A stretch of 40,591 bases of DNA from a virus. The notes beneath the pieces were generated by a model. That model worked only from the letters and a program-made list of their open reading frames with translations, was not told where the DNA came from and ran no database searches. The DNA lies in IMG/VR virus record IMGVR_UViG_3300002835_009153, positions 1 to 40,591 of that record; one strand, written 5' to 3'. The position numbers and the translations under genes were made by a program. Below are positions 1 to 40,591 of this stretch, one piece after another; position 1 is the stretch's first letter; every line of letters starts with the position of its first letter.

Positions 1-2
1 AA

Positions 3-1274
3 ATTTTAACCCCAACTCTTCCTCAGGATATCCCATCTGGGCCTTGCAGACAAGCCTTCTTGAACTTAGCAAGAACACCATCATCCGAATATCTACCATC
101 TAATTCCGATTCCGAAGACTGTTGTACTTCAGTTAATGCTCTTGCAACATTTTTCAACCTGATTAATTGTTTAATAGTCAATATAAATGCAAGTGGCATT
201 CCGGGTTATACCAATGATCCGGTATTAGGTCCAAATATATGGAATAGATACTCACAATTTGGTGCTGCTCAGATAATTTTCGGTTTATTTTTACAGAATC
301 TTCGTAGAGAACTGTTAGTTGGTTGGTTGTATTGTCAATTTGAGTGTGCGAAGCGTGGATATGGTGATGCGGGTGGTCCTTGTGGTTGTCTTTTGAATCC
401 GTGTGATGGCCCTTTTGGGTATCCTCCTGGTGGTCCCCATCCGGAAGGATGGGAAGATATAATAAGTCCATACGGTCAAGAGCCTCATGGGTATCCAAAT
501 TACGGTGATGCTACGCAGGAAACATCTCCAGAATCAAAACCAGAATCTTGGAGCGATATATTCAGGAATTGTCTTATAATAGGCAAAACAGGACACGGCA
601 CTGCTCCTGGAATCCCTGATCCGATAAGGCGTGTACCTCTGCCGGGTTACCCTGAAATACCTGTTGATTTGGAAGGGTTTGGGGAAATTCCAATCGAACA
701 ATTTGGAAATGCATGTGGTGATTGGCTGAATCCCGATTATGTAATAGCAATAAATCCTCAAGAAAGAATGTGTTGTGATTGTGTGTACGATCTAATACCA
801 GAATGTCAACCACACACCACGGACCCGCCTTGCGAACCAAATTGGAATGAGTCACATTGTATACCTGCCTTTGGTAGTAGCAGAGGAATTTTAGAATTTT
901 TGAGTGCTGATACTAACAGCGGATTCAGCGGATTTACTATAGAAATTGATACTATAGATCCAATAGATTTAGATTCATTGCGAGAATCTTGTGGAGATGG
1001 ACCAACTATTCCGCCTAAACCAAATAGAGGCACATTCGATGAAGAAGGCAACCCTATACTCACTCCTGGTGGATATCCAGTCAGTCCATCTGAAGTATCA
1101 AGTAATTGTAAGTATTTATCTGCAACATACTTAATAGCCTTATTAGATTGGATTGAGTGTATATCAAATTACTTAGAAAACAATCACCCGAATCAACATA
1201 ATGATAAGAAGAATAAACTTAAAGACTTAATTCGTAAAATTCAAAATTGCATAAATTCTTGTACGAATGCATAA
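3..1274 (+). CDS. Cys/Pro-rich virion-like protein, 5' end missing
   Basis: The reading frame is open from the left edge of the window to the TAA at 1272-1274, so the gene begins upstream; a TTG at 60 is only an internal codon. About 424 residues are visible. They are rich in Pro, Gly, Cys and Asn, with no transmembrane segment. The stretch EIDTIDPIDLDSL resembles EIDTLDPNLEVIEL in the 1320-residue protein at 8178-12140, and the C-terminal ALLDWIECISNYLENN resembles ILIDWIKCHRDASVN of that protein, so the two are probably distant relatives. No known family is recognised. Its place beside a tail fibre gene and upstream of the neck genes suggests a virion or baseplate-associated role; that is inference. 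Confidence 0.75.
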   Translation: MLTPTLPQDIPSGPCRQAFLNLARTPSSEYLPSNSDSEDCCTSVNALATFFNLINCLIVNINASGIPGYTNDPVLGPNIWNRYSQFGAAQIIFGLFLQNLRRELLVGWLYCQFECAKRGYGDAGGPCGCLLNPCDGPFGYPPGGPHPEGWEDIISPYGQEPHGYPNYGDATQETSPESKPESWSDIFRNCLIIGKTGHGTAPGIPDPIRRVPLPGYPEIPVDLEGFGEIPIEQFGNACGDWLNPDYVIAINPQERMCCDCVYDLIPECQPHTTDPPCEPNWNESHCIPAFGSSRGILEFLSADTNSGFSGFTIEIDTIDPIDLDSLRESCGDGPTIPPKPNRGTFDEEGNPILTPGGYPVSPSEVSSNCKYLSATYLIALLDWIECISNYLENNHPNQHNDKKNKLKDLIRKIQNCINSCTNA

Positions 1275-1326
1275 TAAAAAAACGGCGAATTTTTGTCAAA
1301 TATTTTAACATCATAATTCAGACACA

Positions 1327-1334
1327 CTAAATAT
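1327..1334 (+). promoter_or_regulatory. T4-late-like promoter element (CTAAATAT)
   Basis: CTAAATAT lies 38 nt upstream of the glycosyltransferase start. It matches the recurring (C/G/A)TAAATA element found before ten plus-strand genes here and resembles the T4 late -10 element TATAAATA. Confidence 0.6.
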
Positions 1335-1372
1335 CAAAGACCATTGTAATTAATTCAATATGGAGATTAAGT

Positions 1373-2575
1373 ATGGAAAGTGCAACTATTGACACTGTGG
1401 ATTTAAATGATTCGACTGGCGAAATTGTTCAAAGCAAAAAAACAAATACAATTACGCTGTGTATGATTGTTAAAGACGAATCTCATGTGATAGAGAGATG
1501 TCTTTCTTCAGTTGCGCCTTTAGTCGATTATTGGGTCATTGTCGATACAGGATCAACTGATGGCACACAACAAAAAATTAAAGACTTCTTTGACAGGAAT
1601 GGTATTCCTGGCGAATTGCATGAAATCCCTTGGGTAGACTTTGGAACAAATCGAAGTAAAGCACTGGAACTTGCACAGAGTACTGTATATGATTATTCTT
1701 TGATGATTGATGCAGATGAAATTCTTGTACTTGATCCAGGATTTGATCCTGTTCAATTCAAGAAGTCTTTGACTGCCGATCTTTACAATGTATTTGCAAT
1801 TTACGGTCAAACAAAGTATCATCGTCCTCAACTTACGAGCAATCATAAACGATTTTATTATCGTGGAGTACTACATGAGTATGTTGACTGCCTTGATGAA
1901 ATCGGAGCAAGAGATTTTGTTCGGGGGTTTATCAATACCCCGATCCAAGATGGCAATCGATCTAAGTCTCCCGACAAATATGCAAAGGATGCTATTGTTT
2001 TTGAAGATGCACTTAAATCGGGTAAAGTAGAAGAAAAGGATTTTAATAGATATCATTTCTATCTTGCACAGTCATACCGTGACTCGCAGCAATGGGAAAA
2101 GTCACTTGACGCTTATCTGAAAAGAGCAGAACTTGGTGGATGGAACGAAGAGGTGTTTTATTCATACTATCAAGCGGGAAGACTCATGGAAGTTCTTAAG
2201 AAAGAATTTGATGAGATTATTCGTATGTATTTTCAGGCATATCAGGTGGCTCCCTGGAGAGCAGAAAGCCTATGGGCTGCTGCAAGACTATGTCGCAACT
2301 ATTGTCGATGGGATCAGGCATATCGGTTTGCAAAACAAGCACTTAAGATCAGATACCCTGAGGGGGCTTTGTTTGTAGGACAATCAATTTACGATTGGGC
2401 TATCCTGGATGAGTTTGCAATTTCCTCGTATTGGACTGAGAATTATCGTGAATCTCGTCTAGCCTCTATTCAGTTGCTTAATGATAACAAATTTCCCTCC
2501 GATCAAAAAGAGAGAATTGAAGCAAATCTCAAGTTTGCCACAGAATCTTTACTTAATGAGCAACAGAATAGGTGA
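1373..2575 (+). CDS. GT2-family glycosyltransferase with TPR-like C-terminal half
   Basis: 400 residues. The N-terminal domain (about residues 25-180) is a GT-A fold glycosyltransferase family 2: it opens with LCMIVKDE (29-36), has VDTGSTDGT (57-65) for nucleotide-sugar binding, and a DAD motif (D113-A-D115) for metal/nucleotide-sugar coordination. The second half (about 215-400) is helical with repeated Y/W-rich 34-residue-like units (FYLAQSYRDSQQWEKSLDAY; WAAARLCRNYCRWDQAYRFA), as in TPR repeats. Such GT2-TPR fusions occur in large phages and giant viruses. It should transfer a sugar to an acceptor that cannot be told from sequence; virion protein or host surface glycan are the obvious options. 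It has its own late-type promoter and stands just before the tail fibre gene. A start at ATG 1373 is preceded by GGAGATTAAGT, a good ribosome binding site. Confidence 0.85.
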   Translation: MESATIDTVDLNDSTGEIVQSKKTNTITLCMIVKDESHVIERCLSSVAPLVDYWVIVDTGSTDGTQQKIKDFFDRNGIPGELHEIPWVDFGTNRSKALELAQSTVYDYSLMIDADEILVLDPGFDPVQFKKSLTADLYNVFAIYGQTKYHRPQLTSNHKRFYYRGVLHEYVDCLDEIGARDFVRGFINTPIQDGNRSKSPDKYAKDAIVFEDALKSGKVEEKDFNRYHFYLAQSYRDSQQWEKSLDAYLKRAELGGWNEEVFYSYYQAGRLMEVLKKEFDEIIRMYFQAYQVAPWRAESLWAAARLCRNYCRWDQAYRFAKQALKIRYPEGALFVGQSIYDWAILDEFAISSYWTENYRESRLASIQLLNDNKFPSDQKERIEANLKFATESLLNEQQNR

Positions 2576-2600
2576 GCAAAAATTTCGACATATTTGTTGT

Positions 2601-2608
2601 CTAAATAG
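2601..2608 (+). promoter_or_regulatory. T4-late-like promoter element (CTAAATAG)
   Basis: CTAAATAG, 23 nt before the ATG of the tail fibre gene at 2632, in the short gap after the glycosyltransferase gene. Confidence 0.6.
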
Positions 2609-2631
2609 TCGAGTAACAAAGGACTAATTAG

Positions 2632-5600
2632 ATGGCATATAGCGCACTAACTATTCGTAGCGGCGGTGGAGCGGGTGATGGTCGCTCAATTCGTAATACT
2701 ATCTCACAGACGGCACACGGGTTTGAGCCTGGAATGGTCGTTCGTAGGGACAGTAATACTGGATTATTCGTAAGGGCGACATCACAGACTTTATTGGGGT
2801 CTAATACAGTTGGTATTGTTGAGAGTGTTGCTGAAAACACATTCGTTATTGTGTATCAAGGTGAAATAGACTTCGGTTCTTCGGTCGTTTCCGTTGACGA
2901 TGGTAACACTGGACTGACCAATGGGTATGTTTATTATCTTTCAGCATCAGATTCTTTAACTGGTTATATCAGTCCCGACTCACCAGCAGATCAAACTATA
3001 ATATATCATCCTATTTTTGTTGCTACTGCTCAAAAGAAGGGGATTGTTATAAACAGTCTCCCTAGACCATCCCAAGGATCAACACTATTCAGTCCAGTTG
3101 GTACAGTAGTTCCATACTGCGGTGCTGCTGATGATGTTCCGCAGAATTGGTATCTCTGTGTCGGGGATGCAATTTCAAAGGAGAATCATCCGGCTTTATA
3201 TGCAAGATTGGGTGATGCATTTAGGATCAATGGAATAGAGCAATATGTGCAAGATGTTGGTATGTCTTTTGGATCAGATATTACAATTTTATTTCCAGGA
3301 TCATTGACAGGTGCTCCTGCTTCGGGAGTTGGAAGTAGTAGTGTTCATAACTTAATTACAAACACATACTATAAACTTCTTTGGAATGATGATACTGAAG
3401 TTGCCGTCGTTAATGTTTCAGGAGTGAATTCTGCTAATAAAACAGCAACTTTCAGATTTATTTGTGATCACCCATATTTGAATACCGTACCACATAGTAA
3501 TTTTTTCACTGGTGTATCGGGAGGGGTGGCATCTGTTTTTACAGTTCAGTCTCTTGCACATGATGAAGTTAATGGTGTGACAAGTGATTTTTTCTTCTTG
3601 CCCGATTTACGAGCAAGAACAATTTTTGGAGTTGGTTCAAGCACGGGATTAACATCTACTAACTATGGTAGAGGGGATTTTGCTGGATCACAATCTCATT
3701 TGTTAACTGTAGATGAACTTCCAGCACATAGCCACGAAATCAAAGTTAGAAATTCACCAGCATCAAGCGGTTCTTATTATCTTAATAATGGAACATCACC
3801 GGCTCAAGCCAACGGATGGTTTTCTAACAATGCAGTTACAGAAAACACAGGAAATAATCTATCTTTTCAATTGATGAATCCTTATGTTTCCTGTAATTGG
3901 ATTGTTAGATGGAAAAATGCAGAAGGAGTTTTGATAGACGAGTGTCTACCCGGACCGACTGGTCCAATCGGACCACAGGGATTGCAAGGAAATACTGGAA
4001 ATACTGGTAATAATGGACAAGCGGGACCAGAAGGACCAGCAGGACCAGCAGGACCAGATGGACAACAGGGACCAGCAGGACAAGCAGGAGAACCAGGAAA
4101 GCCTTGCACATGTGTTTCAAATTTTCAATCTGAAGAGACCAATCTTTACATTGGCGATAAAACAATTTACGATGGTAGTATTGCACCCACAACTTGGATT
4201 ACAAACAATTATCTCTCCACAAGGCTGACTCAACCAACTGACTTCTCATATTTTAAATCTGTTGTTAAAAATAATAACACTTTGTTTGCTAACTTTTTAA
4301 ATGATGTTGCCCATATTAATGATTTTAACCCTAAAGATCCAACATATTTCGGAGAGTTGAGAACAAATTACAGATCTTCGTTTTTACAACCGTCAGAATT
4401 TAAATCAAGAGATATTAAAGAAACTTATACTTTATATGTGTCTGAGAAACAGTATTCTATCGATGAACAAACAAACTTTATATTTTCTCCTGGAGAATAT
4501 GTACTTGATAGAGCATTCTCAATACGGGGTAATAAAAAAATTGCTATAGGTGGTGCAAATGGATCTATACAGAATGTACCTATATCGACTGTTCAAGTTG
4601 CGCCAGCATATGATTTAGGTGTAACTGCATCAAATAGGTTTTTACTTAAGTGTCTTGGAAGTGAAACTGGATACATTGAACCGATAGTTAAAACTGGAAA
4701 TTTTGCAGGAATTGGTGCAGAACAATTGTCGTTTACAAACACTGTTCCACTTGGTTATTCAGGGGGGAATCCATTTGTTGGTGGACATTCGGGTGCATCT
4801 GGAGGAACATTTGGTTTCCTGACATCAATGATTGGTGTATACCCATGCATCTCAAATGGTTGGTCTGGTCCTGCAAGTTTTATTCTAGAAATTCCAAATG
4901 TTCAGATTACCGCCACAGCAGGAGTTCCGAGTGGTATTCCTTATGGAGCAACATTCTCTGGATCATCAGTTGGATTGTCTGCAATGACAATTTACACAAC
5001 AATATTTAGAGTTAGAAATCCGAATGGATTTATTGTCGCTGATCAAGGAACACAAGTACATATCGGAGGTGGTGCAAGAGCATATAATTTGAATCCGATT
5101 GTGATTGTTATGGATTCGACTGCTTCTAGTGGAATAACTACAGCAGCAGAGCCTAGAGTTTCAAGTAATTGTGTTGGTGTACAATCCATGGGCGATGTTT
5201 ATATGTACAACAGTGCAATATATGGATTCCCCTGTGGAATTCATAGTTATGGTGGGAGATTAGTTGTTGACGGCGGAATTTTCGGGGCAAACTATAATGC
5301 TATTGCTGCTGATAACTCTAAAGTTAAAATTAAGGGAGCGAAAATTAATCGAAATGAATTTGGTGTTAGCCTTGTCAACTCCGATGCGGAAATAAAGAGC
5401 AAAACTATTCTCTCTAGAAATGGTCATGCTATTGTGTCCAGTGGTTCAAGAATTAGAGTCGATGATTTGTTTGACACAGCGGCGATTGTTCGGGGCAGTC
5501 CATCTTTAGTTGCACTTAATTCTCCATCTGTTATTGTTGGATCTTTGGTTAGTGATCACCCAATAAGATTTATGGGTGGGGAATACATTCCAATTGGAGC

Positions 5601-5895
5601 ATCGGCTTCAATAAATTCACTACCATCAAATAATTATTCGATGTTCGTAATGAATAGTAATTTGACATTTATAGATTCAAATACAAACAATAAGGGTGAT
5701 GTTCCAATTTTGGGTTTAGCATCAACGGATGTTTCTCTTATTAGTAAAGATATTAATACAAACGCTGATAATATCATTCTAAAAAGATCTGCAATTTATA
5801 AAGATTCTGATGTGAAATTTAAAAACCCAAAGCAAATAAATCAGCCTAATTTATTAATTGTAGATAAAACACAATACAACACAACACTACCTTGA
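2632..5895 (+). CDS. Modular tail fibre: tail-collar, collagen-like and beta-helix regions
   Basis: 1087 residues. The N-terminal ~150 residues are a beta-rich domain that begins MAYSALTIRSGGGAGDGRSI. From about 155 to 430 there is a phage tail-collar type domain: VGTVVPYCG...NWYLCVGD, then LPDLRARTIFGVG, HSH and a closing NPYVSCNWIVRWK. Residues 441-490 are a collagen-like Gly-X-Y run (GPTGPIGPQG...GPAGQAGEPGKP), followed at once by Cys-Thr-Cys. The C-terminal half is rich in G, S, V and N with short beta-strand repeats (DVYMYNSAIYGFPCGIHSYG; KVKIKGAKINRNEFGVSLVN; AEIKSKTILSRNGHAIVSSG), as in right-handed parallel beta-helices of receptor-binding or glycan-binding fibres. It most likely forms trimeric fibres at the tail and contributes to host recognition. 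Assignment as a tail fibre is firm; its exact T4 equivalent (short or long fibre, gp12-like collar) is not settled. Confidence 0.88.
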   Translation: MAYSALTIRSGGGAGDGRSIRNTISQTAHGFEPGMVVRRDSNTGLFVRATSQTLLGSNTVGIVESVAENTFVIVYQGEIDFGSSVVSVDDGNTGLTNGYVYYLSASDSLTGYISPDSPADQTIIYHPIFVATAQKKGIVINSLPRPSQGSTLFSPVGTVVPYCGAADDVPQNWYLCVGDAISKENHPALYARLGDAFRINGIEQYVQDVGMSFGSDITILFPGSLTGAPASGVGSSSVHNLITNTYYKLLWNDDTEVAVVNVSGVNSANKTATFRFICDHPYLNTVPHSNFFTGVSGGVASVFTVQSLAHDEVNGVTSDFFFLPDLRARTIFGVGSSTGLTSTNYGRGDFAGSQSHLLTVDELPAHSHEIKVRNSPASSGSYYLNNGTSPAQANGWFSNNAVTENTGNNLSFQLMNPYVSCNWIVRWKNAEGVLIDECLPGPTGPIGPQGLQGNTGNTGNNGQAGPEGPAGPAGPDGQQGPAGQAGEPGKPCTCVSNFQSEETNLYIGDKTIYDGSIAPTTWITNNYLSTRLTQPTDFSYFKSVVKNNNTLFANFLNDVAHINDFNPKDPTYFGELRTNYRSSFLQPSEFKSRDIKETYTLYVSEKQYSIDEQTNFIFSPGEYVLDRAFSIRGNKKIAIGGANGSIQNVPISTVQVAPAYDLGVTASNRFLLKCLGSETGYIEPIVKTGNFAGIGAEQLSFTNTVPLGYSGGNPFVGGHSGASGGTFGFLTSMIGVYPCISNGWSGPASFILEIPNVQITATAGVPSGIPYGATFSGSSVGLSAMTIYTTIFRVRNPNGFIVADQGTQVHIGGGARAYNLNPIVIVMDSTASSGITTAAEPRVSSNCVGVQSMGDVYMYNSAIYGFPCGIHSYGGRLVVDGGIFGANYNAIAADNSKVKIKGAKINRNEFGVSLVNSDAEIKSKTILSRNGHAIVSSGSRIRVDDLFDTAAIVRGSPSLVALNSPSVIVGSLVSDHPIRFMGGEYIPIGASASINSLPSNNYSMFVMNSNLTFIDSNTNNKGDVPILGLASTDVSLISKDINTNADNIILKRSAIYKDSDVKFKNPKQINQPNLLIVDKTQYNTTLP

Positions 5896-5901
5896 TTTAA
5901 C

Positions 5902-6453
5902 ATGTCAACATTTAAACAAATAGGAAATACAGTTTATATCGATGATCTTAAAATACCAATAGAGACTTTTAAGGTTCTTGAACCAAATTATAATCCTCAA
6001 AATGGACTTGAGGTTTTAATTTATGATGGTGTTCAATTGATGGTTCGAACAAAGGGAAAGATAACAAATATTAGTGGACCGTGGTCAGATGGTGATAGGT
6101 ATATTCAGAGGAAGAAAGATTTTGATATTTTGATGTCTTTGATATCTAAAGAAGACTCTGAAATAAATCTTGAGGTTGATTCGATCAAAGATCCTAAATT
6201 TTGCAGAGAAAATGAGTTCCCAAATATCTCGGAACTTATTGTTGCTCTTTGGGAGCATTTAGTTGAAAAGAAAAGTCATACTGAATCTAAAATAAAAGAA
6301 ATTCAGGAGAAGAGGATTTTGGTAAAGAATAAATACCCTGTGAAGGAGAATTCTGATGCCAATAGTAAACTCTCGGGAGAAACTGAAGGAGTATTGCCTA
6401 AGGTTACTCGGCGCACCCGTAATCGAAATAAATCTGGCGGAAGAGCAGATTGA
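5902..6453 (+). CDS. Hypothetical protein overlapping the gp13 start by 98 nt
   Basis: 183 residues, starting 6 nt after the tail fibre stop. The N-terminal two thirds look like a compact folded domain (MSTFKQIGNTVYIDDLKIPIETF...). A charged helical stretch around 120-150 (HLVEKKSHTESKIKEIQEKR) could form a coiled coil. The C-terminal tail is strongly basic (TRRTRNRNKSGGR) and is encoded entirely within the region that also encodes the gp13 N-terminus in another frame. No Shine-Dalgarno precedes the ATG, so it may be translationally coupled to the fibre gene. No family is recognised; position suggests a fibre- or neck-associated protein or fibre assembly factor, which is inference. Confidence 0.7.
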   Translation: MSTFKQIGNTVYIDDLKIPIETFKVLEPNYNPQNGLEVLIYDGVQLMVRTKGKITNISGPWSDGDRYIQRKKDFDILMSLISKEDSEINLEVDSIKDPKFCRENEFPNISELIVALWEHLVEKKSHTESKIKEIQEKRILVKNKYPVKENSDANSKLSGETEGVLPKVTRRTRNRNKSGGRAD

Positions 6454-7189
6454 AGATCGTTTAGATGATGCTTTACGATTTTTCTCTGAGTATCATTTTG
6501 ACGGTGTTGAAAAGGTTTATTTAAAGTATCAAATTAATCAAATTGATATTGATCGTGGCTACATCGAAATGAAGTCCACGAATAGAAAATCTCTTGGTGG
6601 CGGATTTTCAGATGATGACGCAATCAACACAGTAGACCCCGCCACAAATGAAGATGATGTTTTATTGGAAAATATAATCACAAGCGTGGTTAGAGTTTTT
6701 CCATTTACACAACAATCAGTTGGAATGTTTGATATTAGATATCAGTATGCTCTAAATGATTTGTATACATTTGGAACAATAGATTTAGTTCAATATGATT
6801 TAACACAGCAGTACCTGTCCATGCTTCGACAGTATTTGTCTCCGGATAAAAGTGTAAGATTTAGTAGAGTGCAAAATAAATTGTACATAGACATGAATTG
6901 GTCGCAAAATGTTACTCCTGGAATGTATCTGATCATAGAATGCTACAGGATTTTGGATCCTAGACTTTATCCTGAAGTTTATGAAGATAGATTATTGAAA
7001 AGATATGCTACTGCTCTTTTAAAGAAACAATGGGGAGTCAATCTTAGTAAATATAGCGGAGTAAAGTTGCCCGGTGATATTACACTTAGAGGAACAGAAA
7101 TTGTTCAAGAAGCAAATACAGAAATAGAAGCACTTGAGAAAGACATTGTTTCTAAGTATGAATTGCCAGTAGACTTTATGATGGGATAA
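6356..7189 (+). CDS. 13: Neck protein gp13
   Basis: 277 residues (T4 gp13 has 309). The N-terminus MPIVNSREKLKEYCLRLLGA followed by PVIEIN and DRLDDALRFFSEYHFDGVEKVYLKYQ is the hallmark opening of gp13 in environmental T4-like phages. gp13 forms the neck ring that completes the filled head before tail joining. The start at 6356 is supported by AAGGAG seven bases upstream and by the conserved N-terminus, even though it lies inside the preceding gene. The gp14 gene begins 3 nt after the stop. Confidence 0.93.
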   Translation: MPIVNSREKLKEYCLRLLGAPVIEINLAEEQIEDRLDDALRFFSEYHFDGVEKVYLKYQINQIDIDRGYIEMKSTNRKSLGGGFSDDDAINTVDPATNEDDVLLENIITSVVRVFPFTQQSVGMFDIRYQYALNDLYTFGTIDLVQYDLTQQYLSMLRQYLSPDKSVRFSRVQNKLYIDMNWSQNVTPGMYLIIECYRILDPRLYPEVYEDRLLKRYATALLKKQWGVNLSKYSGVKLPGDITLRGTEIVQEANTEIEALEKDIVSKYELPVDFMMG

Positions 7190-7192
7190 TCA

Positions 7193-8089
7193 ATGACATT
7201 AAATCCATACATTAGACTCCATAATCACACCTATAAACCAGAGCAAAATTTGGTTGAGGATTTAACTGTTGAGGCGATAAAAATTCACGGATTGGAGATG
7301 TACTACATTCCAAGGGAATTGGTTGTTAGAGATGATATTTTTGGCGAGTCTAAGTATTCAAGATTCAATTCATTCTCAATGATAGAGATGTATATGGATA
7401 CCACTCAGGCTTTTGAGGGTGGAGATACATTTACAAAATTTGGATTTGAGATTAGAGATAGCGTAAAATTTACAGTTTCCAAGAAAAGATTTATTAGAGA
7501 AACCGGTAAAGGTAGACCATTAGAAGGAGATTTGCTATTTCTTCCATTGAATCGTGGGTTGTTTGAGATAAAATTTGTGGAGCATGAAAATCCATTTTAT
7601 CAACTTGGAAAACTGTTTTCGTATCAATTAACTTGTGAATTGTTCCAATATAGCGAAGAAGAATTTAATACTGGTGTGGAACAAATAGATGTAATTAATG
7701 AAGAGACCGGATACAAATTAGACATAGGATTGGAGACCACCTATGGAACAGGATCTTTCAGAAAAGGCGACTTTGTATATCAGTTCCAGAACGGCTCGAC
7801 TACAGGAGGAACTTCGGGGGAAACTGCACGGGCGAAAATTCAAGCAATCGACAATAACCGCTCTCCGAACAAACTTTCTGTTACCGATGTTTCTGGTAAG
7901 TGGTTGTTTGGCTCAAATCAAACACCATCCTATCTAACAAAATCTGATAACTCCATATATGCAAAAATATCTCCAATTACAAGTAGAGAAAGATTAGGTA
8001 TATTAGACATTGCAAACAATCTACAAATTCAATCAGAAGCCAATAGTATTCTTAATTTTGATGAAAGTAATCCTTTCGATGATATGTGA
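7193..8089 (+). CDS. 14: Neck protein gp14
   Basis: 298 residues (T4 gp14: 256). MTLNPYIRLHNHTYKPEQNL followed by VEDLTVEAIKIHGLEMYYIPREL is typical of gp14, the second neck protein that acts with gp13 at the head-tail junction. Central motifs FGFEIRDSVKFTVSKKRF and LPLNRGLFEIKFVEHENPFYQLG also fit. The gene directly follows gp13, as in T4. In T4 gp15 comes next, but here two Cys-rich genes are inserted between gp14 and gp15. Confidence 0.92.
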   Translation: MTLNPYIRLHNHTYKPEQNLVEDLTVEAIKIHGLEMYYIPRELVVRDDIFGESKYSRFNSFSMIEMYMDTTQAFEGGDTFTKFGFEIRDSVKFTVSKKRFIRETGKGRPLEGDLLFLPLNRGLFEIKFVEHENPFYQLGKLFSYQLTCELFQYSEEEFNTGVEQIDVINEETGYKLDIGLETTYGTGSFRKGDFVYQFQNGSTTGGTSGETARAKIQAIDNNRSPNKLSVTDVSGKWLFGSNQTPSYLTKSDNSIYAKISPITSRERLGILDIANNLQIQSEANSILNFDESNPFDDM

Positions 8090-8101
8090 TTTTAAAATAA
8101 G

Positions 8102-8115
8102 GTATTTTAAAATAC
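8102..8115. repeat. AT-rich perfect palindrome in the gp14-8178 gap
   Basis: GTATTTTAAAATAC is a 14-nt perfect palindrome 13 nt after the gp14 stop. It could be a weak terminator, an operator-like site or chance in AT-rich DNA. The rest of the 88-nt gap holds a CAATAAATG string (8115-8123) that only partly fits the late-promoter element. Confidence 0.3.
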
Positions 8116-8177
8116 AATAAATGTGAGAATTTATCGTATCATACATAATAAGGCAACTCCGAAGAAAGAGGATTAGT

Positions 8178-11100
8178 ATGTCATTTCAGGGAAATCCAAA
8201 AGATAGTTATTTACCTATAAACCGAACTGAAATACCCACAGGTTTAGACTATAAAACTCAAGGCTGTAGGACAGCATTAAATTATCTTACTGGAAAATTA
8301 GATCCAGAATTTTCAAATACTCTTTCACGAGAATGTGGAGATGATCCTTGTGGCCGAAAGTGCGTCAATGAAATTATTGATTTATGGACACACATCTATA
8401 ATAGCGGCGATAGAGTTTTAAATCAAAATGCTTTAGATCTTGTAACGCAATTATTAGCAACAAGATATTATAGGGATAATTTACCTAATTCTTTAAATCC
8501 TAATCTCATAACCGCAATAGAAAATGTATCTCTAGGTGATCTGAACCCATTTGGCGGGGAAATGTCTGAAGGATCATATATTCCGTATCGCACCATCGAA
8601 ATTGATACATTAGATCCTAATCTTGAAGTTATTGAACTTATTGCAGTAAATCCTGAAGTAATTCCTGCTCCAGGTCGATTCCCCCCCACAACAGCCCCTT
8701 TTGTTCCTCCCCTCTTTTATGACCCTCTGAGTTCACCATTACTAAGAGATTTAATTGAACGGTGTTGTACTTTCAATAACGCTTTAAACTCTGTCCGACC
8801 CCCTGGCTTTCCGGAACTGAATATAAATTCCTGTGATTATCTTCAACAAGTAGAAGGAATCATTAATACACTTATACAGCAACTTGCTGATGAAGGATGC
8901 AACGAAACTCCTACTCTTCCAATTTGCACACAAATACAACAAGTTCTTCAGGCATATACTGCATTAAAAAGAGCATGCGATAGTTTGTGGCAATATTGGG
9001 TGGATGAGTTTAACCCACCCACCAATCCCGATGGTTCTGTTCCACCAGATAGCACCACTAAACGCTACAACGACACTTACAAAAAACTTAAGGAGTGGTG
9101 GGATACACCTCCCGCAGATAGAGTTCCAAAATGTGAGGGAGAAAATGTTCCTGTGCATCCAGATGATATGAGGGAGGGGAGAGTCCCTTATCTTCCCCCA
9201 CCCGAGATGTCAATTTGTGATTATACTTATTGTTATGCTTTAAATGGTCCTCTTGACGAGCCTATTTTTGGGCCTTTTGTTATACCGTTTTCAGAAGAAT
9301 GGTGGAAGGTGTATAAAACTAGAAGGCTACTAGGAAAAACGCTTCCTATATTAAATCCAAAATTTGGAAGAAAATTTTTAGAAAAATATCCCAATCGTTT
9401 GGGAGTTTCTTGTGCAAGGGGTGGTGTTCTTTTATATGACCCCGCACAGAATTGTGAAGTCACAGATCCTGCGACTGGTGAACCATTTATACCCTCGCCC
9501 AACGAACCAAGCAGACTAGAGAACATTGCCCCACCCGGCACATGTAATTTTCCGCCACATCTATGGTTTTGGCCTGATCAAAATCAAGATTTAACGAGAA
9601 GGTGTTTAAAAGTTCCAATTTGGAGTAATCCCAATGGCACCGCTTCAGATCCACCAGTGCCCTACGCATATAAGTGTATGTGTAAAGAACCTAGTCCTAT
9701 TGACGGACAGCAAATTTGGGAAGAATTTGACCCCTATCGGCATTTAACAGAACCAGACAACTCACAAAATCCCGATGGTGGAAGTGATTTATTGCCCGAT
9801 TGGGCACCTATGGGATGCAAATGTGCTGAATCACCAACAGATCCTAATAATGTATTTAATCATTGTCCCACTGAGCCGCTCCAACAACGGCTTTTGAATT
9901 TGGATACGGAAAACAACAAAAAAGTCTGTTGTGAGGATGTTTTTAAATTGTGCCAAGAATTACTTGAAAGATCCTCTCTGAAGCATTTAAAGACAAGTTT
10001 ATTTTATGATTTTGTTGATAAGTGTGAAACTCCATGTAGCGAAACTTGCTATAACTCAATTGAAAAATTGTGGAAGCACATTTACAACGAAGGTAATATT
10101 ATAGACAGATATGCTTACAATGCATTAACAAATGCAATTGCTCGTAGCAATGATAATTTATGTTTTGGTGATGATATACTTTCTTCACAAACAGACGCTC
10201 TTAAAGTTGCAACAGAAGAATTTAAAGCACCTAATAAACCAATTCCAACTCTACCAGAGGCAATAGATTTACTGGATTCAAATATAATTGACAGTATTAA
10301 TGCAATAGGATATATTTCAACTGATATTTGGAATGCTAGGGCAAAAAGAAGTATTGCATGCGATTCTCTTAATAAGGCAGAAGAATTGTATACTCAATAT
10401 AATACTGTTTTACCTTCAGGGATTAATTCGTGGCCTTTTAATCGGAGGGACCAAAAAATAGCAGGAGCCTGTGGGTTTAATCCTCCTACTGTAAATGGAA
10501 TTGAATTATTTACAGATTTTGATGATTGTATCAATAGAATTACACATCCAAGAGCACATATCAAAATTTTGATTGATTGGATTAAATGTCATAGAGATGC
10601 TTCTGTAAATAAAAATGGTATTGGTGGAAATGTAGGGCGTTGGAATGCTATTCTTAAACAATTTGAAGATCTTTATAAGAGGGGTGAGGGTGCTTCAGTT
10701 GTTTATAGACGAGCATCTGATGCTTCTTTAGTTGAGTATACTTCCGCAGAATCCGCAGAGGATCTTTCATTACCGAATAATTCAACAAACTCAGTTTTAC
10801 GATATTGCTCCGAAGTGCTCCGAAGAAGAATAAAAACACTAGAATATAGATTACAAATAATAAAATGTCTTATGGAGAAATGTTTTGATCAATTTTACTA
10901 TACCGATTGTGGCCCCGGTGGTCCTTGTCAAACACCTAGAGTCTTTGATTACTACGACGATCCTACTGTACTTCAGGGGCTCCTTTTTGAGTTACAGAAT
11001 TGTCTAGAGAAAGTAATACGATTAGCGGACAAGTTAGGCTTGGGCAGTGATGTCAATCTTTCGTCTATAATCCGGCGATGGATGTGGGAATTTGGTAACG

Positions 11101-12140
11101 ACCGGAGTGCAGGTTCCTGTCAGTTCTGCGGATATCAAAAATTCATTCCAGACAATTGGCGTGGAAGCACCGATAATGAGTATATACCCGGCGAATCTCC
11201 ATGCCCCGATGTGTCGCAGGGACTGGATTGTTTGAGGAAACCTTTTGGTAGTCCACTAGGTGACCCTGACCTGACTAGAGAAGAATGGAGCATTATTTTA
11301 AATACGATGTTTGAACAAATGCTACCTGTAGTCATTGGTAATATATTAAAGAATCCATGTCAAATTCTAGAATTATTTAAGCATGGTTCAAACTCTCGTA
11401 ACAATTGGAGTATTCCGAACGATTTGTATGAAAATGCTGGAGGATTAAGCGGAATAACTCAATGTCTCCAGAGTAATGGTATTGATACTACACCAGGATC
11501 AGTTGATAATCCATATGGTGTTTTGCCGAATGGAATGGGGTCGCAAGTACCTCCTGCTCCAAATGGTTGTATAGAGAGGCTTCAAAGTCTTTGTGACAAT
11601 TTTAACAATCACCCATCAAAAATCGGTGAAATTATGAATTGTGTGTATGAAAAACTTAGAAGACTCATTGAATGTGAATTCGATTGGCTTAAATGCAACG
11701 AGAACGGGGAAGTTGAATATAGAGATCCCGAAGAAATACAAAATGCCATTAATAAATTTATGAGAAGAGCAATCATACACTGCTGTGGAAAAGTGGGGGT
11801 ATGTTGTAGACGAGACTGTGAAGAATATTGTGTACCATCAGGCTGTCCGACTGTTGAAGATCCAGACAATCCATCTACATTAGAAGGAGATTTGATTAGT
11901 TGTGCAGCGATTGCAGATTTTATAATGAACTCAAACGGTGCGCCAGTTCCTGATTGTTTTGTGTGTGTGGGTACTGTAAAGGGAAAAATTGATATTGATA
12001 CTGGATTATTCCGTTCTAATTCCAACTCTCAAGACGGAGGGCTTCCGGATCCAAATGTTGGTGGTGGTGGCCCTACAGTTGGTAATGACAATATCTGCGG
12101 GGAAATTATTATTTCTACAACAAATGTGCAACAAATGTGA
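8178..12140 (+). CDS. Giant Cys/Pro-rich virion-like protein with internal duplication
   Basis: 1320 residues with several dozen cysteines, many prolines and asparagines, and no signal peptide or membrane segment. The start ATG has GAGG six bases upstream. Two segments match each other: near residues 55-100 (CGRKCVNEIIDLWTHIYN) and near 620-680 (CSETCYNSIEKLWKHIYN), showing an internal duplication. A central part (about 250-520) is homologous to the next gene: ACDSLWQYWVDEFNP, GRVPYLPP, IPFSEEWWKVYK, GKTLPILNP and YAYKCMCKE all have counterparts there. The second half carries CQFCGYQKF and a final CxxxCxxxCVPSGCP cluster. No family is recognised. Its place between gp14 and gp15 inside the late cluster makes a virion protein (neck, whisker or fibre-like) the likeliest reading; cysteine richness is unusual for a protein folded in bacterial cytoplasm and may mean metal sites. 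Confidence 0.8.
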   Translation: MSFQGNPKDSYLPINRTEIPTGLDYKTQGCRTALNYLTGKLDPEFSNTLSRECGDDPCGRKCVNEIIDLWTHIYNSGDRVLNQNALDLVTQLLATRYYRDNLPNSLNPNLITAIENVSLGDLNPFGGEMSEGSYIPYRTIEIDTLDPNLEVIELIAVNPEVIPAPGRFPPTTAPFVPPLFYDPLSSPLLRDLIERCCTFNNALNSVRPPGFPELNINSCDYLQQVEGIINTLIQQLADEGCNETPTLPICTQIQQVLQAYTALKRACDSLWQYWVDEFNPPTNPDGSVPPDSTTKRYNDTYKKLKEWWDTPPADRVPKCEGENVPVHPDDMREGRVPYLPPPEMSICDYTYCYALNGPLDEPIFGPFVIPFSEEWWKVYKTRRLLGKTLPILNPKFGRKFLEKYPNRLGVSCARGGVLLYDPAQNCEVTDPATGEPFIPSPNEPSRLENIAPPGTCNFPPHLWFWPDQNQDLTRRCLKVPIWSNPNGTASDPPVPYAYKCMCKEPSPIDGQQIWEEFDPYRHLTEPDNSQNPDGGSDLLPDWAPMGCKCAESPTDPNNVFNHCPTEPLQQRLLNLDTENNKKVCCEDVFKLCQELLERSSLKHLKTSLFYDFVDKCETPCSETCYNSIEKLWKHIYNEGNIIDRYAYNALTNAIARSNDNLCFGDDILSSQTDALKVATEEFKAPNKPIPTLPEAIDLLDSNIIDSINAIGYISTDIWNARAKRSIACDSLNKAEELYTQYNTVLPSGINSWPFNRRDQKIAGACGFNPPTVNGIELFTDFDDCINRITHPRAHIKILIDWIKCHRDASVNKNGIGGNVGRWNAILKQFEDLYKRGEGASVVYRRASDASLVEYTSAESAEDLSLPNNSTNSVLRYCSEVLRRRIKTLEYRLQIIKCLMEKCFDQFYYTDCGPGGPCQTPRVFDYYDDPTVLQGLLFELQNCLEKVIRLADKLGLGSDVNLSSIIRRWMWEFGNDRSAGSCQFCGYQKFIPDNWRGSTDNEYIPGESPCPDVSQGLDCLRKPFGSPLGDPDLTREEWSIILNTMFEQMLPVVIGNILKNPCQILELFKHGSNSRNNWSIPNDLYENAGGLSGITQCLQSNGIDTTPGSVDNPYGVLPNGMGSQVPPAPNGCIERLQSLCDNFNNHPSKIGEIMNCVYEKLRRLIECEFDWLKCNENGEVEYRDPEEIQNAINKFMRRAIIHCCGKVGVCCRRDCEEYCVPSGCPTVEDPDNPSTLEGDLISCAAIADFIMNSNGAPVPDCFVCVGTVKGKIDIDTGLFRSNSNSQDGGLPDPNVGGGGPTVGNDNICGEIIISTTNVQQM

Positions 12141-12221
12141 ATAATGATAATTTAGGTTAAATTTTACGAAATTTGTTTTAGAGGAAATTAAACACTATCG
12201 ATTAAGTTGATTTTAAAGTTT

Positions 12222-13277
12222 ATGAATGATATGGAAATCCCTAACACGAAGAATATTTACTCGTCAACTAATAGCGTTTCTCATATTAGAGGATTTCCTG
12301 TTAAGTTAAACTCTGAAAGTGATGATTATTTTATTCCTTGGTTGAGAGAAGATTTATCGTGGGAGAATAATTTTAAAAATCTCAATGATTGCTGTAGTGC
12401 TAGACAATTAAAATTTTTGCTTGGGGACGAATGTTACGAAGAGATCGACGCTCAATTATCAATACCAACAGATCATCCCGATTCTGAAAAAATTAGGATT
12501 TCTGGTATATCGGCATGTCAAAAATTACAAAGGTATTGGACAAATTGGTTTGCTCCTGTTAACGACAGGAGCACACAAGGAACCATTAGATTGTGGAATA
12601 AATGGAAAAGTTCCATAAATTCTCTTTCAGATCATTTGAAAAATGACTCATCTAAAAAAAATTGTGATGATATAGTTCATCCATTATTTATAGAAAGCGG
12701 AATGGTTCCGTACCTTCCGATTGATGGGGATCCCATTTGCAATTACACATGGAGAGTGGCAATATGTGGTGGAGATGGCAAAACAGATTTGCATCATCCA
12801 TATGATATCCCTTTCACTGATAGTTGGTGGATGATTTACATAAATGCAAAAGTTTCTGGTAAAAAAATTCCTACAATAAATCCAGTTTGGTTTAATAGAA
12901 TGGGTCAAGAGTATACTAGAGGATTTAGAATATCTTGCGCTGCTAAAGTATTAACTAATCTGTCTATAGATTGGCCTGGTGTAAGTTTTGGGGCAGTTCC
13001 CGCAGGAGTGATTACATTTAATTCAAGTTCTCCGTGTACAGGAATTGGTGATTTACCTTTACGAAAAACAGATGTCAAAAGATGGAAAATGGATCTTTCG
13101 GACTATAAAACCCCTTACATATTTTCGGAATCTCAAAATGCGAATTCTAACGAATGTATAACCTCAATCGTTCCAATTCGTTTTTCATTTAAATCTAAAT
13201 GTTTTTGCAAAAACAAAATTCACAACATAAATGATATGACAATTGGTGAATACACTCTTTCAGAAAATTGTTTATGA
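12222..13277 (+). CDS. Cys-rich protein, partial paralogue of the upstream 1320-residue protein
   Basis: 351 residues from ATG 12222 (an in-frame TTG at 12207 and ATG at 12231 are alternatives; none has a clear Shine-Dalgarno). It aligns with the middle of the upstream protein: ACQKLQRYWTNWFAP, GMVPYLPIDGDPICNYTW, IPFTDSWWMIYI, GKKIPTINPVW, GFRISCA and FKSKCFCKN match in the same order. It therefore derives from a partial duplication or is a second subunit built from the same domain. Its last codon overlaps the gp15 start (ATGA at 13274-13277), which argues for coupled translation with gp15 and a role in tail or neck assembly. Function unknown. Confidence 0.75.
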   Translation: MNDMEIPNTKNIYSSTNSVSHIRGFPVKLNSESDDYFIPWLREDLSWENNFKNLNDCCSARQLKFLLGDECYEEIDAQLSIPTDHPDSEKIRISGISACQKLQRYWTNWFAPVNDRSTQGTIRLWNKWKSSINSLSDHLKNDSSKKNCDDIVHPLFIESGMVPYLPIDGDPICNYTWRVAICGGDGKTDLHHPYDIPFTDSWWMIYINAKVSGKKIPTINPVWFNRMGQEYTRGFRISCAAKVLTNLSIDWPGVSFGAVPAGVITFNSSSPCTGIGDLPLRKTDVKRWKMDLSDYKTPYIFSESQNANSNECITSIVPIRFSFKSKCFCKNKIHNINDMTIGEYTLSENCL

Positions 13278-14125
13278 GCGACTATTATTACCATAATACT
13301 ATTAGAAAAGTTGTTGTGGCCTTTGCATCTTTATTCGATAACATATATGTGTCTAGAAAGGGTGCGGATGGTTCTGAAATTGAAAGAATCAAAGTTCCAA
13401 TTTCATATGGACCAAAGCAAAAGTTTTTGTCGAGGCTTGATAGAATTGGAAAAGACTTTGAACAGAAAATAGTTTTAGAGTCCTATTTACCGAGACTTTC
13501 TTTTGAAATCGGTAATCTTCAATACGATTCATCTAGAAAATTGAACAGCATACAAAAAACTGTTGCACTTTCTTCTGATAATGATTTGTATCGTAGACTA
13601 GAAAAAGTTCCATACAATTTGTCTTTATCATTAAATATCATGAGTAAAACAATGGATGACAATCTGCAAATTATAGAACAGATTCTTCCTATGTTTGGTC
13701 CTGAGTTTACATTTACTATTAAAGCAGTAGAGCCAACTGATATGGATGTTGATATTCCATTAGTTTTTTCTTCAACCACGATGAGTGACGGTGATGACGG
13801 GAGTTATGGGGATTATGGAACAAGAAAAATTACAATATCGAATATCCAATTTACAGCAAAGATGTATCTATACGGTCCTGTGAAAAGAGAAAAACTTATT
13901 ACACAAACCGAAACAACATTTTTTGATTTTGATATTTTTGATTCAACAATAACTCCTACTAATTCAATTTCTACGGTTGAAGTTAATCCTCAAAAAGGAG
14001 TTAATGCACAGAATTATGATGCCAATTCCCCAATTGGATCGACCAATGGAGCAGAAATTTTTATATCAGGACCGGACTACGGTGATACAACATATCTTCC
14101 GGGTACTACTTCCGGTCAGCCTTAA
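13274..14125 (+). CDS. 15: Tail sheath stabiliser / tail completion protein gp15
   Basis: 283 residues from ATG 13274 (T4 gp15: 272). The opening MSDYYYHNTIRKVVVAFASL then FDNIYVSR, and PISYGPKQKFLSRLDRI, are characteristic of gp15, which caps the tail at its head-proximal end and joins it to the neck. It contains the usual RLEKVPYNLSLSLNIMSK segment. The ATG overlaps the TGA of the preceding Cys-rich gene (ATGA), so an in-frame TTG two codons upstream is not needed. The C-terminal ~45 residues are low complexity (N, P, G, S, T). Confidence 0.92.
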   Translation: MSDYYYHNTIRKVVVAFASLFDNIYVSRKGADGSEIERIKVPISYGPKQKFLSRLDRIGKDFEQKIVLESYLPRLSFEIGNLQYDSSRKLNSIQKTVALSSDNDLYRRLEKVPYNLSLSLNIMSKTMDDNLQIIEQILPMFGPEFTFTIKAVEPTDMDVDIPLVFSSTTMSDGDDGSYGDYGTRKITISNIQFTAKMYLYGPVKREKLITQTETTFFDFDIFDSTITPTNSISTVEVNPQKGVNAQNYDANSPIGSTNGAEIFISGPDYGDTTYLPGTTSGQP

Positions 14126-14145
14126 TCAGGAGCACCATAAACTAT

Positions 14146-14604
14146 ATGCTAAGTTCAAATGATAAAATTTCAGAGGAATTGAATATTACACCTGAATATA
14201 GAGAAGAAGTCAATAGATCTGATTCAGGGCAGATAGAAATATCAGGTAAAACTTACAAACCAAATGAAGCCGATGACGATTATAATGAAGTCAGAAGAAA
14301 TCTGAAGGTTGTGATTGAGCAATCCAATAGTGCTATACAGGGGATTCTTGAATTGGCTGAGGACAGTCAGCAACCTAGAGCATATGAAGTTGTTGCACAA
14401 TTAATTGGACAGACTCTAGAGGCAAATACACGACTCATCGACTTGCATCGTCGCATGAAAGACATAAAGAAAGAGGATGGTCGATCTAAGTCTACAAGTG
14501 TTACCAATAACAGTATTTTTGTTGGCAGCACAGCAGAGTTGCAGAAAATGATAAAGGCTCAACAAAAACAGATAATAGATGTTAAGCCAATTGATGGTGA
14601 GTAA
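14146..14604 (+). CDS. 16: Terminase small subunit gp16
   Basis: 152 residues (T4 gp16: 164). The central helical part (NEVRRNLKVVIEQSNSAIQG; ARLIDLHRRMKDIKK-like region) is the coiled-coil oligomerisation core seen in gp16, which recognises DNA and stimulates the packaging motor. The ends are polar and disordered-looking. The gene lies 5 nt before gp17 as in T4. An AGGAG lies about 15 nt before the ATG, rather distant. Identification rests mainly on position plus the core helix pattern. Confidence 0.85.
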   Translation: MLSSNDKISEELNITPEYREEVNRSDSGQIEISGKTYKPNEADDDYNEVRRNLKVVIEQSNSAIQGILELAEDSQQPRAYEVVAQLIGQTLEANTRLIDLHRRMKDIKKEDGRSKSTSVTNNSIFVGSTAELQKMIKAQQKQIIDVKPIDGE

Positions 14605-14609
14605 AAATA

Positions 14610-16280
14610 ATGGTTCGAAAAATTGATGACACATATCTGGGTAACCCGCTATTAAAAGCGGGAAATATCAAAATAGAATTCAGCAAAGAGCAGTTGGAGG
14701 AGTACATCAAATGCTCAGTTGATCCAGTCTACTTCATGGAAAACCACATGAAGATTGTCACACTTGATCAGGGATTAGTTACAATTTCTCTGTATGATTT
14801 TCAGAAGGAAATTGTCAGATCAGTTCATGAAAATAGATTTACTATTTGTAAGATACCTAGACAGTCAGGTAAAACAACCTGTTTGATTGGTGAAATCGTA
14901 CATCAAGTGCTTTTTAACTCTAATTATAAAGTTGCTATTTTGGCTAACAAGTTAAAAACAGCAACAGAAATTATGGACAGGGTTAAAATTGTTTATGAAA
15001 ATCTTCCGAAATGGATGCAGCAGGGGGTTATTGAGTGGAACAAAACGAGCATTACACTTGAAAATGGATCTAAGGTAGTGTGTTCATCTACATCATCAAG
15101 TGCTGTCCGTGGTTCGTCATATAATTTTTTGCTGTTAGACGAATTTGCATTCGTTCCGGATGAAATTGCAGAAGACTTTTTTGCTTCTGTGTATCCAACA
15201 ATTACCGCAGGACAAACCACTAAAACGGTGATAGTCAGTACGCCAAATGGATTGAATCTTTACTATAAGTTGTGGCAAAACGCCAAACAGGGAAGATCAA
15301 ATTTTAAACCGGTTGAAGCACATTGGTGGCAAATTCCTGGTAGAGATGAGAAATTCAAAACAGAAACTATAAAAAACACATCTGAAAGACATTGGGCGAG
15401 TGAATATGAATGTGAATTTCTCGGTTCTCAGGATACACTTATAAAGACATCTAAATTGGCATCATTGTCATTTTCTGAACCTATTCTCAAAACAGATGAT
15501 GGATTGTCCGTTTACGAATCTCCTAAAGAGAATCATATCTACTCAATTACAGTAGACACAAGTAGATCTATAGGGCAAGACTATAACGCATTTGTTGTTA
15601 CTGATGTTACTGAAGTTCCATATAAGGTAGTTGCAAAGTACAAAAATAATCAAATACCAAATGCTCTATATCCGAATGTAATTTTTTCAGTTGCTAACAA
15701 ATACAATGAAGCCTATGTTTTAGTAGAAATAAATGATGTGGGACAGCAGATAGCAGATCTACTTCGTGAAGAACTTGAATATGAAAACATTCTAGAGGTA
15801 GTGGTTAAGAGCAAAAAAGCACAGAAACTTGGAGTTGCATACGGCGGAATGCGATCTTATTCTGGACTGAAGATGAGTGTTCAAACAAAGAAAATTGGTT
15901 GCATGGCACTCAAAGAAATGGTTGAAGGCGATAAACTAATATTAAATGACTTTGAGATTATATCCGAATTAAGCACATTTGTCTCCAAGGGGCAGTCTTA
16001 TGAGGCAAGTTCAGGGTATCACGACGATTTAGTATCTTCATTAGTGTTATTTGGTTGGATGACATCTCAGCCATATTTCCAAGATTTGACCAATGTTGAT
16101 ACTAGGAGAAAAATTTATGAGGAAAAGATTAAAAAATTAGAAGAAGATTTGGTTCCTTTTGGTTTTCTTGAGAACCAAGAAGAAGACTTAAGTCAATCGA
16201 TTAGAGAACTATCAAAGGAGAGTTCAGGACAGCCAATCATTAGATCTGATTGGGGACTGAATTCGGACGAGATTATTTGA
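14610..16280 (+). CDS. 17: Terminase large subunit gp17 (packaging ATPase-nuclease)
   Basis: 556 residues (T4 gp17: 610). The N-terminal ATPase has Walker A RQSGKT (84-89), preceded by CKIP, and Walker B LLLDEF with D177-E178. The motor coupling region follows (VIVSTPNGLNLYYKLW). The C-terminal RNase H-fold nuclease begins at SITVDTS with D316 as first acidic residue, and later has VEINDVGQQIADLL and HDDLVSSLVL, the usual last catalytic His-Asp-Asp region. It pumps DNA into proheads and cuts concatemers. It is the strongest anchor for the T4-like assignment together with gp20 and gp23. Confidence 0.96.
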   Translation: MVRKIDDTYLGNPLLKAGNIKIEFSKEQLEEYIKCSVDPVYFMENHMKIVTLDQGLVTISLYDFQKEIVRSVHENRFTICKIPRQSGKTTCLIGEIVHQVLFNSNYKVAILANKLKTATEIMDRVKIVYENLPKWMQQGVIEWNKTSITLENGSKVVCSSTSSSAVRGSSYNFLLLDEFAFVPDEIAEDFFASVYPTITAGQTTKTVIVSTPNGLNLYYKLWQNAKQGRSNFKPVEAHWWQIPGRDEKFKTETIKNTSERHWASEYECEFLGSQDTLIKTSKLASLSFSEPILKTDDGLSVYESPKENHIYSITVDTSRSIGQDYNAFVVTDVTEVPYKVVAKYKNNQIPNALYPNVIFSVANKYNEAYVLVEINDVGQQIADLLREELEYENILEVVVKSKKAQKLGVAYGGMRSYSGLKMSVQTKKIGCMALKEMVEGDKLILNDFEIISELSTFVSKGQSYEASSGYHDDLVSSLVLFGWMTSQPYFQDLTNVDTRRKIYEEKIKKLEEDLVPFGFLENQEEDLSQSIRELSKESSGQPIIRSDWGLNSDEII

Positions 16281-16283
16281 AAA

Positions 16284-16292
16284 ACTAAATAC
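16284..16292 (+). promoter_or_regulatory. T4-late-like promoter element before gp18 (ACTAAATAC)
   Basis: ACTAAATAC directly after the gp17 stop and 44 nt before the gp18 ATG; part of the recurring late-promoter set. Confidence 0.62.
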
Positions 16293-16336
16293 CAAAGACT
16301 AATTAAAGTCTATTAAATTTTTAGGAGACTATTCAG

Positions 16337-18199
16337 ATGGCATTCCAACTTTCTCCAGGCGTGAATGTAACGGAGCGGGATCTAACGACCATTGTTCCAT
16401 CCGTTGCAACTACAAATGCAGCGTTTGCGGGTATTTTTTCATGGGGTCCGATGCACAAACGGATTCTGATTGATAGTGAAAATTCCCTCGCCAAAACATT
16501 TGGTCTTCCTAATGACAATAACTATCAGTATTGGTTTACTGCGGCAAACTTTCTGCAATATGGAAGTAATCTTCAAGTTGTCAGAACTGGTCAAACCGCA
16601 CATAATGCCTGTAGTGTAGGTGCATCAGGATTCCCTGTATACAATGATGATTATATCAATGATGCATCTTTAACTTCGCAGGGCACATTTATTGCAAAAT
16701 ATCCTGGAGAATTGGGAAATTCAATTGGCGTTCAAATTTGTGGTAGTGAACCATCAGTAATTCCGCCTCCTGATGAGTTAATAGGTAGTGCTGCCGTAGT
16801 AGGATTTGCAGATTGGGGATATGCCGATGAGTTTGATGCCCCCCCTGATACAAGTGAATATGTTTCAAGTTTAAATGGAGAAAAGGATCAATTTCATTTG
16901 GTTGTTGTTGATATAGACGGTAAATGGACTGGATTGTCTGGAAGTGTTTTAGAAAGATTTGCAAATCTTTCTTTAGATAAAGATGCCAAAGATTTTAATG
17001 GAGTATCTTCTTTTTACAGACAACAAATTAATTCAACCTCAAAATACATTTCATGTCCAATGGATGGTATAGATAACACTACAGCCGTTATCTATGGTGC
17101 TGAGGGAAATACTTCCAGTTATAGGTATACTAATGTTGAGAGTCTTACTTCGGGAACACAGGAAAATGGATCATTTGGAGTCTTAACATATAAATTTACT
17201 GGTGGCAAAGATGGAACCAAATTTTCTGATCTTAAAAGATCTACAGATTTTGTAGATGTTGTTTTTCCAGGTATACCTTTAGATAGTGGATATAATCTTT
17301 TTGATGATCCTCAGATCGCTGATGTTAATTTGATACTTGGTGGTCCAGAGTTTTGCCCCCAAACTGTAAAAGAAAAAGATACTTACACCTCTTCATTTAC
17401 CGCCGAAGAGGACGAGGTAACTGTGGGTCAAAAACTCAAGGAGTTAGTTGAAAAGAGAAAAGATTGCGTTGCTTTCCTTTCTTGCCCAATTAGTAACGCA
17501 GCCTTGAGTAATACTGATAAACTTGAAATATCTAAAAAGTATCGTAATCAGATTGGATCTTCTTCCTATGTTTTTATCGATAGTGGTTATAAGTATACTT
17601 ACGATATTTACAACGATAAGTATCGTTGGGTTCCTTTAAATGGAGATATCGCTGGATTATGTGCTCGCACAGATTCAACTAATGATCCTTGGTATAGTCC
17701 CGCAGGATTCAATCGTGGAAATGTTAAGGGAGTCGTGAAATTGGCTTTCAACCCAACACAGACATTCCGTGATGAATTATACAAGAATAACATTAATCCA
17801 GTAGTAACTTTCCCGGGTGAAGGAACTGTTTTGTACGGTGACAAAACCGCTCAGACAAAACCATCTGCATTTGATAGAATTAATGTTCGTCGTTTGTTTA
17901 TTGTTCTTGAAAAGGCTATTGCAACGGCTTCAAAATATAGTCTCTTTGAATTCAACGATGCATTCACCCGAGCGCAATTTGTTTCTTTGGTTGACCCATT
18001 CTTGCGTGAGGTTCAATCTAGAAGAGGAATTATCGACTTTAAGGTTGTTTGCAATGAAAGAAACAATACACCCGAAGTTATCGATAGTAACAGATTTGTG
18101 GCGGATATTTACATTAAGCCCACTCGTAGTATTAATTTCATCCAATTGAACTTTGTTGCCACTAGAACAGGCGTTTCATTCAATGAAGTTGGAGCATGA
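16337..18199 (+). CDS. 18: Tail sheath protein gp18
   Basis: 620 residues (T4 gp18: 659). The start MAFQLSPGVNVTERDLTTIV followed by VATTNAAFAGIFSWGP is the classic contractile sheath N-terminus. The C-terminal domain has GNVKGVVKLAFNPTQTFRDELYKNNINP, FDRINVRRLFIVLEKAI, YSLFEFNDAFTRAQF and DFKVVCNERNNTPEVID, which form the conserved core contacting the tail tube. It polymerises around the gp19 tube and contracts on infection. AGGAG lies nine bases before the ATG. It has its own late promoter element, fitting the high copy number of the product. Confidence 0.97.
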   Translation: MAFQLSPGVNVTERDLTTIVPSVATTNAAFAGIFSWGPMHKRILIDSENSLAKTFGLPNDNNYQYWFTAANFLQYGSNLQVVRTGQTAHNACSVGASGFPVYNDDYINDASLTSQGTFIAKYPGELGNSIGVQICGSEPSVIPPPDELIGSAAVVGFADWGYADEFDAPPDTSEYVSSLNGEKDQFHLVVVDIDGKWTGLSGSVLERFANLSLDKDAKDFNGVSSFYRQQINSTSKYISCPMDGIDNTTAVIYGAEGNTSSYRYTNVESLTSGTQENGSFGVLTYKFTGGKDGTKFSDLKRSTDFVDVVFPGIPLDSGYNLFDDPQIADVNLILGGPEFCPQTVKEKDTYTSSFTAEEDEVTVGQKLKELVEKRKDCVAFLSCPISNAALSNTDKLEISKKYRNQIGSSSYVFIDSGYKYTYDIYNDKYRWVPLNGDIAGLCARTDSTNDPWYSPAGFNRGNVKGVVKLAFNPTQTFRDELYKNNINPVVTFPGEGTVLYGDKTAQTKPSAFDRINVRRLFIVLEKAIATASKYSLFEFNDAFTRAQFVSLVDPFLREVQSRRGIIDFKVVCNERNNTPEVIDSNRFVADIYIKPTRSINFIQLNFVATRTGVSFNEVGA

Positions 18200-18234
18200 T
18201 TCATCATCTTTAAAAAATAAATTAGGAGAAAAAG

Positions 18235-18861
18235 ATGTCACAATTTAGTATCGATGGATTCAGAGCAAATCTGGTTAATGGTGTAGCCAGAAACAACTTA
18301 TTTTTAGTACAAGGCAACTTTCCAAACGCAGGAATTGGAGCGGTAAATTTTGCGGCGGCTGCTGCTGGTGCTTTACTTGGAGCCGCCGCAGCGGGGGCAG
18401 TTAATGCTGTCGCTGGTGCGATAGGAGCAGGAAGTCCAAATAATCAAGTTTCATTTTTAGCAAAATCCGCATCTATTCCAAATAGTGTGTTAAATATTGG
18501 AACTGCAAATTATATGGGTCGCCAATTCAAGTATCCAGCAGATCGTACATTCAACGATTGGAATATTACAGTCTATAATGATGGTGCTTATACTCTGCGT
18601 AAAGCATTTGAATCTTGGCAAAATACGATCAACACCAATAAAACAAATATTGGTCCAAATGCCATGAATTCTTTTATGACTGATTGGTATGTTTCTCCTC
18701 TTACCCGTGAAGGTAATGTGATCACCACATATAAGTTCGTCGGGTGCTGGCCTTCAACTCTAGGTGAAATTTCATTAGACATGGGTCAGCAGTCAGAGCC
18801 TTCGAATTTCCAAGTTACTATGACATATCAGTATTATGAGATTGATAATGTTACTACTTGA
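18235..18861 (+). CDS. 19: Tail tube protein gp19 with Ala/Gly-rich insertion
   Basis: 208 residues (T4 gp19: 163). SFLAKSASIPNSVLNIGTANYMGRQFKYPADRTFNDW, the FESWQ segment and the final MTYQYYEID are standard for gp19, which builds the inner tail tube. The extra length is explained by an Ala/Gly-rich, hydrophobic insertion at residues 35-66 (AAAAAGALLGAAAAGAV and following), placed in an N-terminal loop. It looks like one or two transmembrane-like helices. The ATG has AGGAGAAAAAG upstream, and the gene lies 35 nt after gp18. Confidence 0.95.
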   Translation: MSQFSIDGFRANLVNGVARNNLFLVQGNFPNAGIGAVNFAAAAAGALLGAAAAGAVNAVAGAIGAGSPNNQVSFLAKSASIPNSVLNIGTANYMGRQFKYPADRTFNDWNITVYNDGAYTLRKAFESWQNTINTNKTNIGPNAMNSFMTDWYVSPLTREGNVITTYKFVGCWPSTLGEISLDMGQQSEPSNFQVTMTYQYYEIDNVTT

Positions 18862-18863
18862 TC

Positions 18864-18872
18864 CATAAATAC
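18864..18872 (+). promoter_or_regulatory. T4-late-like promoter element before gp20 (CATAAATAC)
   Basis: CATAAATAC, 41 nt before the gp20 ATG; the copy closest to the T4 consensus TATAAATA. Confidence 0.62.
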
Positions 18873-18913
18873 AGATGATCTCTAGGGATCAAAAATAGGA
18901 GTAACAATATATC

Positions 18914-20416
18914 ATGGCAGAGTTATTTGGTTTTAAAATAGAGAGATCCAAGAGACAGAAAGAAAACTTTAAGGCATTAAAGTCGTTTGTGGTTCCCGCC
19001 ACAGACGATGGTGCCATTCCAGTCGAAGCAGGCGGATTTTACGGCCAATATGTCGATTTAGATGGAACTGTAAGAAACGACTTTGAATTGGTGATGAAGT
19101 ACCGTGAAATGGCTATGGATCCAATTACTGAAGTTGCAATTGATGATATAGTCAATGAAGCAATAGTTCTTGGTGAGAAGAAGGCACCTGTCAAGATTAT
19201 TCTCGACAGATTGAAGCAGCCTGAAAGTATCAAAGAAAAAATTCATGAAGAGTTTAGAAATGTAATTAGAGTTTTACAGTTTGAAACAAAAGGCGCAGAC
19301 ATATTTCGCAGATGGTATGTTGATAGTAGAATCTATTTTCACATCATCGTAGATGAAGAAAATCCACAAAAAGGGATTTTAGAATGTCGTTATGTTGATC
19401 CGATGAATATCACGAAGATTCGTGAATTCAAAAAGGAGACCTTGAAGGATGGGACAAAGATCATTGCTGGATATCATGATTTTTATGTTTATAATAAAGA
19501 CAATCCTCGTCAGGGCGGAAACACCAGTGGAATAAGAATTAGTGATGATGCTATCGCATTCTGCTCATCGGGATTGATGGATTCTCGTTACAAAAGAATC
19601 GTTGGATTCCTTCATAAAGCAATAAAGCCACTCAACCAATTGAGAATGCTTGAAGATTCTGTTGTGATTTACCGCATCAGCCGTGCTCCCGAACGAAGAA
19701 TTTTTTACATTGATGTTGGTAATCTTCCAAAAACTAAGGCCGAAGCATATGTAAAAGGACTCATGAATCAATATAGAAATCGCTTGGTTTATGATGCAAA
19801 CACTGGCGACATCCGTGATGATCGTAAATTCATGTCGATGCTTGAGGACTATTGGCTTCCTCGTCGTGAAGGAAGTAGAGGGACCGAAATTACCACTCTA
19901 CAGGGGGGAGCAAATCTGGGTGAATTGACAGATGTCACATATTTTCAAAAGAAACTTTATCGTGCTTTGTCAGTTCCTGCAAGTAGATTAGAGCAAGATA
20001 AACAATTTATGCTTGGTAGATCCACCGAAATCACAAGGGATGAGGTTAGATTTACCAAGTTTATTCATAGACTTAGAACTCGTTTTTCTGAGATATTTTT
20101 TGATTTATTGAAGAAACAACTGGTATTGAAAAAGATAATTACCGTCGATGATTGGCCGGATATGAGAGAATCAATCTATTTTGACTTCATAAAGGATAAT
20201 ATCTTCTCGGAATTGAAGAACAGTGAGGTTCGTGAGCGTCAGGTGCAAGAATTGGGCAATATTAAACCATACATAGGTAAGTACTATTCACATGAATGGG
20301 TTCGTCGGAATGTTCTTGGTCAGTCTGAGTCAGAAATTCGGGATATGGACAGACAAATTGAGAGAGAGCGTAACGCTGGTAAGATTGAACCAGACACTAC
20401 ACAGTTTGGATTGTAA
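18914..20416 (+). CDS. 20: Portal vertex protein gp20
   Basis: 500 residues (T4 gp20: 524). Diagnostic stretches are EVAIDDIVNEAIV, FRRWYVDSRIYFHIIVDE, KPLNQLRMLEDSVVIYRISR with APERRIFYIDVGNLPK, MNQYRNRLVYDANTG, EDYWLPRREGSRGTEITTL and TYFQKKLYRALSVPASRL. The dodecameric portal nucleates head assembly and is the channel for packaging and ejection. Start ATG has AGGAGTAACAATATATC upstream. The downstream prohead core genes follow without gaps. Confidence 0.97.
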   Translation: MAELFGFKIERSKRQKENFKALKSFVVPATDDGAIPVEAGGFYGQYVDLDGTVRNDFELVMKYREMAMDPITEVAIDDIVNEAIVLGEKKAPVKIILDRLKQPESIKEKIHEEFRNVIRVLQFETKGADIFRRWYVDSRIYFHIIVDEENPQKGILECRYVDPMNITKIREFKKETLKDGTKIIAGYHDFYVYNKDNPRQGGNTSGIRISDDAIAFCSSGLMDSRYKRIVGFLHKAIKPLNQLRMLEDSVVIYRISRAPERRIFYIDVGNLPKTKAEAYVKGLMNQYRNRLVYDANTGDIRDDRKFMSMLEDYWLPRREGSRGTEITTLQGGANLGELTDVTYFQKKLYRALSVPASRLEQDKQFMLGRSTEITRDEVRFTKFIHRLRTRFSEIFFDLLKKQLVLKKIITVDDWPDMRESIYFDFIKDNIFSELKNSEVRERQVQELGNIKPYIGKYYSHEWVRRNVLGQSESEIRDMDRQIERERNAGKIEPDTTQFGL

Positions 20417-20424
20417 GGACAAAA

Positions 20425-21078
20425 ATGGAAGAAAAAAACGGAGACATTCTAAAGTCTGTGATAGAAACCTTAATGAAAAAAGAGGCGGGAAAATTTCGCA
20501 CCATAATCAAAAAAGAACTAGCATCCAAGATACATTCAAAAATAGAAGAGTTAAAAAAGGCTTTGTCCGTAAATTTGGTGTCTCAGCCTAAAACAGTTAA
20601 TGAAGTTCCTATGGCTCCATCTGCCCCCGTGGCTACCGCCGCCCCAACAGATGATATGGACACTTCTGGAACAGGATCTCCCGCACCAGAGAAGCCACTT
20701 AAGCCTAAAGATATAAAGGTAATTCCAGTAACAGCAGGTTCCGGACGAGATGATATAACACTCGACCCTAATTTTGAGAAGGAGTTTTATGTGTCTTCTT
20801 ATAATTACAAGGGACAAACTGTTATTGTTAAACAAGTTGGAACTGGATTCGGTAAACCAGTTAGAATTTATATCAACGATAAGAGATGGGAATTTTTTCC
20901 AGGCCCAAAGACCGCTGAGAAGGCTACGAAGTTATACATCGATTCTTTAATGAAGGATGCCAAGAGCGATCCTGAATTGGCTAGAAGTATGACAAATAAA
21001 GTAAAGATGGACAAAAAACAAGGTTTTTCAGCAACATCACAATCCCCACAAGGCAAACCACCATTTAAGGCTAAATAA
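20425..21078 (+). CDS. Prohead core-type protein in the gp67 position
   Basis: 217 residues, 8 nt after gp20. The N-terminus is a charged amphipathic helix (KSVIETLMKKEAGKFRTIIKKELASKIHSKIEELKKAL region), then a Pro/Ala/Thr-rich linker (about 58-95), then a small folded domain (KEFYVSSYNYKGQTVIVKQVG, RIYINDKRWEFFPG) and a Lys-rich tail. In T4 this slot holds gp67 and gp68, small prohead core components, but similarity cannot be claimed from sequence alone. Its role in the prohead core is inferred from position between gp20 and gp21. Confidence 0.7.
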   Translation: MEEKNGDILKSVIETLMKKEAGKFRTIIKKELASKIHSKIEELKKALSVNLVSQPKTVNEVPMAPSAPVATAAPTDDMDTSGTGSPAPEKPLKPKDIKVIPVTAGSGRDDITLDPNFEKEFYVSSYNYKGQTVIVKQVGTGFGKPVRIYINDKRWEFFPGPKTAEKATKLYIDSLMKDAKSDPELARSMTNKVKMDKKQGFSATSQSPQGKPPFKAK

Positions 21079-21080
21079 CC

Positions 21081-21644
21081 ATGGAAGACAATCAATCAAA
21101 TTCATTTCAAGAATCAGTCGGTATAGACGGGAGAACTAAAATGTATAAAGAAACAGTCGCTCGTATTGAACAGGCAAGAAAATTGCGTGAAAGTCGCAAA
21201 AATAGCGTTAATGAAAATAAGTATGATGGTCTTTATGACGATGGATCAGGTAAGGGGGCTTTTGTTCCTGAACCAATACTTTCAAAGCAATCAAAAATGG
21301 AAAGTAGAGATATAGTCTCAAACGCAATGAAGATGGTTGAGATGTATCGAAAGTTGCGTGAAGAGAAGAAGAAAACCATCATGGGGGCAAAGAAGGAATC
21401 TGTGCAATCTGAACCAATCAAAGACGATAAGAAGTTGACCAGAGGACAGATGGTGGATGCAATTGGAATGAATAGCAATGGTAAGTTTGAAGTTAATGAA
21501 GAAGAACTCTCACCCAAGCAAAAAGCATATCGTGCATTCTTTGAGAAAGCACTTAAGAAGTTTGGTAAAAAGTCTCCTGCTGCTATGGATGACGGTGAGA
21601 AGAAGAAGTTCTTCGACTATGTCAAATCGAATTGGAAGGGATAA
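21081..21644 (+). CDS. Prohead core-type protein, shares a motif with gp22
   Basis: 187 residues, Lys/Glu-rich and helical. It starts 2 nt after the previous stop. Residues about 50-66 (GLYDDGSGKGAFVPEP) match GLYKDGTGKGAVVPEP in the gp22 scaffold at 23447-24556, a match too close for chance, suggesting a shared docking or processing site. The C-terminus (LSPKQKAYRAFFEKALKKFG, then KKFFDYVKSNWKG) resembles a module common in small structural proteins of environmental T4-like phages. A late-promoter-like CTAAATAA at 21071-21078 is formed by the previous gene's last codons and is probably coincidental. Confidence 0.72.
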   Translation: MEDNQSNSFQESVGIDGRTKMYKETVARIEQARKLRESRKNSVNENKYDGLYDDGSGKGAFVPEPILSKQSKMESRDIVSNAMKMVEMYRKLREEKKKTIMGAKKESVQSEPIKDDKKLTRGQMVDAIGMNSNGKFEVNEEELSPKQKAYRAFFEKALKKFGKKSPAAMDDGEKKKFFDYVKSNWKG

Positions 21645-21901
21645 TGTTTAAACTCAAAATCAAATTCGATTCAAAAATCAACACAGATGATTTTGTGTCA
21701 AAGTTTAAATTGACAAATATTAAGGGAACTTCAATAGAAACAGTCTCCGATGAATTTGTAATTGTAGATTCCGATACACGAAAAACACATTTTCTAGTGA
21801 AAAAATTTGTTACTGATAGTTGGAAACCTGTCGAACAAAAAAACAAAATATCGTTGGAGAAAGTTAATAAGGAAACAACTAAATCAAATGCCAAGTCTTA
21901 A
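21644..21901 (+). CDS. Small prohead-region protein
   Basis: 85 residues from ATG 21644, which overlaps the preceding TAA (TAATG) and is preceded by GGAAGGGA. Sequence MFKLKIKFDSKINTDDFVSK, alternating beta and Lys-rich segments. It resembles the N-terminal part of the next protein (I/VKF-x10-F-x3-F-x25-D-x4-H-x-FVK-x3-x-D), so the two are possible tandem paralogues. No family recognised; prohead core role inferred from position. Confidence 0.65.
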   Translation: MFKLKIKFDSKINTDDFVSKFKLTNIKGTSIETVSDEFVIVDSDTRKTHFLVKKFVTDSWKPVEQKNKISLEKVNKETTKSNAKS

Positions 21902-22319
21902 TGTAAAATTCAAAGGTCCAAAATCAGCCAAAGAATTCCAAAAGAACTTTGGTATTGTTGGTTTAGATGCATCCATAAAAATCAATGGATCTTCTGCAAC
22001 TATCACTACCAAAGATAAGAAGGCACACGATTTTGTAAAACAAATGGTCTTAGATTTGAAAGCAGATGTAAAGATGGAATCTGCTATGAAAAAATTCGTA
22101 AATGCAATAGTAGAGTCTGTCGAGACTAAAAACAATGTGGATCTAGTTCTATTAGATAAATCTATTGTTTCAGTGAATCCAATTTGTGCAGAGAAATTCA
22201 TCTCTTTTCATGACGGAATCGTTGACGAAGATGCGGGAAACATTCTTATTAGTCTTGCATTGGAAAGTCAAGATTCATTCAATAGAACCATGCAATTTGT
22301 TCTCAAAGAACAGGAATAA
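21888..22319 (+). CDS. Small prohead-region protein, possible paralogue of the preceding one
   Basis: 143 residues from ATG 21888, overlapping the preceding gene by 14 nt; an upstream in-frame extension to 21807 would overlap it far more and has no better start. It opens MPSLNVKFKGPKSAKEFQKN, and KKAHDFVKQMVLDLKADV mirrors RKTHFLVKKFVTDSWK of the preceding protein. The remainder (residues ~70-143) is helical with a final FNRTMQFVLKEQE. Unknown function; likely in the prohead core or capsid assembly by position. Confidence 0.68.
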   Translation: MPSLNVKFKGPKSAKEFQKNFGIVGLDASIKINGSSATITTKDKKAHDFVKQMVLDLKADVKMESAMKKFVNAIVESVETKNNVDLVLLDKSIVSVNPICAEKFISFHDGIVDEDAGNILISLALESQDSFNRTMQFVLKEQE

Positions 22320-22322
22320 CCA

Positions 22323-22754
22323 ATGGCAATAGTTAAACAAGATTTAGTCAAGACGCAAAAGAGATATGTCACCTTATTGAATTTTATTGATGATGAGTCA
22401 TCAACATACGAACTTGGCGTTACAGGTTCGGCTTTTGATGGTATTGGGGGTATTACTGGCGAAAGATTTGTTGCAGGAATTACAAACAATACGGCAGCGT
22501 TGTCAAAAATCACATGGCAAATTGGTCCAGGCAGTATTTCTTTAGAATGGGCAGGATCACCTGGTATTACTGCTATACAACTATACGAAGACGGTGGTGA
22601 AATCAATCTAGAAAGAACCACTTTAAAGAACAACGCAACTCAACCGACAGGAATTTTGCGGGTAAGTCCAAGTACCGGAATTTCTGGAACTGTTTTACTG
22701 GAATTTGTTCATGCATCAGGATCAGTAACACCTCCTGGCTACCTCGGACTATAA
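22323..22754 (+). CDS. Beta-rich candidate virion or capsid-associated protein
   Basis: 143 residues, 3 nt after the previous stop. MAIVKQDLVKTQKRYVTLLN then a Gly/Thr/Ser-rich, beta-strand pattern (WQIGPGSISLEWAGSPGITA, GTVLLEFVHASGSVTPPGYL) with few charged residues. This differs from the Lys/Glu-rich core proteins around it and looks like a surface or decoration protein. No family is recognised. It lies immediately before the prohead protease gene. Confidence 0.68.
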   Translation: MAIVKQDLVKTQKRYVTLLNFIDDESSTYELGVTGSAFDGIGGITGERFVAGITNNTAALSKITWQIGPGSISLEWAGSPGITAIQLYEDGGEINLERTTLKNNATQPTGILRVSPSTGISGTVLLEFVHASGSVTPPGYLGL

Positions 22755-22763
22755 GGAAATCAC

Positions 22764-23411
22764 ATGAAACTAATCACAGAAGTAAACGAAGGCATTGAGA
22801 TCATTTGCGAAGCATCCGCAAATGGAGACAAAAAGTACACGATTGAGGGAACTTTCCTTCAGGGAGATATCACTAATCGAAATAAGAGGAAGTATCCCTT
22901 TGAGATGTTAAAGTCTAAGGTGAATGACTACATCAAAGAGTTCGTTAATCAAAAAAGAGCGTTCGGTGAACTTGGTCACCCAGAGGGTCCGACCATTAAT
23001 CTTGAGCGAGTTTCCCATATGATAACCGAACTTCACGCTGACGGTAAAAACTTTTACGGTAAAGCCAAGATTATGGACACCCCTTATGGAAAGATTGTAA
23101 AAAATCTAATCGATGAGGGGGCCAAACTCGGCGTTTCAAGCCGTGGCGTTGGTTCAATTGAAGAAAAGAATGGAATAAATGTGGTCAAAGATGATTTCCG
23201 TCTTTCAACAGCAGCCGACATTGTTGCAGATCCTTCTGCTCCCGAAGCATTTGTTCGTGGAGTTATGGAAGGTAAAGAATGGATTTATGAGAATGGGATA
23301 CTAAAAGAAAGAGAAATTGATCAGATTCGCCGTGAGATCAGCAGAGCATCTTCCAGAAAATTAGAGGAAGCATGCATGCAAGCATTCAAGAAATTTATAA
23401 CGAAACTTTAA
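22764..23411 (+). CDS. 21: Prohead protease gp21
   Basis: 215 residues (T4 gp21: 212). It has the herpesvirus/phage prohead protease signature: GELGHP with catalytic His72, and GAKLGVSSRGVG with the nucleophile at Ser125 or Ser126. It degrades the core and trims the capsid shell protein before DNA packaging. Conserved context is NRNKRKYP near the start and DFRLSTAADIVADPSAPEAF after the Ser. AAGGAAATCAC precedes the ATG. It is followed by gp22 and gp23, its main substrates. Confidence 0.95.
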   Translation: MKLITEVNEGIEIICEASANGDKKYTIEGTFLQGDITNRNKRKYPFEMLKSKVNDYIKEFVNQKRAFGELGHPEGPTINLERVSHMITELHADGKNFYGKAKIMDTPYGKIVKNLIDEGAKLGVSSRGVGSIEEKNGINVVKDDFRLSTAADIVADPSAPEAFVRGVMEGKEWIYENGILKEREIDQIRREISRASSRKLEEACMQAFKKFITKL

Positions 23412-23417
23412 CCCTTA

Positions 23418-23425
23418 CTAAATAA
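23418..23425 (+). promoter_or_regulatory. T4-late-like promoter element before gp22 (CTAAATAA)
   Basis: CTAAATAA in the 35-nt gap between gp21 and gp22, 21 nt before the ATG, with GAAGGAGA in between as ribosome binding site. Confidence 0.62.
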
Positions 23426-23446
23426 GTATTACGAAGGAGACAAGAC

Positions 23447-24556
23447 ATGTCCGACGCTAATGAAGATATTGAAGAAATCATCGATGAATTATTCGAAGAG
23501 GAATCGACCATCGAAGAAAACGATTCAAAAACATCGCAGAAAGCCAATCTAACAAAGGTTGGAAAGAAGCCTGTTCCTCCAACAAAGAAAGAAACCATGC
23601 ACGAAGATGGTGAAGAAGAAGAGGAAGAAGAATTAGCAGCCGAAGAAACTGCCGTTAATGCATCTAAGAGAGGTGCAGGAAAAGGTAAGTTGGCTGGCCT
23701 CTACAAGGATGGAACTGGTAAGGGTGCTGTTGTTCCCGAGCCTGTTGCAACCGATGCTTCTGATTCGTCAAGCAAGTTGTCGGCAAATGTCAAAGCCAAG
23801 AAGTCTATGCGTGAAGACATCGAAACTCACATGGATGCCATGTTTGATGGAGAAGAACTCACCGAAGATTTTAAGACCAAGGCATCAACCATCTTCGAAG
23901 CCGCTTTACAGGAGCGGATTGATGTGATTGAATCTGAACTTCAGGAAGAGTATCAGAATCGGCTTGTAAGTGAAGTCGATGAAATCAAGAAGGGCTTAAC
24001 AGAACAACTTGATTCTTACCTCTCGTATGTGGTTGAAGAGTGGATGGAAGAAAACCGTCTTGTCGTTGAGAAGGGAATTCGTACCGAAATTGCAGAGGAG
24101 TTCATGCAAGGTCTGCGTAACCTGTTCCTTGAACATGACATTTCAGTTCCTGAGACTAAGGTTGATCTTACCGATCAACTTGCAGAAACCGTTGAATCGC
24201 TCAAGACCAAACTTGACGAAGAAATGAACAACAATATTGAACTCAAGAGTCAAATTGCAGTTTATCGTCGTGAACAAATTCTTGACGAAGCAGCATCAGA
24301 TTTAGCGGATACGCAAAAAGAAAGATTTGCTGTCCTTGCTGAGGGAATCACCTTCGAAACAGAAGAAGATCTTCGCAGAAAGGCACAGATCATTAAGGAG
24401 TCATACTTCTCTAGCAAGAAGCCTGTTCTCCGTGAGGAAGCACTCGCAACCTCAGATGAAGGAAGCATTGATGAAGTTGCAACTCCAGCGACGGACACGC
24501 TATCGGAATCAATGGCTAGTTATGCTCAGACATTGTCACGGCTTAACCGTCGTTGA
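23447..24556 (+). CDS. 22: Prohead scaffold (core) protein gp22
   Basis: 369 residues (T4 gp22: 269). Very acidic N-terminus (EDIEEIIDELFEEE; EEEEEEELAAEE), then the shared GLYKDGTGKGAVVPEP motif (about residues 84-100), then a long helical region typical of the scaffold core: MREDIETHMDAMFDGEELTE, KASTIFEAALQERIDVIESE, LDSYLSYVVEEWMEENRLVVEKGIRTE, FMQGLRNLFLEHDISVPE. The last two thirds are recognisably gp22. It builds the internal scaffold and is digested by gp21. The ~100 additional N-terminal residues explain the length beyond T4. Confidence 0.94.
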   Translation: MSDANEDIEEIIDELFEEESTIEENDSKTSQKANLTKVGKKPVPPTKKETMHEDGEEEEEEELAAEETAVNASKRGAGKGKLAGLYKDGTGKGAVVPEPVATDASDSSSKLSANVKAKKSMREDIETHMDAMFDGEELTEDFKTKASTIFEAALQERIDVIESELQEEYQNRLVSEVDEIKKGLTEQLDSYLSYVVEEWMEENRLVVEKGIRTEIAEEFMQGLRNLFLEHDISVPETKVDLTDQLAETVESLKTKLDEEMNNNIELKSQIAVYRREQILDEAASDLADTQKERFAVLAEGITFETEEDLRRKAQIIKESYFSSKKPVLREEALATSDEGSIDEVATPATDTLSESMASYAQTLSRLNRR

Positions 24557-24572
24557 CCAAAAAGATAGATTC

Positions 24573-24581
24573 GATAAATAA
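24573..24581 (+). promoter_or_regulatory. T4-late-like promoter element before gp23 (GATAAATAA)
   Basis: GATAAATAA, 41 nt before the gp23 ATG; AAGGAGAAATTACAA follows as ribosome binding site. Confidence 0.65.
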
Positions 24582-24622
24582 AAACCGTACTAAAAGAGTA
24601 CTCAATTAAGGAGAAATTACAA

Positions 24623-25990
24623 ATGGATCTAACCATTTCAGAAGCACTTCAAAAGAAGTGGAAGCCAATCTTGGAGCACCCCGAACTACCAGAAATCAAG
24701 GATGCTTACAAGAGAGCAGTAACAACCATGCTACTGGAAAACCAGGAGCAACACCTCAGGGAATCGGCCCCGACTAACTTCTCGGCAAACCTAGACGGCC
24801 CGACCACATCGAATGTGGCTCGTTGGGATCCGATCCTTATCTCGCTCGTTCGTCGGGCAATGCCGAACCTGATCGCCTATGATATCTGTGGCGTTCAGCC
24901 GATGAGTGGACCGACTGGCCTTATCTTCGCCATGCGTAGCCGCTACATCAACCAGACTGGTCCTGAGGCTCTGTATCAAGAAGCAGATACGGGCTTCGGT
25001 GGCTCAGGCTCAACGGGTACGACTGCCGATGGTGTCTATGACACTTCGACTTTCGCTTCAAACTCGTCGGGCGTTGATCCGTTCGAAACTGCAAACGGTC
25101 CTACGAAGCCAAACAGCAACGCATACGGTGGTCGTGGTTATCCCACGGTCAACGGCGAAGCCCTTGGTGATACGGCCAACAACCCGTTCCCGCAGATGGC
25201 ATTCAGCATCGAAAAGACCACGGTCGAAGCAAAGACCCGTGCTCTGAAGGCTGAGTACACGATGGAACTCGCACAAGACTTGAAGGCAATCCACGGTCTC
25301 GACGCTGAAACCGAACTTGCCAACATTCTGTCGAGCGAAATCCTCGCTGAAATCAACCGTGAAGTTGTTCGCACTCTGTATCAAACCGCTAAGTTGGGTG
25401 CCCGTTCGGGAACCACTCAAACCGCTGGTGTGTTTGACTTGAATGTTGACTCAAACGGTCGTTGGAGCGTTGAAAAGTTCAAGGGTCTGCTGTATCAGAT
25501 TGAGCGTGAATGCAACATGATTGCTAAGGAAACTCGTCGTGGCAAGGGCAACTTCGTCCTTTGCTCGGCAGATGTTGCCTCAGCACTCAGCATGGCAGGC
25601 ATCCTCGACTATGCACCGGCTCTCTCAACGAACCTGAATGTGGATGACACGGGCAACACCTTCGCTGGTGTGCTGAACGGTCGCCTCCGTGTGTACATCG
25701 ATCCCTATGCATCGATGACAACTGCCCATGACTTCTTCATGGTTGGTTATAAGGGATCGTCGGCATATGACGCAGGTATGTTCTACTGCCCGTATGTTCC
25801 TCTGCAAATGGTCCGTGCTGTCGGTGAGCAGTCATTCCAACCGAAGATCGGCTTCAAGACCCGTTACGGTCTGGTGAACAACCCGTTCGCCACGATCTCG
25901 GGTGGAGTATCGGTTACGGATCCGACTGCCGCAGGAGCAAAGCGGTCTAACTGCTACTACCGTATCGTGAAGGTCACGAACCTGTTCTGA
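24623..25990 (+). CDS. 23: Major capsid protein gp23
   Basis: 455 residues (T4 gp23: 521). Characteristic gp23 stretches: WDPILISLVRRAMPNLIAYD, ICGVQPMSGPTGLIFAMRSRY, KTRALKAEYTMELAQDLKAIHGLDAE, LANILSSEILAEINREVVR, and FKTRYGLVNNPF near the C-terminus. An expected gp21 cleavage site of the (L/I)-x-E type is present as L45-R46-E47, before S48-A-P, giving removal of a 47-residue N-terminal segment. Base and codon use differ sharply from all neighbours: from about 24740 to 25990 third positions are rich in C and G, while the flanking genes are AT-rich. This suggests codon adaptation for very high expression. It has its own late promoter and a strong terminator. Confidence 0.97.
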   Translation: MDLTISEALQKKWKPILEHPELPEIKDAYKRAVTTMLLENQEQHLRESAPTNFSANLDGPTTSNVARWDPILISLVRRAMPNLIAYDICGVQPMSGPTGLIFAMRSRYINQTGPEALYQEADTGFGGSGSTGTTADGVYDTSTFASNSSGVDPFETANGPTKPNSNAYGGRGYPTVNGEALGDTANNPFPQMAFSIEKTTVEAKTRALKAEYTMELAQDLKAIHGLDAETELANILSSEILAEINREVVRTLYQTAKLGARSGTTQTAGVFDLNVDSNGRWSVEKFKGLLYQIERECNMIAKETRRGKGNFVLCSADVASALSMAGILDYAPALSTNLNVDDTGNTFAGVLNGRLRVYIDPYASMTTAHDFFMVGYKGSSAYDAGMFYCPYVPLQMVRAVGEQSFQPKIGFKTRYGLVNNPFATISGGVSVTDPTAAGAKRSNCYYRIVKVTNLF

Positions 25991-26003
25991 TCGGTAAAGG
26001 TCA

Positions 26004-26018
26004 CCCTGTTTCACAGGG
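26004..26018 (+). other. Hairpin after gp23
   Basis: CCCTGT-TTC-ACAGGG, a 6-bp stem with a 3-nt loop, 13 nt after the gp23 stop and followed by AATTTC. It may stabilise the 3' end of gp23 mRNA or act with the next hairpin. Confidence 0.5.
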
Positions 26019-26029
26019 AATTTCGCTAG

Positions 26030-26061
26030 GGGCTGTGAGGAGAAATCTTCACAGCCCTTTT
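26030..26061 (+). terminator. Rho-independent terminator of gp23
   Basis: GGGCTGTGA (26030-26038) pairs with TCACAGCCC (26049-26057); the interior can extend the stem to a GAAA loop. TTTT follows. Bases 26030-26056 recur exactly, inverted, at 31576-31602. Confidence 0.85.
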
Positions 26062-26070
26062 CATTTGATT

Positions 26071-26078
26071 CTAAATAA
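26071..26078 (+). promoter_or_regulatory. T4-late-like promoter element, leaderless configuration (CTAAATAA)
   Basis: CTAAATAA just after the gp23 terminator. The TAAATA core ends at 26077, only six bases before the ATG at 26084, and no Shine-Dalgarno exists. By T4 late-promoter spacing the +1 falls on 26083, so the transcript would be essentially leaderless. Confidence 0.6.
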
Positions 26079-26083
26079 ACAAT

Positions 26084-26629
26084 ATGACAAACACTCCAAA
26101 TATTCCTGACGATAGAGTTGCTGGAATTTTAAGTCAACAACCTTCGAATACGAATTTTGCGTATGCATCTAATTTTCGTTTATTCATACCAAAAGTGAGA
26201 ATGGGGGTGTATTTTTGTAACGAAATAACATTTCCAGGATGGGATTGTCCTCCCGTGAGATTACCTGTGCCTTTCGCACCATCTCTTAAATTTTGGGGCA
26301 ACAAAATCACTCACGGCGAATTGACAGTCAAATTTCTTGTGAATGAAGATTACTCAAATTATTATGAGATGAGTGATTGGTTTAAGAAAAGTCTTGTTTG
26401 GGAAGATTTCCTTAAAAATGGAAATGATTTTCAATTATTAACAAACATAGGACATATTCTAATACTTTCTAATAAAAAAAACCCACTCGCTAAATTTAGG
26501 ATAAATGGATTAATGATAACGGGGTTATCTTCTATTGACTATAATAGTGGAACAACTGATACTCCTATTGCAACAGCAACTGCCACAATGCAATTTTCAA
26601 CTTATGATCTTGAGGAGTATTCAGAATGA
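26084..26629 (+). CDS. gp19-like tail tube family protein (first copy)
   Basis: 181 residues. NTNFAYASNFRLFIPKV at about 24-40, then FCNEITFPGW, VKFLVNEDYSNYYEMSDWFKKS and a C-terminal ATATMQFSTYDLEEYS follow the tail tube fold pattern. It is closely parallel to the next gene and more distantly to gp19. Environmental T4-like phages often carry gp19-like proteins after gp23. In T4, gp54 and gp19 are related, so one of these could be the tube initiator, or they may be minor tube or baseplate-hub proteins. Its last codons overlap the next start (ATGA at 26626-26629). Confidence 0.8.
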   Translation: MTNTPNIPDDRVAGILSQQPSNTNFAYASNFRLFIPKVRMGVYFCNEITFPGWDCPPVRLPVPFAPSLKFWGNKITHGELTVKFLVNEDYSNYYEMSDWFKKSLVWEDFLKNGNDFQLLTNIGHILILSNKKNPLAKFRINGLMITGLSSIDYNSGTTDTPIATATATMQFSTYDLEEYSE

Positions 26630-27162
26630 ATCAACCTCAGATTGAAAATTTTGAAAGATTCGGTGTATTAGGCAATCAAACTATCAACACAAATCTGGCA
26701 CTCAGCACCAATTTTAGATTCATCTTAAAGAAAATTCCATATGTTACATATTTTTGCACATCAATTACAACTCCATCGTCTTCATCCACACCGATGGATT
26801 ATGATTACATAACCGCCGCACAATTGAAACTTCCAGGTGGTAGAACAAATACAGATGTCTCAATTCGATTCATAATATCAGAAGACTTCAAAAATTACAT
26901 GGAGATAGTGAATTGGTTTAAAAGTGGTGTCCCCTATCGTGATTTTTCTAATATAAAATCAGAGAGTGTTGCAGGTCCATCAGATGGACAAATGCTTCTA
27001 TTGAATAATAAAAAGAAACCGATTTATATGATCAACTACAAGAATTTGATACCAACAAATTTATCGGGATTCACCCTAACCAATTCCGAAAGTGAGCCAT
27101 CTGTTTTGACTGCAACGATACAATTTGTTTATGATACTTACAAAATAAACAAACTTGATTAA
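26626..27162 (+). CDS. gp19-like tail tube family protein (second copy)
   Basis: 178 residues, coupled to the preceding gene by an ATGA overlap. It matches that gene along its length: NTNLALSTNFRFILKKIPYVTYFC, VSIRFIISEDFKNYMEIVNWFKS, and a final TATIQFVYDTYKI. Like its partner it should be a structural protein of tube-like fold. Its stop codon at 27160-27162 overlaps the stop of a convergent small gene on the minus strand. No terminator hairpin is visible at the junction, so the two transcripts may run into each other. Confidence 0.8.
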   Translation: MNQPQIENFERFGVLGNQTINTNLALSTNFRFILKKIPYVTYFCTSITTPSSSSTPMDYDYITAAQLKLPGGRTNTDVSIRFIISEDFKNYMEIVNWFKSGVPYRDFSNIKSESVAGPSDGQMLLLNNKKKPIYMINYKNLIPTNLSGFTLTNSESEPSVLTATIQFVYDTYKINKLD

Positions 27163-27278
27163 GGTTTGGGTCTTGTTGGTTTTTTAGCCGATTTGGGAGA
27201 TCCTTTGGATCTACGATCAGTCGAGCGCAAAGAAGATGATGCTTTAGTCGGTTTTAATGTTGTTTTTCTTCTCGGCAT
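27159..27278 (-). CDS. 39-residue basic protein
   Basis: Small gene overlapping the end of the next gene upstream by 35 nt. ATG at 27278 is preceded by GGAGATAAAAA, a good ribosome binding site lying within the upstream coding sequence. The product, starting MPRRKTTLKPTKASSSLRST, is Arg/Lys/Ser-rich (ending KKPTRPKP), so a nucleic-acid binding peptide is possible. Its stop overlaps that of the convergent tail gene. Existence is supported by the Shine-Dalgarno and strict lack of other coding use of the 27163-27243 stretch; function is unknown. Confidence 0.5.
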   Translation of the reverse strand: MPRRKTTLKPTKASSSLRSTDRRSKGSPKSAKKPTRPKP

Positions 27279-27540
27279 TTTTTATCTCCATCTGAATTTT
27301 TTCAATTTCAGAAACTATTTTTACATTGTTGGAAACTAATTTTTTTGCATTTAATATCAATTCTTTTGGACAATTATTTACTTTTTCTAGATTATGAATT
27401 ATTTTCATCAATTGGTTTGTATTATTATCATAAAAACTTCTCATAGAAGATAGTTTCTCTTCTTTAATAGTATTTGGTAATAATTTAAACCACTCAACGG
27501 TCTCAATAATTGATTTGTTATCCAATTCTACTTTCTCCAC
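27244..27540 (-). CDS. Hypothetical helical protein
   Basis: 98 residues from GTG 27540, inside the end of the previous gene (23-nt overlap). An alternative TTG start at about 27525 has GGAGA eight bases upstream (LDNKSIIETVEWFKLLPN start). The sequence is Lys/Asn/Glu-rich and all helical, with a likely coiled coil near the C-terminus (VKIVSEIEKIQMEIKNAEKK). No family recognised. Second gene of a short minus-strand operon of three. Confidence 0.6.
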   Translation of the reverse strand: MEKVELDNKSIIETVEWFKLLPNTIKEEKLSSMRSFYDNNTNQLMKIIHNLEKVNNCPKELILNAKKLVSNNVKIVSEIEKIQMEIKNAEKKNNIKTD

Positions 27541-27727
27541 TAAGTCGGAGCGTTAGAACGCCTTCTCTATGCTCCAAACTGACTAGGACTTTATCCCATC
27601 CTTGAGACTTTGCAAGATCTACTTCTATCTTGCATATCCTGTAAAAGACTTCAGGAACAAACTCACGGCCTAACTTGTATGTTGCCGTTCTAATGTGCTT
27701 TCTATTTGGGGAGTTTGTTTCTGACAT
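27518..27727 (-). CDS. Hypothetical protein, likely leaderless
   Basis: 69 residues from ATG 27727 (MSETNSPNRKHIRTATYKLG). An upstream in-frame extension to 27754 would include the promoter and is rejected. Mixed alpha/beta content with EVFYRICKIEVDLAK and a C-terminal VLVSLEHREGVLTLRLSG. No family recognised. There is no Shine-Dalgarno: a TATAAA -10-like hexamer lies seven bases before the ATG. Confidence 0.6.
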   Translation of the reverse strand: MSETNSPNRKHIRTATYKLGREFVPEVFYRICKIEVDLAKSQGWDKVLVSLEHREGVLTLRLSGESRIG

Positions 27728-27734
27728 GATAGTG

Positions 27735-27740
27735 TTTATA
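27735..27740 (-). promoter_or_regulatory. Candidate -10 element (TATAAA) of the minus-strand operon
   Basis: TATAAA on the minus strand followed by CACTATC and the ATG at 27727. No convincing -35 hexamer is seen. The string ATAAACACTAT is repeated before the minus-strand gene at 33466. Confidence 0.4.
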
Positions 27741-27807
27741 CAACAGACAATCAACTATAACTTTAAAAGTTCCAATGCTTTCTTTTCTGCAATGCAAGAA
27801 TTAAGAT

Positions 27808-27818
27808 TCATAAATATT
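27808..27818 (+). promoter_or_regulatory. T4-late-like promoter element (CATAAATAT)
   Basis: CATAAATAT, about 36 nt before the ATG at 27853 with GGAAAGG as possible ribosome binding site between them. Confidence 0.58.
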
Positions 27819-27852
27819 TAAGTGGTATTGATTCTTTACGGAAAGGTTATGT

Positions 27853-28290
27853 ATGTTCGCACCTGAACTCATATCATTGATCGCCGGATCTGCTGTCGGG
27901 TTTATCTTTCGATATATGGCCCAACGGGCACAAGATCAGAAAGAAATGTTTGTTCGACTTATGGATGCCAATAAGAGAACAACAGAAAACCAAGATAAAG
28001 CGGCGGAAAGAGTTCCTATTGATGTGGGAAAGGGAGTCAGACAGTTGATTGTTTTGTCTGTACTGTTTGGAACTTTACTGGCACCATTTATTCTTCCGTT
28101 CTTCGGTGTCCCAACATTTGTAGAAGTAGACACAACTACATCAGAAAAACTTTTCGGTCTTATCCCATCTTCAGCGAAAAAGTATTTTGTTGAGGTGAAT
28201 GGATTTGTATATGCATCTGAGACTAGACAAATTCTAGTCAGTATTGTTGGGTTCTACTTTGGATCTGCTGCTGCGGCGAACAAAAATTAA
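27853..28290 (+). CDS. Membrane protein, holin-like candidate
   Basis: 145 residues. Hydrophobic segments at about 4-20 (ELISLIAGSAVGFIFRYM), 65-85 (LIVLSVLFGTLLAPFILPFFG) and 122-140 (ILVSIVGFYFGSAAAA), separated by charged loops, indicate three membrane spans. Size and topology resemble three-span phage holins and gene-transfer-agent release proteins, but no signature allows a firm call. It is followed after 12 nt by a lipoprotein-like gene, so the two may form a late membrane or lysis unit. It has its own late-type promoter. Confidence 0.7.
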   Translation: MFAPELISLIAGSAVGFIFRYMAQRAQDQKEMFVRLMDANKRTTENQDKAAERVPIDVGKGVRQLIVLSVLFGTLLAPFILPFFGVPTFVEVDTTTSEKLFGLIPSSAKKYFVEVNGFVYASETRQILVSIVGFYFGSAAAANKN

Positions 28291-28302
28291 GGAAATAAAA
28301 AC

Positions 28303-28704
28303 ATGAACATCAAACTACTATCGTTTTTCGCCCTTCTTCTGCTCGGCTCATGCTGCACAGCACCTGAAATCATTCCCTCCGTTTCACAAGATTCTGTGAT
28401 CATGATGAGTTTAAAGGAACAGATTAAAGACAATAACAAGATTGAAACTGGATGGGGATGGATTGCTTGGTATCTTCCGGTTGTTTTTTTAGTCGGTGCT
28501 TGGACTTGGCGAGAATTGATTAAGAAACCATTCGTATGTGAGACATGCGAATTTGAGAGAACTAAAGCAGCGAATGCTTTTAGAAAACTCAAATCCAATG
28601 AAGAAAAGGCCAAGGCTGAATCAGCCAAGGCCGACAAGGATTCTGACGAAAAGAAGGATCAGGAAAAGTCAGAAACTACTCAAACAAGTTCTATCACTAA
28701 TTGA
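28303..28704 (+). CDS. Lipoprotein-like membrane protein, possible spanin-type
   Basis: 133 residues. The N-terminus is a lipoprotein signal: basic start, LLSFFALLLLGSC with lipobox L-G-S-C17. A second hydrophobic segment (about 47-66, WIAWYLPVVFLVGAW) would cross the membrane. Then come a CxxC (CETC) and a long Lys/Glu/Ala-rich coiled-coil-like tail. Lipobox plus charged helical tail beside a holin-like gene suggests a role in envelope disruption (spanin-like), but no canonical spanin pattern is certain. AAGGAAATAAAAAC precedes the ATG. The 3' end overlaps a convergent gene by 8 nt. Confidence 0.68.
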   Translation: MNIKLLSFFALLLLGSCCTAPEIIPSVSQDSVIMMSLKEQIKDNNKIETGWGWIAWYLPVVFLVGAWTWRELIKKPFVCETCEFERTKAANAFRKLKSNEEKAKAESAKADKDSDEKKDQEKSETTQTSSITN

Positions 28705-28942
28705 ACTTGAGGGCAGAGTATCCCTGACGAATGAGTTCTTTCCACATCATTCGGGCATAGGTCTTGGACATCGTGGCGTAGTAGTTCCAAACGCCACTGG
28801 TCTTATTCCCACGCCAAACGAAGACGGAAACCAATTCATTGTTGTCATCAGACGGAGAAATACGAATTCGCTTCTTACCGTCAGGGGAAACGAGTCCTGA
28901 GTCTTGTGGAGTCAAACGAGGATTAGGGGAAGTTCCGTTCAC
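28697..28942 (-). CDS. Small protein with C-terminal ARxxWxxL helix, likely leaderless
   Basis: 81 residues from GTG 28942. A strand-rich part (RIRISPSDDNNELVSVFVWR; GVWNYYATM) is followed by a helix YARMMWKELIRQGYSALKF. The same ending recurs in the genes at 38545-38877 and 39789-40112. Unknown function; such small proteins are typical early phage genes that act on host processes. A consensus sigma-70 promoter places +1 on the GTG itself, with no room for a ribosome binding site. Confidence 0.62.
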   Translation of the reverse strand: MNGTSPNPRLTPQDSGLVSPDGKKRIRISPSDDNNELVSVFVWRGNKTSGVWNYYATMSKTYARMMWKELIRQGYSALKFN

Positions 28943-28948
28943 GGTTCA

Positions 28949-28977
28949 AGTATAACGAGTATAAATCCTTTTGTCAA
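28949..28977 (-). promoter_or_regulatory. Sigma-70 promoter, leaderless configuration
   Basis: TTGACA (28972-28977) - 17 nt - TATACT (28949-28954) on the minus strand; six bases separate the -10 from the GTG at 28942. Confidence 0.8.
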
Positions 28978-29006
28978 GCCCTATAGGGAATATTTTTGAA
29001 TCGCAA

Positions 29007-29023
29007 AGGCGGTCTAGCCGCCT
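29007..29023 (-). terminator. GC-rich hairpin after the 29025-29447 gene
   Basis: AGGCGG - 5-nt loop - CCGCCT, one base beyond the stop of the minus-strand gene and followed by TTTG. A weak T-run makes it a probable, not certain, terminator. Confidence 0.5.
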
Positions 29024-29024
29024 C

Positions 29025-29447
29025 CTAGAGGCCGTCTGCGGGAACCCACCCGCTGCCCCCTATGAAATCCCCGTCCTCACACAGGGCATCCTGCGCCTCC
29101 GTTTGGGACTTCCTGTAACTGTCCATGGCAGTCCTCTTATCAAAGAACGGTCCCATAACTTTACCGCTACTGTGATTCCAAACCCAACCTAGGTGTCTTG
29201 CGCTGTAGTAGATAACATCTTGTCCCATGGAAGGATCCATGCACCTCATATGGGAGATTTCAACATGATCTGAAATGATGTTATTGGCATCATATTCCAT
29301 GGGAAAGTGCTTGAGTAACCTAATTGCATTCTTTCGTACCGCACTCGGAATTTTCTTAACATAGTCAGGGCGACTAGGGTCACAGAGAGAAAGCAGAAAG
29401 TTCCTTGTGTTCACGATGGAAATGTATTGCTCGTATGGAAGTGTCAT
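29025..29447 (-). CDS. Hypothetical protein, leaderless early gene
   Basis: 140 residues. The N-terminal half is helical (EQYISIVNTRNFLLSLCDPS; AVRKNAIRLLKHFPMEYD), and the C-terminal half strand-rich with W residues (DVIYYSARHLGWVWNHSSGK, VMGPFFDKRTAMDSYRKSQ). The last part resembles domains that describe a displayed or measured context; no family is recognised. It has a perfect sigma-70 promoter (TTGACA/TATAAT) whose predicted +1 is one base before the ATG. No Shine-Dalgarno is present. Confidence 0.65.
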   Translation of the reverse strand: MTLPYEQYISIVNTRNFLLSLCDPSRPDYVKKIPSAVRKNAIRLLKHFPMEYDANNIISDHVEISHMRCMDPSMGQDVIYYSARHLGWVWNHSSGKVMGPFFDKRTAMDSYRKSQTEAQDALCEDGDFIGGSGWVPADGL

Positions 29448-29454
29448 AAAAAAG

Positions 29455-29482
29455 ATTATAACTATTGTACATCAAATGTCAA
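29455..29482 (-). promoter_or_regulatory. Consensus sigma-70 promoter, leaderless configuration
   Basis: TTGACA (29477-29482) - 16 nt - TATAAT (29455-29460); seven bases, CTTTTTT, lead from the -10 to the ATG at 29447. Both hexamers match the consensus exactly. Confidence 0.85.
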
Positions 29483-29512
29483 TTTGTTTTAAACGAAATT
29501 TTTCAGAAAATT

Positions 29513-29527
29513 GTAAATACTAAATAT
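29513..29527 (+). promoter_or_regulatory. Tandem late-promoter elements (GTAAATAC, CTAAATAT)
   Basis: Two overlapping TAAATA elements, the second at 29520-29527, about 80 nt before the 29608 gene. The leader in between contains a palindrome ATCCCTTAAGGGAT followed by TTTAT (about 29555-29572). Confidence 0.58.
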
Positions 29528-29607
29528 GATCGTGAGAAGGTATATCAACCTTCATCCCTTAAGGGATTTTATATTTGATAATCACACTAACTTAAAGGAA
29601 ACCCCCC

Positions 29608-31134
29608 ATGGCAACTTTTTACTGGCAAGGTCAAAGTATAACTGGAATTGCCAAATTCGATTGGAATTGTGTAGGTAACTGGAAAACTACTTATTTTAAC
29701 TACGGCGGAACTGGCCCAAGTTGGGGCTGGCAGTACATAGGAGCAACTGCTTGCCCCGGCGTTAACGATGCCGCACTTTTTGGAGTTTCTGCGTCACAAC
29801 TCCCTCCTCTAAATGCACTTTCCCCGTGTTTGTTTGGAGGATTTTCGGGAAATGTTTCAGGAGGAGTTTGGCTAGGTTCTGGCACTGCTCAAGCAGGAAC
29901 CATCGCAAATAGCAGTATTACTTCCGTATTGGCAACTTTAAAAAGAGGTGCGACAGGCAATACATATCCTTTTGCATATTTCGGAGGTGGTTTGACGGCA
30001 GAAGTTTTATCTTGGCTAATCTCTTATGGAGAATTTTCAGGGGAAACTGGATCTCTTCAAGATGATTCCATACTGGAGCGATGGGCCGGTTTCTCTGGAG
30101 ATCAAACCAGCCCGGCGGGAATCTCCGGTGGGAGAGCAATGGCACAAAGATCAAGACTGGGGACTAAATTAAAAGTTAGTGATACTTTATGGTTTAGACA
30201 CGATTCAGACAAGTCGATTATGATAAATGGAGTGAAATCTCTTCAAGATGTTGCAGGAACTACAGGTACTACGAGAATAGTTAAAACTAATTTCATCTCT
30301 GATGGTAAGGGATCGGTTTCACTTATTTCGGGAGTATATGCCACCATTTATAATTATGGTGTAGGGTCTTCTTTATACATGAAGGGACTGACTTGTGGTT
30401 ACTTCAGTACAGTACCAACTGCCACATATATTGAACCAGATGTTAAATTCAACCGAGTTGAAGTTGCAGGACAATATACTAATCCAATTTGGTTTGGTGG
30501 AACACTTGATACTCCATCAGTCATTAATGAACTTGGTGGATCAGGATTGGGAACAACTGGTATTTTCCAAGCAGAAGATGAATCATCAATTTTAATCCGA
30601 CCAATATTTAATTGGTGGTCTGGTGGTGGTCTACAAGGTCAACCTCAACCTTACTTTGTGTTCGGTATTCCTGGTTTAACTTCACAATTAGCAGTAGCAA
30701 AGAAAATTGAAATTGCGTCTGTTGATGGCAGTTTGTCTGGATCTACAACTGGAACCGCCGCTTGGAATTCAACATGGAATTTGACATTTGCCGGTGGTGC
30801 AAGTGCAGGAACAATTAAATGTGACTCTGCGATAGTTAGAGTTCTTGATGGAATTGACACAACAACAACTGTATCAATTGGTTCTATATTCATGGATAAG
30901 GGGTCGATACTTGATCTAGCGTCTGGTCGTGAGTTTGATAATTGGTTCTTCGGTTCAATAAGTGGAAATTCAATTCAAGGAGGAATTGTATTCGAAGATG
31001 AGAACTCAATTGTGAAAGGAAGCAATAATATCAGACTCTTCAATACACAAGTTGGACTTGGTAATAGATTGGATGTTCGTACCGCTAAAAAGAATAGCAA
31101 TACACTTACTTTAGGTGAGTCTGGTTTAATCTGA
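29608..31134 (+). CDS. Virion-like protein with YWxG/NW/PGxxD N-terminal pattern
   Basis: 508 residues, no charged core, rich in Gly, Ser, Thr and Asn, with regular beta-strand spacing. The N-terminus (FYWQG, GNWKTT, ACPGVNDAALFG) follows a pattern seen at the start of many phage structural proteins: YWxG ... W ... NW ... PGxxDxAxF. The middle and C-terminus (GVYATIYNYGVGSSLYMKG; SNTLTLGESGLI) fit an extended beta-solenoid or jelly-roll stack. It is likely a fibre or surface protein of the virion. It has its own late promoter, a GGAAACCCCCC leader and a double terminator, so it is an independent transcription unit. No family name is claimed. Confidence 0.75.
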   Translation: MATFYWQGQSITGIAKFDWNCVGNWKTTYFNYGGTGPSWGWQYIGATACPGVNDAALFGVSASQLPPLNALSPCLFGGFSGNVSGGVWLGSGTAQAGTIANSSITSVLATLKRGATGNTYPFAYFGGGLTAEVLSWLISYGEFSGETGSLQDDSILERWAGFSGDQTSPAGISGGRAMAQRSRLGTKLKVSDTLWFRHDSDKSIMINGVKSLQDVAGTTGTTRIVKTNFISDGKGSVSLISGVYATIYNYGVGSSLYMKGLTCGYFSTVPTATYIEPDVKFNRVEVAGQYTNPIWFGGTLDTPSVINELGGSGLGTTGIFQAEDESSILIRPIFNWWSGGGLQGQPQPYFVFGIPGLTSQLAVAKKIEIASVDGSLSGSTTGTAAWNSTWNLTFAGGASAGTIKCDSAIVRVLDGIDTTTTVSIGSIFMDKGSILDLASGREFDNWFFGSISGNSIQGGIVFEDENSIVKGSNNIRLFNTQVGLGNRLDVRTAKKNSNTLTLGESGLI

Positions 31135-31170
31135 TAGTTTTTAGTAGATAGACATTCAAAAATGCAACAG

Positions 31171-31192
31171 CCCCCCCGAAAGGGGGGGTTAT
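31171..31192 (+). terminator. C7-GAAA-G7 terminator of the 29608 gene
   Basis: Seven C (31171-31177), GAAA tetraloop, seven G (31182-31188), then TTATTGTT. It lies 36 nt after the stop. Confidence 0.85.
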
Positions 31193-31199
31193 TGTTATA

Positions 31200-31485
31200 A
31201 AAGAACCCCCTGCACAATTTCCGGATGTGCAGGGGGTCTTGGGATTCACGCACAACCCCATATTATTACGGCTCTTTATTCCGTAGTGCGGTACGGAACT
31301 GACTGACGGCAGTTGCAACTGCCGATTTTTCACCGGAGAGTGAAGTCTAGAATACACTCCCGAGCGTCAGGTGCCATCTGACTGAATATCAGTCAACGCT
31401 TCGTGCTTAATGGCCTATTTTACTTCGCACGAACGAAGGTGACTAGCCTTGGCGAACCAAGGCAGGGGCGAACCCTTTTCGTCAC
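31200..31485 (-). ncRNA. Candidate structured non-coding RNA (~285 nt), no known family
   Basis: This 520-nt stretch between 31134 and 31656 has no credible coding frame. On the minus strand it has a strong promoter (31492-31519) and ends at a terminator (31206-31236). From 5' to 3' the RNA can form: a GUGAC/GUCAC stem (31481-31485 with 31439-31443) enclosing two UUCG-loop hairpins (31466-31475; 31446-31463, 7 bp); a 7-bp stem 31427-31433/31400-31406; GCGU/ACGC closing a 7-bp hairpin 31389-31395/31379-31385; stems in 31333-31360; a 7-bp hairpin 31318-31324/31307-31313; and a 7-bp hairpin 31292-31298/31279-31285. The density of perfect stems and the tetraloops far exceed chance. It lacks the CCA end and the conserved start of tmRNA and has no tRNA arms. 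The role is unknown. Confidence 0.7.
31206..31236 (-). terminator. Terminator of the candidate ncRNA (bidirectional hairpin)
   Basis: CCCCCTGCAC (31206-31215) pairs with GTGCAGGGGG (31227-31236), 10 bp. On the minus strand TTCTTTT follows; on the plus strand TCTT follows, so it may also back up the 29608 terminator. Confidence 0.8.
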
Positions 31486-31491
31486 ACCCCT

Positions 31492-31519
31492 AGTATAGCG
31501 TCTTGCCCACCTTTGTCAA
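31492..31519 (-). promoter_or_regulatory. Sigma-70 promoter of the candidate ncRNA
   Basis: TTGACA (31514-31519) - 16 nt - TATACT (31492-31497) on the minus strand. The predicted start is near 31485, at the GGGGTGTGAC that begins the structured region; no start codon follows. Confidence 0.8.
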
Positions 31520-31569
31520 TACCCTATGTCTAAATTTTTGGAGGTTTGGTTATCGGTCATTTGTCAAAT

Positions 31570-31602
31570 AAAAAAGGCTGTGAAGATTTCTCCTCACAGC
31601 CC
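31570..31602 (-). terminator. Terminator of the gmd operon, identical to the gp23 terminator
   Basis: On the minus strand GGGCTGTGA and TCACAGCC form the stem, followed by six T. The 27 nt 31576-31602 are the exact reverse complement of 26030-26056. Confidence 0.85.
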
Positions 31603-31619
31603 TGGCCCACTTCTACACT

Positions 31620-31643
31620 CCTTGTCTGGAGCCTAGGACAAGG
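31620..31643 (-). other. Hairpin between gmd stop and terminator
   Basis: CCTTGTC (31620-31626) pairs with GACAAGG (31637-31643) over a 10-nt loop, 13 nt beyond the gmd stop codon. It has no T-run and may protect the mRNA 3' end. Confidence 0.45.
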
Positions 31644-31655
31644 TAAAATTTTTAG

Positions 31656-32693
31656 TCACTCAACAAGAGCAGGCGCAGATCCTTGCATCTGTTTAGTGAG
31701 TAATGCAGCATCATATTTATACATGATCTTCGCAAGAAGTTTCATATCCACCTTGGGCTTCCATCCAAGAACTCGTTTTGCCTTCGATGGGTCACCAAGA
31801 AGGAAAGGAACTTCATTCGGTCGGAAGTACTTGGGGTCAATAACAACATACTTGTTCCAATCAAGTCCTGCCTCTTCGAAGACTGCATCCAAGAATTCAC
31901 GAACGCTGTGTGTCTTCTGAGTTGCGATTACATAATCATCCCCCTCTGGCTGTTGAAGCATGAGCCACATGGCCTCAACATAGTCCTCTGCATACCCCCA
32001 ATCACGAAGAGCATCAATATTTCCAAGACGCAACTCAGACTGCAATCCCATCTTGATTCTTGCAGCAGCCATGGTGATTTTACGAGTTACAAATGTCTCA
32101 CCACGACGAGGACTCTCATGGTTAAAAAGAATGCCACTTGATGCATGAAGACCATATGCATTTCGATAAACCCGAGTCATATGATGAGCATGAAGTTTGG
32201 CTACGGCATAGGGAGATACAGGCATCATGATGCTGTTTTCGGTGTAGCCACATTTTTCATCATAATCCTCACTATCACCGAACATCTCAGACGATGATGC
32301 TTGATAGAAACGAGTATTTGGACTAAGGGTACGAATCGCCTCAAGGATCTTTAGTGTTCCCGATGCGATTCCATCTGATGTGTACTCAGGAATATCGAAA
32401 GATACTGCGACATGCGACTGTGCAGCAAGGTTATAGAATTCATCAGGTTTATGTGTCATGATGATATGAGAGATGGCAGATCCATCTGTCAGATCAAAGT
32501 GATACATCTTGAATTTTGGATGATTGAAAAGATGATCGATTCTCGTCGTACTAATCGATGATGTACGACGCTTTAAACCGATCACCGTATATCCCTTCGC
32601 TAATAGCATATCAGCGAGATACGATCCATCCTGACCATTAACACCAGTAATTACTGCAACTCTGTCTTCATAGTTTTTCATGTTTACCTTCAT
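31656..32693 (-). CDS. gmd: GDP-mannose 4,6-dehydratase
   Basis: 345 residues, near full length for the family. It is a short-chain dehydrogenase/reductase of the extended class: NADP-binding GVNGQDG (G17-x-x-G20-x-x-G23), then LKRRTSS and NLAAQSHVAVSF; catalytic region SSSEMFG (133-139) and Y162-x-x-x-K166 in SPYAVAK; and NHESPRRGETFVTRK, typical of GDP-mannose dehydratases. It converts GDP-mannose to GDP-4-keto-6-deoxymannose, the precursor of GDP-fucose, GDP-rhamnose and GDP-perosamine. gmd is a known auxiliary metabolic gene of marine T4-like phages; it may serve host O-antigen modification or feed the glycosyltransferase at 1373. A start four codons downstream (32681) has AAGG upstream and is an alternative. 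It follows the 32700 gene by 6 nt. No fucose synthase gene is in the window. Confidence 0.94.
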   Translation of the reverse strand: MKVNMKNYEDRVAVITGVNGQDGSYLADMLLAKGYTVIGLKRRTSSISTTRIDHLFNHPKFKMYHFDLTDGSAISHIIMTHKPDEFYNLAAQSHVAVSFDIPEYTSDGIASGTLKILEAIRTLSPNTRFYQASSSEMFGDSEDYDEKCGYTENSIMMPVSPYAVAKLHAHHMTRVYRNAYGLHASSGILFNHESPRRGETFVTRKITMAAARIKMGLQSELRLGNIDALRDWGYAEDYVEAMWLMLQQPEGDDYVIATQKTHSVREFLDAVFEEAGLDWNKYVVIDPKYFRPNEVPFLLGDPSKAKRVLGWKPKVDMKLLAKIMYKYDAALLTKQMQGSAPALVE

Positions 32694-32699
32694 TTTAAA

Positions 32700-32969
32700 T
32701 CATAGAGTATCCGATGACATTTTTTGCCATCTGTCTTGACGAAGACTTTCATTCTCAAGAATGATGTCCTCTAGTTGTTTAAGAACCTTTCGGAATGCTG
32801 CTCTTTCCTTTTCTCCGTATGCTTCCTTGTCGTTAATGCATTGTTGGAGAAATTCGATTGAATTAAACTTAGGCTTATTCTTAGGCTTGGGCTTCGGACG
32901 ATCCCAATCAATATGCAACCCCTTCTTGAGTCCGTTTGATGTACGAGTGTTGCGATAATTGGAAATCAT
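32700..32969 (-). CDS. Hypothetical basic-to-helical protein
   Basis: 89 residues. Basic N-terminus (NYRNTRTSNGLKKGLHIDWD; PKPKPKNKPK), then a helical, charged half (FLQQCINDKEAYGEKERAAF; KVLKQLEDIILENESLRQDR). Start overlaps the TAA of the preceding gene (TAATG). No family recognised. Middle gene of an operon ending in gmd. Confidence 0.62.
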   Translation of the reverse strand: MISNYRNTRTSNGLKKGLHIDWDRPKPKPKNKPKFNSIEFLQQCINDKEAYGEKERAAFRKVLKQLEDIILENESLRQDRWQKMSSDTL

Positions 32970-33172
32970 TAGTTTCGTCCCTCATCTTCATGACAATCGC
33001 TATCATCGTCATCATCCTCAATGAAGTCATCGTCATCATCCCAATGAGGGACATCAATGAGATGATCGTCAATCAGATCATCGTCATTGAGAGGTTCACT
33101 ACAACGGGCAATATGAGTTTCATTCATGATGAGTTGTGCGTGAAGTCGATCAAGTGTTTCAAAATAAAGCAT
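32969..33172 (-). CDS. Small protein with extremely acidic C-terminus
   Basis: 67 residues. The first half looks helical (MLYFETLDRLHAQLIMNETH). The second half is almost all Asp/Glu (WDDDDDFIEDDDDDSDCHEDE), so the protein carries a large negative charge. This is a feature of DNA-mimic inhibitors and of some RNA polymerase or nuclease inhibitors of phages; function here is not established. An AGGAG lies 12 bases before the ATG. Promoter TTGTGT/TATAAT lies just upstream. Confidence 0.62.
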   Translation of the reverse strand: MLYFETLDRLHAQLIMNETHIARCSEPLNDDDLIDDHLIDVPHWDDDDDFIEDDDDDSDCHEDEGRN

Positions 33173-33198
33173 AGGTATGGGGTACTCCTGTTTGATTA

Positions 33199-33226
33199 AT
33201 TATAACAACTTCTCCATATAACACAA
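33199..33226 (-). promoter_or_regulatory. Sigma-70 promoter of the acidic-protein/gmd operon
   Basis: TTGTGT (33221-33226) - 16 nt - TATAAT (33199-33204). Predicted start near 33192 gives a leader of about 20 nt carrying AGGAG. Confidence 0.7.
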
Positions 33227-33262
33227 GGAGAAATTAAAAATAACGAAAAAATTATTTTACAG

Positions 33263-33466
33263 TTATTCGGATATACTTGATGCTATCATCCAAGCCCCAA
33301 AGGGGTCGGATTGCTTTAGTAACCTTTTAGCCTTTCTTAAGGCTTCTTCTTGTTTTCTCACTTGATTGAGAGTTCGCTTCATGACTTTCTGAAGCCGTCG
33401 AATCTCGTCGTTTGCCATCTCGGCATAGTAACCCGATTCTCTAGGAGTCATAGATTCTGTATCCAT
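33263..33466 (-). CDS. Small coiled-coil protein
   Basis: 67 residues, nearly all helix: YYAEMANDEIRRLQKVMKRT then VRKQEEALRKAKRLLKQS. ATG 33466 has AGGAGGG seven bases upstream, one of the best ribosome binding sites here. Function unknown. The start is preceded by ATAAACACTAT, the same string found before the minus-strand gene at 27727. Confidence 0.65.
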   Translation of the reverse strand: MDTESMTPRESGYYAEMANDEIRRLQKVMKRTLNQVRKQEEALRKAKRLLKQSDPFGAWMIASSISE

Positions 33467-33526
33467 GTCAATTCCCTCCTATAGTGTTTATGTAAGATAG
33501 CATTCACAAAACCTAGTATTTTTCCA

Positions 33527-33536
33527 AGATAAATAA
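33527..33536 (+). promoter_or_regulatory. T4-late-like promoter element, leaderless configuration (GATAAATAA)
   Basis: GATAAATAA with its TAAATA core ending at 33535, five bases before ATG 33541. T4 late spacing would put +1 on the A of the start codon. No Shine-Dalgarno is present. Confidence 0.6.
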
Positions 33537-33540
33537 ATGC

Positions 33541-33906
33541 ATGGAACCTACATCCCAAGACACCACTAGAAGTGCGGTGGAGCAATTTCTTCTTAGTTAT
33601 GGGATTGATATTGGATTTTTAATTTCTGGTTTTTTTGGTGCTTTGCTCCTCGTACCCAAAAACTCAGCCCAAAGAGTCGGCTCAACGATAGCATCTCTTT
33701 TAGCAGGAACGGCTTGCGCTAATTACTTAACGCCTGTGGTTATGAGTGCGCTTCCTGCTGCTGTGCAAACAAATGGAAAATATGCAGTTGCATTTGTAAT
33801 GGGATTCATGGGCCTCAAAGGTTTAGAAATTGTGATCAACCGATATTTTGTGCATGAAATAGCCACCAAGAAAACGGTTAGAAAACCAAAACTCAAAAGG
33901 AAATGA
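33541..33906 (+). CDS. Holin-like membrane protein (Phage_holin_8-like)
   Basis: 121 residues. Three hydrophobic segments: about 22-40 (IGFLISGFFGALLLVP), 48-70 (RVGSTIASLLAGTACANYLTPVV) and 80-98 (YAVAFVMGFMGLKGLEIVI), with a Lys/Arg-rich tail (TVRKPKLKRK). This order, with LAGTACANYLTP in the second span, resembles the putative holin family often found in phages of proteobacteria. It would permeabilise the inner membrane at lysis. The adjacent small three-span protein supports a lysis unit, though no endolysin gene is in the window. Confidence 0.75.
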   Translation: MEPTSQDTTRSAVEQFLLSYGIDIGFLISGFFGALLLVPKNSAQRVGSTIASLLAGTACANYLTPVVMSALPAAVQTNGKYAVAFVMGFMGLKGLEIVINRYFVHEIATKKTVRKPKLKRK

Positions 33907-33909
33907 ATC

Positions 33910-34248
33910 ATGGACTGGTTAATGCAAAATAAATTATGGTTGAACTTTGCATGTAATTCCATTATGACAATTTCGTTTTTGTCTTTTCTTCTTTTTGTTT
34001 TTGGCCGCAGCAATTCGATAGTACACAAATTTAGCCTACCTAAATCTTTAGCACTAAAAGCAGGACTTTCTCTCTGTGCTACCGGTTCTTTATACAATGC
34101 AATTACATTTAGTGATCCTCCACTATCTGAGGTAGTATTGAATTCAGGTTTGGCTGTTCTCTTTACATGGGCAGCGTTGTTTCACCATGAGAGATTTGTA
34201 ACCCCTGTGCGCCCTAAAACTGCAAAGAAAAGGCAGTACAAGAAATAA
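33910..34248 (+). CDS. Membrane protein paired with the holin-like gene
   Basis: 112 residues, 3 nt after the previous stop. Hydrophobic segments at about 10-30 (LNFACNSIMTISFLSFLLFVF), 48-66 and 76-93 (VLNSGLAVLFTWAALFHHERF) suggest three membrane spans, with a Lys/Arg-rich C-terminal tail. Small three-span proteins of this kind commonly sit beside holins and may modulate them. AAAGGAAATGAATC precedes the ATG. A CCCC-ATC-GGGG terminator follows. Confidence 0.68.
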   Translation: MDWLMQNKLWLNFACNSIMTISFLSFLLFVFGRSNSIVHKFSLPKSLALKAGLSLCATGSLYNAITFSDPPLSEVVLNSGLAVLFTWAALFHHERFVTPVRPKTAKKRQYKK

Positions 34249-34265
34249 TTCTTGCAATGCCTGAA

Positions 34266-34282
34266 TCCCCATCGGGGAGTTT
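34266..34282 (+). terminator. Terminator of the holin-like pair
   Basis: TCCCC-ATC-GGGGA (34266-34278) followed by GTTTT, 18 nt after the stop of the 33910 gene, in the gap to the convergent minus-strand gene. Confidence 0.65.
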
Positions 34283-34291
34283 TAATTATCT

Positions 34292-34597
34292 TCAGTCGGT
34301 AACAGTCTGATCGTAGTACCACTGACCATCATCGGTCAGGTTGTACTCGGGATTGCCTTCTTCGTCGTAGACGGTCACCTCAACCAACTTGCCCTGAGTT
34401 CCCGTAGGAACCGCAGCGTGTTCCTCAAGGGCACTCATGAGGAGGGAGACTGCCATGTTGGGATTGGTCGTGAGCATCCAAACCGCAAGTTCCTGAAGCG
34501 GCATGGTGGTCGGACGATCCTTGTAGGTCAGCCAGTTCTCTGCAACCTGATCGTCGTTTGCGGGAGGAGGAGTGACGGCTGTAGTGGTCTTCTTCAT
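34292..34597 (-). CDS. Hypothetical acidic protein, likely leaderless
   Basis: 101 residues. Disordered start (MKKTTTAVTPPPANDDQVAE), a helical centre (LQELAVWMLTTNPNMAVSLL) and a strand-rich acidic end (KLVEVTVYDEEGNPEYNLTD). The base composition is visibly richer in G and C than the flanking genes. No family recognised. A consensus promoter places +1 two bases before the ATG with no ribosome binding site. Confidence 0.65.
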   Translation of the reverse strand: MKKTTTAVTPPPANDDQVAENWLTYKDRPTTMPLQELAVWMLTTNPNMAVSLLMSALEEHAAVPTGTQGKLVEVTVYDEEGNPEYNLTDDGQWYYDQTVTD

Positions 34598-34605
34598 ACA
34601 CCATG

Positions 34606-34634
34606 AGTATACTACCTTTTGGTCGCCGTGTCAA
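34606..34634 (-). promoter_or_regulatory. Sigma-70 promoter, leaderless configuration
   Basis: TTGACA (34629-34634) - 17 nt - TATACT (34606-34611), eight bases before the ATG at 34597. Confidence 0.82.
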
Positions 34635-34664
34635 CCCCTATTACAACTCCATAGCGTCCGATAA

Positions 34665-35135
34665 TTAACGGAATCTATTTCTCGGTTTCCTTGAAAGGAT
34701 CAATGATAACCCAAATAGGGCAATCGCCGCAGGGGCAGGGACAACAGGATCCGCCGCTACACCCCTGACAGATTCGGGATCAGGGGAGATCGACAGACAG
34801 ACGCTCTGGATGTAGTCATAGGCGATGGGGACGAACAGTTGTTGGTTGTCGGTTTTGAGTACCATAATAAGGTTACCATCCAGGTATACCCTATGTACCC
34901 AATAACCATCAAAGTCCCCCATAAAAATCATGGAAGGCATTTCGCTATAATTGGTTACTGCGTATTGCTGATAATAAAGAGATGGCGGATTGAGCATCTC
35001 AGATGAGAAATTGAACTTAGTCGGACTAAGTCCCATAACACCAACATAGTTAGACCCTTGATATAACGATGTCGATGAGTAACCGAAATTTTGATTGGTG
35101 AAATATAGTGTAGAACTTCCGTAATCCATTTTCAC
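34665..35135 (-). CDS. Protein with PEP-CTERM-like C-terminus but no signal peptide
   Basis: 156 residues from GTG 35135, which forms a GTGA overlap with the preceding stop; ATG 35129 is an alternative. The body is strand-rich and Tyr/Ser/Asn-rich (YGSSTLYFTNQNFGYSSTSL; DGYWVHRVYLDGNLIMVLK). Residues 131-156 are VVPAPAA, a hydrophobic helix (IALFGLSLIL) and a basic end (SRKPRNRFR): the three-part layout of PEP-CTERM sorting tails. No N-terminal signal peptide is present, so export is doubtful; it could be a truncated gene or an exported protein whose start is missed. No comparable start exists upstream in frame. Confidence 0.62.
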   Translation of the reverse strand: MKMDYGSSTLYFTNQNFGYSSTSLYQGSNYVGVMGLSPTKFNFSSEMLNPPSLYYQQYAVTNYSEMPSMIFMGDFDGYWVHRVYLDGNLIMVLKTDNQQLFVPIAYDYIQSVCLSISPDPESVRGVAADPVVPAPAAIALFGLSLILSRKPRNRFR

Positions 35136-35350
35136 TTCTTTTCTGTCAGTCTTACGATTTCTCTAACTAAAGATTCAATCATCAAAGCAGCGTTTGCATA
35201 CAGTTGACTATCACCGCAGACAGAAACAATACTCTGCTTTGATTCATTACGAAGTTTTTGTGCTAAACGCATAGCATTGTTTTGCTTCATCAATCTTCGT
35301 AAGGTTGCTCTCTGCTCTTTTTCAAGAGCATTGATTTCAGGATCATTCAT
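35132..35350 (-). CDS. Hypothetical helical protein
   Basis: 72 residues, helical and charged (NALEKEQRATLRRLMKQNNA; AALMIESLVREIVRLTEKK). It overlaps its neighbours by a few bases at each end (ATGA-type at 35343-35350, GTGA at 35132-35135). No family recognised. Confidence 0.6.
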   Translation of the reverse strand: MNDPEINALEKEQRATLRRLMKQNNAMRLAQKLRNESKQSIVSVCGDSQLYANAALMIESLVREIVRLTEKK

Positions 35351-35579
35351 TTACATTTTCTCCACGAACGAAGTTGTTTAGTTCATGCTTGATTCCCAAA
35401 ATGAATTCTTCTTCGTCAGCAGTTAGCCAAAACCCCCCACGGCTGACAACTGAAATCAATTCATTGATCATACTCATGAGATTGACCATCTCAAGAGCAT
35501 TTTCCTTCCATGCTTCAACTCCGTGAGTTGCTTCGATGATGGCGAGATAATCACTGATGCAGCACTTGCTGAGTTTCAT
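35343..35579 (-). CDS. Hypothetical protein
   Basis: 78 residues from ATG 35579, chosen because AAGGAA lies seven bases upstream; an in-frame extension to 35645 would overlap the preceding gene by almost 100 nt. MKLSKCCISDYLAIIEATHG then ENALEMVNLMSMINELISVV and FWLTADEEEFILGIKHELNN: helical. No family recognised. Confidence 0.6.
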   Translation of the reverse strand: MKLSKCCISDYLAIIEATHGVEAWKENALEMVNLMSMINELISVVSRGGFWLTADEEEFILGIKHELNNFVRGENVNE

Positions 35580-35757
35580 TGTTTGTTTCCTTGGATTGTG
35601 GTTCAATTGAAATTTGGAAATACTCAGAGAGGTTGTTGAGAACACTCAGGTACAAAAAGGTACTCCAAGTATCTCCCTTATCTCCATACTTATCACCGAT
35701 GGATTTTGCAAATCCATATGCGATTTGTTGAACTTCTTCTAAACTAGGTTTGGTCAT
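35551..35757 (-). CDS. Hypothetical protein
   Basis: 68 residues (MTKPSLEEVQQIAYGFAKSI; TWSTFLYLSVLNNLSEYFQI). Start overlaps the stop of the upstream SPFH-like gene by one base. Helical; no family recognised. The 3' end overlaps the next gene by 29 nt. Confidence 0.6.
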   Translation of the reverse strand: MTKPSLEEVQQIAYGFAKSIGDKYGDKGDTWSTFLYLSVLNNLSEYFQISIEPQSKETNNETQQVLHQ

Positions 35758-36182
35758 TATCGCTTTCCTGCCTCAAGAATCGGAAGCCCCGCTTCCGTTG
35801 GAATGTAGATGACACTATTTGACCCCGATTCAAGATTCTGAATCCACAACCAACGCAGATAGGATTCATTATTCTTGAGTGAAGCACCAATGATTTCGTT
35901 GGCGTGTGCAACTCCGTTTGCTCTTGCAACTTCGGCCTCTGCTAAAGCCAGAGCCGCTTCAAATTTAGCCTTTGCTTCAAGAACAGCAATCTTTCTATTT
36001 TGCTCCGCTTGGGCATACTGAGCCATGCCTTCTTGTTCAGCGGCCCAAATATTGTACTTGGGACGAATGTAGGAGCATGCTCCTACGAATCCAGTAAGGG
36101 CAATAAAACTGATTGCACCAATAGCAACGAACTTGATGGTTGCGCTACGGTCGTAATCGTCTACATTATTTCTATTGTACAT
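35757..36182 (-). CDS. SPFH/band-7-like membrane-anchored protein
   Basis: 141 residues. A short polar N-terminus is followed by a membrane span (about 17-36, FVAIGAISFIALTGFVGAC) ending in a lipobox-like V-G-A-C36. Then RPKYNIWAAEQEGMAQYAQAEQNRKIAVLEAKAKFEAALALAEAEVARANGVA is the Ala/Glu-rich helix typical of SPFH-type phage membrane proteins; LRWLWIQNLE and VIYIPTEAGLPILEAGK close the family pattern. Related proteins occur in many phages without known role. It has GGAG nine bases before the ATG and heads an operon from the 36240 promoter. Confidence 0.75.
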   Translation of the reverse strand: MYNRNNVDDYDRSATIKFVAIGAISFIALTGFVGACSYIRPKYNIWAAEQEGMAQYAQAEQNRKIAVLEAKAKFEAALALAEAEVARANGVAHANEIIGASLKNNESYLRWLWIQNLESGSNSVIYIPTEAGLPILEAGKR

Positions 36183-36239
36183 TTCGAATATCTCCTGTTA
36201 GTGAGTAAGTAAGAACCTTACATTTGGTTCTTTGGGTTA

Positions 36240-36267
36240 ATTGTAACAACTTTTAGGTGTATGTCAA
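36240..36267 (-). promoter_or_regulatory. Sigma-70 promoter of the SPFH-like operon
   Basis: TTGACA (36262-36267) - 16 nt - TACAAT (36240-36245). Predicted start near 36233 leaves a leader of about 50 nt with an AGGAGA ribosome binding site, unlike the leaderless units. Confidence 0.82.
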
Positions 36268-36287
36268 TACTAAAAATCTGAAAATCA

Positions 36288-36947
36288 TCACTTTCTTCGA
36301 CGGGATCGAATGAGGCTACCACCAAGCAAAAGCGTTAAGCATCCCGGAGCAGGAACAAGGCTGTATGCAAAGTCATCCATAACAAAATGGTTGCCTGCAT
36401 TTGGATTATACTCTCTCCAAATAGTGAGGGTATCAATCTCATACCCCGCACCATAACTCAGCCAAGATTGATAATCAGAACTGATGCTAAAACCAACATC
36501 AAATTGCGTTGCTCCATTCTTCTTACCAACAATTCTTAGATCACCACTCCCATCCCACGCAGAAGTAAACCAAGCACCAAAGAAGTGCCAATCACCTCCG
36601 TCGATTCGTGTGATGTTCCACCGACTGGCGGAACTCGCATAGGGATATGTGTAATAAGGGCTGTAGAGTGCTGCTTCTCCACGCAGACCAACTGAATATC
36701 CCGCCTGTTTATACTGAGGGTGGTTCACGCCGTACCACCCCCATTTGTTATCGTAAATGGGCAATCCCTCATCAATCCCATAGGAAGAGAATCGGAATCC
36801 TTTGTACTCGCCAAGCGGTCCCCTGCCAGGTTCTGATCCGCTTTGGCCTGAAACTACAAGGTCATCAAAATTCAAAACATTAACATCAGCAAAAGTTGTA
36901 GATGCCACAACGATTGAAGAAACGATTGACAAAAGTTCATGCTTCAT
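36288..36947 (-). CDS. Secreted PEP-CTERM-type protein
   Basis: 219 residues. An N-terminal signal peptide (LLSIVSSIVVASTTFA, likely cut before DVNVLNF) precedes a beta-rich body starting VLNFDDLVVSG with GPLGEYKGFRFSSYG, RWNITRIDGGDWHFFGAWFT and FVMDDFAYSLVPAPG: the layout of PEP-CTERM proteins with a jelly-roll type binding domain. Residues 198-219 are VPAPG, a short hydrophobic segment and RSRRRK, the exosortase-recognised tail. In bacteria such proteins are processed by exosortase and usually end up on the surface or in exopolysaccharide. GGGAGA lies eight bases before the ATG. Presence in a phage is unusual. Confidence 0.78.
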   Translation of the reverse strand: MKHELLSIVSSIVVASTTFADVNVLNFDDLVVSGQSGSEPGRGPLGEYKGFRFSSYGIDEGLPIYDNKWGWYGVNHPQYKQAGYSVGLRGEAALYSPYYTYPYASSASRWNITRIDGGDWHFFGAWFTSAWDGSGDLRIVGKKNGATQFDVGFSISSDYQSWLSYGAGYEIDTLTIWREYNPNAGNHFVMDDFAYSLVPAPGCLTLLLGGSLIRSRRRK

Positions 36948-37164
36948 TGTTATTTTCTCCCTTTACTTCGTCTTCAAACATACTGAACACCATGCCGCTC
37001 TTGCTGTTCTTCCAGTAATCAAGTTCCTTCTGTGGATACCCGTTGGCAGCAAACCACTCATGGAGTTGTTCCTGAGTCATGTCACGAATATTCTCTGGAG
37101 CAGGCTTGGGAAAGCCGTAACGCCATCCACTTGGAGGATCAATGAACACAACAGTCTTTTTCAT
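36937..37164 (-). CDS. Conserved phage protein with GWRYGFPKP motif
   Basis: 75 residues. FIDPPSGWRYGFPKPAPENI followed by WFAANGYPQKELDYW is a recurrent combination in small phage proteins of unknown function. The start overlaps the TGA of the upstream mini-gene (ATGA), and its end overlaps the PEP-CTERM gene by 11 nt. Confidence 0.68.
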   Translation of the reverse strand: MKKTVVFIDPPSGWRYGFPKPAPENIRDMTQEQLHEWFAANGYPQKELDYWKNSKSGMVFSMFEDEVKGENNNEA

Positions 37165-37259
37165 GGCTTATCCTTTCCCCAAAACATGGCAATGCCAGTA
37201 ATACATTGTCCTGTAATGATTCCTAGCAGGTAAATAGCAATAATAAGTAGTGTTTCCAT
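37161..37259 (-). CDS. 32-residue single-span membrane protein
   Basis: ATG 37259 overlaps the TAA of the upstream gene (TAATG), and its TGA overlaps the next ATG (ATGA at 37161-37164). The product METLLIIAIYLLGIITGQCI... is one transmembrane helix with a short Lys-rich end (WGKDKP). The perfect stop-start fit on both sides supports it as real. Function unknown. Confidence 0.6.
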   Translation of the reverse strand: METLLIIAIYLLGIITGQCITGIAMFWGKDKP

Positions 37260-37555
37260 TATAGTAATCCATTCTCCTGATCGAATTGTGCAATGCGATC
37301 TAGTGCTGCCATTTGTTCTTCTTTCTTAAAGCAATCCCAGCCCCGACGAGCCGCTTCACGATGCGGGTCTGCCATTGTTGGTAGTTGATTGGTTTCGTTT
37401 CTACAGACTTCCCGCCTCGCCTCATCCCTTTCAGCACGAAGAGAGGCAATAACTTGAAGTAGATCAACTCTTTCATTTTCCATTCGTCTAATCTGATTGA
37501 GAAGATCAGCAAGAATTGGGGAACTCTCTACTACTGGAAATTGTTGATTATTCAC
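37259..37555 (-). CDS. Small protein with AERDEAR and GWDC motifs (copy A)
   Basis: 98 residues from GTG 37555, preceded by GGAGG at seven bases and overlapping the upstream TGA (GTGA); a TTG further upstream is rejected. A coiled-coil stretch (LLNQIRRMENERVDLLQVIA; SLRAERDEARREVC) is followed by AARRGWDCFKKEEQMAALDR. It is a paralogue of the gene at 37844-38080. Function unknown. Confidence 0.66.
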   Translation of the reverse strand: MNNQQFPVVESSPILADLLNQIRRMENERVDLLQVIASLRAERDEARREVCRNETNQLPTMADPHREAARRGWDCFKKEEQMAALDRIAQFDQENGLL

Positions 37556-37851
37556 TTGCCGTCCTCCATCCAATCCGCTACCGCAAGCAGAGCCTGTGCA
37601 AGAACTCTCAAGTTGTGCGGATTGTCCGTGTAGACGGTCGGTGAAGCGGGTTCGGAAGTGTCAAAATAGTCCGCACGAACTCCTCCCATGCGCTTGTGCA
37701 TCGTGGAGTTGTAGAGCGTGGTGATCTCCACCTCGCATCGTCCTCCCGATACAACCCTCACGCCCACGGGACGATTCTTCTCTGCCTCAATACGCAGACG
37801 CTCCATCTTGGTGATGCGGGTGGTCTTGATTTTCTTCTTGGTGTTAGGCAT
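37552..37851 (-). CDS. Hypothetical basic protein
   Basis: 99 residues from ATG 37851, with GGAGG six bases upstream; an in-frame extension to 37893 is rejected. Lys/Arg-rich start (MPNTKKKIKTTRITKMERLR), a strand-rich centre (VGVRVVSGGRCEVEITTLYN) and a helical end (NLRVLAQALLAVADWMEDGK). It lies between two paralogous genes. Base composition is GC-rich compared with the window as a whole. No family recognised. Confidence 0.62.
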   Translation of the reverse strand: MPNTKKKIKTTRITKMERLRIEAEKNRPVGVRVVSGGRCEVEITTLYNSTMHKRMGGVRADYFDTSEPASPTVYTDNPHNLRVLAQALLAVADWMEDGK

Positions 37852-38080
37852 TGCCGTCCTCCTTGTAGCAGTCCCAGCCCTGCTCCTTCGCAATCTGTCT
37901 TGCTTCGTGTTCCTCGCAATGATCGGTCATTGCGTTGCAGTACATCTGCCTCGCCTCATCCCGTTCAGCCGTGAGCCGAACGATATCTCCATAGGCTTGC
38001 TTCATGATGATCTGCTCCATCGTGGAGCCACTTCCACCATCAAGGTACGCTTGAATCATTGCTAGTGTATTAGATGTCAT
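37844..38080 (-). CDS. Small protein with AERDEAR and GWDC motifs (copy B)
   Basis: 78 residues from ATG 38080, inside the end of the preceding gene (11-nt overlap). LTAERDEARQMYCNAMTDHC then ARQIAKEQGWDCYKEDGNA matches copy A at 37259-37555 in motif order and spacing. Likely the result of tandem duplication, now separated by another gene. Function unknown. Confidence 0.64.
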   Translation of the reverse strand: MTSNTLAMIQAYLDGGSGSTMEQIIMKQAYGDIVRLTAERDEARQMYCNAMTDHCEEHEARQIAKEQGWDCYKEDGNA

Positions 38081-38537
38081 AGTAATTTGGATCTTCGCTT
38101 TCAATTTTGCTCACAAAATTCAAAACCCGATTCATTTGAGCCTCTGTGGGCTTTTCCTGACATTCAGGAGAACGAGTAGCCCACATAGGGGGAATTGTGC
38201 TGCTGCCAATGTCTCCTGTAATCTCACAGACATTGCGGCTCATACACTCTGCCATCTTGATCATACCATACACTTCTTCATCGCCGCCTTCAATGTAAAA
38301 ACGAAGAGTTCCAAACTTTTCTTTGACTTGAACAGCCTTTACATAAAAGTCTGGATTGGTCCTACGCTTCCATTCCACATGGTTCTGAATGCATCGGCAC
38401 AGATTGTCGATGATGAAATACCAACCATCGCCGTGTGTGAATCCAAACCCCATGAGGGAGTCTGTTAGCGGTGCATCCTTATCTGCGAAGATATCGGGAT
38501 AGCGGGTGTATAGAAGATTTGAGAGATCTGAGTGCAT
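38070..38537 (-). CDS. Conserved phage protein with KFGTLRFY motif
   Basis: 155 residues from ATG 38537, which has AAGGAG ten bases upstream. LLYTRYPDIFADKDAPLTDS, FGFTHGDGWYFIIDNLCRCI, VKEKFGTLRFYIEGGDEEVY and MIKMAECMSRNVCEITG form a pattern found in a widespread family of phage proteins of unknown function. In relatives the C-terminal part often has a zinc-binding CxxC; here only the first Cys is present before EITGDIG, so any metal site would be degenerate. Confidence 0.68.
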   Translation of the reverse strand: MHSDLSNLLYTRYPDIFADKDAPLTDSLMGFGFTHGDGWYFIIDNLCRCIQNHVEWKRRTNPDFYVKAVQVKEKFGTLRFYIEGGDEEVYGMIKMAECMSRNVCEITGDIGSSTIPPMWATRSPECQEKPTEAQMNRVLNFVSKIESEDPNYYDI

Positions 38538-38544
38538 GGCCTCA

Positions 38545-38877
38545 TTACTCCTTTTTCCATCCCAAATCCACGAAATGGTGCCAGATCTTTCTAGCATCAG
38601 TCTTGTTCACTTTCAAAAGGTTAGATTCAAGTCCCTTTCCTGCTGAGTTGTGAATGCTGTATTTCACTTCGGTGTGGCTGCTCTCTTGAATGATGAATTC
38701 CATTCCCAAATCATCAGCATTCTTGTAATTGCAGTATTGAATCGATACTGTATCTTCGTTCTTTGTATGAATGAAAGATAGGAAACCGCCCCTCCACATG
38801 TAGACTTCCGTCTTTCGCAATTCATTCGAACAGGGGACAGTGAGAATGCTGATTCGATGCGTGTTGTCTTTGATCAT
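38545..38877 (-). CDS. Small protein with C-terminal ARxxWxxL helix
   Basis: 110 residues from ATG 38877; the longer frame to 38979 would overlap the upstream gene. Strand-rich body (TEVYMWRGGFLSFIHTKNED; MEFIIQESSHTEVKYSIHN) and the ending TDARKIWHHFVDLGWKKE, related to the endings of 28697-28942 and 39789-40112. No good ribosome binding site is seen. Function unknown. Confidence 0.64.
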   Translation of the reverse strand: MIKDNTHRISILTVPCSNELRKTEVYMWRGGFLSFIHTKNEDTVSIQYCNYKNADDLGMEFIIQESSHTEVKYSIHNSAGKGLESNLLKVNKTDARKIWHHFVDLGWKKE

Positions 38878-38887
38878 GGTATTGAAC

Positions 38888-39097
38888 TCAACGAGCGTTG
38901 AGAATGCGCTGAGCCGCAAACTCTTCGAAAGAAATGTTTGTACCCAAACTGTTGAAACGACGAGTGAGTTGCCAGTCATCGAACAGTTGTCGGGTCAGAA
39001 TCTTGGTAACGATTTCGACCATTTCATTTTGGCAATGGGACGGCAAATCGCTCCAAGGAGTCAGTTCAATATTCAAGTTTTCAGAGGTGTTGTTCAT
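38888..39097 (-). CDS. Hypothetical protein, likely leaderless
   Basis: 69 residues from ATG 39097 (MNNTSENLNIELTPWSDLPS). A longer in-frame start at 39133 would include the promoter itself and is rejected. Mostly helical (NEMVEIVTKILTRQLFDDWQ; FEEFAAQRILNAR). No family recognised. The promoter -10 lies seven bases before the ATG, leaving no leader. Confidence 0.64.
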   Translation of the reverse strand: MNNTSENLNIELTPWSDLPSHCQNEMVEIVTKILTRQLFDDWQLTRRFNSLGTNISFEEFAAQRILNAR

Positions 39098-39104
39098 GGT
39101 GTGT

Positions 39105-39133
39105 AATGTACCTTGATGAGTGTCGTTTGTCAA
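39105..39133 (-). promoter_or_regulatory. Sigma-70 promoter, leaderless configuration
   Basis: TTGACA (39128-39133) - 17 nt - TACATT (39105-39110), seven bases before the ATG at 39097. Confidence 0.75.
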
Positions 39134-39159
39134 TTCAATTGTTCAGTACTAAAAAGATT

Positions 39160-39450
39160 TCATTCGTTCATGGGAATGTCAGAGAGCGAGAATTCCATTT
39201 TTTGATTTCCATCTGTGGGTACGAATTCGACCCATGCAGTCTCTCCGTCAGGGTGAATACTTACAACTCGCCATAGTCCACACAACTCACTTGGCGGTTC
39301 TCCATCATCGTCAAGAAGATCCGTTTCAAGAGTATCTTCATCCCATTCCCATGGCTCACACCATTCGAATTCATAATCGATGAAAGAGTCTAGATTCGGA
39401 TTCCCGCTATGGTTGTTCGGATCGCAATTAGTATTTTTCTTTTTCTTCAT
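39160..39450 (-). CDS. Hypothetical acidic protein
   Basis: 96 residues. Lys-rich first residues, then an acidic, Trp-rich stretch (YEFEWCEPWEWDEDTLETDL) and a small beta-barrel-like end (LWRVVSIHPDGETAWVEFVP) that ends in a SH3-like strand pattern. Start overlaps the previous TGA (ATGA). No family recognised. Confidence 0.62.
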   Translation of the reverse strand: MKKKKNTNCDPNNHSGNPNLDSFIDYEFEWCEPWEWDEDTLETDLLDDDGEPPSELCGLWRVVSIHPDGETAWVEFVPTDGNQKMEFSLSDIPMNE

Positions 39451-39785
39451 GGTGTATTACCCACAATCATTCGGTGAAGTTCTTTTCCGCAAAGATGATC
39501 GAATTGAATTCTTTCCTTTTCATTACTATCTTTTGGATCATATCGAAGAGCAATGATGCCAGTCAGAGTGTCGATGATTCCATGACTACGAGTGTATGAC
39601 ATGGAGTCTACAGTATTGTCAAATTTGTTCTGAGCAACCATAAGAAACTTTTCATGACTGTCAGGGTAGAACTGACGAGTGTAGGCATCCTGAACTATGT
39701 AGACGGAGGAGACATCGGGAATCGCAGAGAGCGGAACTCCCAAATCCTCAAAAGTGTAATGAATGGAAACTAGATCAGTCAGCAT
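39447..39785 (-). CDS. Hypothetical protein
   Basis: 112 residues; AAGG lies six bases before the ATG. Mixed alpha/beta (SSVYIVQDAYTRQFYPDSHE; MVAQNKFDNTVDSMSYTRSH; GIIDTLTGIIALRYDPKDSN). Starts 3 nt after the preceding gene and overlaps the next (ATGA). No family recognised. Confidence 0.62.
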   Translation of the reverse strand: MLTDLVSIHYTFEDLGVPLSAIPDVSSVYIVQDAYTRQFYPDSHEKFLMVAQNKFDNTVDSMSYTRSHGIIDTLTGIIALRYDPKDSNEKERIQFDHLCGKELHRMIVGNTP

Positions 39786-39788
39786 TTT

Positions 39789-40112
39789 TTACCTTATCTT
39801 ATTGTGCAAAGACTGAGACCATACATGATCATTTTCTTTGAGATCATGCCAAACCAATCGTGCAGTTTCGATTGGAATCTTTTCAGTCGTTTCATCTCGT
39901 ACAAAAAAGACTCCACCCATATAGGGTACTTTAGAGAAAGTCAGCATCTTACCTCTGTTAACAGACTTATCGTGTTGCTGATACCTCACGAATACTGCAT
40001 CGGAAGCAGTAGAGAAGTTCCAAAGAAAAGAAAATGTATCCTTATTCTTGTTTATGAATTGGACAAAACCGTCGTTTTCGTGTGTCGGAGTGATGTTTTC
40101 AGCGTGTTGCAT
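39789..40112 (-). CDS. Small protein with C-terminal ARxxWxxL helix
   Basis: 107 residues from ATG 40112; the longer open frame to 40226 contains the promoter and has no other start codon after +1. Beta-rich body (GFVQFINKNKDTFSFLWNFS; AVFVRYQQHDKSVNRGKML; GGVFFVRDETTEKI) and the ending TARLVWHDLKENDHVWSQS, the third example of this helix. Leader of about 80 nt has no Shine-Dalgarno and is unusually C-rich. Function unknown. Confidence 0.64.
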   Translation of the reverse strand: MQHAENITPTHENDGFVQFINKNKDTFSFLWNFSTASDAVFVRYQQHDKSVNRGKMLTFSKVPYMGGVFFVRDETTEKIPIETARLVWHDLKENDHVWSQSLHNKIR

Positions 40113-40115
40113 GGT

Positions 40116-40159
40116 GGGGCAGTGTGGGGGAATGTGGGGGTACGAGAGGGTATGGTGGG
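40116..40159 (+). other. Potential G-quadruplex in the template strand of an early-gene leader
   Basis: On the plus strand there are G-runs of 4 (40116-40119), 5 (40126-40130), 5 (40136-40140), 3 (40148-40150) and 3 (40157-40159), with loops of 6, 5, 7 and 6 nt. Four runs are enough for a canonical G-quadruplex. It lies between the promoter at 40199 and the ATG at 40112, in the template strand. Confidence 0.6.
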
Positions 40160-40198
40160 TATGGCGTTTTTGAGTGCGGGAGTGTGTATGGCTTAGCC

Positions 40199-40226
40199 AG
40201 CATAGCCCCGAGAAAAAATTTGTCAA
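40199..40226 (-). promoter_or_regulatory. Sigma-70 promoter for the 39789-40112 gene
   Basis: TTGACA (40221-40226) - 16 nt - TATGCT (40199-40204). Predicted start near 40192, so this unit has a leader of about 80 nt. Confidence 0.75.
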
Positions 40227-40255
40227 GTTAAAATTTTTTCTAGGTAAAAGAATTT

Positions 40256-40573
40256 TTACGCATTCAACGCATAGTTCCCGTCGTACCTAGACAGGTCCAC
40301 CGAGTTCGAAGCCTCCTTCAAGTGTTGCTGCGGGTTTGCAGAAGTTAAGATTGAATTCTTACTCACATACGAAGACTTCGCTGTGAACCGGAAAACTTTC
40401 TTAAGAATCAGATTCTCCCAAGTATCCACTCCGTAGATTTTCTCAAAAAGATCTGAGGGAGTCATCAGAGTTGTGGGATGGAAGTACAGCAGATCATTAC
40501 CCTCATAGGCTCCTCCATGGTTGCGAAGGTAGTTCCAAAAGTTCCGAGCCAAACTTCTGGGAATAGCAACCAT
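40256..40573 (-). CDS. Hypothetical protein, possibly 5'-truncated by the window
   Basis: 105 residues from ATG 40573, but the frame stays open to the window edge and only a weak AGGT precedes the ATG, so the true start may lie outside. RSLARNFWNYLRNHGGAYEG resembles the ARxxWxxL helix of three neighbours, here near the N-terminus of the visible part. Then DLFEKIYGVDTWENLILKKV and a polar end. Function unknown. Confidence 0.55.
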   Translation of the reverse strand: MVAIPRSLARNFWNYLRNHGGAYEGNDLLYFHPTTLMTPSDLFEKIYGVDTWENLILKKVFRFTAKSSYVSKNSILTSANPQQHLKEASNSVDLSRYDGNYALNA

Positions 40574-40591
40574 ATCGTCGTACCTACTGCC

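Follow-up and report, generated by a model that had tools for sequence, protein, structure and literature searches.

A gene for a structured small RNA in a T4-like phage joins a three-way junction to a pistol ribozyme

An RNA gene bounded by its own promoter and terminator

We analysed a 40.6-kb virus record of an uncultured phage, referred to throughout as the window, whose T4-like capsid protein matches the capsid of Pelagibacter phage HTVC008M at 63 %. Its minus strand carries, downstream of a gene for GDP-mannose dehydratase (GMD, PF16363), an RNA gene made up of a 5′ three-way junction (3WJ), a pistol ribozyme and a 3′ domain that ends in a terminator. A preliminary description of this DNA had proposed an autonomous structured RNA gene with a promoter and terminator of its own, and the whole gene was found beside the same neighbouring gene in at least four other IMG/VR contigs (L097, L131, L082 and L144, among the matches listed), retrieved by a pistol pattern. 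The promoter, read in that description as near-consensus, is of the sigma-70 type (TTGACA-16-TATACT, 31519-31492, minus strand) and has 11 of 12 consensus matches. As shuffled versions of the region yield 3.8 promoter-like sites by chance, the motif is little proof when taken alone; its position and spacing are conserved in nine loci, with a spacer of 16-17 nt and a gap of 6 nt to the RNA. An intrinsic terminator lies at 31199-31238 on the same strand, where the hairpin (31237-31205) has a stem of 13 bp, longer than the 10 bp first described, with UCCGGA in its loop and UCUUUU behind it. This terminator is strong and conserved in relatives. GMD has a terminator-like hairpin of its own (31603-31574, minus strand), which makes the RNA a separate unit. 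A second GC-rich hairpin (31169-31190) sits directly behind the terminator of the RNA gene, is terminator-like on the plus strand and is probably where transcription of the convergent 508-aa gene (29608-31134) stops.

The region 31200-31490 folds at -118.5 kcal/mol compared with -88.0 ± 5.1 kcal/mol for dinucleotide shuffles (z = -6.0), none of 200 shuffles being as good, and the stems covary in relatives, in agreement with the earlier argument that such a dense array of stems points to a selected RNA. Two small ORFs overlap the gene (31106-31357 and 30975-31253), but in relatives they are crossed by indels of 1-4 nt, so that this stretch is very unlikely to be coding. ARAGORN found no tRNA or tmRNA anywhere in the window; the preliminary description had seen neither a tRNA arm pattern nor tmRNA ends in the RNA gene.

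A pistol ribozyme at the centre of the gene

A covariance search against Rfam showed that the gene is less of an orphan than it had appeared. Positions 31438-31372 (minus strand) match the pistol self-cleaving ribozyme (RF02679) at 48 bits, against a gathering cut-off of 34.5 bits, and no other Rfam model matched above threshold. The match spans the full 68-position model, including P1, P2, P3, the pseudoknot and the AGCG core, and five related contigs score 43-52 bits. In an alignment of the window with L097, L082, L144 and L302, 99.1 % of cells are paired and 11 of the 22 pairs show double-sided change, compared with 2.7 expected by shuffling (0 of 500 shuffles as good). Three of these covarying pairs sit in the six-bp loop pseudoknot, and P1-P3 covary as well. 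By sequence and predicted fold the segment is a member of the known pistol class.

Pistol ribozymes cut within a two-nt P3-P2 junction, leaving a 2′,3′-cyclic phosphate and a 5′-OH, and across the class the length of this junction is fixed while its letters vary, being usually GU (PMC4604425). The Rfam alignment together with the published cleavage position predicts a cut at A31377^U31376 (31377-31376, minus strand). Junction length is kept among the relatives, which read AU in the window, GA in L082 and AU in L302; the window thus departs from the usual GU and has an A instead of the usual G before the predicted cut. It differs from RF02679 pistols also in being fused without a spacer to a new 3WJ within a stand-alone RNA gene.

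Pistols are common in phage contigs among the matches listed, and many others have no obvious gene close behind them in a crude survey that required a Shine-Dalgarno sequence and is indicative only. A pistol search of 50 contigs retrieved with the major capsid protein, mostly short fragments, found none. Some phage contigs carry several pistols close together, over stretches of several hundred to several thousand bases (L141 5421-7846, L133 308-1429 and L093 557-1131, among the matches listed). In the large phage contig L147 (250-621) genes for tRNA-Gln and tRNA-Pro lie ~150 nt behind a pistol, an arrangement reminiscent of the theta ribozymes found beside phage tRNAs.

A family of three-way junctions in related phages

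The first 47 nt of the RNA gene (31485-31439, minus strand, predicted +1 at 31485) form a 3WJ that directly adjoins the ribozyme. Its side-by-side UUCG hairpins within a closing GUGAC/GUCAC stem had been noticed before, and they are conserved. We fetched further relatives via the GMD protein and a small BPSL0761-family protein (NF041728), and among these the first 47 nt recur without the remainder of the RNA gene. Ten distinct variants from related IMG/VR phages could be aligned. In this alignment paired cells make up 92 % and double-sided change is seen at 10 of the 15 pairs, while shuffled alignments give a mean of 2.9 (0 of 500 as good) and sliding the partner by 1-3 columns leaves at most two such pairs. 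The closing stem alone occurs as GUGAC/GUCAC, CCGAC/GUCGG and GUGGC/GCCAC; hairpin b is less uniform, since half of the variants have an internal loop in place of its two middle pairs. In L289 and L290 the 3WJ DNA is 91-96 % identical to the window, compared with 74-75 % for the adjacent GMD coding DNA. The 3WJ thus changes at a slower pace than the protein gene beside it, a sign of strong constraint in this T4-like phage group. The BPSL0761-family protein itself (29025-29447, minus strand, E 8e-10 to NF041728) is conserved beside the 3WJ in several relatives.

The name orphan, first given to the whole gene, does not suit these 47 nt either, as their family has at least ten variants. No Rfam model matches the 3WJ, which within the reach of our searches is a new RNA family. 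Scanned with a model built from it, contigs of up to 168 kb each yield a single credible copy, a minimum statement given that many contigs are fragments. A further 165 capsid or pistol loci gave no match to the same model, and the 3WJ is therefore no general partner of pistols. Using the window region and the L304 3WJ as queries, blastn gave no match in annotated phages, and comparison of the 3WJ with plasmids gave chance matches of 18-19 nt only. The sole match to the 3WJ pattern in genome_contigs, in Gordonibacter (L291), is a chance one that lies at a gene start with the rest of the fold missing. The pattern TCAGTCAG...AAGAGCCNTAA added six contigs, all of unrelated coding sequence. We also considered a hammerhead ribozyme, likewise a three-way junction (core CUGANGA / GAAA / UH), and rejected it: Rfam gives no such match, and the hammerhead-like GUGACGA overlaps the covarying closing stem and is gone in L302, L304 and L325.

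Modular arrangement behind the promoter

In nine loci the distance from the -10 box to the start of the 3WJ is exactly 6 nt, which puts that start at the predicted +1 and would place the 5′ end of the transcript within the closing stem. A similar promoter lies 4 nt upstream of the 3WJ in L325 and a promoter-like sequence, read by eye, further upstream in L302; in L304 the usual place lacks a promoter and the 3WJ follows an ORF. What comes behind the 3WJ changes from locus to locus. In the window group it is the pistol and the 3′ domain, in L212 the 3′ domain without the pistol, and in L302 the pistol and then an AUG, with no spacer between 3WJ and pistol in the window, L097 and L302. L325 has a Shine-Dalgarno sequence and ATG behind the 3WJ. 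A terminator-like hairpin follows in L210, L211, L289 and L290, and in L304 after an ORF. The 3WJ and terminator of L289 and L290 end against a gene on the opposite strand, and the 3WJ is not a leader there. As far as our searches reach, the architecture of promoter, 3WJ, ribozyme and 3′ domain appears to be new.

In L302 (482-620) the 3WJ and pistol abut the start codon, and the predicted cut would yield an almost leaderless mRNA (UAAC-AUG) with no Shine-Dalgarno sequence.

A 3′ domain with self-complementary loops

Behind the predicted cleavage site, stems A and B and an A-rich junction form a second three-way junction (31299-31370, minus strand; CUGAC/GUCAG). It can be folded, in places with a shorter closing stem, in the window, L097, L082, L144 and L212, a fold in common although the stem sequences differ. 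MAFFT does not align stems A and B across lineages. Members of the window group additionally have stems C (31279-31298) and D (31241-31259), both on the minus strand, whose loops CGCAC (31290-31286) and GUGCG (31253-31249) are complementary. The helix between these loops shows a compensatory change, reading CUCGCAC/GUGCGAG in L097 and UUCGCAC/GUGCGAA in L082.

The loops of stem A, stem B and the terminator are self-complementary, with UCUAGA, UUGCAA and UCCGGA in the window, UCCGGA, UGUACA and CCGG in L082 and AUCGAU, CGGAUCCG and UUCGAA in L212. Counted with one closing pair where needed, at least 6 nt are self-complementary in loops A and B of all three lineages and in the terminator loop of two (eight of the nine loops), whereas among hairpin loops in shuffles the share is ~1.5 %. 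Over all 22 loops counted, P = 5e-5 for the excess, by a criterion set after looking, and P = 2e-8 for the nine loops, themselves chosen after looking.

A putative self-cleaved small RNA

The locus is a real, conserved small-RNA gene, and its product is probably self-cleaving, judging from the sequence. We consider it likely, with room left for other readings, that this is an autonomous gene in which the ribozyme splits a conserved 5′ RNA from a 3′ RNA and in which the 3WJ acts in trans. From the sequence, fold, covariation, conservation and modularity of the gene we infer transcription, cleavage and action in trans as follows. Transcription would run for ~285 nt, from about G31485 to near 31200, and give an RNA whose 5′ end lies in a blunt, fully paired 3WJ. 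Cleavage by the pistol at A31377^U31376 would leave a 5′ product of ~109 nt, consisting of the 3WJ and ribozyme core with a 2′,3′-cyclic phosphate end, and a 3′ product of ~175 nt with a 5′-OH end, the second three-way junction, the C-D loop helix and the terminator hairpin. The 3WJ would be the conserved working part, probably a trans-acting RNA that binds a protein or RNA polymerase, and the ribozyme would uncouple it from whatever is transcribed behind. Action in trans is suggested by the single copy and by a sequence that is kept while neighbours and cargo change, since an element acting in cis should stay linked to one gene.

The 3′ half may in addition assemble with itself through loops A and B and the terminator loop once the ribozyme has freed it from the 5′ part, which we regard as possible rather than expected. 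Loops A and B remain self-complementary despite sequence change in three lineages, the same sign used for OLE and GOLLD, where switching between palindromes supports homo-oligomers (PMC12286853). Against this, the lineages are only three, the criterion was settled on after looking, perfect inverted repeats with extended stems may simply account for some of the loops, and the homology of L212 relies on fold and short motifs. The fullest version, a self-cut transcript giving both a near-invariant trans-acting 3WJ regulator from +1 and a block that assembles via changing self-complementary kissing loops, is speculative and on the whole doubtful.

The 3WJ could serve as a leader in L302, L325 and perhaps L210 and L211. 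In L302 an AUG lies five nt past the predicted cut, and L210, L211 and L325 have a Shine-Dalgarno sequence and ATG behind the 3WJ. Extended to the family, the 3WJ would act in cis as the leader of an mRNA or the protector of its 5′ end, the ancestral mRNA being that of the small BPSL0761-family gene, with the ribozyme controlling the 5′ end of the mRNA and the window a derived case that has lost it. We find this unlikely, as a terminator precedes the next gene in the window, L097, L212, L289 and L290, and the differing neighbours in L325 and L304 mean that the 3WJ does not follow one gene.

A position at the predicted +1 behind a strong promoter would also suit an element of the nascent RNA that acts on its own RNA polymerase to suppress pausing or termination and is freed later by the ribozyme. 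The put RNA of phage HK022 is likewise a short structured phage RNA just behind a promoter, putL being ~70 nt long (PMC9378689), and in L210 and L211 the hairpin and gene behind the 3WJ leave no space for a further promoter. The RNA-polymerase-directed role, listed as possible in the preliminary description beside decoy, sponge and packaging RNAs, stays in play in this form as a rival. The 3WJ fits put in its place behind the promoter but not in its fold, for put consists of two long stem-loops (PMC9378689) of ~70 nt and the 3WJ is a three-way junction of 47 nt, in many cases followed at once by a terminator with no gene behind. The opposite orientation of the next gene in L289 and L290, the strength and conservation of the downstream terminator in the window and the lack of a promoter at the 3WJ of L304 make a put-like role quite improbable. 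A chance cluster of hairpins around an inherited pistol, with no further RNA function, would draw on the frequency of pistols in phage contigs and the many that lack a close gene, and is already disfavoured, to the point of being very improbable, by the covariation, the fold z-score and the conservation of the whole gene from promoter to terminator.

Relation to known phage and bacterial RNAs

What self-cleaving ribozymes do for phages has long been an open question. Theta ribozymes beside phage tRNAs are likewise self-cleaving phage ribozymes proposed to trim a neighbouring small RNA; they are HDV-like and adjoin tRNAs, whereas the window has a pistol beside a 3WJ and no tRNA (PMC10879173). 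A pistol adjoining a conserved RNA that exists with and without it suggests a candidate role, the splitting of a small RNA from variable cargo. OLE, ROOL and GOLLD have self-complementary loops that switch between palindromes, a trait that the 3′ domain may share, but are bacterial and phage RNAs of hundreds of nt that have been shown to assemble (PMC12286853), in contrast to a predicted RNA of ~175 nt known from sequence, and Rfam gave no match to any of the three. If its loops do assemble, it would be a natural RNA oligomer much smaller than these.

Elsewhere in the window, two phage proteins (34665-35135 and 36288-36947, minus strand) end in a PEP-CTERM-like tail (VPAP..., a hydrophobic stretch and an Arg-rich end). 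Such tails are unusual for a phage; NCBIfam gives a weak PEP-CTERM match (E 0.05) to the 34665-35135 protein only.
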